Source of the DNA: Candidatus Bathyarchaeota archaeon
GTDB lineage: Archaea > Thermoproteota > Bathyarchaeia > Bathyarchaeales > DTEX01
DNA: 53,323 bases
Assembly: GCA_025059045.1 (NCBI GenBank)
Contig: JANXEA010000010.1
Coordinates: 1 to 53,323, forward strand
Reading direction: 5' to 3'
Position 1 is the first letter of the stretch; each line of letters starts with the position of its first letter. The notes beneath the pieces are model-generated. The model did no database searches. It was not told the DNA's origin and saw only the letters and a program-made list of their open reading frames with translations. Both the position numbers and the translations under genes were made by a program. Below, in pieces: positions 1 through 53,323 of the stretch.

Positions 1-167
1 AATTTCTCATTAACCACTTCCGTTGCCTTCTGAGAAAGCTCTAACCTTTCCGGATCAATATCTACGAGACATAGCTCCCCACAGTCAAGCCCAGGAATCT
101 GGAAGATGTCCTTACTGAGAACTGGGACGAAGCCGCTTCCAGCCCCAAGATAAGTAATCTTAATCAT
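1..167 (-). CDS. GH4-family NAD-dependent glycosidase, N-terminal fragment
   Basis: The reverse strand opens with an ATG at 167 and reads 55 codons off the window edge without a stop. The peptide begins MIKITYLGAGSG, followed about 20 residues later by an acidic LVDIDPERL segment. This is the Rossmann NAD-binding start of glycoside hydrolase family 4 (alpha-galactosidase, alpha-glucosidase, 6-phospho-glycosidase type). GH4 enzymes cleave glycosides by an NAD- and metal-dependent oxidation-elimination route in the cytoplasm. A weak Shine-Dalgarno sequence (GGAG, about 178-181) precedes the ATG. The substrate cannot be told because the metal-binding region lies outside the window. Another NAD-binding oxidoreductase is possible but less likely. 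Confidence 0.72.
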   Translation of the reverse strand, partial: MIKITYLGAGSGFVPVLSKDIFQIPGLDCGELCLVDIDPERLELSQKATEVVNEK

Positions 168-366
168 GCTGGTTCAGCTCCACACCATTCGCTAAGAACT
201 TTATGCGATCTTCTAAATAGTCTTTCATCCTCTGAGCTCGCCTAAAAATCGTTCAGCATGCGAAATGGACGGCTAAAGTTCGTTAAATCAGCGGCTATAA
301 TAATATGATGTTGCCCCTTCACGTTGATACTGGTAAAAAAGTCTTCAAGGTTAAACTATTCATTGC

Positions 367-642
367 TCATGCCATTTTCTTAGCGCTGTTCTGTATATTC
401 TCCGCCGCCATCCACTCTCTCGTCTCCTCAATGCGAACAAGTATATGAAGCCCCATCGTTATCACCGTGAAGATTAGAGCTATGAAACCGCATAAAATTA
501 TAGCCGCCAAGAACTCCCTGAATAGAAACATAAATACTATGTTTATGCATGCCATTCCTTCGGTTATGAACATGAGTAGCGTGAAGTAACGCTTGTACCC
601 AAAAGAGGAGCAAAGCTTGAACAGTTTTTCCTTTAAGTCCAT
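367..642 (-). CDS. Small two-helix membrane protein, unknown function
   Basis: The protein is 91-97 residues with two hydrophobic helices in the middle (beginning near TLLMFITEGM and AAIILCGFIALIF) between basic ends, so it is probably an inner-membrane hairpin. I do not recognise a family. The frame opens at ATG 660, but a TATA-like box at 668-676 on the reverse strand would put transcription start near 646. The second in-frame ATG at 642 is therefore the likelier start and the mRNA nearly leaderless. It is divergent from the ECF-like gene at 747. The 199 bases between it and the GH4 gene hold no convincing gene or RNA. Confidence 0.55.
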   Translation of the reverse strand: MDLKEKLFKLCSSFGYKRYFTLLMFITEGMACINIVFMFLFREFLAAIILCGFIALIFTVITMGLHILVRIEETREWMAAENIQNSAKKMA

Positions 643-746
643 GATCAAATATTCAGGCATAACATGTATTTAAAATATTGGTTGCAACCCTGTATTCTAA
701 GCCTAATATTTTCGGCATGGTATATGCGGATTAACCATGCACTTTG

Positions 747-1514
747 ATGCCTCTTACAGGTGGCAACAACCCATTCTTATCAATAACACTTTTTATTAAC
801 TATACCTATTGGGCTGTTATGATCCCCTCAAGATTCGCGGCGCTCATCGCTGTCTTTGCCTCATTACATGCCATTCTATATTTAATGTCATTTGGGCTCT
901 GGAGAAACTGGGCCATCTATCTTGAACCACTTGAGGGAATCATACTTGGTCCATATGCTGGGGCATTTACCGCGCTGATAGGAGGGGCCATCGCCAGATC
1001 CATCAGACCCAATGAATACCTGGTCTTCGGCATAGTCGCTGAGCCTATAGGTGTACTTGCTACTGGATTCTTAGCCAGAGGCAAATGGCGCGGGGTCCTC
1101 CTCCTCTACGCGTTTATGCTTCTAGCCTATTTCATGCACCCAATAGGAAGATCGCTTCCCCTCTGGGCGATCATTGATATTATCATAGCACTCGTCTTGA
1201 TCTATCCGATTGCCAGAATGATGAAAAATGTTAGTTGGGATAACTATAGGCGCCTAACCATAGCCATTCCGCTAATCTCATTCATCGGCACCGTCACAGA
1301 TGCTCTTGCAAGAATCTTCCTCCTGGTTCCATTGAATCTTTACACGATCTTTGGGCTGACCCAAGAAGCCTTATACTATGTCTTCGCAGCCGGGGCCATT
1401 GACTCATTCATAGAAGACTGTATTGCAATCATCATCTCCATTTTGGTTACTGTTCCAATCATCAGCGCAATTCGCAGAGTTCCAGCTTTTAGATCCTTAT
1501 GGCCATCCTCTTAA
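747..1514 (+). CDS. ECF transporter S-component-like membrane protein
   Basis: This is a hydrophobic protein of about 255 residues with five to six predicted membrane helices. A short stretch near residue 60 (EGIILGPYAGAFTALIGG) has the glycine/alanine-rich pattern of substrate-binding S components of energy-coupling factor transporters, which bind vitamins, metals or queuosine precursors. No ECF ATPase or T component lies nearby, so it would have to share an energising module encoded elsewhere. A TATA-like box at 719-727 puts transcription start at about 748, supporting a near-leaderless ATG at 747. TTG at 744 and ATG at 819 are alternatives, the last with its own TATA-like stretch near 790. 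The substrate is unknown. Another small-molecule permease is possible. Confidence 0.55.
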   Translation: MPLTGGNNPFLSITLFINYTYWAVMIPSRFAALIAVFASLHAILYLMSFGLWRNWAIYLEPLEGIILGPYAGAFTALIGGAIARSIRPNEYLVFGIVAEPIGVLATGFLARGKWRGVLLLYAFMLLAYFMHPIGRSLPLWAIIDIIIALVLIYPIARMMKNVSWDNYRRLTIAIPLISFIGTVTDALARIFLLVPLNLYTIFGLTQEALYYVFAAGAIDSFIEDCIAIIISILVTVPIISAIRRVPAFRSLWPSS

Positions 1515-1600
1515 GTTTCTCAACAGTATATCACAAAAAGTCTTGATCAATTCCAGATCCTTAATGCAAGGGATACGTTGAAATTCTTGCCTTCTTATGT

Positions 1601-2449
1601 TTATAACAAGATTACTCCCTCATACACCTTCTCCGCAGGACCCCTCATTAATATGCCTTCAATTTTATACTCAATAGCTAGGTCTCCGCCGAGCAGATGG
1701 ACAATGCATTTTGGCCCCAATTTTCCTATGGCGTTCCCGGCCGCGACTGAGGCGCAGGCCCCTGTCCCGCATGCCAGGGTCTCCCCTACACCCCTCTCCC
1801 AAACGCGCACACTGATTTCATCCATCTTCAAGATCTGAACAAACTCCACATTGATTCTGCTTGGAAAAATAGGGTGATTCTCAATTTTCGGCCCGATTTT
1901 TTCGACGGGAAAATCCTTAACGTTGTCGACGAATATTACGCAATGCGGGTTCCCTAGGGAGAGGCATGTCGCCTTAAACAGGGCTCCGTCCACTTTTAGG
2001 CTCTCATTTATAAACCTACCTTTCCCCAGAACTGGTATCCTTTCTCTCTCCCAAATAGGCTTACCCATGTCAACAGTTGCTGATAGAACTTTCCCCTTCT
2101 CCGTTTCCAGCCAGACCCTTCTAACCCCAGCAAGCGTTTCCACAGAGATTTCTTCTTTCTGAACTATCCCATTCTCGTAGCAATACTTAGCGAAGCATCT
2201 TATCCCATTTCCACACATCTCCGCTTCGCTTCCGTCAGCGTTGAATATTCTCATCTTGACATCCGCCACCTGTGAGGGTTCAATTAGAAGAAGCCCGTCA
2301 GCCCCTATGGAGAATCTCCTCCTGCAGATACAGCGTGCAACATTGCTGAGAATCTCTTCAGCCAGAAGCCCCGACCTATTATCTATTAGCACATAATCAT
2401 TCCCTATCCCATGCATCTTCCAGAATGGAATGCGGATCCCCTTAGACAT
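1601..2449 (-). CDS. dapF: Diaminopimelate epimerase
   Basis: DapF interconverts LL- and meso-diaminopimelate using two cysteines, the step before lysine in the diaminopimelate route. The 282-residue protein is full length for the family. It starts PFWKMHGIGNDYVLIDN and carries both catalytic cysteine motifs: MCGNGIRCF in the N-terminal half and ACGTGACASV in the C-terminal half. Archaea have no murein to need meso-DAP, so its presence argues that lysine is made by a DAP pathway here. It stands alone on the reverse strand, downstream of and convergent with the ECF-like gene. No other lysine gene is in the window. Confidence 0.95.
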   Translation of the reverse strand: MSKGIRIPFWKMHGIGNDYVLIDNRSGLLAEEILSNVARCICRRRFSIGADGLLLIEPSQVADVKMRIFNADGSEAEMCGNGIRCFAKYCYENGIVQKEEISVETLAGVRRVWLETEKGKVLSATVDMGKPIWERERIPVLGKGRFINESLKVDGALFKATCLSLGNPHCVIFVDNVKDFPVEKIGPKIENHPIFPSRINVEFVQILKMDEISVRVWERGVGETLACGTGACASVAAGNAIGKLGPKCIVHLLGGDLAIEYKIEGILMRGPAEKVYEGVILL

Positions 2450-2540
2450 TTATCCACCTCAAACAATAAGTTAAATCTTTAATGAACTTGAGAAATCCTG
2501 CATCAACATTTTATGAACATTGGCCTCCATTTTTTACCCC

Positions 2541-3536
2541 TCACATAAAATCGATGTACTGGCCAATGCCAGCGGACACTGCCTTATCGTAGACGAGTTT
2601 CGCAGTTGCAGCGTCTTGGATGGCTAAACCAGACGAGGCGAAGACCGTTATTTCTCGGTCCGATGTTCTTCCATCCTTAAGACCAGCTACCACCTCGCAA
2701 ATATCGCCCCAGATGTCTCTCTCAGATATTAACCCCCTAGAATAGGGGACATTAACCTCGCTTGAATGGAGACCCTGCTCCCAATCATCAAGAACAATCT
2801 TGGCGTTTTTCAGGATCTTCGGGTCTAGCTCCTCCTTACCAGGCGCATCTGCACCTATACATGAAAAATGCTGTCCTTCTGACACCCATTCGTACGAAAC
2901 GATTGGTCTTCTAGACGGCGTTGTTGTAACAACAATGTCCGCTCCAATTACAGCTTCTCTAACTTTCTCGACCGGGGTTATCTTCACAAAATCAGCGTAC
3001 GCCTCGATTATCCCCTCAATAAGTTTCTCCCTCGTTGAGTCAGGTCTACTCCAAACTTTCACCTCATCTAGGCTTTCATAAACCGTGAGAAGAGCTTGCA
3101 GCTGGGTTTTGGCCTGCGTCCCAGCACCGACGAGACCTACAATCTTAGGTTCTTTCCTTGCCAGATATTTTGCGGCAATACCTCCGGCTGCGCCTGTTCT
3201 CACCGCTGTGATTCGGTTTCCAGACATTATCGCTAGCGGCATGCCAGTTCTAGGCTCGATCAGGATTATTGTTGCCATGACCGTTGGAAGACCGTGCCTC
3301 ACTGGGTTGTCAGGATGGGAGTTCACAATCTTAACTGCGGATATGTCTAGCCTCTCAAGATAAGATGGCATCGATCTAAGGTCGCCGCCGTACCTATCAT
3401 ATATCAGGAACTGCTTTGATGGCATCTGTACATGTCCCAGGCCCTTCTCTTTAAAGGCCGCTTCTACAGCCTTAATAGTCTCCTCCATTGACAGTAAAGG
3501 CTCTATATCCCTCTCAGTCAGAATAAGAACCTTCAA
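2541..3536 (-). CDS. Ornithine cyclodeaminase / alanine dehydrogenase family protein
   Basis: The 331-residue protein belongs to the OCD/mu-crystallin fold family. It has the substrate-site region GGDLRSMPSYL near residue 50 and a Rossmann NAD-binding motif GLVGAGTQAKTQ near residue 133. Members act as archaeal alanine dehydrogenase, ornithine cyclodeaminase or related imine reductases, and sequence alone does not separate these. The start is a TTG at 3536, only two bases after the aminotransferase stop codon. A purine-rich GAGAGGA in the end of that gene can serve as ribosome site, so the two are surely cotranscribed. Pairing with a branched-chain aminotransferase fits an NAD-linked amino-acid amination/deamination role, with alanine dehydrogenase my favoured guess. 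Confidence 0.85.
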   Translation of the reverse strand: MKVLILTERDIEPLLSMEETIKAVEAAFKEKGLGHVQMPSKQFLIYDRYGGDLRSMPSYLERLDISAVKIVNSHPDNPVRHGLPTVMATIILIEPRTGMPLAIMSGNRITAVRTGAAGGIAAKYLARKEPKIVGLVGAGTQAKTQLQALLTVYESLDEVKVWSRPDSTREKLIEGIIEAYADFVKITPVEKVREAVIGADIVVTTTPSRRPIVSYEWVSEGQHFSCIGADAPGKEELDPKILKNAKIVLDDWEQGLHSSEVNVPYSRGLISERDIWGDICEVVAGLKDGRTSDREITVFASSGLAIQDAATAKLVYDKAVSAGIGQYIDFM

Positions 3537-3538
3537 TT

Positions 3539-4450
3539 CTATATTGTCCTCTCAATTGGTATCCCATGAGAGGGATCCCTCACAACCTTATAGAACTCTT
3601 CAAGCAGCCTCCTCGTCACAGGTCCAATCTTGCCCTCTCCAATAACACGTTTATTCACCTCTCTTATCGGCATGATCTCCGCGGCGGTTCCAGTCATAAA
3701 TGCCTCATCAGCGCTGTAAAGCTCAGCCACCGTGATTGCCCTCTCGATGACTGGGTAGCCGAGTTTCTCAGCAATCTTCTTCACTACGCTCGCCGTGATC
3801 CCGCAGAGGGGGCCGCTTGAGGGGGGAGGCGTGAACAGTCTCCCATCCTTCACGATGAATATATTCTCGCCTGTAGGTTCGCAGATGCATCCATGCGTGT
3901 CTAGGATTATGGCCTCATCTGCCCCAGCATTGTTAGCCTCGATCTTGGCTAATATGCTGTTCAAGTAGTTCAACGATTTTATCTCATGGGTTGTAGCGTC
4001 GACAGGGTCTCTCCTAGTCCAAGAGATTATCATGCTCATGCCGCGGTTCCTCTTCTCGTCATCGTAAAGTTTGAGCATAGGAACCGCGATGATTATTATG
4101 GTTGGTCGGGGGCATTTCCTCGGGTCTAAGCCTAGATCGCCAACACCTCTCGTGACTACTAGGCGAATGTAAGCATCCCTCAGCCCATTCACCCTTAAAG
4201 TCTCAAGGACGGCTTGAATCATCTCTTCCTTGCTTAATGGAATCTCAAGCATGATCGCGCGGGCTGAATTGTAGAGGCGGTCTATATGCTCCTTCAGCTG
4301 GAAGACTATGCCATTATACGATCTTATCCCCTCAAAAACGCCGTCGCCGTAAAGGAGACCATGGTCGAACACCGATATCTTGGCTTCAGACTTTGGATAA
4401 TACTTGCCATCTATATAGACGAGCGGTTCTCTCTCTGACAAAAGATGCAC
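3539..4450 (-). CDS. ilvE: Branched-chain amino acid aminotransferase
   Basis: A PLP fold-type IV aminotransferase of 303 residues, normal for IlvE. It has the FDHGLLYGDGVFEGIR motif near residue 28, the PLP lysine in EIKSLNYLNSILAK near residue 158, and the phosphate-binding CEPTGENIFIV segment near residue 190. It transfers amino groups between 2-oxoglutarate/glutamate and leucine, isoleucine or valine in the cytoplasm. D-amino acid aminotransferase and aminodeoxychorismate lyase share the fold, but the length and the ITASVVKKIAEKLGY region favour IlvE. It is the first gene of a two-gene operon with the OCD-family gene. Confidence 0.93.
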   Translation of the reverse strand: MHLLSEREPLVYIDGKYYPKSEAKISVFDHGLLYGDGVFEGIRSYNGIVFQLKEHIDRLYNSARAIMLEIPLSKEEMIQAVLETLRVNGLRDAYIRLVVTRGVGDLGLDPRKCPRPTIIIIAVPMLKLYDDEKRNRGMSMIISWTRRDPVDATTHEIKSLNYLNSILAKIEANNAGADEAIILDTHGCICEPTGENIFIVKDGRLFTPPPSSGPLCGITASVVKKIAEKLGYPVIERAITVAELYSADEAFMTGTAAEIMPIREVNKRVIGEGKIGPVTRRLLEEFYKVVRDPSHGIPIERTI

Positions 4451-4519
4451 CTCACACTTGGATCTAGATAATCCTCAAATTTATTTTTCTTTTTCTATCG
4501 AGGACGGATGAGACTGTAT

Positions 4520-6400
4520 CTATCCATAGAAACGCGGTCTCTTAGAAACGGCCATGGGCAGAGAAAGTGGCATGAAGGGCTTTCCCTTCGTAATACTCTT
4601 TATCTCAGCAATAAGATCTTCGAGTTTCATCATTCTTATTCTACTGGACTGCCCAGCCCTACTTAGACGACGATCTCGAACAGCAAGATTTCCGGTCTCC
4701 ACCTCTCTCTTTCCGACGACGACGATATAGGGGATCCACTCCATCTCAGCCTCCCTAACCTTCTTCTGCATCGTCATCTGCCTATCATCCCAGTCAGCTC
4801 TAATGCTTTCCTCAGAGATCCTAATCGCAATACTCTCAGCATCGCCATAAAACTCTTCGGACACCGGGATAATCCTCACCTGGGTCGGGGAGAGCCAGAG
4901 TGGCAGCATCGGGGCCTTGCCGTTCTGCTGATCCATGTAAGCCTTTTCCAGAATTGCGTATATGTCCCTCTCGATCGCTCCGCTTGGTGAGCAATGAAGG
5001 ATCAGCGGATTCACTTTTTCGCCCTTCTCGTCGACAAATGTTATTCCATATCTGGCCCCATTCTCTATGTCTATCTGGTCTGTTGAGAGGGCGGAGGCTT
5101 TGCCGAGACTATCAACAAAGTTTATCTCCCATTTCAGGATGAAATAGAAGAATCGCTCCTCCCACATCTCTACCAGAGCCGGTTTCCCGAAGATCTTCAC
5201 AATCGAGACTATGAAATCCCTATTATCCTTATAGAAATCCTTGGTGAATCTTATGGCCAACTCGCAATCATCTCTTGTCAACTCAAGACCCTCAAGAGTC
5301 TCAAGGCTCAGCCTGAACCTCCTTACAAATTCCTCTTTCGCTTGGTTTATATCCGCGCATAGGGCGTGGCAGTCTGGCATTGTGAAGCTCCTAAGCCTCC
5401 TCAGCCCGGCAAGCTCACCGCTCTTCTCTCTCCTGAAACTGTATCTCGTCAACTCATAGATCTTTAGTGGCAGTTGGCGATAGGAGATCTGCGCGTCATG
5501 CGCCAGCAGGAACTGACCGAAACATGCGCTGAACCTCAGGAAAAACTCCTTGTCGTCAGATTTTAGTATGTACTGCCGTGCGGGAAACCTATGTAGATAA
5601 CTCGCTAGGCTTGGATGTTCCAGATCATACATTACCGGCGTTTCAACTTCCATCCCGCCATATGCTATCACCTTCTCTGTGACGTAACGTTCAATAAGAG
5701 ACTTGACGAGCCTACCCTTAGGATACCACCTGAAGTTCCCCGAGTCGCTTGCGGGCTCATAATCCGCCAACTCAAGTCTCTTCATAATGTTTACATGCGG
5801 AGGAACCTGCTGGACCGCTCTCACCTTAGAAATTTCATATTCTGCAAACTTCTTGAGATTCTCATGCCCAGTAAAATTGAACTCGTCAACTGGAATGAGA
5901 TCGCCATCAGGCTTGAGGATATACCAATAAGACCTCAGTTTCTCCTCAGCCTCTAAGGCCTTGGATACAACCTCAGCCTCCCTTTTAACGCCGGAAGATA
6001 TAGTTTTAAACTGTTCCGCAAGCGGGTGGCCCTTGATCGATATGGAGAACTGCTTGCACCATCCGAACGGCGCACGATAGGTCTCGATGCCCTTTTCTTT
6101 GGCGTATGCCTCCATCTCCTTAAGAATACTGAGCGCATCGCTTGGACTTGCAAGTTCGCCGCTAAGGTGAGCGTATGGGTATAGGAGAATCCTGTTAACC
6201 TTTACCTGGTCCAGGTAGCCTTTAACCTGATCTATCGCTTCTCTCGCTGTCTGAGGGGAATCCCCTTTTTCAACACAGGTGAAGAGGACTACTAGCTCCT
6301 CTATTCTGCTGGTCTCCTCTTTACACTCCTCGGCTGAGGGTATCTCCTTCTTGATTGGGCGATACTCAATGAAGTCTGAGTGAAGTTGAAGTATTCTCAA
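4520..6400 (-). CDS. thrS: Threonyl-tRNA synthetase, archaeal type
   Basis: Charges tRNA-Thr. The first 140 or so residues are the archaeal D-tyrosyl-deacylase-like editing domain that hydrolyses Ser-tRNA-Thr. The class II catalytic core follows, with motif 2 around YRQLPLKIYELTRYSFRREK, and then the C-terminal anticodon-binding domain. The zinc ligands of ThrRS are present: Cys in RFSACFGQF, His in MPDCHAL and His in ILHCSPSGAIERD. The open frame extends to a TTG at 6430, but homologues begin at the equivalent of MRILQLHSDFIEY, which corresponds to a TTG at 6400. I chose that start. A TATA-like box at 6453-6459 predicts transcription from about 6430, so the upstream TTG cannot be excluded. 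Confidence 0.95.
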   Translation of the reverse strand: MRILQLHSDFIEYRPIKKEIPSAEECKEETSRIEELVVLFTCVEKGDSPQTAREAIDQVKGYLDQVKVNRILLYPYAHLSGELASPSDALSILKEMEAYAKEKGIETYRAPFGWCKQFSISIKGHPLAEQFKTISSGVKREAEVVSKALEAEEKLRSYWYILKPDGDLIPVDEFNFTGHENLKKFAEYEISKVRAVQQVPPHVNIMKRLELADYEPASDSGNFRWYPKGRLVKSLIERYVTEKVIAYGGMEVETPVMYDLEHPSLASYLHRFPARQYILKSDDKEFFLRFSACFGQFLLAHDAQISYRQLPLKIYELTRYSFRREKSGELAGLRRLRSFTMPDCHALCADINQAKEEFVRRFRLSLETLEGLELTRDDCELAIRFTKDFYKDNRDFIVSIVKIFGKPALVEMWEERFFYFILKWEINFVDSLGKASALSTDQIDIENGARYGITFVDEKGEKVNPLILHCSPSGAIERDIYAILEKAYMDQQNGKAPMLPLWLSPTQVRIIPVSEEFYGDAESIAIRISEESIRADWDDRQMTMQKKVREAEMEWIPYIVVVGKREVETGNLAVRDRRLSRAGQSSRIRMMKLEDLIAEIKSITKGKPFMPLSLPMAVSKRPRFYG

Positions 6401-6497
6401 TAGGTAAGCCCCATTGGGACCATGCAGCAACCAGTCTTATGCTTAATCCTAGAATAAAGATTTTTTGTTCGACTGGACGTAAGATGAACAGCCGGCT

Positions 6498-6794
6498 TCA
6501 GGAGACTGAGAGCACCAGTTGATCAATAGGTCTTGCCGATCTAGATAGCCTAAGAGAGGAGATTATTAGATTAAAAATACTTTCTTTGTCCCATTCTCTT
6601 CCCCAGTCATTATATAGAAGTGACTTTCCACTTTCATGACATAAATAAACGCCTATGCTGTAAACGTTCCCTCTCCTCTTAACAATTCTGCTTATGCCGG
6701 AGACTTCAGCAGCCTCGATTACGGCCTCCATAATAACTCTCTCCCTTTTCGGATCCCCTCCAATGTGTGGGGTAAGAATCAGAAATTCAGCCAT
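6498..6794 (-). CDS. Unknown small archaeal protein
   Basis: From ATG 6794 the protein is 98 residues, beginning MAEFLILTPHIGGDPKRERV. It is a mixed alpha/beta soluble protein with no cysteine pattern suggesting metal binding, and no family was recognised. The frame is open to 6869, but a TATA-like box at 6830-6837 predicts transcription starting near 6807. That excludes the upstream extension and leaves ATG 6809 or 6794. I preferred 6794, preceded by a GGGATGGGTG purine run. It lies 97 bases upstream of thrS on the same strand and may be cotranscribed with it. Confidence 0.6.
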   Translation of the reverse strand: MAEFLILTPHIGGDPKRERVIMEAVIEAAEVSGISRIVKRRGNVYSIGVYLCHESGKSLLYNDWGREWDKESIFNLIISSLRLSRSARPIDQLVLSVS

Positions 6795-6926
6795 CTTTAT
6801 TGCACCCATCCCAAACTGGAGTCGAATAATATTTAAAGAATCTGTGAAAAATGGGGGAGGGGTCCACAAGTCAGCATGGTCGATCTTTTATTATGCGGAG
6901 CGAAAGGGGCTCCTTAAATGATTTGC

Positions 6927-7148
6927 CTACTGTAACCTGTAGCGCCACTTATCCACCATTCTATCTTTTCTAGTAGCCTTCTTATACTCCTTGTAATGGT
7001 CTTTGCAAAGGTATACGCGTCTCGCCATTTGCACTTTGATACCTGCAGAGGTCACATTTTCTAGAGGTAACGATCTTACAGCCTCCTTCTCACAGTTTTC
7101 CACGCTACATATTGTCCCTTTAGATACTCTGCCCAATTTAACCGCCAT
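6927..7148 (-). CDS. Small zinc-ribbon-like protein, conserved hypothetical
   Basis: This is a basic 73-residue protein. It has an N-terminal CSVENC pair and a later CKDHYKEYKK segment, together a CxxxxC/CxxH arrangement that could bind one zinc. The C-terminus is rich in Lys, Arg and aromatic residues (DKWRYRLQ), as in small RNA- or ribosome-binding proteins. I recall similar short proteins as conserved hypotheticals in TACK archaea, but no function is established from this sequence. It sits on the same strand just upstream of the unknown small gene and thrS, so a role around translation is a guess by neighbourhood only. Confidence 0.65.
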   Translation of the reverse strand: MAVKLGRVSKGTICSVENCEKEAVRSLPLENVTSAGIKVQMARRVYLCKDHYKEYKKATRKDRMVDKWRYRLQ

Positions 7149-7267
7149 TCTATTAGGCTACTGAGAAACTAACTGTTGATTATTCACCTTAAAAGAGTTT
7201 TCCAGAAACTTTATGCGCACAAAAGTCGACTCATGCAATTAAGGACTGCAGAAAATCATTCATCGCT

Positions 7268-8326
7268 TTACATAGGCATCAGCAGTATGTCCGGTTCTTC
7301 GATTGACAGCCACTTCATAATCCATGGAAAGGCTTTGCAGCCGCTTACCTCATGACCACCATCGAATAAATCTAGGGCCAGTCTCTCCCCAACATTGAGG
7401 AGATGATAAGCTTTTTTCGTCTCCAAATAGGCCTTAAGCACCCCATTTATGGGAAAGATTGGATCATTAATGCCTGCCTCTATAAGTAAGGGTCTCGGCG
7501 CAATCAACGAGGCGATGTCGTAGATTTCTGCATACATCAACAATGCTGGCACATAGTTGCAGATGCAATGGTTCATTGCGAGTATACTATCGAAGAATGT
7601 GCAGAAAGACCCGCTTAGGACTGAAACCCTGATCCTTTCATCAATGGCCGAAGCATATAGTAATGTTGTTCCGCCAGCGGATAATCCCATCCCGCCTATT
7701 CTCCTCGCGTCAACCTCGCTTCTCTGCTGTAAATAATCTATTATTTTCATCACGTCCCATACTCTAAACCCGACCATAGAGGATCCGAGCATAAAAGCCC
7801 AGACGGTCGCTAGATGGCAAGAGTTATTCCTCCTTCCCTTCCTAACATCTTCAACATTTCTTCTCTCCCCAAATGCAAACTGGTCTGGAACCGCAACTAA
7901 AAGACCCATCCTAACAAGTTGAACCGCAAAATCTTTATAGATGCCCTCGGGGCTGTCCCGGAATTTTCCTTCCTCCGTTATGCCCGAAATCTCATCTTTT
8001 CCATATCCGTGGCCATGGAGCGCGATGACAGCTGGAGCCTTGCCATTAATATTCTCGGGTATGAGGATGTAGAGGGGCGCCCATAAATGAGGTCTCGTCT
8101 CAATGAGTACTTTCTGCATAAGAAAACCTGGGCGGCTTACCTCCGAAACAACTTTGAAGTTAATCTTGAATCCTTCGGGGAGATTTAGAAGCTCCGCTAA
8201 CTTACATCTAAGTTTTGGCCTCCAAAGCAACCACTCCTCGATGTCTGACGCTTGAAAACCGAGGGTTCTAGTTTGCTTCTTGTAGATGCTTCTAAAATAT
8301 GATTGAGGCTGGAGCAGTCTTTTCAT
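7268..8326 (-). CDS. Alpha/beta hydrolase, esterase or dienelactone hydrolase type
   Basis: The 352-residue protein carries a complete catalytic triad in family order: nucleophile Ser216 in GGMGLSAGG, Asp288 in AGINDPIFP and His325 in DGGHEVSG. An oxyanion-hole segment ALHGHGYGKDE sits near residue 105. This layout is that of large abhydrolases related to acetyl xylan esterases and dienelactone hydrolases. There is no signal peptide, so it acts in the cytoplasm. The long N-terminal region resembles the extended forms found with carbohydrate-degradation genes. It is monocistronic here. Deacetylation of sugar oligomers is plausible given the PL11 and GH4 genes in the window, but the substrate is not shown by the sequence. 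Confidence 0.8.
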   Translation of the reverse strand: MKRLLQPQSYFRSIYKKQTRTLGFQASDIEEWLLWRPKLRCKLAELLNLPEGFKINFKVVSEVSRPGFLMQKVLIETRPHLWAPLYILIPENINGKAPAVIALHGHGYGKDEISGITEEGKFRDSPEGIYKDFAVQLVRMGLLVAVPDQFAFGERRNVEDVRKGRRNNSCHLATVWAFMLGSSMVGFRVWDVMKIIDYLQQRSEVDARRIGGMGLSAGGTTLLYASAIDERIRVSVLSGSFCTFFDSILAMNHCICNYVPALLMYAEIYDIASLIAPRPLLIEAGINDPIFPINGVLKAYLETKKAYHLLNVGERLALDLFDGGHEVSGCKAFPWIMKWLSIEEPDILLMPM

Positions 8327-8412
8327 GAGTATTAATTTTATGCATGTTTTCCTCTTAACCTGATCGCACGCAGCAAATCATCAGTTATGCCGCAAACAGG
8401 CTCGACAACCCC

Positions 8413-9324
8413 TTATAATAATTCTATCTTATCATGAACAGTGGTCGCTCGTTCATAAATCCTCTTCTTAGATCCGAACCCCGACGGACCGACCTTTTCG
8501 ATTATGAACGAAGCGGCAGCGGATGCAACTGATGCACACCAGAGTATATCTTCTCCTCGAACATACTCAGCCAAGAAGGCTCCTATGAAAACATCGCCAG
8601 AGCCCGTAGTGTCAACGACTTTTCTAGGCTCCGCCGCTGGAACCAGATATGTTCTGTCATATAACCTCAGGATCGAGCCGCTTACTCCTCTAGTAACCAT
8701 GATAATTCTCACATCGGCATCGGAGAGTATATCTATTGACTTCTGCAAATCCGTTGTTCCTGTGATCGCTTCGGCTTCATCCTCAGATGCCTTAATTATG
8801 TCCGCCCCTCTAAAGGCTTCATATCCGAAGCGGCCCTCAAGATATACCTCGCCTCCTTGCATGAAGCTGCGTAGAAAGCCCTGCGGATCAACAGAGACAA
8901 TCATGCCCCTGCCCACAACTCTACGCAGCGCTGTAGACGATATTTCACCGGCTATGGGCGCAATGTGAAGGGCTCTTGCTTCAGAAACTGACTCTATTTC
9001 CTCATCTCTTATGACGGGACCTTTACATTTAAGGATTAGTCTTCTCATGCCAGTTTCGCTGTAGCAGAGTAGATATCTAGTAGTCGAATCCCCCTTTATT
9101 ATCTGGAGACTCGATAGGTCAATGCCACGCCTCTTCAACCATTGAATATACCGCTGAGGGAAATCCTCTCCTACCTTAGAAACCACTGAGACATTTGAGC
9201 CTAAGTTCTTGGCTGCGAGTGAGACATACGTGGCGGAGCCTCCTAGTCTGCGTCGCGCCCGCCAATTCTGCGGCAAAAATATATGGTCTATGGAGAAATT
9301 TCCGACGGTAACTATATCGAACAT
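8413..9324 (-). CDS. PfkB-family sugar or nucleoside kinase
   Basis: A ribokinase-fold kinase of 303 residues. The N-terminal RRLGGSATYVSLAAKNLG is the PfkB sugar-binding signature, and DTTGSGDVFIGAFLAEY near residue 240 holds the anion hole and catalytic Asp. It phosphorylates a sugar, sugar acid or nucleoside with ATP or ADP; the sequence does not specify which. It begins at ATG 9324 and is divergent from the eS26 gene. Relatives include 2-keto-3-deoxygluconate kinase, ribokinase and archaeal cytidine kinase. In this gene context KDG kinase would suit uronate or pectin use, which is inference only. Confidence 0.87.
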   Translation of the reverse strand: MFDIVTVGNFSIDHIFLPQNWRARRRLGGSATYVSLAAKNLGSNVSVVSKVGEDFPQRYIQWLKRRGIDLSSLQIIKGDSTTRYLLCYSETGMRRLILKCKGPVIRDEEIESVSEARALHIAPIAGEISSTALRRVVGRGMIVSVDPQGFLRSFMQGGEVYLEGRFGYEAFRGADIIKASEDEAEAITGTTDLQKSIDILSDADVRIIMVTRGVSGSILRLYDRTYLVPAAEPRKVVDTTGSGDVFIGAFLAEYVRGEDILWCASVASAAASFIIEKVGPSGFGSKKRIYERATTVHDKIELL

Positions 9325-9372
9325 GTCAAATTTCCATGATTCTTAAGAATAAGAATATATTTGTGTCTTATC

Positions 9373-9380
9373 TTTATATC
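9373..9380 (+). promoter_or_regulatory. TATA box of the eS26 gene
   Basis: TTTATATC lies with its centre about 26 bases before 9402. This predicts a start of transcription between the possible GTG start at 9395 and the ATG at 9410, so the ATG is the true start with a leader of only a few bases. Confidence 0.6.
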
Positions 9381-9409
9381 AACCAAACGGATAGGTGGTC
9401 ACGAAAACT

Positions 9410-9688
9410 ATGCCTAACAAGCGGAAGAGTAGGGGGCGCTCAAAGGGGCAGAAGGGGAGAAGTAGTGTTGTTCAGTGTAGCGGCTGCGGAGAGCTTGTTC
9501 CCAGGGATAAGGCTAAGAAGACGACACGTAGACTCTCATTCGTTGATCCTATTCTCTCTAAGGAACTTAGGCAGAAAGGAGCATATTTGCCAACTTACGC
9601 TACGACACAATACTACTGTGTCTCCTGCGCAGTCCACCGTGGGATTGTTAAGGTTAGGGCTAAAGAGCTGAGAAAAAGCACCCGCTAA
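9410..9688 (+). CDS. rps26e: Ribosomal protein eS26
   Basis: A 92-residue, strongly basic small-subunit protein starting MPNKRKSRGRSKG, with the zinc-finger cysteines CSGC near residue 22 and CVSC near residue 70 that define S26e. The protein binds at the mRNA exit site of the 30S subunit. It occurs in eukaryotes and TACK archaea and is absent from most Euryarchaeota, so it helps place the organism. The frame also opens at GTG 9395, but the TATA box at 9373-9380 makes ATG 9410 the better start. Its stop codon overlaps the stop of the convergent gene at 9685 by four bases. Confidence 0.95.
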   Translation: MPNKRKSRGRSKGQKGRSSVVQCSGCGELVPRDKAKKTTRRLSFVDPILSKELRQKGAYLPTYATTQYYCVSCAVHRGIVKVRAKELRKSTR

Positions 9689-10332
9689 ACCTCGACTTTC
9701 ATTCTTATTGTCTGACCCCTTCTCTTCGCGCTTCTAAAAAAGTAATGTAACCGCTGAAGAACTGTTAGGTTTGTCAGGAATGCCAATCCTATAATTACAT
9801 AGTTTAGCGCCTCAGGAAATCCGATGCCAATAAATGTTCCGGCTAATATGGCAAGAAGCCTTTCAGCCCTTTCAAAGATGCCTATTTTCTCCATAGGTAG
9901 ACCTGCAGCCTCTGATCTTGCTCGCGTATAGCTCGTCAGCATCGAGCCTACCAATGCAAGTAACCCCCAAAGTACATCGCATAATCCGCCCAGTATTATG
10001 CCTGAGATTAGCGAGGCTTCAACATATCGATCAAGGAGAGAATCTAGGAAACCTCCGGTTACCGATTCTTCACCGTACAGCCTAGCCAATGCACCGTCCA
10101 ATGCATCGCAGAAACCTGATAGAAGCAGAAACCCGGCAGCCAATAGGAGACTGGCCGCATATAGGCTGGGATTTAACCTGCTTGCTCCGGCAAACCAGTA
10201 TGAGATGCCCGCTAGAATTCCAAGCGAAAAGCCTATGAGGCTTATGTGATTCGGCTTCAAATGTAACCTATGCGCTATCTCAGCCTCACTCTTAATCAAC
10301 GATTCGAAGGTTTTCTTTAGTCTCGTAAGCAA
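9685..10332 (-). CDS. CDP-alcohol phosphatidyltransferase (archaetidylinositol phosphate synthase-like)
   Basis: This is a 215-residue membrane enzyme with about six helices. It carries the CDP-alcohol phosphotransferase motif, an acidic run DALDGALARLYG followed by GGFLDSLLDRYVE, matching the DxxDGxxAR...GxxxDxxxD pattern that binds two metal ions and CDP. In archaea this family joins CDP-archaeol to myo-inositol 1-phosphate, glycerol phosphate or serine to make polar head groups. Length and sequence are closest in my memory to archaetidylinositol phosphate synthase. It starts with TTG at 10332, preceded by a GGGGAG ribosome site and a TATA-like box at 10385-10392. It is convergent with eS26. 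Confidence 0.85.
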   Translation of the reverse strand: MLTRLKKTFESLIKSEAEIAHRLHLKPNHISLIGFSLGILAGISYWFAGASRLNPSLYAASLLLAAGFLLLSGFCDALDGALARLYGEESVTGGFLDSLLDRYVEASLISGIILGGLCDVLWGLLALVGSMLTSYTRARSEAAGLPMEKIGIFERAERLLAILAGTFIGIGFPEALNYVIIGLAFLTNLTVLQRLHYFFRSAKRRGQTIRMKVEV

Positions 10333-10480
10333 AAACAGTGCTCCCCGTCACAATCCTCATCAATTAATGATTCAGGAGTAAACGTTTAAATGCTTTGACC
10401 ATGCGAAATGGCGAGAAAAGCCGTCTGGGTTCGTGGAAAGCTTGCTTATAGGCTAAAGATCCATCACTCTTCTTCGATGC

Positions 10481-11194
<714 letters not shown>

Positions 11195-11293
11195 CTACTC
11201 AGTGAGTCGTTAGATCTTATTAGTATTTCCCCCATTCTACTTAGCACTTTAAGCTAAAAATTAGATGTTATGGGAAATGCCTCAAGAATTCAT

Positions 11294-13072
11294 TCAGCTG
11301 GAATAATAGTATTGACCAATACTTTTTTGGTGCCTATCAAGTTTTGAGCCTTCCTTGTTAACTCTAGGCCGTTTTGTGGAGGGATCTCTGCGGAAAGTTA
11401 TGTCCATATCCCTTAGGAATCTATTCATTCCGTCAAGCATAGTAGTGGGCGATTCGGCTATCCCCTTAACCCCAGGTTCACCCTTAAATATCATTAGGCG
11501 GTCCGCGAGGAAGTCCTGTGCAACCACGTCGTGCTCGACGACGAATGCTGTGACGTTTCTATCTTCCACTATCCTTCTAACAGTTCTCGCCATCGCTAAT
11601 CTCTCTTCAACGTCTAGATACGCGCTAGGCTCATCCAGCAAGTACAAGTCTGCCTTTCGCGAAAGGCATACGCCTATGGCTACCCTCTGCAGTTCCCCGC
11701 CGCTCAGCTCCTTCACAGAATGATCCAGCAGGAAACCAATGTTGAGTGGTTGCAAGATCTCCGTCTGGAACCAGCTCGTGTTGAACTCCTCTTTCGCAAT
11801 ATCCCTCATCAAATCTTCAACCGTCCCCTCATAGTCGGAGGAGATATATTGGGGCTTATAGCTCACGCTCAATTTATTCTCCAACGGGGACGTGCCTAAG
11901 TTAGGCTTCTCCAGTCCAGCCAGAAGCTTAACAAAAGTTGTCTTTCCAATTCCATTTGGCCCAAGGATTCCGATAACCTCTCCTTGCCTAGCCTCTCCAG
12001 GCTCAACCTCCAATACAAATCCTTCATAGATCTTTCGCATCCTCCCCCATTTTAATAGGATGCCGCCCGCGGAAACAGATGATGAGGGAGGCTTAACCCT
12101 GAATCGTATAGGCTCTTTCCTAAAGAGGATGTTTTCATCTGGAATGAATCCGTCAAGATAAATGTTGATTCCAATTCTCACTCCGTGGATGTTAGAGACT
12201 ATGCCGTAGGCCCCGGGTTTCCCATAGAATAGGCAGACATAATCTGAAAGATAGTCTAGGACGGCTAGATCATGCTCAGCTACGACGATCATCTTATTCT
12301 CTTCTTTAAGGCTCCTGATCGCCTTCGCCGCCTCAAGCCTCTGTTTCACGTCCAGATAGCTTGATGGTTCATCGAAGAGGTATATGTCCGCCTCTCTGCA
12401 GATGGCTGCTGCGATTGCAACTCTCTGTAACTCGCCCCCGCTTAAAACATCGATCGGCCTATCCCATATCACGTCCAGCTGAAGTCTCTTTGAGATCTCT
12501 GAAAGCACGTCTCTCTCATCTATTCTCTCTAGTAGGTCGGAGACTTTTCCGCCAACAACCCTTGGTATTTTATCGACATATTGGGGTTTGTGAACAACCC
12601 TTACTCCTCCATTACTCATCTTTTGAAAGTAATTTTGCAGGACTGAGCCTCGAAAATACTGGATTATCTCCTCCCAGCTGGGCGCTGCTTCTGGATTGCC
12701 TAGATTGAGTTTCAGTTCGCCGGAAAGTATCCTGATCGCTGTCGATTTTCCAATTCCGTTCTGTCCAAGCAACCCGACGACTTGACCTGGTAATGGTGTG
12801 GGCAGACGAAAAAGTTTGAAGGCGTTTGGTCCGAAGCAATGCGTGACTTCACCTTTTAGTTCATCAGGGAGATTAACTATGGTGATGGCTTTGAATGGGC
12901 ATTTCTTAACGCAGATGCCGCATCCAGTGCAGAGAGTCTCGGAGATTAAGGGCTTTCCATCCTCGATGCGTACTGCTTCAATCCTGCTTCTCACCATTGG
13001 GCAAAAACTATGGCAAACATGATTACAGCGTTGCGGTTTACACTTATCCCTGTCAATTATCGCGATTCTCAA
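11294..13072 (-). CDS. rli1: Ribosome recycling ATPase ABCE1 (RNase L inhibitor homologue)
   Basis: Splits post-termination ribosomes together with aRF1/Pelota. The 592-residue chain has two N-terminal [4Fe-4S] clusters: one built on CKPQRC, CHSFCP and nearby cysteines, the other on CTGCGICVKKCPF. Two ABC ATPase domains follow, with Walker A motifs GLLGQNGIGKS and GILGPNGIGKT. The signatures are LSGGELQRVAIAAAI and LSGGELQRVAIGVCL, and the Walker B motifs are DIYLFDEPSSYLD and DLYLLDEPSAYLD. The hinge regions typical of ABCE1 are present, so the call is firm. It starts with a TTG at 13072 and appears monocistronic. Confidence 0.97.
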   Translation of the reverse strand: MRIAIIDRDKCKPQRCNHVCHSFCPMVRSRIEAVRIEDGKPLISETLCTGCGICVKKCPFKAITIVNLPDELKGEVTHCFGPNAFKLFRLPTPLPGQVVGLLGQNGIGKSTAIRILSGELKLNLGNPEAAPSWEEIIQYFRGSVLQNYFQKMSNGGVRVVHKPQYVDKIPRVVGGKVSDLLERIDERDVLSEISKRLQLDVIWDRPIDVLSGGELQRVAIAAAICREADIYLFDEPSSYLDVKQRLEAAKAIRSLKEENKMIVVAEHDLAVLDYLSDYVCLFYGKPGAYGIVSNIHGVRIGINIYLDGFIPDENILFRKEPIRFRVKPPSSSVSAGGILLKWGRMRKIYEGFVLEVEPGEARQGEVIGILGPNGIGKTTFVKLLAGLEKPNLGTSPLENKLSVSYKPQYISSDYEGTVEDLMRDIAKEEFNTSWFQTEILQPLNIGFLLDHSVKELSGGELQRVAIGVCLSRKADLYLLDEPSAYLDVEERLAMARTVRRIVEDRNVTAFVVEHDVVAQDFLADRLMIFKGEPGVKGIAESPTTMLDGMNRFLRDMDITFRRDPSTKRPRVNKEGSKLDRHQKSIGQYYYSS

Positions 13073-13155
13073 CTACCGTAACCTGCCAGAACTTTTTTGT
13101 CAGAGACGAACTAATAAACATGTTCATCGCCGACTAAAAAGTAGAGGGTAAAATA

Positions 13156-13165
13156 GTATAAATAT
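13156..13165 (+). promoter_or_regulatory. TATA box upstream of candidate sRNA
   Basis: GTATAAATAT centred at about 13160 predicts transcription from about 13186. The next protein gene starts at 13379 and has a separate AT-rich box at 13303-13320, so this promoter appears to serve the non-coding stretch between. Confidence 0.5.
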
Positions 13166-13185
13166 GGGGATTGGTAAAAAACTAT

Positions 13186-13255
13186 TTTGGGATGATGTGT
13201 GGCGACGGCGTGGAGCATAAGCTGTGACACATGTACCACTTTAACTGACCATAAA
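13186..13255 (+). ncRNA. Candidate C/D-box guide sRNA
   Basis: A C-box-like ATGATGT (13192-13198; consensus RTGATGA, one mismatch) and a perfect D box CTGA (13245-13248) span 57 bases, the usual size of archaeal methylation guides. GG directly before the C box can pair with CC directly after the D box, forming the closing stem of a kink-turn. A TATA box sits 26 bases upstream of the predicted 5' end. The internal boxes are weak: TGGA at 13211-13214 as D' and GTGACAC at 13224-13230 as C'. If these are right, guide sequences lie at 13199-13210 and 13231-13244. An alternative is a plain hairpin, since ATGTGT (13195-13200) can pair with ACACAT (13227-13232). Confidence 0.38.
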
Positions 13256-13302
13256 GGGAATTTTGTTTGCCAATTTACGCTTACTTATTATCCCTGCCTG
13301 CT

Positions 13303-13320
13303 CTTAAATAATTAAATATG
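13303..13320 (+). promoter_or_regulatory. AT-rich promoter of the THUMP gene
   Basis: Two overlapping TATA-like elements (CTTAAATA and TTAAATATG) lie 60-75 bases before ATG 13379 and would give a leader of about 40 bases. That leader carries the GGAGG ribosome site at 13363-13367. Confidence 0.4.
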
Positions 13321-13378
13321 ATCCGATCGTTAGATGTGAATACAAATAACTCATTTCGGTTTGGAGGAAAAATTTGAA

Positions 13379-13918
13379 ATGGCGCTCGATGAATTCAATC
13401 TTTTGGTTTCGACGCCGAGAGGACTGGAAAGCGATGCGTGTAGCGAGATCTGGTTTCTTCTGAGGGAGCTAGGCGATGAGGATCCTTTAGTCGAAAGAAG
13501 CGAGGTGGCGGGGCTTGTTGTTGCAAAGACAGCGTTGGACTCATTCAAAGTGATTGAGAACCTGAGGAAGAGACTTAGGGATAGGCCTCAAGATTTCCGT
13601 TACACGCTTAGATTTATACCCATAGAAATTGTGGTTCGAACAGATCTGGATCAGATCAGAAGGGCATGCTCACGGCTCGTTGAAAAGATAGGTCCAACCG
13701 AAACTTTTCGTGTAACAGTTGAGAAGAGGCACACTGATCTTCAGTCTGGAGAAATAATAAGAGCGGCCGCTGAAGTTATAGACCGGAAAGTCGACCTCGA
13801 AAATCCGCAGAAAATCCTCCTAATAGAAATACTGGGCCGGCTGACAGGGGTTTCGGTAATAGTCCCAGAAGATATTCTCTCAGTCTCGAAGGAGAGGGTC
13901 TCATCGCAGAGCCGCTAA
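13379..13918 (+). CDS. THUMP-domain protein, Tan1-like
   Basis: A 179-residue protein starting MALDEFNLLVSTPRGLES. The N-terminal half is ferredoxin-like. The second half is a THUMP domain ending in VEKRHTDLQSGEIIRAAAEV and a strand LIEILGRLTGVSVI, the tRNA-acceptor-binding fold. The overall layout matches Tan1, the adaptor for N4-acetylcytidine formation at tRNA position 12. No catalytic domain is attached, as in Tan1. The open frame extends to TTG 13361, but GGAGG at 13363-13367 lies inside that extension and 11 bases before ATG 13379, so I take the ATG. It runs 18 bases into the convergent Cgi121 gene. Other THUMP adaptors are possible. Confidence 0.8.
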   Translation: MALDEFNLLVSTPRGLESDACSEIWFLLRELGDEDPLVERSEVAGLVVAKTALDSFKVIENLRKRLRDRPQDFRYTLRFIPIEIVVRTDLDQIRRACSRLVEKIGPTETFRVTVEKRHTDLQSGEIIRAAAEVIDRKVDLENPQKILLIEILGRLTGVSVIVPEDILSVSKERVSSQSR

Positions 13919-14458
13919 TATAGCGATGTGCTCTATAATCAAATTTTTCAGCGCCTCTTCTTTTGTTGTCCTCAAGGCGGACTGAATCTCATCGTCGCTT
14001 ATGTTGAAAATCTTCTTAATGTTGTCGTATTTGTCTTCTGTCAATTCGATTACGCTTCCAGATCTTTCGCCACCTAGTAATTTCGATAGGAGGCCAAGGG
14101 TTTCCAATGCCCTTTCACGGCTTTTTGAGATTACCATGACAGCGACCCGTGAAGTTTCTTTTGTGACGCCCAAAATTTCTATTGCGCGGCTTATCTGCCG
14201 CTGAGCAGAGGCAAATACAAGAGTCTCAACTGAAATGTTCTTCGAAATTCTTCTTCCCGTCTCAATGTTTCTTAATGCGTTTAAGAATGCAAAGCGCAGA
14301 TGATCCGCTCCTGCGATTAAGTCAGCATTAAAAAATTGTACGTAGCATTCTTTCGAATTCTTGCTTACCTGGTTAAATAATGCGTTTGGGTCGCTTACAT
14401 TAACGTTCTTGAAGCCCTCGATTAGAATGTGCCAATCAGAGAATTTCGCTTCCTCCAA
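13901..14458 (-). CDS. cgi121: KEOPS complex subunit Cgi121
   Basis: KEOPS makes the universal t6A37 modification in ANN-decoding tRNAs, and Cgi121 binds the tRNA 3' end and the Bud32 kinase. The 185-residue protein carries the family core: QFFNADLIAGADHLRFAFLN followed by RISKNISVETLVFASAQRQISRAIEILGV-type sequence in the middle third. The C-terminal EEALKNLIIEHIAILAAL helix is the segment known to contact Bud32. It is somewhat longer than the usual 150 residues because of an N-terminal extension. It overlaps the upstream phosphoribosyltransferase gene by 23 bases, indicating cotranscription and probable translational coupling. No other KEOPS subunit is in the window. Confidence 0.85.
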   Translation of the reverse strand: MEEAKFSDWHILIEGFKNVNVSDPNALFNQVSKNSKECYVQFFNADLIAGADHLRFAFLNALRNIETGRRISKNISVETLVFASAQRQISRAIEILGVTKETSRVAVMVISKSRERALETLGLLSKLLGGERSGSVIELTEDKYDNIKKIFNISDDEIQSALRTTKEEALKNLIIEHIAILAALR

Positions 14459-15098
14459 ATTGCTCCTCCTCGATCACATCCCTTAGGAGGCGTTCCAGCA
14501 GCTCGGGCTTCATGCCCCCTTTTAGGAGCTCCTGCTTAAGCACATCGATTGGAAGACATTTTTCTCTACATTCCCTTAAAAGTTGCTTCACCGTCTCTTT
14601 TCTCTCCCATGGAAAGACAATCCATTTTCTCGTTTCCATCATGTAGTAGTCGGGTTTAATTATGCTCCAAGGTTTGTAGTAAATTGTCGCTGTTCTAACC
14701 TCTCTTGCGCCGCACTTAACAGCACGTTCCTTCACAAGTTTAAGGCTCCTTCCAGTATCAGCAACATCATCCATCAAGAGAACGCGGGACTCTTTCACTG
14801 GAACGGAGATAGGCTGCGTTATCACAGGCACCTCTCTCGTCTTACCTACTCCCTCATAAAACTCAACCTTGACATTGGCCAGTTCGGGATTGCCAAGAAG
14901 ATCAGACATTATTCTCGCAGGCGGCCAGCCTCCCCTTGAGATGCCGACAATTATATCTGGGCGGTAACGATCCTGCTTTATCTTGTCAGCCAGGCCAAGA
15001 AGCATATCATATATTTGGTCCCAGCTTGGCACCTCGAACTCGAAGGCTAACCTCAAATTAGTTTTTCCCCTATAAAATCGAGAATAACCTATTGTCAT
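14436..15098 (-). CDS. Phosphoribosyltransferase, xanthine/guanine type
   Basis: A type I phosphoribosyltransferase of 220 residues. The PRPP-binding loop is VLLMDDVADTGRSLKLV near residue 105, and a PPi loop GISRGGWPPARI lies near residue 50. Length and pattern match the archaeal xanthine-guanine PRTase-like family that salvages purine bases to nucleoside monophosphates. The last 45 residues (from about 170) are a helical, charged extension beyond the usual domain. Position upstream of Cgi121 and downstream of fau-1, with a 23-base overlap, places it in an RNA-biology operon, although purine salvage itself is metabolic. The exact base cannot be read from sequence. Confidence 0.85.
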   Translation of the reverse strand: MTIGYSRFYRGKTNLRLAFEFEVPSWDQIYDMLLGLADKIKQDRYRPDIIVGISRGGWPPARIMSDLLGNPELANVKVEFYEGVGKTREVPVITQPISVPVKESRVLLMDDVADTGRSLKLVKERAVKCGAREVRTATIYYKPWSIIKPDYYMMETRKWIVFPWERKETVKQLLRECREKCLPIDVLKQELLKGGMKPELLERLLRDVIEEEQFGGSEIL

Positions 15099-15223
15099 GG
15101 GAAACTTAATATTTACGGTTCATAGACCCGGCGCCGATTAAAATTTCATCCAAATTTATGTTCCGGAGACGAAAAATTGGAGCCGCGGCAAAGTTTTTCT
15201 CCTATGCTTCATGGTTCATCTCT

Positions 15224-16273
15224 TTAATTTGGAAAGACTTGACCTATCAAGGTAACAACCTTCTCTATCTCTTTCTCAACGGTATTCTTAATTCTCTGAC
15301 AAAGATAGCCTGCATGGATGTACTCCTCGAATTTGTCGACGTCTAATACTTTGAATTCTCCATTCGGCCAGACGCAAATATCCACTTCAAGATCCACATA
15401 CCTGATTCTTCCAGGATAAACCTCTACGGGTGTGTTGATATTGATATATGCGCCCTTCTCTCTCTGTTCACTTGAAAAATATTTTGTTACAAATGACCAA
15501 TCTCCCATCTTGATTTCTGTTAGACCTATGTCCCCCGGCTCCTTTTGAACTCCAAGACCGTCATATATGCCTGTCTTTGAAAATGATCTTTGAAGGGTGA
15601 TCTTGCCATTTTTATCATTAATCTCGATTATTCTAGCCGGGCCGAGATCGAATATTTTTCCGTCGATCTTGACGTGCTCTATTCTGATAAGGGATCCCTT
15701 ATTTGGAAACTCCTTTCTCACGGTCTCCGCGAAGAGCGACTCAACTTCATCTCTTGGACAATTTTTCTCCAACATTTTTTCCGCGGTCTCAAGCAGCTGG
15801 GCTATTCTCCCTCCACAGGCCTTGTAAAAGTGGTGGCCGTCCAGTGTCGGTGTGACTTCGGCTCTTAAACTATCCATCCTTCTTTTCGAAGATGATGGAA
15901 ATTCTACGCTCAAATGTGCAAAGCCACTAAGACCTGAGCCTTTATCATGGATTGAGAGCTCAGGTTCAAAGGTCTCAGGCATATCTGTGGGGTACCCTCC
16001 TATAGGCGGGATCTCCCATCTATAGACCGCGTCGATTAACGTTGATTTGAGAATTTGAACAAATTCCTTGATTGAGGCTGATGCGCCTGTAACATTCACT
16101 CCCTGTCTATCAAGTCTGTCCCATATGTTGATGTCCGCTTCCATCTCTTTCCGCGGTTCAAGATTAAATCGCCTCCTTATTGCATCAGAAGGGTCCGAGA
16201 TCTGAAAGTTATTATCGAGCAGCAGCTTCGTTAGGGCAGTCGAGTATATACCTCTCACCCTCGCAGAGACCAT
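15224..16273 (-). CDS. fau-1: FAU-1 family RNA-binding ribonuclease (S1-like plus DUF402)
   Basis: The 349-residue protein fits archaeal FAU-1, an AU-rich RNA-binding protein related to the RNase E/G S1 region and implicated in 5S rRNA processing. The N-terminal half begins MVSARVRGIYSTALTKLLLD and has the VNVTGASASIKEF segment. The C-terminal half is a DUF402 domain with conserved acidic/aromatic stretches (GRIRYVDLEVDICVWPNGE) that coordinate metal in this fold. It starts at ATG 16273, directly downstream of rtcA on the same strand. Family assignment is from pattern memory; enzymatic activity is known only for a few homologues. Confidence 0.85.
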   Translation of the reverse strand: MVSARVRGIYSTALTKLLLDNNFQISDPSDAIRRRFNLEPRKEMEADINIWDRLDRQGVNVTGASASIKEFVQILKSTLIDAVYRWEIPPIGGYPTDMPETFEPELSIHDKGSGLSGFAHLSVEFPSSSKRRMDSLRAEVTPTLDGHHFYKACGGRIAQLLETAEKMLEKNCPRDEVESLFAETVRKEFPNKGSLIRIEHVKIDGKIFDLGPARIIEINDKNGKITLQRSFSKTGIYDGLGVQKEPGDIGLTEIKMGDWSFVTKYFSSEQREKGAYININTPVEVYPGRIRYVDLEVDICVWPNGEFKVLDVDKFEEYIHAGYLCQRIKNTVEKEIEKVVTLIGQVFPN

Positions 16274-16295
16274 TTTCGTCTCATCTACCGATATT

Positions 16296-17327
16296 TCAGA
16301 TCTTTACAACCCTGAACAGCCCATCTTCCTTCTCAATCCTAAAATCGACTCCTAGAATCATCGAAGTTAACCAAACGTTTGTCTCCAGATGATCTGTGAT
16401 TGACCTAACCTTATATGAGGATTCCTCTGTGAATGCTATGTATGGTATAAGGATGTCGCCGAGGTGAATGTCTACAGTAGCCTTGGCGTCGGCCTCCGCA
16501 ATCAAGTTTGCGACCGCCTCGCGAGCGACTTCTTCGCTTGACTTTCCTATCTCCCCAATGGCATCTGCTCCTAGTAAAGCGTCACGATCTGTCCGCATCC
16601 AAAGGACTATTGAACTTCCTTTCTGAAGAGGGTTCGAAAAATCATTTAGTATCTGTATGCTTGCGTCGTAATTTCTGGCGGCTAGAAGCCTTTGTGCCTC
16701 CTTGGCCTGCCGTTCTGCAACTCTTCTGTCAGCCAAGTAAGTGCAGACCGATATTCCCTCTACACATCTGGCTTCTCCAAATTCTTCTAAATGTATTGGG
16801 CTAAGTTTCTTTTTAGGGTATACGTTTAAGATGACTTCTCCCATCCCTCTTGGATAATAACCATATTTAAGTATGTCTAACGAGGCCTTTAATCCCATAC
16901 GGTCTAACATTGGAAAAACGATATACTTCAAATAATTGATGGTTGGAGAGTTTCTAACATCCGTGCCCCCTTTGCAAATATGCAAGCTTACTGGATTCTG
17001 CGCGAACATGCACATTGGGAGAACGGTCATTATTAGCATGGGAATACTTCCCGCTGTTCCTATTTCAGCAGTAATTTTTCCGCCTCTAATTGAACCAGGT
17101 TCAAACCATAGTTCTTCTGAACCTAGGGTTGCCCCCTCAACTTTGGCATCGCATAGTTTTGCGGCTGTAAGGACCGCCTCCAGGTGTTGAGGTCTCAGTC
17201 CAGGAGGGTCTCTTTTCTTTCGGATATTACGTATGTGGAGCGGTTGTCCAAGTATGCTTGATAAGGCGATTGATAGGCGAAGAATAGTTCCACTTCCGCT
17301 TTTTTGACTTCCATCTATCTCCAACAT
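16296..17327 (-). CDS. rtcA: RNA 3'-terminal phosphate cyclase
   Basis: RtcA converts a 3'-phosphate on RNA to a 2',3'-cyclic phosphate using ATP via an adenylated histidine. The 343-residue protein has the family segments GLRPQHLEAV, EIGTAGSIPMLIMTVLP, GGTDVRNSPTINYL and the catalytic-His region DIHLGDILIPYIAF near the C-terminus. It departs from the family at the start: the usual glycine-rich GEGGGQILR after MLEIDGS reads QKSGSGTILR, losing most glycines. TTG 17336 and ATG 17327 are both possible starts; I chose the ATG because homologues begin there. It is cotranscribed with lysS upstream and fau-1 downstream. Confidence 0.9.
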   Translation of the reverse strand: MLEIDGSQKSGSGTILRLSIALSSILGQPLHIRNIRKKRDPPGLRPQHLEAVLTAAKLCDAKVEGATLGSEELWFEPGSIRGGKITAEIGTAGSIPMLIMTVLPMCMFAQNPVSLHICKGGTDVRNSPTINYLKYIVFPMLDRMGLKASLDILKYGYYPRGMGEVILNVYPKKKLSPIHLEEFGEARCVEGISVCTYLADRRVAERQAKEAQRLLAARNYDASIQILNDFSNPLQKGSSIVLWMRTDRDALLGADAIGEIGKSSEEVAREAVANLIAEADAKATVDIHLGDILIPYIAFTEESSYKVRSITDHLETNVWLTSMILGVDFRIEKEDGLFRVVKI

Positions 17328-17450
17328 TTTGCTCAAAGATCTTCCTAGAGTTGCCGCTTTAAAGGTGTTTTATGCTTTGTAATAATAAACCTATCCCATT
17401 ACCTATTCGGAAATCCGCACAATTCATGTCTGAGAATAGGATTAAGTATG

Positions 17451-19085
17451 CTAAGACTTTTCTTGCAGTCTGCTCTTTAAGAGTTTGGCGGCGTTTTCCT
17501 TACCTATATCTAACACATATGGACCAAACCTTGGGCCTGAGGGTGAACCTATCAGAAGAAGATAGAGGATTTCAAAGAACCTTTTAGGGGGGATACCGTT
17601 CGACTTTGCTACATTAAATACGGCGGTTTGAATTTTCTGTGCGTCATCCTCTTCTTGGATTATTTTGGCGAGCTCTTCGACCGCCTTCTTCTCTGATGGG
17701 CTTATATCGACAGAGATTACTGGTTCTTCTTTGAAATCCTGAACCCAATTTAACGCATAGTTAATGCGAGTTTCCAATTCCTGTGTGAATTGCTCTCTGA
17801 TATATCCATAGTTTCTCAGTTTCTCAATAATGAAGGATTTTTCCGAACCTTTCGGGGCAACCCTTGCCAAGCAGGTAAGAACATTGTATGGAACATGCAC
17901 ACTAGGCTTTTCAGGCGGCTTGGCGAGGAAGCAGTACCAGTACAAGCCCCTCATCTTAATGCTTTCTTTTTGATCCTCCACTTTCCTCCTTCCAAAGTAT
18001 AAATCTTCAAGTTGATCGAGCTCGTCCATGTATCGGGGTATGTCTGTTACAGAAATCTGCCTAGTTCCGACAAAGCGTTTCAGGGTTAGGAGAACTAGAG
18101 ATTGGGGTGAACCGTACCTGAACCAGACTTGAGGAGTTAATACGTTGCCCACAGATTTCGATATTTTTTTACCGCTCTTATCTAAGAAAAGCTCGTATTG
18201 AACGTGCATTGGAGGCTCATAACCAAGTATTTCGCGGCAGATTCTATCATTGACGGCGACGGAGTCAGCAAGATCCTTGCCGTAGGCTTCAAATCTAATT
18301 TTTAATGCCCGCCACCTGGCCGCAAACTCGCCTGCCTTCCAGCTTAACTTGCCCTCTCCCTTTTCGTACTTTGCGTCGCCTTCATATCCGCATCCTTCAA
18401 GCCACCTGCCTTTGACCTCCATTCCCTCACAGATGTAGGAGACCCGACGCTCTTTAGGGTGGAACTCATACGCTACTGTCGTATAGATTCTGCCGCAGGA
18501 TGCACAGACTGGAAAGTACGGCAAAACCTTCATGTACTTTTCCTGTCCAGTCTCTTCTTTAACGATTTCACCTATTCTCCAAGCCTTTTCAAGTATGAGG
18601 GTTATTTCATCGTTGAGTAGTCCTCCCTTATAGGCTTCAGCTGCGGACATAAATCTGTACTCTATGCCAATCTTATCCAATGCTTCAAGGAGAAGGTTAA
18701 CCATGTGATCGGCATAGCTCCCATGACACTGGAAAGGATCCGGAACGTCGGTCACCGGGAAGCCTACATATTTCTCCATTGATCTTGGAAGGCCGCGGGG
18801 GACGCTTCTTAGACCGTCCTTATTGTCTGAAAAAACTATGAATTCAGAGTTTTGACCCTGCTCGCGGAGTGCCAGTGAAACGGCATAGTTTCGCGTCACC
18901 TCTCCTAGGCTCCCAATATGGGGAATGCCGGAGGCTGCAACCCCACTCTCCACTCTGATGTTGTCCAAGCTTCTTCCGAGCTCTTTCTCCCTCTTAACGA
19001 TTTCAGACGCTATCTTGTCATACCATGTTCCGCGACCTATTATCTCATCCAATCTTTCAAGCCGTCTCCAAAATAGCTGCTCCAT
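17451..19085 (-). CDS. lysS: Lysyl-tRNA synthetase, class I
   Basis: The 544-residue chain is a class I LysRS, the form common in archaea and unrelated to the class II enzyme of bacteria and eukaryotes. The HIGH-type motif is PHIGSLGEVTRN near residue 55, and the KMSKS-type motif is GKKISKSVGNVLT near residue 305. Between them is a cysteine-rich insertion (FPVCASCGRIY and GCGYEGDA) that probably binds zinc. The C-terminal third is the helical anticodon-binding region. It is the first gene of a same-strand run continuing with rtcA, fau-1, the phosphoribosyltransferase and cgi121. Confidence 0.97.
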   Translation of the reverse strand: MEQLFWRRLERLDEIIGRGTWYDKIASEIVKREKELGRSLDNIRVESGVAASGIPHIGSLGEVTRNYAVSLALREQGQNSEFIVFSDNKDGLRSVPRGLPRSMEKYVGFPVTDVPDPFQCHGSYADHMVNLLLEALDKIGIEYRFMSAAEAYKGGLLNDEITLILEKAWRIGEIVKEETGQEKYMKVLPYFPVCASCGRIYTTVAYEFHPKERRVSYICEGMEVKGRWLEGCGYEGDAKYEKGEGKLSWKAGEFAARWRALKIRFEAYGKDLADSVAVNDRICREILGYEPPMHVQYELFLDKSGKKISKSVGNVLTPQVWFRYGSPQSLVLLTLKRFVGTRQISVTDIPRYMDELDQLEDLYFGRRKVEDQKESIKMRGLYWYCFLAKPPEKPSVHVPYNVLTCLARVAPKGSEKSFIIEKLRNYGYIREQFTQELETRINYALNWVQDFKEEPVISVDISPSEKKAVEELAKIIQEEDDAQKIQTAVFNVAKSNGIPPKRFFEILYLLLIGSPSGPRFGPYVLDIGKENAAKLLKSRLQEKS

Positions 19086-19166
19086 GAGTAAAATGGGAAT
19101 GCTAAATAAAGATTTTATGTCAGACGCCCCTAATCGTTCTGTGGAATTCTATGCCAGCCGCGATTA

Positions 19167-19177
19167 CTTTATAAAAG
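19167..19177 (+). promoter_or_regulatory. TATA box of the phosphoesterase gene
   Basis: CTTTATAAAAG is centred 27 bases before the GTG at 19199, so the transcript should begin at or next to the start codon. This is a clear leaderless arrangement. Confidence 0.6.
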
Positions 19178-19198
19178 TATTAATCCTCATTCTATTCT

Positions 19199-19645
19199 GT
19201 GTCATTGCGGGAATATAGAGAAAAACGAGACTTCCAAAGGACAAGTGAGCCTATGGGCGAGATTAGGGAGAGAGGTGAAGGCAAAAAAATCTATGTTATA
19301 CAGAGACATCAGGCAACACATTTACATTATGATCTCAGGCTTGAGAGGGAGGGGGTTCTTAAAAGTTGGGCTGTTCCAAAGGAGCCGCCGACTGAAAAGG
19401 GTGTAAAAAGGTTAGCGGTTGAAGTTGAGGATCATCCGATTGATTATGCCGATTTTGAGGGAGTGATTCCTGAAGGGGAGTATGGAGCCGGAACGGTTGA
19501 GATATGGGATAAAGGCTTCTATGAGGAAGAAAAGTGGAGCGATAATGAAATCGTCGTAAATATTTATGGGCAAAAATTAAGGGGGAGGTACTGCCTTATA
19601 AGGTTTAAGGGACAGGAAAAAGGCTGGCTATTCTTTAAGGGATAG
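19199..19645 (+). CDS. Stand-alone DNA ligase D-type 3'-phosphoesterase
   Basis: The 148-residue protein is a complete LigD phosphoesterase (PE) domain without polymerase or ligase parts. Metal and phosphate ligands are visible: His37, His43 and Asp45 in [15 protein letters not shown], then SWAVPKEPP and [22 protein letters not shown]-type sequence holding the second histidine. PE enzymes remove 3'-phosphate or 3'-ribonucleotide from DNA ends to give a clean 3'-OH before repair synthesis. The start is a leaderless GTG. The stop abuts the transketolase stop on the other strand. No Ku or LigD neighbours exist, so it may work in a different end-repair route. Confidence 0.92.
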
Positions 19646-21466
19646 CTACTCCAGAATCTCTTTCACGGCCCTAACTATGCCGTCGCAGTCGATTCCCTGC
19701 TCAGCCAAGAGCTCTTGAGGCTTGCCGGAATGCGGCATTTTTCTGACTGCAAGTATATGGGGCATTACGCCTGCTGAGGCTACGGCCTCTCCAAGTCCCC
19801 CTTCCGGATAGTGATCCTCAACAGTTATGACGTGTCTCGTCTCTTCAAATGCTTTTCTCAGGTTTTCTCTGTCCAGAGGCTTTATGGAATAACAGTCAAT
19901 GACCCTGACATTCAATCCTTCAGCCCTCAATTTCTCATATGCCTTCAGGGCCTCGTGGACTGTTATGCCTGCGGCGACGATTGTGGCTTTATCTTTTTTG
20001 CTCTGCCGCAGAACTTTTGAGCCGCCAATCCTGAATTCTTCATCATTGCTATATATGACTGGTGTTTTCGGTCTTGTAGTTCTTAAGTATGAGATTCCAT
20101 CATGACTTGTCATAAGCCCTGTTAGCTTCTCTGTGCTAACAGCATCGCATGGATAAAGAACGATACTGTTTATTATTGAGCGGAACATGGCTAAGTCCTC
20201 TAGGCCCATTTGTGAGGGTCCATCTTCGCCTATTGAGACCCCGGCATGGGACCCCACGATTTTTAGGTTTGCTCTTGAGTATGATGCCATCCTTATCTGG
20301 TCGAACGCCCTTGTCAGGAAGCATGCGAATGTTGATAGAAAGACATCGAATCCGTGGGTCTGAAGGCCCACTGCAATCCCGATCATATTCTGTTCAGCAA
20401 TGTAGCATTGTAGGCTCCTTTCTGGGAATTTTTCAAAGAAGTAGGTTGTGAATGTCGAGTTCTTTACGTCCCCGTCGAGAACAATCATCCTACTATTTAA
20501 TTCTCCAAGCTTTACAAGCGCTTTCCCAAACGCTTCCCTCGTTGCCACCATGTCGCCAATCTGGTAATTGGCCTGGACTGGGAAAACTTGAATCCTTTTC
20601 TCAACTTGCATGTTAGCCTTAATATGGTTTTCCGGTTGCATCTCAGCCTCCCATATCATTGGCGTAATCTCCTTTTCGGCCTTTTCAAGCTCCTCCTGAC
20701 TCAGAGGTGTTCCATGCCTGCCCTCAACGTTCTCCAAAAATTTTACGCCCTTACCCTTTACCGTCTTAGCGATGATGAATGAAGGTTTATCCGACCTTTT
20801 TGATTCCTCAAGTTTCTCGATGAGATCTTGAACATCATGCCCATCACAAGTCGACACATTCCAACCGAAGCTTTGTATCCTTTCCGCATATTCTTTCGAG
20901 TTCCATTCATACATTGTCGGTCCACTCTGACCCAGCCTATTCATATCAAGTATCGCTGTAATGTTTGAGAGTCCAAGTTTCCCCGCATAGTTTATCGACT
21001 CCCACACCGATCCCTCAGCCATCTCTCCGTCCCCCAAAAGCACGTAGACCCTTCTATCGATTCCGAGAAGCCTTTTAGCATAAGCCATACCCAACCCGAT
21101 CGATAATCCCTGTCCTAAGGATCCAGTTGCAACTCTTATCCCCTTTACTCTTGGAACCGGATGACCTTCCAATTCAGATGATAACTCTCTTAACGTCATG
21201 ATCTTCTCTTTCGGTATCACGCCAGCTTCTGCTAAAGCAGCGTAGAGTACGGGTGCTGCGTGCCCCTTAGACAATATGAACTCGTCATTGTCTAGGTAGT
21301 CTATTTTACTCGGATCAAATCTCATTATTTTGAAGTAAAGGGTCGCTACTATTTCTGCACATGATAGGCAGCTGGTCGGATGGCCTGATTTTGCTTTTGC
21401 AGTTGATCTTAAACTGTGAAGCCTTAGCAAATTTGCCTTATTCTGTATGAATTCGACATAGTCCAT
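19646..21466 (-). CDS. tkt: Transketolase, single chain
   Basis: Transfers two-carbon ketol units between sugar phosphates with thiamine diphosphate, supplying pentose and erythrose phosphates. The chain holds both halves of transketolase. The N-terminal TPP domain has SKGHAAPVLYAAL, TGSLGQGLSIGLGMAYA and GDGEMAEGSVWE; the pyrimidine-binding domain has CYIAEQNMIGIAVGL and SHAGVSIGEDGPSQMG; the C-terminal domain follows. Many archaea encode these halves as two genes, so the fused form of about 606 residues is worth noting. The frame extends to 21571, but homology begins at MDYVEFIQNKANLLR. ATG 21466, preceded by a GGAAAGGGAA purine run, is my choice; ATG 21511 is an alternative. Confidence 0.93.
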   Translation of the reverse strand: MDYVEFIQNKANLLRLHSLRSTAKAKSGHPTSCLSCAEIVATLYFKIMRFDPSKIDYLDNDEFILSKGHAAPVLYAALAEAGVIPKEKIMTLRELSSELEGHPVPRVKGIRVATGSLGQGLSIGLGMAYAKRLLGIDRRVYVLLGDGEMAEGSVWESINYAGKLGLSNITAILDMNRLGQSGPTMYEWNSKEYAERIQSFGWNVSTCDGHDVQDLIEKLEESKRSDKPSFIIAKTVKGKGVKFLENVEGRHGTPLSQEELEKAEKEITPMIWEAEMQPENHIKANMQVEKRIQVFPVQANYQIGDMVATREAFGKALVKLGELNSRMIVLDGDVKNSTFTTYFFEKFPERSLQCYIAEQNMIGIAVGLQTHGFDVFLSTFACFLTRAFDQIRMASYSRANLKIVGSHAGVSIGEDGPSQMGLEDLAMFRSIINSIVLYPCDAVSTEKLTGLMTSHDGISYLRTTRPKTPVIYSNDEEFRIGGSKVLRQSKKDKATIVAAGITVHEALKAYEKLRAEGLNVRVIDCYSIKPLDRENLRKAFEETRHVITVEDHYPEGGLGEAVASAGVMPHILAVRKMPHSGKPQELLAEQGIDCDGIVRAVKEILE

Positions 21467-21572
21467 CTTGCTTTTCCCTTTCCATGAGTTCGCTCGGTTG
21501 AGAATATTCATATGTGCAATGCTTGCATTTAAAAATTGAGATTGAAAAAACGGTTCCGGGAAGACTGGCAAT

Positions 21573-22721
21573 TCAAGGATTAGGCCTATTCCTTCGATAC
21601 TTCTTGCTTAGATTAATGAAGAGCTCAAAATTTTCTAGGCTCATCTCAACTGGTATGTCGCCTTCGGAGCCCAGTATGAATCCTCCGCCTGGAGAACCAA
21701 TTCTGAGTCTGTCAAGAAGATGCTCTCTCAATTCATCCGCTCCCATAAGCCCAATATTCTTGCTTAGACCGCCCAGTAGGCATAGCCTGTCTCCATAATC
21801 ATCCTTCAATGCTTGTAGGTTCATGTTGTCAGTGGGGCCTATAGGGTTCAAAACGTCCAATCCGGCTTTCACAAATAATGGGACCAAGCTATCGATTTTT
21901 CCATGGCTATGCATATTCACAAATGCGCCATACTTGTGGGCCAGTTCTATAGCCTTTACATGCCAGGGATAAATTATCTCTTCGTAAAGCTTTGGATTCA
22001 TGAACGGCCCCTGTCTATACCCTAGGTCATCGGGCCATCCTATCATCATTGCGCCCCTTTCAAGCAGATTCTTCTCAGCCTTCAAATTGAACTCGCCCAT
22101 TTTTGCGATCAGCTTCTTGAAGAACTCCCTTCGTTGATACATATCCCTGAGGGAGACTTCTAGTGGGCCTCTAAGAAAATACCAGACCCCCGAGAAGAAC
22201 CCGTTTATGTCACATGATGGGAAGAATCCTCTTTCAACAACATACTTTATGGCCTTTTCGATGCCTTCATATCTTGACGGGTCATCTGGGTCTGGAAGCT
22301 CTAGACTCTCTAAGTCATCCTCATTCTTTACCGGGTAATCTATATATTGGCGTGCCCATACGATTTTGGATGTTCCAACCCTCCATTTTGCCCCTGTCTC
22401 CCACTCTATAATATTCCATTCAGACCCCGTCTCAATCGTCCTCTTTATCCGGAACCCGCCGCCGCCAACCCATATTATAAAGTTATCCATAAACTCAGCT
22501 ATCTTCAATGCATCATCGATCTTCTTGAGGCCTGCCGCAGTTATTTCGCAGACTGCTCTACTAACCTCACTCTCAAGCTCCACACCCTTTGGAGGCATAG
22601 TTGTCTGTAAGAAGGGAACAAACTTCGCGCGCGCCATCTCGTTTGTGAAGCCGATCGATTGGGGTGTCACATGTGGTTCCTCATGAAGTATAGCGGATAA
22701 AACGCAATCAAATCTATTCAT
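21573..22721 (-). CDS. Uroporphyrinogen decarboxylase-family protein (methyltransferase-like)
   Basis: The 382-residue TIM-barrel protein belongs to the URO-D superfamily that includes the corrinoid:CoM methyltransferases MtaA/MtbA and bacterial O-demethylase components. The barrel segment GWPDDLGYRQGPFMNPKLYEEIIYP and the C-terminal GGGFILGSEGDIPVE match the methyltransferase-like branch rather than HemE. At the zinc site, where methyltransferases usually have HxC, this protein reads NMHSHGK with His271 and His273. A standard Cys ligand is therefore missing and the metal chemistry may differ. It is 106 bases upstream of the transketolase on the same strand. A methyl-transfer role with the corrinoid protein at 52769 is speculative. 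Confidence 0.82.
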   Translation of the reverse strand: MNRFDCVLSAILHEEPHVTPQSIGFTNEMARAKFVPFLQTTMPPKGVELESEVSRAVCEITAAGLKKIDDALKIAEFMDNFIIWVGGGGFRIKRTIETGSEWNIIEWETGAKWRVGTSKIVWARQYIDYPVKNEDDLESLELPDPDDPSRYEGIEKAIKYVVERGFFPSCDINGFFSGVWYFLRGPLEVSLRDMYQRREFFKKLIAKMGEFNLKAEKNLLERGAMMIGWPDDLGYRQGPFMNPKLYEEIIYPWHVKAIELAHKYGAFVNMHSHGKIDSLVPLFVKAGLDVLNPIGPTDNMNLQALKDDYGDRLCLLGGLSKNIGLMGADELREHLLDRLRIGSPGGGFILGSEGDIPVEMSLENFELFINLSKKYRRNRPNP

Positions 22722-22909
22722 GACGTGTTTCCTGCCTTGTTTTTCATGAATTCACCAAGACGGTTCTAAACCTTACTATTCATATCCTTCGTAAATATAA
22801 AGGATGTGATAGAGATACGTTTTCTGTCTTGCGGTCTTTCCTCCTCATGATCAACATCAAGGGTCTAGGATCATAAATAATGGAAGGACTTATGCCGCGT
22901 TTATCGCTG

Positions 22910-24907
22910 TCAGAGCCGTTTCCTCATCCTTAAGATCACAGCCACGGAGACAGCGGAGACCGCAACAGCAGCTATAACTATCTCCATTAAAGGCAATGAT
23001 GGCCCATCAGGGCGGGTCTCAGGCTGGACTGCGCCTATATAGAAACTTGGCTGTGTAGCCTGCATGTATCCCATTGTCTCACATGCGACGCTTGTTCTGT
23101 AGTCTGAGTCATGCATCAGTGTCGTCATTCTAGTCTCAGCGGGAGTAGTAGTTATGTATATGATGAATTCCCTACTACCGCCATACCAGACTTCTTCACG
23201 CCAGTCTCCTAGGATGTCTCCGTAACCCATCGGGGCATTTCTTGATCCCACATCGCCTTTCGGAGCGGTAAAGATCGTATTCATTGCACCCCCGAGATAA
23301 TTCCACTTCGCGATCGTTGTAGCGTCCAAGTGCTCCCTCAAGAGATCTCCATCCCACCATATGGCGAAGTTGCAAACAGCGGGCCTCGTTCCTATGTTCT
23401 GCCCCTTAGCGTTGTAAAGATTGCCAACTGATGCCCAGCATTCCAGCCCGTAATGGCGTGGATCAATGTCAGCTGCCAACCCGCGTCCCACATCGGTATT
23501 TCTTGTCTCCCTTATTCCCCATATCAGCGATCCGTTTCGCGCATCTCTAAGGTGCATACCATAGTTTGGCGCTGCCTCCTGGACGTACCATATCTCTAGT
23601 CCTGGGCGTGTCGGGTCGATATCGGTCATGTGCATTCTGTCTCCATGCCCTTCACCTGTCTCCCACATGGTTGCACCGTTATGATCTACGGCGATGCTTC
23701 CATATACTATCTCGTCTTTTCCGTCACCGTCAATGTCGCCTACACGTATATTGTGAAATCCGCCGCCGCCTGAGGGCTTGTACCATCTCCAAACTTTTGT
23801 TAGCGTTCCGTTTCTCCAGTTCCACGCATCGATATACATTTTAGTGTATGTGCCGCGCATGATGAGGAGGCTTGGCATGTAACCATCTAAATAGGCGACG
23901 CCCATTAGGTGTCTATCGCAACGGTTTCCGTAACTATCGCCCCAGTCGCTTACGCTTCCCCGCTCAATCCAATTTTCCATTGCGAGTATGCGCCCAGTAA
24001 GCCCGTCGAGGATCACAAAGAATTCTGGGCCTTCCAAAGCTCTTCCTTCGGTATTCGCGTAGTTTGTTCTTCCATCACCGTTAACATCCCCTATCCTGAT
24101 AAGCTTGCCGTCTGAGGTGAGGATCTCAGCGCCCTCGCCAATCTTTGTTGCAACTTCAGCCCTTCCATCGCAGTCAAGATCAAAAACGATGAAGGGCGAG
24201 TACCATATTCCCGGCCTAATATTTGGTCCCAAATCGACTCTCCAAAGAAATGTGCCGTCCCTTAGATATCCCTCAAGCTTGTAGGTTTCGATTGGTGCAG
24301 TACTTTGTGAGGGGTCTATATCTTGATCACCCCTCTTTACCACGAAATCGTATTCCCCGTCCCCATCGAGGTCACCCACGCCAATCATGCGGGTTCCTTG
24401 AACTTGACCTTGAAAGTTCCTTGCATCTTGGCTTAGAGGAATAGAGATTGAGTTGCTTTTAATGACACTTGCTTCGGGGCTTGCCTCACGCTCAATGCCG
24501 CCTATTATTGGACGGACAAAGTAGGTTGGAGAGAGATCTATATTGACATTTGAATCTGTGAAATCCGTTGTGTTAACAATTGGTGCGCTGTTAACTTTTA
24601 TTACGCTTCCGTCGCTGGTCCTTCTATAAAGGTTGAATGCGATGTTTGAAGGATCTGTTCCTAAGAGGCGCCAGCTCACATAGACTTTTCCTCCACCCAA
24701 ATAGATCGCGATAAGCCCCCTTCCAAGCCTCTCCATGACGCGTGTGCTTGTGGATAAGGCGGAATCTGCAAGTATAATATTTATCAACCTGCCATTTTGA
24801 CTGGCTGTTAACCTCATTGTTGCAATCAAGTCGAGATTCAAGGTCAGAGCGATTAGAAGGCTGCATATCAATCCGCATACTTTCCCAGCAGATTTGTTTT
24901 TAGTCAT
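22910..24907 (-). CDS. Rhamnogalacturonan lyase, family PL11, secreted and membrane-anchored
   Basis: The 665-residue protein matches PL11 rhamnogalacturonan lyases (YesW/YesX type), which cleave pectin rhamnogalacturonan I by beta-elimination. A basic, hydrophobic N-terminus (residues 1-35) looks like a signal peptide. A fibronectin-like domain (IYLGGGKVYVSWRLLGTDP) precedes the beta-propeller with repeated calcium loops: GDLDGDGEYD, FDLDCDGRAE, GDVNGDGRTN and GDIDGDGKDE. Near the end a helix of about 20 hydrophobic residues followed by RMRKRL forms a C-terminal membrane anchor, the archaeal cell-surface style. A strong GGGGAG ribosome site (24912-24918) and a TATA box at 24947-24954 precede the ATG. 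It stands alone and was probably acquired from bacteria. Confidence 0.9.
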   Translation of the reverse strand: MTKNKSAGKVCGLICSLLIALTLNLDLIATMRLTASQNGRLINIILADSALSTSTRVMERLGRGLIAIYLGGGKVYVSWRLLGTDPSNIAFNLYRRTSDGSVIKVNSAPIVNTTDFTDSNVNIDLSPTYFVRPIIGGIEREASPEASVIKSNSISIPLSQDARNFQGQVQGTRMIGVGDLDGDGEYDFVVKRGDQDIDPSQSTAPIETYKLEGYLRDGTFLWRVDLGPNIRPGIWYSPFIVFDLDCDGRAEVATKIGEGAEILTSDGKLIRIGDVNGDGRTNYANTEGRALEGPEFFVILDGLTGRILAMENWIERGSVSDWGDSYGNRCDRHLMGVAYLDGYMPSLLIMRGTYTKMYIDAWNWRNGTLTKVWRWYKPSGGGGFHNIRVGDIDGDGKDEIVYGSIAVDHNGATMWETGEGHGDRMHMTDIDPTRPGLEIWYVQEAAPNYGMHLRDARNGSLIWGIRETRNTDVGRGLAADIDPRHYGLECWASVGNLYNAKGQNIGTRPAVCNFAIWWDGDLLREHLDATTIAKWNYLGGAMNTIFTAPKGDVGSRNAPMGYGDILGDWREEVWYGGSREFIIYITTTPAETRMTTLMHDSDYRTSVACETMGYMQATQPSFYIGAVQPETRPDGPSLPLMEIVIAAVAVSAVSVAVILRMRKRL

Positions 24908-24946
24908 TGAATCTCCCCTTCTGCATTACATTTTTCTAGTGATCTC

Positions 24947-24954
24947 TTAAAAAC
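24947..24954 (-). promoter_or_regulatory. TATA box of the rhamnogalacturonan lyase gene
   Basis: GTTTTTAA on the reverse strand predicts transcription from about 24925, just ahead of the GGGGAG ribosome site at 24912-24918. This gene thus has a short leader with a strong Shine-Dalgarno sequence, unlike the leaderless genes nearby. Confidence 0.45.
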
Positions 24955-25068
24955 TTGTCGCAGGGCATATTCAATTGTATAGGTGACAAAAGGCATCCCA
25001 TCGGACTTGAATCATTAAGGTTAATAATGTGTAGACTATCATACCCAAGAGGGTTAGAGGTGTTGGTA

Positions 25069-25914
25069 ATGTCTGAGGTTGTTGTTCTACGTGGCGACGA
25101 TCCAGTCAAGATGGTTGAAGAGGCTTTAGGAAAATTGGGCGCGGATAAGGCCTTCGGACAGGAGGAAAAAATTCTGATAAAACCCAATTACATTAACGAT
25201 CGGCCACCATCCACGGGGGTAACGACTGACGCTAGAGTTATAGAGGGTGTTGTCAAGTTCTTGTCCGAAAGAGGCTTCAGAAATATGGTGATAGGTGAGG
25301 GAAGCGGTTTATCGGATACTATGAGAGCGTATAAGGTTGCTGGTGTTGATGAAGTCGCGAAGAAGTGGAATGTTGAACTTATAGACTTAAACCATGACGA
25401 GTATATAATTGCTGATGTCCCAGATCCATTAGCTCTTGAAAAGGTTAGAATCAGTAAGACTGCCCTTAACTGCGCAGTAATCAGCGTCCCTAAACTTAAG
25501 CTTCATAGGGCTGCTGGGGTAACCTTAAGTCTAAAAAATCTCATGGGTGTCGTCCAGCCAAAGCAGCAGATACATAATCACCTGCATGAAAAAATAGCGG
25601 ATCTCGCTTCGCTCTTAAAACCCAGACTCGCAGTGATAGATGGTATAGTCGGATGCGAGGGATACGAATTAGCGGAAAAACCAGTAAAAATGGATCTCAT
25701 TATCGCAGGGTTAGATCCTGTGGCAGTCGACACTATAAGCGCACTTATCATGGGATTCGATCCTAAAAAAGTGAGACATATTGCACTAGCCGCCAAGAAG
25801 GGATTGGGGATCTGCGACCCCAATAACATACGGGTGATTGGCGAACCAGTAGAAAAAGTCAGAAAAGAGTTCAAGCCTTCCTTTTCCCATCATATCATAT
25901 CAAGACTTGTTTAA
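25069..25914 (+). CDS. DUF362 protein
   Basis: The 281-residue protein has the DUF362 pattern: KILIKPNYIND near residue 35, GEGSGLSDTMRAY near residue 80, VISVPKLKLHRAAGVTLSLK near residue 145 and the closing LDPVAVDTISALIMGFDPKK segment. DUF362 proteins are widespread in anaerobes, sometimes fused to ferredoxin domains, and their biochemical role is not settled. No ferredoxin part is attached here. The open frame starts at 24955, but ATG 25069 has a good GAGGTG ribosome site at 25056-25061 and matches the family start. The gene is divergent from the PL11 lyase and convergent with tfb. Confidence 0.85.
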   Translation: MSEVVVLRGDDPVKMVEEALGKLGADKAFGQEEKILIKPNYINDRPPSTGVTTDARVIEGVVKFLSERGFRNMVIGEGSGLSDTMRAYKVAGVDEVAKKWNVELIDLNHDEYIIADVPDPLALEKVRISKTALNCAVISVPKLKLHRAAGVTLSLKNLMGVVQPKQQIHNHLHEKIADLASLLKPRLAVIDGIVGCEGYELAEKPVKMDLIIAGLDPVAVDTISALIMGFDPKKVRHIALAAKKGLGICDPNNIRVIGEPVEKVRKEFKPSFSHHIISRLV

Positions 25915-25965
25915 TAAGCAAACATATAATGGACGTCAAGAATCAATTGGATTGAATGACGCGCC

Positions 25966-26913
25966 TTATAGTTCCATCACGAATAACAAGTGTTCAACGA
26001 GTTCCTTATACCTGTTCCTGATGGTTACCTCAGTCACCTTCGCGATCTCAGCTATTTCCCTCTGTGTTCTCCGTTCGCCGACAAGAACCGATGCTATGTA
26101 ACTTGCAGCTGCTGCGATTCCAGTTGGACCCCTACCTGAGGTGAGTTTAAGAGTTTTTGCAGCCGTCAAAATCTTATTCGCAATCTCCTCCACCTTCCCT
26201 TGCATGGTAAGCTGATTGGAGAATTTTGATACATATTGATGCGCCTTAACTGGAGGTATGAGGTATCCCAGTTCCTTCACGAGAAACCGGTAGCTTCGCC
26301 CAACTTCTCTTCTACTTATATTCGATGACTTGGCTATCTCGTCAAGGGTTCTTGCAAGTCCGCACTGCCTGCAGGCTATATAAACGGATGCTGCGCTGAT
26401 TCCCTGTATCGATCTTCCACGGATAAGTCGTTCCTTAACGGCTTTGCGATATATTACGGAGGCCGTCTCAAATATATTCTTAGGCAACGAGAGGTTGTTT
26501 GCTATCTTTGTTATTTCTGAGAGAGCAAACGCAAGGTTTCTTTCCATTGCATCGGAAACCCTTATCCTTCGTTGCCACTTTCTCAGCCTGTAAATCTGTG
26601 CTTTTTGCCCTGCATCCAGCTTTTTTCCATAAATGTCTCGGTCATGCCAATCGATCATCGTAGAGAGTCCTTTATCATGAATTGTGAATGTGACTGGGGC
26701 GCCTGCTCTGGCCCTTTTTTCTCTCTGTTCATTGTCAAATGCTCGCCATTCGGGTCCATGGTCAGCGATCTTCATGTCTACGACAAAGCCGCATTCCATG
26801 CATACGACTTCTGCGGACTCATAATCTCTCATTAGTCTGATTCCGCCGCATTCTGGGCACCTCTGAATCTCCTTAATACTTCCTGAAATTGAGGATCTTT
26901 TTTCTAAGCTCAT
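25966..26913 (-). CDS. tfb: Transcription initiation factor TFB
   Basis: TFB bridges TBP-bound promoters and RNA polymerase. The 315-residue protein has an N-terminal zinc ribbon (CPECGG and CMECGF), the B-reader/linker region EWRAFDNEQREKRARAG, and two cyclin-like repeats. The second repeat ends in a helix-turn-helix (TQREIAEIAKVTEVTIRNRY) that would read the BRE element upstream of TATA boxes. Length is standard. It is the last gene of the reverse-strand run that begins at smc; its ATG overlaps the gar1 stop by four bases, so the two are translationally coupled. Other TFB paralogues may exist outside the window. Confidence 0.97.
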   Translation of the reverse strand: MSLEKRSSISGSIKEIQRCPECGGIRLMRDYESAEVVCMECGFVVDMKIADHGPEWRAFDNEQREKRARAGAPVTFTIHDKGLSTMIDWHDRDIYGKKLDAGQKAQIYRLRKWQRRIRVSDAMERNLAFALSEITKIANNLSLPKNIFETASVIYRKAVKERLIRGRSIQGISAASVYIACRQCGLARTLDEIAKSSNISRREVGRSYRFLVKELGYLIPPVKAHQYVSKFSNQLTMQGKVEEIANKILTAAKTLKLTSGRGPTGIAAAASYIASVLVGERRTQREIAEIAKVTEVTIRNRYKELVEHLLFVMEL

Positions 26914-27167
26914 TTCCTTCTTCCCTTCACAGACTCTTTTGATTGAGGCAAAACATGCAAAACTTTCTCTACAAGGTTTTCCGGCTTCTTAATTTTCACA
27001 TCTACTTCGACGTAGGGTGAGCATGTCGGACCAATAATGTCGGAAACTACGCCGACTCGTCTCTTCTTTTCATCAACAACTATATCGCCAATACGCGGAA
27101 TCCTGTCGGCTTTCACGATGGCTTTCCCGCTCGGACCGATGTGAAGGACTCGTCCGATTCTCCTCAA
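26910..27167 (-). CDS. gar1: H/ACA RNP protein Gar1
   Basis: Gar1 is the small beta-barrel subunit that binds Cbf5 in H/ACA ribonucleoproteins guiding pseudouridylation, and it controls loading and release of target RNA. The 85-residue sequence has the usual short barrel: RRIGRVLHIGPSGKAIVKAD, then PRIGDIVVDEKKRRVGVVSDIIGP and a C-terminal VEVDVKIKKPENLVEKVLHV segment. The start is TTG at 27167. It lies between SRP19 and tfb in the same run, an arrangement seen in other archaea where these genes cluster. Its partners Cbf5, Nop10 and L7Ae are outside the window. Confidence 0.9.
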   Translation of the reverse strand: MRRIGRVLHIGPSGKAIVKADRIPRIGDIVVDEKKRRVGVVSDIIGPTCSPYVEVDVKIKKPENLVEKVLHVLPQSKESVKGRRK

Positions 27168-27246
27168 GCCGACAGTTGCTCCTTAAAAGTTAAGGTTCGG
27201 ATAATGAAAACCGTAGTTTCTTATTTAAACGTTTCTTATTTAAAAT

Positions 27247-27534
27247 TCATATGTGAGCTTCTTTTGAGAGATTCTTCGCGATCTCTCTAAGGATTTGGCT
27301 TTTCCGCCTCGCCCCATTGACTAGGATGAAGCCTGTCCTTTTCCATGGAAGCCTGGGGTGTGCGGCATCCGCGACAAGAGTGTATTTATAGTCAAGATTC
27401 CTAACAGCCTTCTCAAGCATAGATAATGTAGGCGAATTTATGCTTAATCCTCTGGGGATTCTTCTTCCTTCAGATCTTGTTAGATTCGCATCGAAATAAG
27501 AAGGCCAGATGATGACGGCGTCCCGTCTTCTCAT
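27247..27534 (-). CDS. srp19: Signal recognition particle protein SRP19
   Basis: SRP19 binds helices 6 and 8 of 7S RNA and promotes SRP54 assembly for membrane targeting. The 95-residue protein begins MRRRDAVIIWPSYFDANLTRSEGRR-type sequence, with the RNA-contacting RRIPRGL segment, and continues VADAAHPRLPWKRTGFILV, all typical. The open frame extends seven codons upstream to 27555, but homologues begin at MRRRD, so ATG 27534 is preferred. It follows eS8 by 47 bases in the same operon. Confidence 0.94.
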   Translation of the reverse strand: MRRRDAVIIWPSYFDANLTRSEGRRIPRGLSINSPTLSMLEKAVRNLDYKYTLVADAAHPRLPWKRTGFILVNGARRKSQILREIAKNLSKEAHI

Positions 27535-27581
27535 CTTTGAACTACCCCAATTCAATAAATGCTATATTTGGAAATTGGGCG

Positions 27582-27980
27582 TCATCCTGCCTCTGACTTG
27601 TTAATCAATACGGCGTTTATAACGCCGGATTGGCCGGGTCTCGAAGTAACTTGGGCTGTTCCAAGACTCGTCTCTATAATTGTTCCCTTCGTTATTACGC
27701 CTCTTCTATTGTACTCGGCGTTGGCCGGATTTCTTAGCACTCTCTTTATCTCTGCCTTCTCTGTTCTGCCCGTCGACGGATCCGAGACATTCACCCATCT
27801 TGCGCTTACAACACGGACTTTGGTGTTTCCACCCCTTCTGCGGTCTTTCTTCCTTTCTTCTTCCCCGATAGTAGTCTCGGTTGGGAAGGATCCTGTCTCA
27901 AACTTTCTCTTCTTCCTATACGGCTTTCTTCTTCCTCCTCCTGCCTTCTTTTTATGTAGATCTCCATGCCACACTGACAA
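27582..27980 (-). CDS. rps8e: Ribosomal protein eS8
   Basis: A basic 132-residue 30S protein starting SVWHGDLHKKKAGGGRRKPYRKKRK after its initiator, followed by the conserved PANAEYNRRGVITKG and GTAQVTSRPGQSGVINAVLI segments. The open frame runs 35 codons further upstream to 28085 over the end of scpB, but no eS8 has such an extension. TTG at 27980 is the true start: it is preceded by TGAGGAGA (27986-27993) at ideal spacing and matches the family N-terminus. It follows scpB by 46 bases on the same strand. Confidence 0.96.
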   Translation of the reverse strand: MSVWHGDLHKKKAGGGRRKPYRKKRKFETGSFPTETTIGEEERKKDRRRGGNTKVRVVSARWVNVSDPSTGRTEKAEIKRVLRNPANAEYNRRGVITKGTIIETSLGTAQVTSRPGQSGVINAVLINKSEAG

Positions 27981-27985
27981 TGTTG

Positions 27986-27993
27986 TCTCCTCA
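27986..27993 (-). promoter_or_regulatory. Ribosome binding site deciding the eS8 start
   Basis: TGAGGAGA on the reverse strand lies five to six bases before TTG 27980. It fixes a non-AUG start for this ribosomal protein and rejects the 35-codon upstream extension of the open frame. Confidence 0.7.
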
Positions 27994-28026
27994 GGGCATG
28001 TAGGAAAAGAGTTGCTTGATATAAGT

Positions 28027-28635
28027 TTAACGGGGGGTATTCTCATCCTTTGGGTCTGTGTCTTCAGTATTTTCGTTAACGGCATTCTTGAATATTCTGC
28101 GTAATTGACGCTTCATAATGGTTAGGTCGTGGCTTAGGCCGAAATAGTCAGCAAAATATTGAGTGCATTTCAATACTCTATTTTTCCCCTTCTTTTCATA
28201 TTCAACTAGTCCCATGCTGATCAACTGTTTAATGTGGTCGTAGGAGTGTTTCCCTCGGACGGCGATCACTTGCTTCTGCAGGACAGGCTGCCTATATGCG
28301 ATGTATGCAAGAGTTTTTAGGGGCCCGTCTGAGAGAAGCGGTCTTAGAGCCAACTTTCTAACTCTTGGGGAGTAGATGCTTTTTAGTTGGAGTACGAATC
28401 TTTGATCTTCTAGTTCCAGCACTTCTAGAGCTGTCTCGCGGCGCTTGTACTCGTTCATGAGAGTCCTCGCCAGACTTTGCACTTTTCTTAGAGATTTGGT
28501 TCCAAGTACTCGTCCGATTGTTCTTAGGTCCAACGGTCGACCGGCTACATAAAGAGCCGCCTCAATAAGGGCAAGTTCTTCCTTCATCTTTTCGTTACTT
28601 TTTTCCAAGGGTTCACTTGGTTGTGCCGCCTTCAT
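28027..28635 (-). CDS. scpB: Condensin subunit ScpB
   Basis: ScpB is the winged-helix kite subunit that dimerises and binds the ScpA kleisin in SMC complexes. The 202-residue protein has the family start ALIEAALYVAGRPLDLRTIG, a first winged helix to about residue 95, and a second with GPLKTLAYIAYRQPVLQKQV and VRGKHSYDHIKQLISMGLVE. The C-terminus is a charged tail. It overlaps scpA by 23 bases, so it is translationally coupled within the smc-scpA-scpB operon. Confidence 0.93.
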   Translation of the reverse strand: MKAAQPSEPLEKSNEKMKEELALIEAALYVAGRPLDLRTIGRVLGTKSLRKVQSLARTLMNEYKRRETALEVLELEDQRFVLQLKSIYSPRVRKLALRPLLSDGPLKTLAYIAYRQPVLQKQVIAVRGKHSYDHIKQLISMGLVEYEKKGKNRVLKCTQYFADYFGLSHDLTIMKRQLRRIFKNAVNENTEDTDPKDENTPR

Positions 28636-29308
28636 CTCCTCCCCTCTCTCCCACTGGTGTTATAAAAATTTCGTCTGAGCCTTCAACTTGCCAGATGTTG
28701 ACCCTGTTTTTGTGAGCCAGGAACAGAATTATGATGAAAATTCTTATCTTCTCCAGCAGATCCATATTTTTTACAAGCTCTGAAAATGAGATTACCTGAT
28801 GTTTTTCGGTTAGGAGGCGGATCCTCATCATAAGGTTTTCCATTTGCTCCTCAATTTCCATCAAATAAACGCTGAGAACTGGGATGACCTCTGGTCTCTG
28901 GGGCAGTACATCCTTGAGCGGAGCCCTTAAAGTGAAGAATTTCTCAGTTTTTAAAGCCTCCTCTAAAGCCTGAAGTAGATTCTGTATTGTTGTAGTTGTT
29001 AATTCATATCGGATTGGGAGGATTAATGGTGGAGGTATAAATCCGTCTTTCGGCTCAGGCTTGTTCGGGGGTTTCTCAAGCTCCAGTAAAAGACGGGACT
29101 TCATTAGATACACGGTTGCGGAAGAATCAAGCGCCACCCCGGACGCTCTGAAATCGAACATTCCTCTTTTTTGCATTTCATATAGAAATGAGGAGAGAAG
29201 GAATGTGAGGTCAATGTCCCATGGGTTAACTCTTTCCAGAAATTCAGGATTGAAAAGTATATTCCATGGCGGTAAAAGATAAAAGGGCTTGTCAAATTTT
29301 TTCTCCAT
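28613..29308 (-). CDS. scpA: Condensin kleisin subunit ScpA
   Basis: ScpA closes the SMC ring by joining the head of one SMC to the neck of the other. The 231-residue protein has the N-terminal kleisin segment NPWDIDLTFLLSSFLYEMQ followed by SGVALDSSATVYLMKSRLLLE, a proline-rich linker (about 85-100), and a C-terminal winged helix ending SDEIFITPVGERG. That order is standard. It begins two bases after the smc stop and overlaps scpB by 23 bases, so the three subunits are made from one message. Confidence 0.92.
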   Translation of the reverse strand: MEKKFDKPFYLLPPWNILFNPEFLERVNPWDIDLTFLLSSFLYEMQKRGMFDFRASGVALDSSATVYLMKSRLLLELEKPPNKPEPKDGFIPPPLILPIRYELTTTTIQNLLQALEEALKTEKFFTLRAPLKDVLPQRPEVIPVLSVYLMEIEEQMENLMMRIRLLTEKHQVISFSELVKNMDLLEKIRIFIIILFLAHKNRVNIWQVEGSDEIFITPVGERGGDEGGTTK

Positions 29309-29310
29309 AG

Positions 29311-32300
29311 TTACACTTTTCCCTTAAATGTTGTTGAGACTACCTGAGACATCCCCTGATGCCCATAAACTCCATAGATTCTGTCTGCCTTGCTCACCAT
29401 CTCCGGTTTTAATGTTATTACTATGAATTGGCATTTATCCGATTCTTCAGCTAATAGCTCACCCAGTCTCTCCACATGAAAGGCGTCTAGGTGCGCGTCA
29501 ATTTCGTCAAAAAGGTAGAAAGAGGCTGGTGAAAATTCTTGGAGTGAGAACAAAAACGCTACAGCGGAAACTGAACGTTCGCCGCTACTTGCTCCGCTTA
29601 CAAGTATTGGCGGTTTGCCTACGAATTGGACTACCATGTCAACTCCGCCTTCAAATGGGTTATCAGGGTTCTCTAGCCTTAGAGAAGCTTTTCCGCCGCC
29701 TGTAAGTCTGGAGAAATATCTGTCTATCTTGTCGTTTATCTTGTTATACGCCTCCATAAACGCATCATATTTCTTTTTCTCTATCTCCTGGATGAAATTC
29801 TCAATCGCGATCTTTTCCTTCTCCATCTCATTCATGCGTAATGAGAGTTCTTTATATCTCGATATTTGCTCGTCGTATTGAGACAATGCGAGTTGATTTA
29901 CCGCGCCAATACTTGCCAGCTCCAGCTTCATCTGCCTTATAAGCATCTCAGCTTCTTCAACTTGTTCCGGAGTAATCATTAACGGCTCATTATACCCCAA
30001 ATCCCTCAACTGCTCAATATGCCGGCTAGCCTGCAGATTTAATGTCTGAAGGTTAAGTCTAAGTTCATCAAGAAGTTTGTCAGTCTCCTCATATTCTTTG
30101 TCAAGAATTCCTAGTCTAGTGTCTACAGCCTCCATTTCCGCGGCAAAACTCTTAGTCTGCTCCTTCGCGTTAATAAGGGAAGTTAAAAGCATTTCCTTCT
30201 CTTCTTCACGTTTTTTAATCTCGTTTAGTAAGTTCTCTTTCTCTTTTGTTGATTCATCAATTTCTCTCTCTGTTATGGAAATTCTGTTCGTCGCCTCTCT
30301 AACTTGTCGAACAGCATTCTCAAGCATAACTTTTAAAACGTCATCTATTCTGGACCGAATAGATGAAATATCAGTTCTGACCGTACCGAGTTTTTCCTTT
30401 AGACTCATCAATTCGTTTCTGAGCGATTCCAGTTCCTCTTCCTTAAGATGCACACCGTCAATTTCCCTGTCGTTTCTCAGGTCTTCAAGTTCCTTCCGCA
30501 ACTGCTCCTCTTCTGCAGCCAGTTCACTAAGCCTCTTTTCACATTCTTCAACTTGCCTTTTTTCTTCTTCCTTAAGGCTTCGGAGACTGTCTATATTCTT
30601 TTCAATACGGCTGAGGTTCGCTTTAGACTGCTGAATGCTTTTCTTAGTTCGTTCAACCTCATTTTTGACGGTGCCAAGCGACTCAGCTATTTTAGTTATT
30701 TCTTTTTGGATCTCACTAGCTCTCGCTTCCATCTCTTCAATATCTAAGCTCCTTCTAGTAAGGACTTCCTTCAATGCACTGACAGCCCTGTCAAGGGCTT
30801 TCAGTGTCGCTTCGCTTGGAACCAGTGAAGAGAGATCAATAGGAGCTCTGAAAAAACCGCTTTCAACTCCTCCTCCAGCTTCATATAGATCCCCATTTAG
30901 CGTGACTGATCGATAACCCCTGCGAGAAGCTTCGATCGCGTCTCTCTCATTCCTTGCTAATAGTGTATCGCCTAGAACGAAGTGAATTGCAGGTTCATAC
31001 TCTTTGGAATACTCTACATAGTTAACAATTCTCTCTAAACCGGCTGCGTCAATCCCTGAATTCATGGTTGTAACCGCATTATTTCTCGGGGTGATCCCTT
31101 GGAGTGGAATAATCTTTATTCTTCCAAGCTTGAGGCGTTTTAGAGTTTCAGCGCATGTGAAGGCAACGCTTAGGTCTCTAACTATGAGTGATTCAAGCCA
31201 TCCTGCAGCGGCGGCCTCCACAGCTTTTTCGTAGCCTTTCTTGATTCTGACCAAATTTCTGAGGCGGCCATGGATTCCTTCTATAACACCCATTTTGCCA
31301 AGTTCTTCTATATGCCTAATCGTCTCTTCTTCCGTGTTTATTTGGCGGATAAGGTTTTTCCTTGTTTCGAATTCTACATACGCTTCACTTGCTATTTCTG
31401 CTATTTCAGCCGCCTCTTTAAGTTCAGATTCGAGGCTCTTCTTCCTTCTATCTTCCTTTTCTAGAATTGACTGTAGGTTACTGAGATGACTTGCCTGATC
31501 ATTTTGTATGGCTATGAGATGCGAAAGCGATTCCTCGAGCTTACCAATTAAGGAGGTGATCTCATCTTTTTTCTCTTCAAGGTTCCTTATTCTTTCATCA
31601 TAAACGTCGATCTTGGACTTACTGTCGGAGCGGACTTTTTGAACCGCTACTATCTCCCTTCGTAGATTGTCTATTCTTTCCTCTATTTTGCTCTTCCTCT
31701 CTGATCTCTCCTGAATAAGCATTCTCTGTCTTGAGGCCTCATTAAGATGATCATTGTAGACTTTCTCTTTCGCTTCTATTTCCTTAACTAGACGATCTTG
31801 TTCATCTGTTAATTCTTTTATTCGCTCCTCTGCCATGGTTATTTCTTTCTTTAGAGACTCGATTTTTGCTGAGTTTTCCTCCTTCAATTTGATAAGTGAA
31901 TGTAGAAATGATCTGGCCGAGGAAATCTTTGTTGAAATCTCGGTTATTCTCGATCTGATCTCGCCGATTTCTATCTGTATTTTGAGAAGTCGAGTTTGCC
32001 CTTCCTCAATCTTTTCTAAGCCCGATCTTCTCCACTCATCTTCAATGCAGCGGCGTTTAGCCCGTAATGCTTCTCTTTCTTCCCTTATCTTTGAAATCCT
32101 TTCCTCAAGCACGGTGATTTCAGTCGAGATTTTCCTTATTTTCTCCTGGATTTTTCCTATCTCATTTGAAAGTTTTACAGCCTCGAAAAGCCTAATCTCA
32201 TTTTGAATAAGATTGGAGCGAAGCAGATCATTTCTCTCCTTCTCAAGCGATTCTATTCTTTTCTGAACCTCACCGATCTGTCCCATTGCAGTCTTTATGG

Positions 32301-32871
32301 CCACGTTAGCCGCGTCAAGCTTGGTCTGAGCTTCAGCTTTTTCAGCGTCATATTGTCCGATTCCTATAAGATCTTCAATTATCTTTCTCCTTTCTACAGA
32401 TGAAATCTCAGCAAGTCTAGTCAAAGTTCCTTGAAGAACAATATTATGCCCATAAGGACTTATGCTTGCCAACGAAAGAGTATCCATAAGATATGTTCGA
32501 GATACCTTTCTCCCATTAAGCCTATAGATGCTCTGTCCATTTTGATCTATTTCTCTAGAAATCGTGATGGTGCTAGTATCGATGGGTATATGACCGTCTC
32601 CATTATCGAACTGAATAGTAACTTTGGCCTTCCCTTTGTTTTTAACGTTAGATTCAGAATTCCCTTTGTAAATTAGTCCAGCAAAATTCTCTGCTCTAAG
32701 CCTTTTTACGCTTAATTCTCCCAGACAAAAGAGAATAGCATCCATAATATTCGTTTTTCCGCTGCCATTCGGTCCAGTAATAACCGTGAAACCTTTATCA
32801 AATGTCAAAGTGGTTTTTTTGCCGAAGGTTTTAAAACCGTTCACTTCGATTTTTTTGATATAAGGCATCAT
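29311..32871 (-). CDS. smc: Chromosome segregation ATPase SMC
   Basis: SMC is the ATPase of the condensin complex. The 1186-residue protein has a Walker A motif (VITGPNGSGKTNIMDAI) near residue 35, two long coiled coils, and a hinge at about 520-680 around GVIEGIHGRLRNLVRIKKGY. The C-terminal head has a signature motif and a Walker B DEIDAHLD in SFYLFDEIDAHLDA. The head signature reads SGASSGERSVSAVAF where the usual core is LSGGE, so the first glycine of the pair is serine. Size and domain order are typical. It heads the smc-scpA-scpB-eS8-srp19-gar1-tfb run. No MukB- or Rad50-like features are seen. Confidence 0.97.
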   Translation of the reverse strand: MMPYIKKIEVNGFKTFGKKTTLTFDKGFTVITGPNGSGKTNIMDAILFCLGELSVKRLRAENFAGLIYKGNSESNVKNKGKAKVTIQFDNGDGHIPIDTSTITISREIDQNGQSIYRLNGRKVSRTYLMDTLSLASISPYGHNIVLQGTLTRLAEISSVERRKIIEDLIGIGQYDAEKAEAQTKLDAANVAIKTAMGQIGEVQKRIESLEKERNDLLRSNLIQNEIRLFEAVKLSNEIGKIQEKIRKISTEITVLEERISKIREEREALRAKRRCIEDEWRRSGLEKIEEGQTRLLKIQIEIGEIRSRITEISTKISSARSFLHSLIKLKEENSAKIESLKKEITMAEERIKELTDEQDRLVKEIEAKEKVYNDHLNEASRQRMLIQERSERKSKIEERIDNLRREIVAVQKVRSDSKSKIDVYDERIRNLEEKKDEITSLIGKLEESLSHLIAIQNDQASHLSNLQSILEKEDRRKKSLESELKEAAEIAEIASEAYVEFETRKNLIRQINTEEETIRHIEELGKMGVIEGIHGRLRNLVRIKKGYEKAVEAAAAGWLESLIVRDLSVAFTCAETLKRLKLGRIKIIPLQGITPRNNAVTTMNSGIDAAGLERIVNYVEYSKEYEPAIHFVLGDTLLARNERDAIEASRRGYRSVTLNGDLYEAGGGVESGFFRAPIDLSSLVPSEATLKALDRAVSALKEVLTRRSLDIEEMEARASEIQKEITKIAESLGTVKNEVERTKKSIQQSKANLSRIEKNIDSLRSLKEEEKRQVEECEKRLSELAAEEEQLRKELEDLRNDREIDGVHLKEEELESLRNELMSLKEKLGTVRTDISSIRSRIDDVLKVMLENAVRQVREATNRISITEREIDESTKEKENLLNEIKKREEEKEMLLTSLINAKEQTKSFAAEMEAVDTRLGILDKEYEETDKLLDELRLNLQTLNLQASRHIEQLRDLGYNEPLMITPEQVEEAEMLIRQMKLELASIGAVNQLALSQYDEQISRYKELSLRMNEMEKEKIAIENFIQEIEKKKYDAFMEAYNKINDKIDRYFSRLTGGGKASLRLENPDNPFEGGVDMVVQFVGKPPILVSGASSGERSVSAVAFLFSLQEFSPASFYLFDEIDAHLDAFHVERLGELLAEESDKCQFIVITLKPEMVSKADRIYGVYGHQGMSQVVSTTFKGKV

Positions 32872-32926
32872 GACGCCCCGCTATTTCAAATTAGGGGAAA
32901 ATAATATTTTAAGACAGCATTTTGAA

Positions 32927-33439
32927 TCATAGGTAGGCATTTTTAACCTCCTCTAGAAAAGATTTGAGTTTATCCTCATCGCCGAAAATTATGATTCTGC
33001 CACCATCTTCAATTATAAACTTTAATCCAAACTTATCGGATAATTCAATAGCTTTCTCCATGGGGATCTCCGCTGAGGATTTTAATCTTATCCACTTTTT
33101 ATTTCTTGGTATTCCTACAGGAAATTTTCTCTGGGTTACGGTGGAAAATGGCTTGGTGCTTTTGTATGCCTCTAAAATCTTGCAATAAATATCTTCGCAG
33201 TAGTGTTCGCCAAGAACCTTTTTCGCTGCGGGCAAGATGAAAGCCTCAACTCTGCCCAAATATTCCTCTATCTTGGATAGATTATCTACATGAGCCGCGC
33301 TAACCTTTGAGATCTCAATCATAGTCTTTGCTGACCGCAGATCAGCTATAACATTCGCGGGTATTATTTCTCCTTTTTTGCGGAGCTCAGTGATTGTTTT
33401 AGACATGACTTCCCAGAGGGATTCATAATCCACTTCCAA
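32927..33439 (-). CDS. DUF2096-like archaeal protein
   Basis: The 170-residue protein begins with a helical region containing ELRKKGEIIPANVIADLRSAK and ends with an alpha/beta half (KFGLKFIIEDGGRIIIFGDE). This layout fits the archaeal DUF2096 family, whose function is unknown. A cysteine pair (HYCEDIYC) sits near residue 82 but does not form a recognisable metal motif. The start is a TTG at 33439. It lies 55 bases upstream of smc on the same strand and may be the first gene of the condensin run, so a role with SMC is conceivable but unsupported beyond position. Confidence 0.6.
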   Translation of the reverse strand: MEVDYESLWEVMSKTITELRKKGEIIPANVIADLRSAKTMIEISKVSAAHVDNLSKIEEYLGRVEAFILPAAKKVLGEHYCEDIYCKILEAYKSTKPFSTVTQRKFPVGIPRNKKWIRLKSSAEIPMEKAIELSDKFGLKFIIEDGGRIIIFGDEDKLKSFLEEVKNAYL

Positions 33440-33665
33440 TCACCCTGAGCCCGCGTCCGGAAGACCTGCTTGGCTAATACTCATCTTCCTAATCAAATCG
33501 GAATTCCAACTCTCATACTTTATATTCACGGGTCTGGGCGCATGCGAACCTATTATCAAATGTCCAGATATGCACAGAGTGTTTGCCCCTCAAATATTTC
33601 TTTCTAATATGATGGGATATACGGTTAAATGTATCTTGCATACTATTTTGTGCCGGTTGGTGTCC

Positions 33666-34046
33666 ATGTTGGAAGGAAGCAAGAAAGGCGAATTCAAGTT
33701 TAAGCAGGTCATAGTTTTAAGAGCAGATTTAAAGATGAGCGGCGGGAAGGCGGCCGCTCAAGCTTGTCACGCATCGGTTTCAGCCTGCGAGGAGGCGAGA
33801 AAAATGAATAACTCGTGGGTGGATCAATGGATGAAGGAAGGGCAATGCAAGATTGTTTTAAAGGTTTCTTCTGTAGAAGAACTACTTGAACTAGAAAGAA
33901 AGGCACGGGAATCTGGGCTCCCAGCTTCGCTTATTTCCGATATGGGTTTAACTGAAGTCCCGCCTAACACAATAACAGCTTTGGGCATAGGTCCGGCCCC
34001 AACAGTTTTCATCGACAAGATAACAGGTAATCTTCCACTCTACTGA
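33666..34046 (+). CDS. pth2: Peptidyl-tRNA hydrolase, Pth2 type
   Basis: Pth2 frees tRNA from stalled peptidyl-tRNA. The protein from ATG 33666 is about 126 residues, the usual length, with the family core QVIVLRADLKMSGGKAAAQACHASVSA, then KIVLKVSSVEELLELERKA and the closing PPNTITALGIGPAPTVFIDKITG-type sequence. The open frame continues upstream to 33570 with a hydrophobic, unrelated extension; a TTAAATG box near 33632 and family length both favour 33666. The gene is followed by truD 20 bases later, making a small RNA-related operon. The 226 bases upstream hold a second TATA-like element (33518-33527) but no clear gene. Confidence 0.94.
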   Translation: MLEGSKKGEFKFKQVIVLRADLKMSGGKAAAQACHASVSACEEARKMNNSWVDQWMKEGQCKIVLKVSSVEELLELERKARESGLPASLISDMGLTEVPPNTITALGIGPAPTVFIDKITGNLPLY

Positions 34047-34066
34047 AAAGGGTTGAGGCTAACGAT

Positions 34067-35425
34067 TTGAAAGTGCCTGATATCGAGGTAAAACTTGGAA
34101 TAGAAGCCTATGCTTCAAAGACTCCGGGAATTGGGGGATTAATACGCGTCTCGAATGAGGATTTCATTGTTGAAGAGATATTAACCGATGGCTCCATAGC
34201 TTCAGTAGACACCAACCCGCCGCAGACGCCTTTCGCGCTTGATCGCTATGTAATATGCCTCCTAATTAAGAATGGTTGGGAGACTATTTCCGCCGTTCGT
34301 AGAATAGCAGAGGCACTCAACATACCTGTGGATCAGATAGGTTTTGCAGGCCTAAAAGATGCTCAAGCACTAACAGGACAATACATAAGTATAGGAGGAG
34401 TCTCACCTAAGAAGATCTCAGATCTCAGATTAAATGATGATGTAAGAGTTTACCCAGTTAAATCTTCTTCAGAAAAGATTTCGCCAAAAAATCTTTTTGG
34501 CAACCGGTTTAGGATTAATGTGCGATCAATAAAGTGCCACATAACAACCACATCTAAGAGAATTGAGAAGATAAAAAGGGAACTTGACGATTTTGGAGGG
34601 ATACCGAACTTCTTCGGCCACCAACGTTTTGGAACGGTGAGACCGATTACGCATCTGGTAGGCTACCTTCTCCTCAGGAATGAGTGGGAGAGGGCGGCGC
34701 TTCTCTATCTCTCATCCACGAGCCCCTATGAATCACACAATGTAAGTGAGGCGAGAAGATACCTGCAAGATACGAGAGACTTCAGGGGGGCACTTAAATT
34801 GTTCCCGAGGAGATTGGTGTATGAGAGGTTAATGTTGACGCATCTTGCTAAATATCCAGGCGACTTCCTAGGGGCATTCAGAAGGTTGCCGAGAGAAATA
34901 AGGGTAATCTTCATTCATGCCTATCAGTCATTTCTCTTCAACCGCTTTCTCAGCGAAAGGATGAAAAGATCTATCCCGCTTAGGGAGGTGCAGGAGGGAG
35001 ATTACGTTGTTATTTTAGATGATAAGGGGCTACCAACAGGCAATTATGAGAAAACGATGGCAAGCAACATAACGCGAATAAGAGATGGCGTTGAAAAGGG
35101 TAGGATGGCGGTCTGTTTACCGCTGCCTGGTTTTAGACGGTGTTTTTCTGGTGGAATACAAGGGGAGATCGAGAACGATGTACTCGAAGAGGAGGGGGTC
35201 ACCCACGAATCTTTCCGCGTCGAGAAGATGCTTGAGATTAGTGCGGCGGGAGGATTTAGGAGAGCTTTGAGTCCTATATTAAACTTCCACGCACCTGGGG
35301 AGGTTGACCGTGAAACGCGAGAGGTTAAAGTTCACTTTAGCTTTACACTTCAGAAAGGATCATATGCAACTGTCGTTCTCAGAGAGTTTATGAAGCCGAA
35401 ATTTCCGGTCGAAGCAGGCTTCTAA
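34067..35425 (+). CDS. truD: tRNA pseudouridine(13) synthase TruD
   Basis: TruD makes pseudouridine 13 in tRNAs. The 452-residue protein starts with the family segment SNEDFIVEEIL near residue 28 and has the catalytic-loop region IGFAGLKDAQALTGQYISI with the nucleophilic aspartate (GLKDA) near residue 102. NFFGHQRFGTVRPITHLVG lies near residue 185. The long middle insertion is the TRUD domain typical of archaeal and eukaryotic forms. The start is a TTG at 34067, 20 bases after pth2, with a GAGG at about 34054. It ends convergently with aspS, eight bases apart. Confidence 0.95.
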   Translation: MKVPDIEVKLGIEAYASKTPGIGGLIRVSNEDFIVEEILTDGSIASVDTNPPQTPFALDRYVICLLIKNGWETISAVRRIAEALNIPVDQIGFAGLKDAQALTGQYISIGGVSPKKISDLRLNDDVRVYPVKSSSEKISPKNLFGNRFRINVRSIKCHITTTSKRIEKIKRELDDFGGIPNFFGHQRFGTVRPITHLVGYLLLRNEWERAALLYLSSTSPYESHNVSEARRYLQDTRDFRGALKLFPRRLVYERLMLTHLAKYPGDFLGAFRRLPREIRVIFIHAYQSFLFNRFLSERMKRSIPLREVQEGDYVVILDDKGLPTGNYEKTMASNITRIRDGVEKGRMAVCLPLPGFRRCFSGGIQGEIENDVLEEEGVTHESFRVEKMLEISAAGGFRRALSPILNFHAPGEVDRETREVKVHFSFTLQKGSYATVVLREFMKPKFPVEAGF

Positions 35426-35432
35426 CAGAAGA

Positions 35433-36758
35433 TTAGGGTGTCAGTCTAAACCTGTCTCTTGGAAAGAAGATTACTTCCCTAATATTCTTAATACCAGTCA
35501 ACATCATGATAAGCCTCTCAAGGCCTATGGCCCATCCGGCGTGTGGCGGCATGCCGTAATCGAAAGATTGAAGGTGATATTTGAACGATTCAGGCTGTAA
35601 GCCCTGCTCTTTAAGCCTCTGGATTAGAAGATCCTTGTTATGTACACGTGTACCACCAGATGCGATCTCTATCCAACGCCACATAAGATCAAAACCTTCG
35701 CTCAGTTGAGGATTATCATCGCGAGGCTTGATGTAGAAGGGTTTGAGCCTGCTAGGCCAGTCTGTTATGAAGTAGAAGTATGGATGGAGTTTACCCAAAA
35801 CTTTGAAAGCTACTGTTGGAATATCTTCTCCCCAGTCTATCTTAACACCTTCTTTTTTCAGCTCCTCGATGACCTTATCATACGTTAAGCGTTTAAATGG
35901 AACCTCAGGTATTTCAACTCTGCTTTTTAATATTTGGAGATCTTCTCGGCATTCCTCATTGATTACGATGCAAAGTTTGCGGATAAGTTCTTCAGCTAAA
36001 GTCATAACCTTCTCAGCGTCTGCAAAAGCTTCTTCAATGTCGACCGATGTAAACTCTGTGATGTGTCTCCGTGTATGTGATTTTTCTGCCCTGAATGCAG
36101 GACCAATCTCAAAGACCCTCTCAAAGGATATTACCAATTCCTCCTTATACAGCTGTGGACTCTGCGCTAAGAATGCTTCACGCTCAAAATATAGTATTGG
36201 AAAGAGGGCTGCTCCGCCTTCTGTCGCCGAAGCAATTATTTTAGGGGTATGTACCTCTAAGAACCCATTTTCTGATAAAAAATTGCGGATTGTCTGCAAA
36301 GCCACATGCCGAATTCTGAAGATCGCTTGATTTCTATCACTGCATAAATCCAGTGCTCTCGAATCTAATCTGACATCGATTTCTGCCGGGGTTCTTCCGG
36401 AAATGTCAATGGGAAGAGGGTGCTTTGCTACTCCTAATACCTTGATGCTTTTTGGTATTAACTCAACCCCTCTAGGAGCTTTATCCATCTTTTTGACGGT
36501 GCCTTTTACACCTATACAGTCTTGCCTATGTAGTGAATCCGTTTTCTCCATGACTTCCCTTTCAACCTCATTCTTTGAGACTGTTACCTGGATTTTCCCT
36601 TTCTTATCCTGCAGAACAATAAATCTTATTCCGCCAAGATTTCGGATTTCTCTCACCCAGCCGAGTACAATAACTTCGGAGCCATCCATTTCTGGAGTAA
36701 TATCAGTCGAATAATGTGTTCTATGCCAGTTTTCTTCTTTGCCGCCTGTCATTTCCAA
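35433..36758 (-). CDS. aspS: Aspartyl-tRNA synthetase, archaeal type
   Basis: The 441-residue class II synthetase has an N-terminal OB fold that binds the anticodon (VIVLGWVREIRNLGGIRFIVLQD), and motifs 1 to 3: FLEVHTPKIIASATEGGAAL, then FEIGPAFRAEKSHTRRH (motif 2), and GWAIGLERLIMML (motif 3). This short form without the bacterial GAD insertion is the archaeal/eukaryotic type. In many archaea it also charges tRNA-Asn for later amidation by GatCAB; whether that is so here needs knowledge of an AsnRS outside the window. It lies just downstream of the NusA-like gene on the same strand. Confidence 0.95.
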   Translation of the reverse strand: MEMTGGKEENWHRTHYSTDITPEMDGSEVIVLGWVREIRNLGGIRFIVLQDKKGKIQVTVSKNEVEREVMEKTDSLHRQDCIGVKGTVKKMDKAPRGVELIPKSIKVLGVAKHPLPIDISGRTPAEIDVRLDSRALDLCSDRNQAIFRIRHVALQTIRNFLSENGFLEVHTPKIIASATEGGAALFPILYFEREAFLAQSPQLYKEELVISFERVFEIGPAFRAEKSHTRRHITEFTSVDIEEAFADAEKVMTLAEELIRKLCIVINEECREDLQILKSRVEIPEVPFKRLTYDKVIEELKKEGVKIDWGEDIPTVAFKVLGKLHPYFYFITDWPSRLKPFYIKPRDDNPQLSEGFDLMWRWIEIASGGTRVHNKDLLIQRLKEQGLQPESFKYHLQSFDYGMPPHAGWAIGLERLIMMLTGIKNIREVIFFPRDRFRLTP

Positions 36759-36767
36759 ATTTCCGTC

Positions 36768-37277
36768 CTAGTCGGCGAACTCTATCCGAAGGGAAATACC
36801 ATGAGCCTTTTTTGCAATCATTGCCAATGCTTTCGCTTGTCTCGTTACTTCTCTTCTCTCTTTGCCTTTTAGAACAACTTTTGTCTCCATTGTCCCGTCA
36901 GGCAGCCATATCCTATTAATGGTGAGTATACTCATTGGTGCGAAAAGATCTTCAAGAAATTTTCTCTCGCTTGAATTGTATTCAAGAACCCTTATCGATT
37001 TGTTAGTGGCCCGCTCAAGATGTTTTATTATTTTCCCGCCATAACTCAGAATTTTTGCAATATCTCCCTGCCCAACGAATATGGCTATAAGCCCATCAGC
37101 CTCAACGCTTTTATGGAAATAGACGCTTTGAAGAGGCGGATACTGTTCTTCAAGGGAGACGAGAAGGCGACCTATCTCAAGGTCTAGCTTACTTACTTCA
37201 CCTTTCCTTACTTTTTCATTGCATTTTGAACATAGGATTCCACTTTTTAGGCAAAACTGACATATCTCCGCTTTCAC
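36768..37277 (-). CDS. NusA-like KH-domain RNA-binding protein with zinc motif
   Basis: The 169-residue protein opens with a zinc-binding CQFCLKSGILCSKC motif (four Cys within 20 residues), followed by a KH-type RNA-binding segment with the GQGDIAKILSYGGKIIKHLE helix region near residue 75. The second half contains another compact alpha/beta unit (LTINRIWLPDGTMETKVVLK). This matches the archaeal NusA-related family annotated as transcription elongation/termination factor, which lacks the bacterial N-terminal and S1 parts. It sits between alba and aspS, ten bases before aspS, on the same strand. Biochemical function in archaea is not established. Confidence 0.8.
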   Translation of the reverse strand: MKAEICQFCLKSGILCSKCNEKVRKGEVSKLDLEIGRLLVSLEEQYPPLQSVYFHKSVEADGLIAIFVGQGDIAKILSYGGKIIKHLERATNKSIRVLEYNSSERKFLEDLFAPMSILTINRIWLPDGTMETKVVLKGKERREVTRQAKALAMIAKKAHGISLRIEFAD

Positions 37278-37335
37278 GCGAGTTTTTCCCCTCCCAGAAA
37301 AAGGAGGAGTGATGGGGCATATGCGAGCCTTCGCT

Positions 37336-37623
37336 TTAACGCGTCAATGTTATCTCTATTGTGCTGACGTTTGTGGACGCTTCGCCCCCCTCGCCGCCTT
37401 GCTTTGCCGTTACCTGCTCCGTACCGATTGTGATGTTGCGTACCTTAACGTCTGGTAGAAATCTTCGCCTAGTGATCTCGACAACATCGACGGCTCTGCT
37501 TATCGCTCGTCCTCTTGCCTTGATGTTGACTTCTTTAGCTCCGCTGTGAAACAGGGTGATGCATGCGAGGACATAGTTCATTACGGGCTTACGTCCAATC
37601 AGCACTGAATTGCTTTCTGCCAT
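37336..37623 (-). CDS. albA: Chromatin/RNA-binding protein Alba
   Basis: Alba coats DNA and RNA in archaea. From ATG 37623 the protein is 95 residues: [20 protein letters not shown], then the conserved [21 protein letters not shown] with the basic residues of the nucleic-acid face, and ITIGTEQV in the C-terminal beta hairpin. The lysine that is acetylated in Sulfolobus Alba (after IGRKP) has a counterpart here. A near-perfect AGGAGG (37631-37636) seven bases upstream fixes the start; the longer frame to 37728 is rejected. It is divergent from eL40 and lies upstream of the NusA-like gene. Confidence 0.95.
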
Positions 37624-37734
37624 TTCACCGCCTCCTCTTCTTTGCTTTTTAATACGCTGCAGACTTAACCTTCCATTTCGTGAATAAATACCTTGCGGTA
37701 CGTTTTTGTTTGATCCAATCTTTCTCAACCAAAA

Positions 37735-37745
37735 GATATATATTG
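37735..37745 (+). promoter_or_regulatory. TATA box of the eL40 gene
   Basis: GATATATATTG is centred at about 37740 and predicts transcription from about 37766. The roughly 30-base leader holds a GAGAGG ribosome site (37786-37791) five bases before ATG 37797. Confidence 0.5.
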
Positions 37746-37796
37746 ATTTCTTTCTTTCAGGGAAGAGGAAGCAATAACAAAAGAAGAGAGGAAAAG

Positions 37797-37958
37797 ATGC
37801 CGATAACTGATCCGTTCAAGAGAAGCTTAGCTCAAAAAAAGAGGTTGAACTTAAAGATATGCCGAGAATGCGGAGTTAGAAATGCTCCTACAGCTAAGAA
37901 ATGTAGAAAGTGTAGAAGCAAGAATCTACGATGGAAGAAAAAGGAAAAAACACGTTGA
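37797..37958 (+). CDS. rpl40e: Ribosomal protein eL40
   Basis: A 53-residue, very basic 50S protein beginning [18 protein letters not shown], with the zinc ribbon [18 protein letters not shown]. Archaeal eL40 is this free-standing form, not fused to ubiquitin as in eukaryotes. The open frame extends upstream to 37680, but the ATG at 37797 has a good GAGAGG ribosome site and matches the family start. It converges with the HTH-phosphoribosyltransferase gene, 17 bases apart. Confidence 0.96.
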
Positions 37959-37975
37959 CATCTAATTGTTAGGTC

Positions 37976-38701
37976 TTATAATCTTAGTATTACCTCCACA
38001 GGGCAATCATGCGTTTTACTTAAAATTTCTTTCCAAGAGTCGCCAACCGCTATCATTGCGAAAACCCCGGAAACTTCTGCCTTCGCCTTCTTCACCAAGT
38101 TTAATAACGCCGATTGGGTGTCACCGCTTTTTATGACATCATCTACAATTAGGACGCTGTCTCTTCTTTTTATCGAGTCCCGTGGTATATAGAGGGTTAC
38201 CGTGAAACCGGATCCGGCGAGAGTGTAGGTTTCTTCAAGAAATGATGGGACTCCAACCTCTTTGCTCTGCTTTGCCACGACGAGGTTCACGGCCAACGTA
38301 TTCGCAACCATCGTTGCAAGAGGCACACCGTCAACTGCAGCTGTCAATACTTTCGTGATCCGTTTTCCAGCGAACTTAGCCAATACGTAACTTGAGGCTT
38401 GCCTAAGCAGATTTATGTCGCCGATTATGGATGTATTGTCAAAGTATCCTTCACTGTCAAATTTTATCCTCTTACGAAACTCTGTTTCAAGACCGACAAG
38501 TTTGTAGAGGGAGTCCCAGAGGGCCCGCGCCCGCTCCATATTAGGCAGAACATGCCCCTTAACATACCTACTTAATACTGTGACGGGCAGATCTGTCTTC
38601 TCAGATAGCTCCCGATAAGTGAATTTTTTTGTGCTCTTCGCGATCCTCAGAAGTTCAACGGTGGCCAATCTAAATTTTAATTCATCTAGATGTGTAGACA
38701 T
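37976..38701 (-). CDS. HTH-phosphoribosyltransferase regulator, GfcR/PurR-like
   Basis: The 241-residue protein fuses an N-terminal helix-turn-helix (KFTYRELSEKTDLPVTVLSRY, residues 27-47) to a phosphoribosyltransferase domain whose PRPP loop is SVLIVDDVIKSGDTQSALL near residue 190. Such orphan PRTase fusions act as transcriptional regulators in archaea (GfcR of haloarchaea regulates sugar catabolism) and in bacteria (PurR), using PRPP or nucleotides as signal. The target genes here are unknown. Its own promoter has a TATA box at 38741-38751 and a direct repeat at 38715-38733 overlapping the expected transcription start, suggesting self-regulation. Confidence 0.85.
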   Translation of the reverse strand: MSTHLDELKFRLATVELLRIAKSTKKFTYRELSEKTDLPVTVLSRYVKGHVLPNMERARALWDSLYKLVGLETEFRKRIKFDSEGYFDNTSIIGDINLLRQASSYVLAKFAGKRITKVLTAAVDGVPLATMVANTLAVNLVVAKQSKEVGVPSFLEETYTLAGSGFTVTLYIPRDSIKRRDSVLIVDDVIKSGDTQSALLNLVKKAKAEVSGVFAMIAVGDSWKEILSKTHDCPVEVILRL

Positions 38702-38714
38702 ATATACCGCTTCC

Positions 38715-38733
38715 GTATAATTTTTGTATAATT
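38715..38733 (-). promoter_or_regulatory. Candidate operator: two GTATAATT repeats over the regulator start site
   Basis: GTATAATT occurs at 38715-38722 and again at 38726-38733, one helical turn (11 bases) apart. The reverse-strand TATA box at 38741-38751 predicts transcription from about 38720, inside the repeat. Binding there would block initiation of the HTH-phosphoribosyltransferase gene. An AT-rich accident is possible. Confidence 0.35.
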
Positions 38734-38740
38734 GCGAGGC

Positions 38741-38751
38741 TATTTATACAC
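38741..38751 (-). promoter_or_regulatory. TATA box of the HTH-phosphoribosyltransferase gene
   Basis: GTGTATAAATA on the reverse strand is a strong archaeal TATA match about 45 bases before ATG 38701, giving a leader of about 19 bases. Confidence 0.55.
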
Positions 38752-38894
38752 AAATGTTAATATCTGCGATTTTATTTATCTCTTTTCATAAACTTGAGAT
38801 GTTAGCCGATGATTAGCAAGCGAGTAACCAATTAACACCCGAAATGATTGGAGAAACAAATTTAAGCGAAAGATTCTTTCTAATGCGAGGAGAC

Positions 38895-38978
38895 ATGAAT
38901 TGGGTTCCGACAATGGAAGGGGAGAGCAGAAGGGTCGAAGAAAGAGAATTCAGAATGAGTCAAGAGGAGAAACTGTGA
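38895..38978 (+). CDS. Possible 27-codon leader ORF overlapping the AOR-linked unknown gene
   Basis: ATG 38895 opens a 27-codon frame ending in TGA at 38976-38978. That stop overlaps the GTG start at 38975 of the next gene (GTGA overlap), a classical coupling arrangement. The peptide is charged (MEGESRRVEEREF) and resembles nothing known. A GAGGAG at 38887-38892 is only two bases before this ATG, a poor spacing; the same GAGGAG is ideal for TTG 38900 in the other frame. It is therefore either a coupling leader or simply the out-of-frame shadow of a longer unknown protein. Confidence 0.25.
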   Translation: MNWVPTMEGESRRVEEREFRMSQEEKL

Positions 38979-39349
38979 AGGTCATCTACAAACCAGCAAA
39001 GGAAATTGTAATACTTGATTGCTTCCAATTCTCAAATGACCGATTGAGCCAAATGTTCGCAAAGATAATCCACTCCGGCTTGCCGGTGATGGCGCAGTGG
39101 GCTGAGGGTGTGCTTTTCATCTATTTCCCATTGGCGCCTGACACGAATGATCTTATGGATAATTATCTCAGGGGCAGAGTATTCTGGAGTTCAGTTAATT
39201 TCACCCTGATGCCTAAATATTCCTCGTCGATCAAAGTAAGCGGTTTAGAGATCCCAGTAATAGACGTTTCAGATCATCCGGTGCTAAGAGAAGTTGCAAG
39301 ATGGCTCAATGAATATGCGAAGTCTAAGGAAGGGGAAAAGAGTCTCTAA
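38975..39349 (+). CDS. Unknown protein upstream of AOR
   Basis: The protein is 124 residues from GTG 38975, or 149 from TTG 38900; both starts have a GAGGAG ribosome site at good spacing (38964-38969 and 38887-38892). It is a soluble alpha/beta protein (IYKPAKEIVILDCFQFSND, then PVMAQWAEGVLFIYFPLAP), with a single cysteine and no cofactor motif. The optional extra 25 residues are strongly basic and hydrophilic. I do not recognise a family. It ends 52 bases before aor on the same strand, so it may be cotranscribed, though aor also has its own TATA-like box. It could be an assembly or accessory factor for AOR; this is inference from position. Confidence 0.6.
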   Translation: MKVIYKPAKEIVILDCFQFSNDRLSQMFAKIIHSGLPVMAQWAEGVLFIYFPLAPDTNDLMDNYLRGRVFWSSVNFTLMPKYSSSIKVSGLEIPVIDVSDHPVLREVARWLNEYAKSKEGEKSL

Positions 39350-39353
39350 AAAT

Positions 39354-39393
39354 GTTAAATATCTGAGCGGGAACACAATCTTGGCGTGGAGGT
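39354..39393 (+). promoter_or_regulatory. Promoter and ribosome site of aor
   Basis: GTTAAATATC (39354-39363) predicts transcription near 39384. GGAGGT at 39388-39393 lies eight bases before GTG 39402, a very strong ribosome site compared with most genes here, suggesting high expression. Confidence 0.5.
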
Positions 39394-39401
39394 AAGCGTA
39401 A

Positions 39402-41261
39402 GTGTACGGTTATGCAGGTAAAATTCTACGCATAAATCTCTCGAATGGTAAAGTTTCCTTAAGTCCATTAGAAGAGGTTGTGGCCAAGAGGTATATTGGC
39501 GGAATCGGGCTTGGAATGTATCTGCTGATTAAGAATTCAAAAGCCGGGGTGGATGCCTTCAGTCCAGAGAATCCGCTTATTCTTACAACGGGTCCGTTAA
39601 GCGGGACAATCGCTCCTACTGGGGGAAATGGGCATGCCTTCGTTTCTAAGTCTCCCCTCACAGGCGGGCTTGGCGAGTCAAAGTCTCATGGGTTCTTCGG
39701 CACAGAGTTGAAGAGAGCAGGATATGACGCTGTCATATTTGAGGGAAAAGCGGAAAAACCAGTCTATGTATGGATAGATGATGATAACGTCCAACTGATG
39801 GATGCAAAGGCATTATGGGGAAAGTCCCCGCAAGAGACAGAAGACATGATAAGAGAAGATCTGGGAGACTACTATGTTAGGGTAGCAGCGATAGGACCGG
39901 CTGGAGAAAAACTGGCACGTGTAGCATGCATCATGAATGACAAGACTAGAGCCGCAGGTCGTACAGGCCTTGGAGCAGTAATGGGCGCTAAGAATCTTAA
40001 GGCAATTGCGGTCCGCGGAACAAAAGACATAGCGGTTGCAAAGCCTGAAGAGTTCCTAGAGTTCGTTAAGATGCTTCATGAGAGAATGAGGGGGCCTGCA
40101 ACTGAAAAATACCGTACACTTGGGACCCCGCTTAATGTTCTTGTGCATAACTCCCTCGGCGCTTTGCCGACAAGGAACTTCACGAATGCCACTTTTGAGG
40201 GCGCCGAGCTGGTGAGTGGAGAATACTTGAATAAACAGTTCGTTGCCAAAATCGTAGGCTGCTCATCCTGCGCCATGCGATGTGAGCACTTAGCAATAGT
40301 ATCTGAAGGCCCATATAAGGGGACTACGACGCGGGTCGAGTACGAGCCGCTCTGGGCTTTTGGTCCACATTGCGGCGTGGACAGGCTTGACGCAATAATA
40401 AAAGCGATGGAGCTATGCAATCTCTATGGGTTGGACAGCCTTTCTACAGGCAACATTATAGGTTTCGCGATGGACTGTTATGAGCATGGAATCTTATCAA
40501 AGAATGATACAGGAGGTTTAGAACTTCGTTTCGGGAATGCGGAAGCCATGATTGAGATGGTGCATAAGATAGGAAAGCGTGAGGGATTAGGCGACATTTT
40601 GGCGGAGGGGGTGAAGAGGGCGGCTGAAAAGATAGGCAAGGGCGCAGAGAAATATGCCAACCATATCAAGGGGCTTGAGATGACTGGTTATGATATTAGA
40701 GGTCTAAAGACTGCGGCCATAGGCTATGCGGTTTCATTTCGGGGAGCTGATCATAACCGGCATGGTGCCTACGCAATAGATCTTAAGGGGGCTGTGGACA
40801 GGTTTAAAGTGGAGAAGGGCCGCTCAAAATACGTCATAGATATAGAGGATCTCTACACGATCATTGATTCTCTAATGGTTTGCAAATTTTCTAGGGGCGT
40901 ATACTATAAGGAATTTGAAGATCTAGCACGATACTACAGTTTAGTAACGGGAATAGAAATGTCCCCTAAAGAGATGAGGAGAGCTGGTGAAAGAATAAAC
41001 AATTTGGGGAGGCTCTTCAACATTAGAGAAGGATTCACACGAAAAGATGATCATCTGCCGCCAAAAGTGATGAGCACCCCGATTCCAGACAACTGTGTGT
41101 CGAAGGGCAGCTATATCTCCCAAGAGGAACTTGACTTCATGCTAGACGACTACTACGCCCACCGCGGATGGACTAGAGATGGAATTCCAACACCAGATAA
41201 GCTCAATGAACTTGAGATGGATGAGTTGGCATATATTGTTGAAGGTAAAATCAAGAAGTGA
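39402..41261 (+). CDS. aor: Tungsten aldehyde:ferredoxin oxidoreductase
   Basis: AOR-family enzymes oxidise aldehydes to acids with a tungsto-bispterin and one [4Fe-4S] cluster, reducing ferredoxin. The 619-residue protein has the N-terminal MYGYAGKILRINLSNG and the pterin-binding ARVACIMNDKTRAAGRTGLG. The cluster cysteines are Cys287, Cys290 and Cys294 in VGCSSCAMRC and Cys494 in LMVCKF, matching the family spacing closely. It starts with GTG 39402. The downstream polyferredoxin gene follows at once, forming a two-gene electron-transfer unit. The substrate aldehyde is not specified by sequence; formaldehyde-, glyceraldehyde-3-phosphate- and broad-range enzymes all share this fold. Confidence 0.95.
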   Translation: MYGYAGKILRINLSNGKVSLSPLEEVVAKRYIGGIGLGMYLLIKNSKAGVDAFSPENPLILTTGPLSGTIAPTGGNGHAFVSKSPLTGGLGESKSHGFFGTELKRAGYDAVIFEGKAEKPVYVWIDDDNVQLMDAKALWGKSPQETEDMIREDLGDYYVRVAAIGPAGEKLARVACIMNDKTRAAGRTGLGAVMGAKNLKAIAVRGTKDIAVAKPEEFLEFVKMLHERMRGPATEKYRTLGTPLNVLVHNSLGALPTRNFTNATFEGAELVSGEYLNKQFVAKIVGCSSCAMRCEHLAIVSEGPYKGTTTRVEYEPLWAFGPHCGVDRLDAIIKAMELCNLYGLDSLSTGNIIGFAMDCYEHGILSKNDTGGLELRFGNAEAMIEMVHKIGKREGLGDILAEGVKRAAEKIGKGAEKYANHIKGLEMTGYDIRGLKTAAIGYAVSFRGADHNRHGAYAIDLKGAVDRFKVEKGRSKYVIDIEDLYTIIDSLMVCKFSRGVYYKEFEDLARYYSLVTGIEMSPKEMRRAGERINNLGRLFNIREGFTRKDDHLPPKVMSTPIPDNCVSKGSYISQEELDFMLDDYYAHRGWTRDGIPTPDKLNELEMDELAYIVEGKIKK

Positions 41262-41272
41262 GGAAAGCAAAA

Positions 41273-41761
41273 ATGGCATCTATACATGCTAGGAAATTCG
41301 TTTCATCAGATCCTGAAAAATGTGTGGGCTGCTGTGTCTGTGAGTACATATGCTCATACGAGAAGGAAAAGGTGTTTAATCCTTTGAAGTCTAGGATAAG
41401 AGTTGTCCGCCTTGACTCGCTTATAAACATGTCCTTGGCGTGCAGGTTATGTGAGAATGCACCATGCGTTACCGCCTGCCCAAGAGACGCCTTAACTCAA
41501 TCGAAGGAGACAGGTATCATTCTGGTGGATGAAGACAAGTGCAATGGCTGTGGATGGTGTATTGAAGCATGCGACTATGGTGCGATTATGATACACCCTG
41601 AAAAGAGAGTTGTGTTCACATGTGACCTTTGTGACGGCAAACCAAAATGTGTTGAATGGTGTCCAGAAGATGCTCTAGATATTGTGAGCACCGATACATT
41701 AGCACAGAAGGCTAGAATCTCAGCTGTTAGGAAACTATTTCAAGAAACGACGAAGCGTTAA
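41273..41761 (+). CDS. Polyferredoxin partner of AOR, four [4Fe-4S] clusters
   Basis: The protein of about 162 residues has four cysteine groups: CVGCCVCEYIC, then CRLCENAPCVTACP, CNGCGWCIEACDYG and CDLCDGKPKCVEWCP. This is the electron-transfer subunit pattern of HycB/DmsB-like proteins, able to hold up to four [4Fe-4S] clusters. It lacks a signal peptide and so works in the cytoplasm. A GTG at 41258 overlaps the aor stop (GTGA), but ATG 41273, nine bases after GAGG, is the better start. As AOR usually reduces ferredoxin directly, this dedicated subunit suggests transfer to another acceptor. Confidence 0.92.
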   Translation: MASIHARKFVSSDPEKCVGCCVCEYICSYEKEKVFNPLKSRIRVVRLDSLINMSLACRLCENAPCVTACPRDALTQSKETGIILVDEDKCNGCGWCIEACDYGAIMIHPEKRVVFTCDLCDGKPKCVEWCPEDALDIVSTDTLAQKARISAVRKLFQETTKR

Positions 41762-41806
41762 CTCAGCCTTTGGCAGCAAAAATATGTTCATATGTCCTCC
41801 TTGGAT

Positions 41807-42475
41807 TTAGATTAGTCTACGCTGCGATGGGTCATAGGAACCCTTTATTCTCTTGACCGTATCCCAAGACTTACGCACAAACTCTGGAAAAGATCCATGG
41901 GTCCTAACCCAATCCTCAAGGAACCTAACAGTTCTAGGATCAGCCGCGTAGCCGGAACCGAAGTCGCCATACTCCCTCCTCAACTCGGCGATTATAGAGT
42001 CACGGTCAACCTTCGCAATGATGGATGCCGCGGACACGATTGGATAGTTCCTATCTGCCTTATGCTCGGATATTATATGCACATCAAAAGGAATATTCTC
42101 TGCTATATGATCCCTGAATCTCTCCGGATAAACGTCTGAGGCGTCAACGTAGACTATCTGGGGCTTGAGTTCCATTATAACCCTCGCCATGGCCCGTGCC
42201 TCAAGTCTATTAAGACGGTATAGTCTACCGCCTTTCTCAACAACAGCGTCTATCTCGGCAGGCGCCAGTCTGACCACACTGTAGGCTTCAACGACACGTT
42301 TGATCTCAGCCGCGAGAGAACTCCTTTTAGCTGGCGAAAGAAGCTTCGAATCCTTTACGCCTAAGCTAACGATCTTGTGGAGATCACTCTCCTGAATAGC
42401 TACACCAGCAATGACCAGAGGCCCGATAACCGCGCCCCTCCCAGCATCGTCAACCCCGCCAATCAACATTAACAA
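41807..42475 (-). CDS. rnhB: Ribonuclease HII
   Basis: RNase HII removes ribonucleotides and RNA primers paired with DNA. The 222-residue protein begins IGGVDDAGRGAVIGPLVIAG and has the later catalytic aspartate in IVYVDASDV near residue 118 and the SIIAKVDRDSIIAELRREYG motif. The family's Asp-Glu pair at the start (usually DEAGRG) is Asp9-Asp10 here, a Glu-to-Asp exchange of a metal ligand. It is the last gene of a reverse-strand run pyrI, THEP1-like NTPase, rnhB, eight bases after the NTPase gene. Other RNase H types may be elsewhere. Confidence 0.94.
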   Translation of the reverse strand: MLMLIGGVDDAGRGAVIGPLVIAGVAIQESDLHKIVSLGVKDSKLLSPAKRSSLAAEIKRVVEAYSVVRLAPAEIDAVVEKGGRLYRLNRLEARAMARVIMELKPQIVYVDASDVYPERFRDHIAENIPFDVHIISEHKADRNYPIVSAASIIAKVDRDSIIAELRREYGDFGSGYAADPRTVRFLEDWVRTHGSFPEFVRKSWDTVKRIKGSYDPSQRRLI

Positions 42476-42483
42476 GGACTCTC

Positions 42484-43038
42484 CTAACTAGAATCCTTAG
42501 GCTGTAGGTAATTCAGAACTTCATCCATGATTTCGCCTACTAGATTTACCCTGTTCTCTTCGTCAACCTCAATTATCTTAACATCTCTCCGTCTTCTGAT
42601 ATCCGCAACAAATGGATCGGATACTCTATAATGGATGGTTCCAACGAGAATCTTCCCGCTCTCCATAGCCGCTGATACAGCGTTCCTGAACCGATTAGAG
42701 TAAAGCTCCATAGGCCCTATTTCATCGATCACAATTACGTCTGCAGTCTTAACCGCCTCAAAGATTGCCTGCACGCCGATCCTCTCAAGATCATCAAGGC
42801 AGACCCCATACTTGCCAATCCTGGGACCAGACTTCCGCTCGAAATGGGCAAGCCACCCCTCTCTTGAGCCTCTAATGTCGTAGATCTTAAACCCGACTCT
42901 AACTCCGCCTTCACGGACTTCACGGCTAATCATGCCCCCAACAGTAAATCCTCTAGCCCTTAGGGCTTCGGCAACATTAAAGATAATAGTCGTCTTACCT
43001 ACACCCGGCCTACCAGTTAAGAGAAGGATGTGCTTCAA
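42484..43038 (-). CDS. THEP1-family nucleoside triphosphatase
   Basis: The 184-residue P-loop protein has Walker A (LLTGRPGVGKTTII) at residues 6-19 and Walker B with the family DEIGPMELYS (VIVIDEIGPMELYS) near residue 97. This matches archaeal THEP1 NTPases (Aquifex/Thermotoga relatives), which hydrolyse NTPs and whose human homologue NTPCR is similar; cellular role is unclear. It is 37 bases downstream of pyrI and eight bases upstream of rnhB, so the three are probably cotranscribed. There is no sign of a kinase lid or nuclease domain. Confidence 0.88.
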   Translation of the reverse strand: MKHILLLTGRPGVGKTTIIFNVAEALRARGFTVGGMISREVREGGVRVGFKIYDIRGSREGWLAHFERKSGPRIGKYGVCLDDLERIGVQAIFEAVKTADVIVIDEIGPMELYSNRFRNAVSAAMESGKILVGTIHYRVSDPFVADIRRRRDVKIIEVDEENRVNLVGEIMDEVLNYLQPKDSS

Positions 43039-43075
43039 GACGCTTCACTTCATACTGTCAGAAGCAGGTCGAAGG

Positions 43076-43543
43076 CTAGAACTGTTGGAGAACATCCTCT
43101 TTCTCGAGTATGTTGCCGCAGTAGTGGCACCTTAACCTCAACGGTTCATCTTTCTCAACGTAGAAGATGGGTTTGACAGGCTCGTGCCTACTATTCGATA
43201 TGCATGATGGCTTGGTACATTTGACGATCCCGCATAAAACTTGGGGGAGCTTCACAGACTGTTTCTCTACGACCCTATAGTTCCTGATGATGTTTATGGT
43301 TGCATGAGGCGCTATCAAAGCGATCCTGTCAACCTCTTCAGGATTCAATTCGCGTCCCTCAATCTTGACAATGTCCTTAATGCCTAGTTTCCCACTAGGA
43401 ACATTCATCGCTATCGATACAACCTTGCATGAGTGCCCATTAATTCCCAGGATCTTTACTACGTCGAGAGCATGCCCCTTCGTTATATGATCGATGACGG
43501 TGCCATTCTTTATCTTAGAAACCCTTAATGTCCTTCTAGACAT
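43076..43543 (-). CDS. pyrI: Aspartate carbamoyltransferase regulatory chain
   Basis: PyrI binds nucleotides and carries allosteric control to PyrB. The 155-residue protein has the N-terminal VSKIKNGTVIDHI allosteric domain and the C-terminal zinc domain with four cysteines (CTKPSC near residue 110 and CHYCGN near residue 138). It is full length. Unlike the usual pyrBI operon, it is transcribed away from pyrB, on the opposite strand with 164 bases between the starts, and leads a run with the THEP1-like NTPase and rnhB. Confidence 0.95.
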   Translation of the reverse strand: MSRRTLRVSKIKNGTVIDHITKGHALDVVKILGINGHSCKVVSIAMNVPSGKLGIKDIVKIEGRELNPEEVDRIALIAPHATINIIRNYRVVEKQSVKLPQVLCGIVKCTKPSCISNSRHEPVKPIFYVEKDEPLRLRCHYCGNILEKEDVLQQF

Positions 43544-43575
43544 TTTGAATCCGCCAAACTTAACTAGTCGTTAAC

Positions 43576-44643
<1,068 letters not shown>

Positions 44644-44654
44644 CATTTAATATC

Positions 44655-47519
44655 CTAGTCTTCCCAGTATTCTCTGGTCCTCAAAAACCGTATCTTCGCC
44701 CTAAGCAGATCTATGTAGAATTCATTCTCGTCAACCCACATTTTTCCCAGGATCCTTGACGCAGTCTCTGGGCCGACGCCTAAAACCTGAAGTGCAACTA
44801 TGGCCCTCCTTCCATAACTGAGAACGAGATCAGCGGATCTCCTCGCATTGCTCAGCTCCTTAACATCATCATCGCCGAGTTTCTCCCCGCTCATCCTTCG
44901 AGAAAGGATGCCCTTGAGCCGCGTCGGATCCTGCCCCTTCTTGAGGCAGGCTATCAACCCTGAGCCGCATCTTTCGCAGATAGGCCTTTCCGGGATATCT
45001 CTCACCCTAACCCTGCCCGACGATTCCCCGCAGGAGATGCAGAACAGCTGGACCACGCGCGCCTCGATCGCACGTCTCATCCTATCAACATTCTTGATGA
45101 GAACATGCTTGGGAGCCATCATCTCAGAGAGATCGGAGTACTTAGCTAGGATGTGGTAGGCGAGCGGTGAAGGTGCCTCCCTCACCCATATTTTCTCAAC
45201 CGCTATGTCACCAGACCTTGCAGAGGAGATAACCTTCACTGCGGACTCGAGATCCACCCTCTCCAATGCTGCCTCTCTAAGCGTTTCATCATAGATCGGG
45301 GTCCGTTTGAACCTTTTAGGGAGTTCAGCAAGCCTTTTCGGGCCGAGAATCTTACCCCTCGGTAGCGCCCCAAACCTTTCAGCGACAAACTTCATCCTAT
45401 CAGCAAAGGGGAACCGGGCTTCCAGATACTCCTCGAAAGCTTTTTTGACATCATTATCCGACAGATTAAAGATTAGGGATGAGACCCTATCAAGTACGAA
45501 TGGTTCAACTCCTCGCGGCGTCTCAATTAAGATCCTATAGGAGTCGTTCCACCAACCTACAATCAATTCATGATCCGAGAGGACCGAGTCGAATATGCAT
45601 CCTAAAGTCAGATTGACAGCGTCTCCAAAGCATGCGTGAACTATCAGAAACCGGTCGAATGCCTCTATAACTATACGTCTATGGGTGGGAAGCGGCATAC
45701 CACGTTTTATATGCTCATCAACCTCTCCCACAGCGTCACATATAACATGGGGGTCAACCGAAAGCTTATCGGCTAGATTCTCAATCACCTCTTCAACACG
45801 TGTGGCCAGCTTAAGCTCCTCAGCAATTTCTTCCAAGAGTCTACCTGTCTCCTGCGCCAACCGGAAAGGCACAGGAATCATCTCGCCGTCCCATCCGGGT
45901 ATCGCCGCTATAGGATCATCTGAGGGGACGACATAAACATCGCCGGTCTCATCCTCTATCTGAACTATCCGCCAGACCCTGCCTTTACATATGAAGCTTA
46001 AGCCTATTCTAGCCCTCAAAGCCATAAACTCTTCGCCCAAGGTCCCTATCTTCCTATCCGTCACTACATCGATAATCGGGTATCTTCTTTCATCAGGTAT
46101 CATCGAGAGGTTCTCGTAGTAGTAGCGCCTAGTCCTCCATCTCCTCCTCAAAACATCTCCATCCACGTTTATCAGGCCTAAATGGGCAAGATATCTTACA
46201 ACTTCAAGAAATTTATCCTTTGGCAACCCCCTATATGGATATGCACGCCTAACAATGTTGAATACCTCATCAATCCTACTCTCGCTTAGATCTAGGAGGA
46301 GCCCAGCAATCTGATGGGCTAAGACGTCAAGCGCATTTACATGGATTTTTATTGGCTCCACGAGTTTTCTCACGGCAAGTCGGATGGCAGCTATCGACTC
46401 CAGGGCATCGTCTGGACATGCCGTAATGATCACGCCTCTCGACGTCAAATCCAGCCTATGCCCACTCCTTCCCACCCTCTGGATAAGAGCAGAAACCTGC
46501 CTAGGCGACAGGTACTGTATTACCAGGTCAACATGGCCAATGTCTACGCCGAGCTCCATCGTGCTTGTGCAGACAAGGCCCTTCAACATTCGCCTCTTAA
46601 ACATATCTTCGATCGCCTCCCTCTCTTCCCTTGAGATAGAGCTATGGTGAACTGCAATGTCCGGGGATATACGGGTCAGATGGTGGCCAAGCATCTCAGC
46701 ATTGGTTCTGCTGTTAACGAAGACCAGAGTAGACGTATGGTTCTTCACTAGATCTCCAATCCTTCTAATTCGCGCCGCCGCTTCAGGCGTAGTCTTCAGC
46801 TCTTCAGCGAGCTCATAATCCTCCTCAACGGGGGCAGGATGCTCTATGAAGCAGCTCCAGCTCTTTGGAAGCGAGACTGTTACCGTTCTGATTTTACCCT
46901 CAGATCCTGCGATGAACGCCGCTACCTCCTCAGGGTTGCCGATAGTGGCTGAAAGCCCGATCCGCTGGAACTCTCGGCTAGTTAGGATGGCAAGCCTTTC
47001 CAAGCCGACTGAAAGTTGGGCTCCCCTCTTATCACTAGCCAGCTCGTGAACCTCGTCCACGATCACATATTTCACGGTTCTCAGATGATTCCTCATCAGT
47101 TTTCCGGGCAGAATAGCCTGTAATGTCTCAGGGGTTGTTACTAAGATGTCAGGCGGCTTCTTAGCTTGCCTCTGGCGATCTTTGATCGTTGTGTCTCCAT
47201 GTCTGACTTCAACCGTGAATCCTAATAGATCAGCCCACTTGGTTATTCTTCCAAACAGATCCCTGTTTAGAGCCCTAAGCGGAGTTATATAAAGGGCGGA
47301 GATCCCCCTTCTTTCATCATCTAAAAGGATCTTTGAGAATACTGGGAGCAGGGCAGCCTCTGTCTTGCCGCTTGCTGTGGGGGCGACCAGTAAGACATTT
47401 TCGCCGCGCAGTATCGCGGGGATTGCCTCTGCCTGTGGCTCAGTAGGCTCGGATATCCCGAAGGTTTTAAGAGCCGACCTTACTCTCTCATGTAGAAGGA
47501 GAAAGACGTCCCCGGCCAA
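44655..47519 (-). CDS. lhr: Lhr-family superfamily 2 helicase
   Basis: The 954-residue protein has the SF2 helicase core: Q-motif region FGISEPTEPQAEAIPAIL, Walker A APTASGKTEAALLP near residue 50, Walker B VIVDEVHELAS near residue 152, SAT motif LSATIGNPEE and the arginine finger region QRVGRSGHRLD. The Lhr-core winged helix and C-terminal domain follow. A CISCGESSGRV and CERCGSG zinc motif lies at about residue 855-885, as in some archaeal Lhr. Lhr helicases unwind RNA:DNA and DNA structures with 3'-5' polarity and function in repair. The gene is monocistronic and convergent with pyrB. Confidence 0.95.
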   Translation of the reverse strand: MAGDVFLLLHERVRSALKTFGISEPTEPQAEAIPAILRGENVLLVAPTASGKTEAALLPVFSKILLDDERRGISALYITPLRALNRDLFGRITKWADLLGFTVEVRHGDTTIKDRQRQAKKPPDILVTTPETLQAILPGKLMRNHLRTVKYVIVDEVHELASDKRGAQLSVGLERLAILTSREFQRIGLSATIGNPEEVAAFIAGSEGKIRTVTVSLPKSWSCFIEHPAPVEEDYELAEELKTTPEAAARIRRIGDLVKNHTSTLVFVNSRTNAEMLGHHLTRISPDIAVHHSSISREEREAIEDMFKRRMLKGLVCTSTMELGVDIGHVDLVIQYLSPRQVSALIQRVGRSGHRLDLTSRGVIITACPDDALESIAAIRLAVRKLVEPIKIHVNALDVLAHQIAGLLLDLSESRIDEVFNIVRRAYPYRGLPKDKFLEVVRYLAHLGLINVDGDVLRRRWRTRRYYYENLSMIPDERRYPIIDVVTDRKIGTLGEEFMALRARIGLSFICKGRVWRIVQIEDETGDVYVVPSDDPIAAIPGWDGEMIPVPFRLAQETGRLLEEIAEELKLATRVEEVIENLADKLSVDPHVICDAVGEVDEHIKRGMPLPTHRRIVIEAFDRFLIVHACFGDAVNLTLGCIFDSVLSDHELIVGWWNDSYRILIETPRGVEPFVLDRVSSLIFNLSDNDVKKAFEEYLEARFPFADRMKFVAERFGALPRGKILGPKRLAELPKRFKRTPIYDETLREAALERVDLESAVKVISSARSGDIAVEKIWVREAPSPLAYHILAKYSDLSEMMAPKHVLIKNVDRMRRAIEARVVQLFCISCGESSGRVRVRDIPERPICERCGSGLIACLKKGQDPTRLKGILSRRMSGEKLGDDDVKELSNARRSADLVLSYGRRAIVALQVLGVGPETASRILGKMWVDENEFYIDLLRAKIRFLRTREYWED

Positions 47520-47564
47520 AAAATAGCCCTCTAACCAGCATTTAATATAACGGGCTTAATCTTT

Positions 47565-48077
47565 TTAGGTTTTGTCGGCTCCAATATGCCTTAACAGCTC
47601 TTTGAATGCCACCTTAAACCCATATGCAAATTTCTTCTCTCCACTTTCTATAAACCGCTTTATCTCGTCTAAGCTGAGAAAGAAACCTTCAACAATCTCA
47701 TCCCTATTGTATTTTAACTCGCCATCATAGTGGCAGATGAAAAGGGCGGAGATCTCACGCTCCGTTTCAGAGAAACTCTTAACCTTACCTATCATCCTCA
47801 GCGGCGCATCTATGCCAAGCTCCTCTCTCAACTCCCTTTTAGCCGCGGTCTCATAGTCCTCTCCATAGTCAACGTGTCCAGTTGCAGATCCCGTGTAATA
47901 ACCGGCGTAAAGATCCTTTGTCATAGAACGCTTCTGAATGAAAAGCTCATTCTTACTGTTCAACACGAAGATGTATACGGATCTATGGATAAGAGCCGAT
48001 CCCGAGTGGCACGCTTCCCTACTCGCACATCCAATAACATTGTCATTCTCGTCGACAACATAGAAATACTCATTCAT
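47565..48077 (-). CDS. Nudix hydrolase, IPP isomerase-like (YfcD type)
   Basis: The 170-residue protein contains a full Nudix box, GHVDYGEDYETAAKRELREE followed by LGI, near residue 70, which binds metal and the diphosphate substrate. The N-terminal CASREACHSGSALIHRSVYIF pattern resembles the IPP isomerase-like subgroup. True type I IPP isomerase has a Cys and Glu active pair that I cannot place with certainty here, and archaea generally use the unrelated type II isomerase, so a phosphohydrolase role on nucleotide or isoprenoid diphosphates is more likely. It is alone, 45 bases upstream of the lhr start on the same strand. Confidence 0.85.
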   Translation of the reverse strand: MNEYFYVVDENDNVIGCASREACHSGSALIHRSVYIFVLNSKNELFIQKRSMTKDLYAGYYTGSATGHVDYGEDYETAAKRELREELGIDAPLRMIGKVKSFSETEREISALFICHYDGELKYNRDEIVEGFFLSLDEIKRFIESGEKKFAYGFKVAFKELLRHIGADKT

Positions 48078-48181
48078 AAGATCCTACCAGAGTTGATTTA
48101 GACTGAAAAGCGCCTTATCATCTCCTCTCACACATGTCCAGATGCCTCTTAAGATTCCTATTGCTGAAGTATCAAACCATC

Positions 48182-49585
48182 TTAGGCATGTATCGCCTTG
48201 TTCACCGCAGCCCTTGCAGCCTCCATTAACGTCTCACTAACAGTTGGATGGGCATGTATCAGGCTTCCCAGCTCTTCAACCGTACATTCAAGCTTGATGG
48301 CTAAGCTAGCCTCACCTATCACTTCGGTAACATTTGGGCCTATCAGATGGACGCCTAAGATCTCGCCTGTCTTCCTATCGCATACGATCTTCGCAAAGCC
48401 CTCAGACTCGCCTAGCGATAGGGCTCTTCCATTGGCCAGCATCGGAAACCTGCCAACCGCGACATCATAGCCCTGACTCTTCGCCTCCTCCTCCGAAAGG
48501 CCGACAGAGGCGATCTCAGGTTTACAGTAAACACATGAAGGCATAATCTTAGGGTCGAAGACAGAGTTTAAGCCAGCTATATTCTCAGCGGCGACGACTC
48601 CACCTGCCAAAGCTGCATGAGCAAGCATCTTCCCTCCAGTAACGTCTCCCACCGCATAGATGTTCGGCACATTCGTCCTCATATGCCTATCAACTAATAT
48701 GAAGCCCTCCCTCATTTGAAGGCCGACATTTTCAAGACCAAGATTCTCCGTTGATGGCCTCCTTCCCATCGAGATCAATGCCTTCTCCACCTCAACCTCC
48801 GTCGACGACCCGTTAGAGGTTACCATCAGCCTAACCCCGGAGTCAGGTCTAATGGTCACAGCCGCCACCTTTGATCCTGTTACAACATCTATTCCCTTCC
48901 TCCGCAGAATCCTTTGGTAAGCCGCGCCTATCTCCCTATCGAACGAGGGTAATATAGAGGCTGCGGACTCTATGATCTTAACCTTGGAGCCTAAGCCGTT
49001 GAAGATGACGGCCATCTCGATGCCTATGATGCTTCCCCCTATCACTGCGAGACTTTCCGGACATTCCCTAATACTCAATGCTGATCGACTTGTTAAGACT
49101 GACTTCTCATCAACCCTGAACTCAGGCGGCCTGGCATCATTGGATCCCGTGGCTATCACTATATTCTTCGCTCTAATTGTCTCCTCCTTTCCATTTGAGG
49201 TTGAGACTTGAATCGTGTCTCTTGACTTTATAGTTCCCTTGCCCTCAATGAGTTTGATTGAATTCTTCTTTATCAGATAATGCACGCCGCTTGAGAGCCT
49301 ATTAACCACAGCATCCTTTCTCTCAGCAGCTTTGCCGAGATCTATACCCTCCATCCTAAGCCCTAAATCGCCGAAATTCTTAGCTGTCTCAAACAGATTG
49401 ATTATGGAGAGCATGGTCTTAGTAGGTATGCATCCCCAATTCAGGCAGGTTCCGCCAACCTTCTCCCTCTCTATTAGAGCAACGCTCCTCTGGAGCTGTG
49501 CTGCTCTTATGGCGGCCACATACCCTCCTATACCCGCACCTATAACTGCTACGTCAAATATGGGATTTCCAGCCGATCCTGACAT
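48182..49585 (-). CDS. lpdA: Dihydrolipoyl dehydrogenase
   Basis: Reoxidises protein-bound dihydrolipoamide with NAD, as the E3 part of glycine cleavage or 2-oxoacid dehydrogenase complexes. The 467-residue protein has the FAD motif VIGAGIGGYVAAIRA, redox-active Cys47/Cys52 in GGTCLNWGCIPTK, the NAD motif VIGGSIIGIEMAVIF, the YAVGDVTGG segment and the C-terminal dimer interface with catalytic His in HAHPTVSE. All functional residues are present. It begins at ATG 49585. A lipoate ligase gene lies 1.2 kb away, so lipoylated proteins are likely made, though no E2 or GcvH gene is in the window. Confidence 0.95.
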   Translation of the reverse strand: MSGSAGNPIFDVAVIGAGIGGYVAAIRAAQLQRSVALIEREKVGGTCLNWGCIPTKTMLSIINLFETAKNFGDLGLRMEGIDLGKAAERKDAVVNRLSSGVHYLIKKNSIKLIEGKGTIKSRDTIQVSTSNGKEETIRAKNIVIATGSNDARPPEFRVDEKSVLTSRSALSIRECPESLAVIGGSIIGIEMAVIFNGLGSKVKIIESAASILPSFDREIGAAYQRILRRKGIDVVTGSKVAAVTIRPDSGVRLMVTSNGSSTEVEVEKALISMGRRPSTENLGLENVGLQMREGFILVDRHMRTNVPNIYAVGDVTGGKMLAHAALAGGVVAAENIAGLNSVFDPKIMPSCVYCKPEIASVGLSEEEAKSQGYDVAVGRFPMLANGRALSLGESEGFAKIVCDRKTGEILGVHLIGPNVTEVIGEASLAIKLECTVEELGSLIHAHPTVSETLMEAARAAVNKAIHA

Positions 49586-49664
49586 GTCCCTAATCTTCGC
49601 TTAAGCCATTTATAAAAGCTCCTTTTCTGAGATAATTGGTGATTTGTGCGTGCATCCTGATTTC

Positions 49665-50696
49665 TCATGGAGCCAGAAGAACTTTAAGCGCTCTCCTCTC
49701 CTCAATCATCCTGAAGCCTTCACTCCACTCCTCAAGATGCAGCTTCGCCGTTATTAACGGTGCTAGCCTAATCTTACCTTGGCTCAGAAGCGTTATACTT
49801 CTCCGCCAACTTGTCCACACTGTTCCCCAAGATCCTTTCACATCAAGCTCTCCTTCAACAATCCGGTCTAAATCCATCTCTGATGGTTTCCCGAGCCCAA
49901 GCAACCCGACTCTCCCGCATTTTCTCACCAACTGAAACGCTTGCCTCCTAGCCGAAGGTGCGCCGCTCGCCTCAAGAACAACATCGACGCCTAAACCATC
50001 AGTCAAACTTTTCACCGATTCGACAGGATCCTCTTCGTCGCAGTTCACGGTTACATCCGCGCCGAGGCTTCTCGCGGTCTCCAATCGTTCCTTATCCGCC
50101 CTTATCCCAGTTACCACAACAAGGCCTGCGCCAGCCGCCTTTGCAGCCTGAAGCGCAACTAGACCAGCTGGTCCAGGACCAACAACCGCGACGGTGTCCC
50201 CGGGTTGAACGCACACCCTCTCATAAACGAGCCGCACCACGCATGCGACAAGCTCGACCATAGCCGCCTCATCGAAAGGCAGGTTTTCAGGTATTTTATG
50301 AAGGATGCTTGCGGGTACATTCACGTATTTGGCGAATGTCCCGTCCGCCCTATGAGAGCCAAGGACACGCTTGTCTCCGACGCATCGATTAGCATGGTTT
50401 GTCCTGCACATATAGCATTTTCCGCATGGTATTGTCGCGGGAGAAGTCACACGGTCTCCTACATCATAATCCTTAACCCCACTCCCCTTCTCGACGATTA
50501 CGCCGGAATACTCGTGGCCCAGGACAACGGGGGGAGTGTAGAATGCTGTGTCATGATAGATGTGGATGTCAGTGCCGCAGATACCTGTGTACTTAACCTC
50601 GATCAAAACTTCATCAAATCCCACCTTTGGAACTTCTTTTTCCATAAGCTCAACATTTCCTGGTCCACGCTTCACCTTCACAACAGCCTTCATCAA
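49665..50696 (-). CDS. Zinc-dependent alcohol/polyol dehydrogenase (MDR family)
   Basis: The 343-residue medium-chain dehydrogenase has the catalytic-zinc region YTGICGTDIHIYHD (Cys and Asp/His) and GHEYSGVIVEKG, and the structural-zinc motif CGKCYMCRTNHANRC near residue 95. The NAD(P) motif is VVGPGPAGLVALQAAK. This is the threonine/sorbitol dehydrogenase branch; substrate cannot be read with confidence. Both zinc sites are intact. It is divergent from the lipoate ligase, and a second, similar dehydrogenase lies beyond that gene, suggesting related but distinct substrates. Confidence 0.87.
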   Translation of the reverse strand: MMKAVVKVKRGPGNVELMEKEVPKVGFDEVLIEVKYTGICGTDIHIYHDTAFYTPPVVLGHEYSGVIVEKGSGVKDYDVGDRVTSPATIPCGKCYMCRTNHANRCVGDKRVLGSHRADGTFAKYVNVPASILHKIPENLPFDEAAMVELVACVVRLVYERVCVQPGDTVAVVGPGPAGLVALQAAKAAGAGLVVVTGIRADKERLETARSLGADVTVNCDEEDPVESVKSLTDGLGVDVVLEASGAPSARRQAFQLVRKCGRVGLLGLGKPSEMDLDRIVEGELDVKGSWGTVWTSWRRSITLLSQGKIRLAPLITAKLHLEEWSEGFRMIEERRALKVLLAP

Positions 50697-50768
50697 AGAA
50701 CCTCGCTTCCATATCCAATAACATAATAACTAACCAACCATTAGAATTAAATAGTTACCTGGAACTGG

Positions 50769-51557
50769 ATGCGAAAGATGGAGCAAGGTATGGAGAAATG
50801 GAGGCTTCTGAATCTCGCTTCGCCTAACAGGCCTGAGATGAACTTGGCAATCGAAGAGGCTGTATTCCATTCGGTAGCGGAGATGAGAGCCCCGCCCACG
50901 GTCATGTTCTGGAGAAATGATAAAGCAGTGGTTGTCGGCTACTCACAAAGCGTGGAGGCCGAGGTCGATCTAGACATATGCGAGGTTGAAGGGGTAAGGG
51001 TTGCCAGAAGGTTCTCAGGCGGAGGCACAGTGTTCCACGACCATGGAAACCTGAATTATAGCATAATTATCAAGGCGGACCATCCCTCAATTAAGGGTTT
51101 AGATGTTGCCGGCTCCCACAGGTTCTTTGTAAGCGGTGTCATCACTTTTCTTGAAGATTTGGGGTTAAGCGCGGTTTTCAGCCCTCCAAGCGACATAATG
51201 GTTAACGGAAAGAAGATTTCCGGTAACGCCCAGGCCAGAAGAAGGGGGACAATACTCCATCATGGAACACTCCTAGTAAACTCAGACCTGGATCTTCTCA
51301 ATAGAGTCTTGAAGGCTAGAGCAAGTCAGGATAAAAATTCAAATGTCAGTAGTAGGAGAAGACCCGTAACAAATCTGATAGATGAGCTAGGGTGCAGCAT
51401 CTCGATCTGGAGAGTGACATCCCGGCTGAAAAAGTCGTTTGAAAAAGCGTTCTCAATAATGTTAGTTGAGAGCAGCCTAACCATGGATGAGGCGAGGATA
51501 TCTGGGGTCCTCTGCAAAGAGAAGTATGCTAGACGAGAATGGATCTTTCTCCGATAA
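50769..51557 (+). CDS. lplA: Lipoate-protein ligase A, catalytic part
   Basis: LplA activates lipoate with ATP and attaches it to acceptor lysines. The 262-residue protein has the family motifs RRFSGGGTVFHDHGNLNYS near residue 78 and the active-site lysine in VNGKKISGNAQARR near residue 143. It matches the archaeal two-gene form in which the C-terminal domain (LplB) is a separate gene; no lplB is visible here. ATG 50769 is the frame start; ATG 50790 is also possible. The gene is divergent from one zinc dehydrogenase and followed 76 bases later by another. Confidence 0.92.
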   Translation: MRKMEQGMEKWRLLNLASPNRPEMNLAIEEAVFHSVAEMRAPPTVMFWRNDKAVVVGYSQSVEAEVDLDICEVEGVRVARRFSGGGTVFHDHGNLNYSIIIKADHPSIKGLDVAGSHRFFVSGVITFLEDLGLSAVFSPPSDIMVNGKKISGNAQARRRGTILHHGTLLVNSDLDLLNRVLKARASQDKNSNVSSRRRPVTNLIDELGCSISIWRVTSRLKKSFEKAFSIMLVESSLTMDEARISGVLCKEKYARREWIFLR

Positions 51558-51633
51558 AAATGTATCAACGCCTGGGCATTGATCCTAAATCTTAAATTCT
51601 TGAGCAGCTTTCCAGAAGGTTGGGACAAGTATA

Positions 51634-52686
51634 ATGGGAAGATCGATGCGGGCATTTAGATTCCATGCCCCTGGATACGTCAAAGTCGAGGATACAGGTA
51701 TCCCGAAGGTTGGACCGAGAGATATTCTAGTCGAAGTTAAGGTTGCGTTGACATGCGGCACTGACGTTAAGATGTATAAAAGGGGGCACCCGAAAGTCAA
51801 GCCTCCAGTCACCCTTGGACATGAATTCTCTGGAATCATCGCAGAGGCGGGGGATAAGGCGGCAGGTCGGTTTCGCGTTGGTGATAGGGTTTCAGTTGCT
51901 AACTCAGCCCCCTGTAACACATGCTTCTTCTGTAAGGTTGGTAAACCTAACCTATGCGAACATCTGATGGAAACGCTGATAGGCTTCAGTGTCGACGGAG
52001 CCTTCGCCGAGTATGTTCTAGTCCCAGCACCCATCGTTGAACAGAACACGTACAAGATTCCTGAGAATGTCTCATTTGAGGAGGCCGCGCTGCTTGAGCC
52101 GCTTGCATGCGCGATTAACGGATGCGAAGCCGCCGACATCGGCTTAGGCGACACAGTAGTGATAATAGGTAGCGGCCCAATAGGCCTAATCCACCTTCAA
52201 CTCGCAAAGATGAAGGGTGCCTCAAGAGTGATCGTTACAGACCTTCGCGAGGAGAGATTGAAGACCGCGGAGAAGCTTGGAGCCGATGTACTTATCAACG
52301 CCTCCAAGGAGGATCAGGTGAGCCGCGTAAAAGAATTAACCAATGGATTAGGCGCTGACATCGTAATAGAAGCTGTCGGCCTACCTGAAACTTGGGAGAC
52401 GGCTGTCCAAATGACGAGAAAAGCTGGAACAACCCTCTTCTTTGGCGGATGCCCCTCAGGCTCAACGATAAAGCTAGACACGGAAAGGATACATTATGAG
52501 GATCTGACATTGAAGGGAATATTCCATCATACGCCCTTCTCAGTCTACAAAGCCTTCAAACTTATATCTTCTGGAAGATTTAATGGAAGACCGCTGATTT
52601 CGGAGCGGATGCGACTCGAAGAGACGGAGAAGGCGCTGAATAAGATGGGAAGTGGAGAATGCATTAAGATTGGGATAATCCCATAA
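51634..52686 (+). CDS. Zinc-dependent alcohol/polyol dehydrogenase (second MDR gene)
   Basis: The 350-residue enzyme has LTCGTDVKMYKRGHP (catalytic zinc), GHEFSGIIAEAG and the structural-zinc CNTCFFCKVGKPNLC near residue 95. The NAD(P) site is IIGSGPIGLIHLQLAK. It is in the same family as the gene at 49665 but only moderately similar, so the two are not a recent duplication. The frame starts at ATG 51634; ATG 51646 has a GGGAAG five bases upstream and fits the usual MRAFRFH start, so it may be the real one. The substrate is unknown: a sugar alcohol, threonine or an aldehyde/alcohol pair are all plausible. Confidence 0.87.
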   Translation: MGRSMRAFRFHAPGYVKVEDTGIPKVGPRDILVEVKVALTCGTDVKMYKRGHPKVKPPVTLGHEFSGIIAEAGDKAAGRFRVGDRVSVANSAPCNTCFFCKVGKPNLCEHLMETLIGFSVDGAFAEYVLVPAPIVEQNTYKIPENVSFEEAALLEPLACAINGCEAADIGLGDTVVIIGSGPIGLIHLQLAKMKGASRVIVTDLREERLKTAEKLGADVLINASKEDQVSRVKELTNGLGADIVIEAVGLPETWETAVQMTRKAGTTLFFGGCPSGSTIKLDTERIHYEDLTLKGIFHHTPFSVYKAFKLISSGRFNGRPLISERMRLEETEKALNKMGSGECIKIGIIP

Positions 52687-52768
52687 TGGATGAGCGGCAA
52701 AGAGACGAAAAATAATTAAGCATGGTTCTTCGAATTATTAAGAAAACTTTGGACAGGGATGAGGGAAG

Positions 52769-53323
52769 TTGCCTGAAGAAGAAGCGATTCTGCAAAAATT
52801 GAGGGATGCAATAGTCAATTTGGACATTGAGGGGGTAAAGGCGGCTGCTCAGGAAGCCCTTGCTGCAGGCATACCCGCATATAAAGCGGTCGTCGAAGGC
52901 ATGGCTAAGGGAATGGAAATAGTTGGACAGAAGTATGAGGCGGGAGAATACTTCCTAGCCGAACTTATCATGGCCGGGGAGACAATGAAAGAGGGGATGA
53001 CAATACTTGAACCCTACCTAAAGGCTGGAGATCTCAAGTCAGCTGGCAAGGTTGTTATCGGCACGGTGAGAGGGGACCTTCACGATATAGGAAAGAATAT
53101 TGTCATCACCCTGCTTAGGGCTGCAAATTTTGAGGTTATCGACTTAGGAATTGATGTTACGCCTGAAAAGTTCGTTGAAGCTGTGAGGGCGCATAGACCC
53201 GACATTCTTGGCATGTCGGCCCTACTTACTACCACGATGATGGAGATGGGGAATGTGATAGAAAGCTTGAAAAAAGCGGGCTTAAGGGACGGCTTAAAGA
53301 TTATTATTGGAGGTGCACCGGTA
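52769..53323 (+). CDS. Corrinoid (cobalamin-binding) methyltransferase protein, 3'-truncated by window
   Basis: The frame opens at TTG 52769, after a GAGGGA ribosome site, and runs 185 codons to the window edge. The first 90 residues form the helical cap typical of MtaC/MtbC/MttC corrinoid proteins (EYFLAELIMAGETMKEGM). The B12-binding domain follows with GTVRGDLHDIGKNIV, where Asp103-x-His105-xx-Gly108 is the lower cobalt ligand motif, then MSALLTTTM and IIGGAPV. Such proteins carry methyl groups between a substrate-specific methyltransferase and a URO-D-type or tetrahydrofolate/tetrahydromethanopterin transferase. The substrate-specific partner should lie just beyond the window. Confidence 0.93.
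   Translation, partial: MPEEEAILQKLRDAIVNLDIEGVKAAAQEALAAGIPAYKAVVEGMAKGMEIVGQKYEAGEYFLAELIMAGETMKEGMTILEPYLKAGDLKSAGKVVIGTVRGDLHDIGKNIVITLLRAANFEVIDLGIDVTPEKFVEAVRAHRPDILGMSALLTTTMMEMGNVIESLKKAGLRDGLKIIIGGAPV

Follow-up and report, generated by a model that had tools for sequence, protein, structure and literature searches.

The locus described here raises the question of whether a non-halophilic archaeon of the phylum Thermoproteota could take part in the breakdown of pectin, a process usually credited to bacteria and fungi. The window, i.e., the whole 53,323-nt stretch of DNA that was analyzed, carries a gene for a putative rhamnogalacturonan lyase (Table 1), whose interval is filled by exactly one minus-strand ORF of 665 codons plus a stop, the plus strand being rich in stops. 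The ATG is the sole possible start, since the upstream reading frame meets a stop seven codons before it, with no start codon between. The Shine-Dalgarno-like sequence and the putative promoter, taken in the initial annotation as marks of an imported gene, are both uninformative on import.

Table 1. Features of the lyase gene and its product (window coordinates; residues are those of the 665-aa protein).
Feature	Position	Strand	Basis and remarks
PL11 rhamnogalacturonan lyase ORF	22910..24907	-	665 aa, ATG at 24907
Archaeal TATA-like TTTTTAAG	24946..24953	-	About 40 bases upstream of the ATG; by eye, putative
Shine-Dalgarno-like GGGGAG	24913..24918	-	5 nt from the ATG; sequence
Signal-peptide-like N-terminus, residues 1-30 (hydrophobic core 10-28)	24818..24907	-	Hydropathy
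RGI_lyase beta-sheet domain, residues 56-148	24464..24742	-	Pfam PF18370
RGL11_C beta-propeller domain, residues 174-626	23030..24388	-	Pfam PF21348; AlphaFold model and Foldseek
EF-hand-like calcium loop DVNGDGRTNYAN, residues 274-285	24053..24088	-	Alignment
C-terminal transmembrane helix, residues 640-658	22934..22990	-	Hydropathy 2.54
Basic C-terminal tail LRMRKRL, residues 659-665	22913..22933	-	Sequence

The assignment of the ORF to family PL11, proposed earlier from the sequence, is borne out by Pfam, with both domains above their curated cut-offs (RGL11_C, 484 bits against 27; RGI_lyase, 72.5 bits against 27.8) and additional matches to FG-GAP repeats. Three PL11 chains of the PDB match the protein at 1e-125 to 1e-147 (YesW/4CAG, E~1e-147). 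An AlphaFold2 model built from 21 sequences (mean pLDDT 81, pTM 0.82) contains an eight-bladed propeller and an N-terminal beta domain, and its top four Foldseek matches are the PL11 structures 2z8r, 2zux, 2zuy, and 4cag. Superposition on YesW, the PL11 endo-rhamnogalacturonan lyase of Bacillus subtilis (2z8r), gives a TM-score of 0.91 normalised by YesW, with a Foldseek value of 7.8e-64 and 44% identity in the structural alignment. Judged by its sequence and modelled fold, the protein is a true and quite ordinary PL11 rhamnogalacturonan lyase, sharing with YesW the two domains, the fold and the calcium residues; unlike it, YesW lacks a C-terminal membrane anchor. The segment bearing the EF-hand-like loop is eight residues longer than in YesW, and it is lengthened in all four Thermoproteota copies described below.

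The gene is surrounded on the same contig by genes for archaeal TFB, eS8, class I (archaeal-type) LysRS, nondiscriminating AspRS, ATCase subunits, and triose-phosphate isomerase, in agreement with the archaeal host proposed initially. For the 1.4-Mb draft genome, completeness is estimated at 98% and contamination at 0.37%. Relative to 328 kb of genome stretches, codon use and GC3 of the gene lie at the 36th and 59th percentiles of the genome, and its GC content is in the genome's range. A bacterial contaminant or a misassembly of the metagenome bin might be suspected from the 27 contigs of the draft and from the finding, in a search of all 257 genomes of the class, that only this one carries a full PL11. 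However, TFB, eS8, LysRS, and ATCase genes lie on both sides of the lyase within a single 53-kb contig, codon use is ordinary, the contamination estimate is low, a second anchored PL11, 64% identical to the window copy, is encoded on another contig (C4), and the PL11 clade is common to an independent genome of the phylum. Such an artifact is therefore extremely improbable.

That independent genome (G368) belongs to another family, tentatively Thermofilaceae. When 398 genomes evenly sampled from the phylum were searched, it was the only further one with PL11, and a search centered on it gave no PL11 in the 97 other genomes covered. It encodes two PL11s with about 52% identity to the window copy, one likewise anchored and the other lacking a signal and carrying an insertion like that of the lyase YesX. 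In a careful tree of 37 sequences the four Thermoproteota PL11s form one clade (99/99), within which the two proteins of each genome are sisters (98/96 and 100/99), and a quick tree of 55 sequences agrees with the four-copy clade. The nearest bacterial sequence by identity (48%) is that of Armatimonadetes SKYB128 (L019), which has no anchor; Armatimonadetes were considered as a donor, and the sister placement to the archaeal clade is unsupported (AU p 0.03).

The earlier statement that PL11 enzymes are known mainly from bacteria and fungi does not hold, because PL11s are annotated in public records of haloarchaeal plasmids (Haloterrigena turkmenica pHTUR01, Halocatena, Halopiger, and others), and a haloarchaeal PL11 has been reported in a publication that describes archaeal polysaccharide lyases as almost unknown (PMC9726719). 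These proteins are archaeal like the window PL11, but they are 38-43% identical to it, lack a C-terminal transmembrane helix and form a separate branch near sequences of Bacteroidota, Bacillota, and Actinomycetota. A shared origin of the two archaeal groups was rejected when their joint grouping was forced (AU p=6e-10). The PL11 family appears to have entered archaea at least twice, and one of these archaeal groups carries a membrane anchor in the style of its host. Of the proposal that the gene was imported, a recent transfer is rejected and an old one is left, since codon use and GC3 are ordinary, the duplication took place within the lineage and the clade is shared with G368. A search of the open-access literature found no account of a PL11 from an archaeon that is not a halophile. 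The enzyme family and archaeal PL11s as such are already known, and it is the non-halophilic branch and its membrane anchor that look new; these, together with the surrounding gene set, are the less ordinary points of this locus.

The two hydrophobic ends foreseen in the initial annotation are both present: hydropathy reaches 2.22 over the core of the signal-peptide-like start, and the C-terminal helix is followed by the basic tail. The helix is separated from the propeller by only about 12 residues, and the C-terminal tail is of low confidence in the AlphaFold model. Hydrophobic ends are arranged in the same way in the paralog encoded on contig C4. The view that the anchor is an archaeal addition likewise stands, as a C-terminal transmembrane helix is found in three of the four Thermoproteota copies vs. 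none of 91 bacterial or haloarchaeal homologues. In the anchored copy of G368, the helix follows a long Ser/Thr-rich linker, and the tail looks, by eye, like the one on a further exported ORF within the locus. Each host may thus have fitted its own type of anchor; it is just as possible that the common ancestor already had one anchor, which the cytosolic G368 copy then lost. The hydrophobic ends suggest that the window lyase would leave the cytoplasm via the Sec pathway and remain fixed on the outside through the C-terminal helix, so that it appears to be tethered on the cell surface.

Calcium ligands and cleft residues have been named for two Bacteroides PL11s (PMC8787155), and were placed on YesW by spacing and then on the window protein by alignment. 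The calcium ligands His385, His421, Asp423, and Glu444 and the cleft residues Arg475 and Tyr614 are kept, and the cleft lysine, Lys498 of YesW, corresponds to Arg556, a pairing that is approximate because the column sits in a gappy stretch. This column, in which just 22 of the 34 other rows have Lys, varies also in bacteria and is not family-defining. Among 119 columns at least 93% conserved across bacterial and haloarchaeal homologues, the window protein keeps 109. The 10 changed columns include Tyr91 to Ser153 and Arg526 to Ile582 (YesW to window), both unchanged in the paralog; together with the replaced lysine, they could point to a catalytically weak or inactive propeller retained as a surface glycan-binding protein. 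With the great majority of conserved columns and all six other named residues retained, we consider this very unlikely and favor an active, calcium-dependent lyase. The exo-lyase YesX, whose exo action we take to result from a cleft-blocking inserted loop, carries an insertion after the VWG motif, at the cleft. This insertion is absent from the window protein, as it is from the endo-lyase YesW, and endo-type action is therefore the better guess.

Genes that could serve the later steps of rhamnogalacturonan use are present in the host genome, and the window lyase stands alone, apart from them. They comprise GH28, located beside an aIF5B-like gene; GH78, which shares one island with a GH2 beta-galactosidase, a GH29 fucosidase, and GH31; three GH106 genes on three contigs; a PL22-type oligogalacturonate lyase protein and KduI; and a cluster of KDPG aldolase, a KDG-kinase-like PfkB protein, and an SDR. 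The match to RhaA is weak. A search of the host genome for the unsaturated rhamnogalacturonyl hydrolases GH88/GH105 found none, and one usual step is therefore missing unless another enzyme performs it. Together with the second PL11, this nearly complete set makes use of rhamnogalacturonan by the host credible. Gene content is no proof of use, because haloarchaeal strains with PL11 genes failed to grow on rhamnogalacturonan (PMC9726719).

We consider it probable that an anchored, endo-type PL11 cuts rhamnogalacturonan I outside the cell of this archaeon and that the fragments are finished inside. The tethered lyase would cleave the rhamnose-galacturonate backbone by beta-elimination, and the fragments would be taken up into the cell, where GH78 and GH106 rhamnosidases, GH28 and the PL22-type lyase, and then KduI, KDG kinase, and KDPG aldolase, could complete their breakdown. 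The natural substrate of a working PL11-type lyase might instead be a different rhamnose-uronate polymer, for instance an exopolysaccharide made by microbes, and not plant pectin. This would fit the absence of GH88/105, the GH2, GH29, and GH31 genes of the GH78 island, which are compatible with other rhamnose-rich glycans, and the alteration in all four Thermoproteota copies of YesW Thr198 and Gln323, near-invariant elsewhere. The genes for GH28, the PL22-type lyase, KduI, and KDPG aldolase, however, indicate galacturonate, and the named cleft residues are retained, so that we regard a substrate other than pectin as rather unlikely. A genome of this size with two tethered lyases, rhamnosidases, and a uronate route would make a non-halophilic archaeon a candidate pectin degrader, and the tethered lyases are good biochemical targets.

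The PL11 genes of G368 are placed differently: its anchored copy shares one locus with GH28 and Opp-type permeases, and its cytosolic copy (L102:8679-10541, minus strand) is accompanied by GH106 and permeases, the permeases in both cases being recognized by eye. In the cytosolic protein the insertion lies at the site of the YesX loop, and Gln replaces the cleft Arg. The pair of anchored and cytosolic proteins resembles that of Bacillus, which consists of a secreted endo-lyase and an intracellular exo-lyase.

Another signal-less protein, of 612 aa, is encoded on contig C5 of the host genome (G000; L018:8116-9954, plus strand). It has a weak RGL11_C match (47.6 bits) and is 47% identical to a 643-aa protein of G368 (L103:4381-6312, minus strand), whose gene adjoins GH28 and has transport genes nearby. 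These two proteins possibly represent a new family of PL11-like enzymes. A relative of the 612-aa protein from the same archaeal family (G010 contig C16:1149-2761; L146, L149) is split and was read through a TGA, and is perhaps a decaying gene. One may speculate that non-halophilic Thermoproteota of distant families possess a rhamnogalacturonan gene set of their own, with surface-anchored PL11s outside and, inside, the signal-less propellers of 612 aa (host) and 643 aa (G368) replacing GH105 on imported unsaturated oligosaccharides; we hold this to be distinctly unlikely.

Proteins of the URO-D superfamily recur beside glycan-degradation genes. One is encoded in the window at 21573-22721 on the minus strand, 188 bp downstream of the PL11 gene and in the same orientation, and three others at L140:4951-6114, 12418-13569, and 13647-14720; the window protein and the first of the latter were identified by Pfam, and the remaining two by eye. 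The same locus (L140:6116-8807, minus strand) encodes a RuBisCO-like protein and a kinase of the four-carbon-acid-sugar type, with a best match to OiaK under its cut-off, near the GH78 rhamnosidase, an arrangement that suggests an acid-sugar route. Elsewhere in the window, an Abhydrolase_7 esterase and a PfkB sugar kinase are encoded side by side on the minus strand (7268-8326 and 8413-9324); the esterase has weak matches to glucuronoyl and acetyl-xylan esterases, and the pair may possibly represent further genes for the use of plant polymers.
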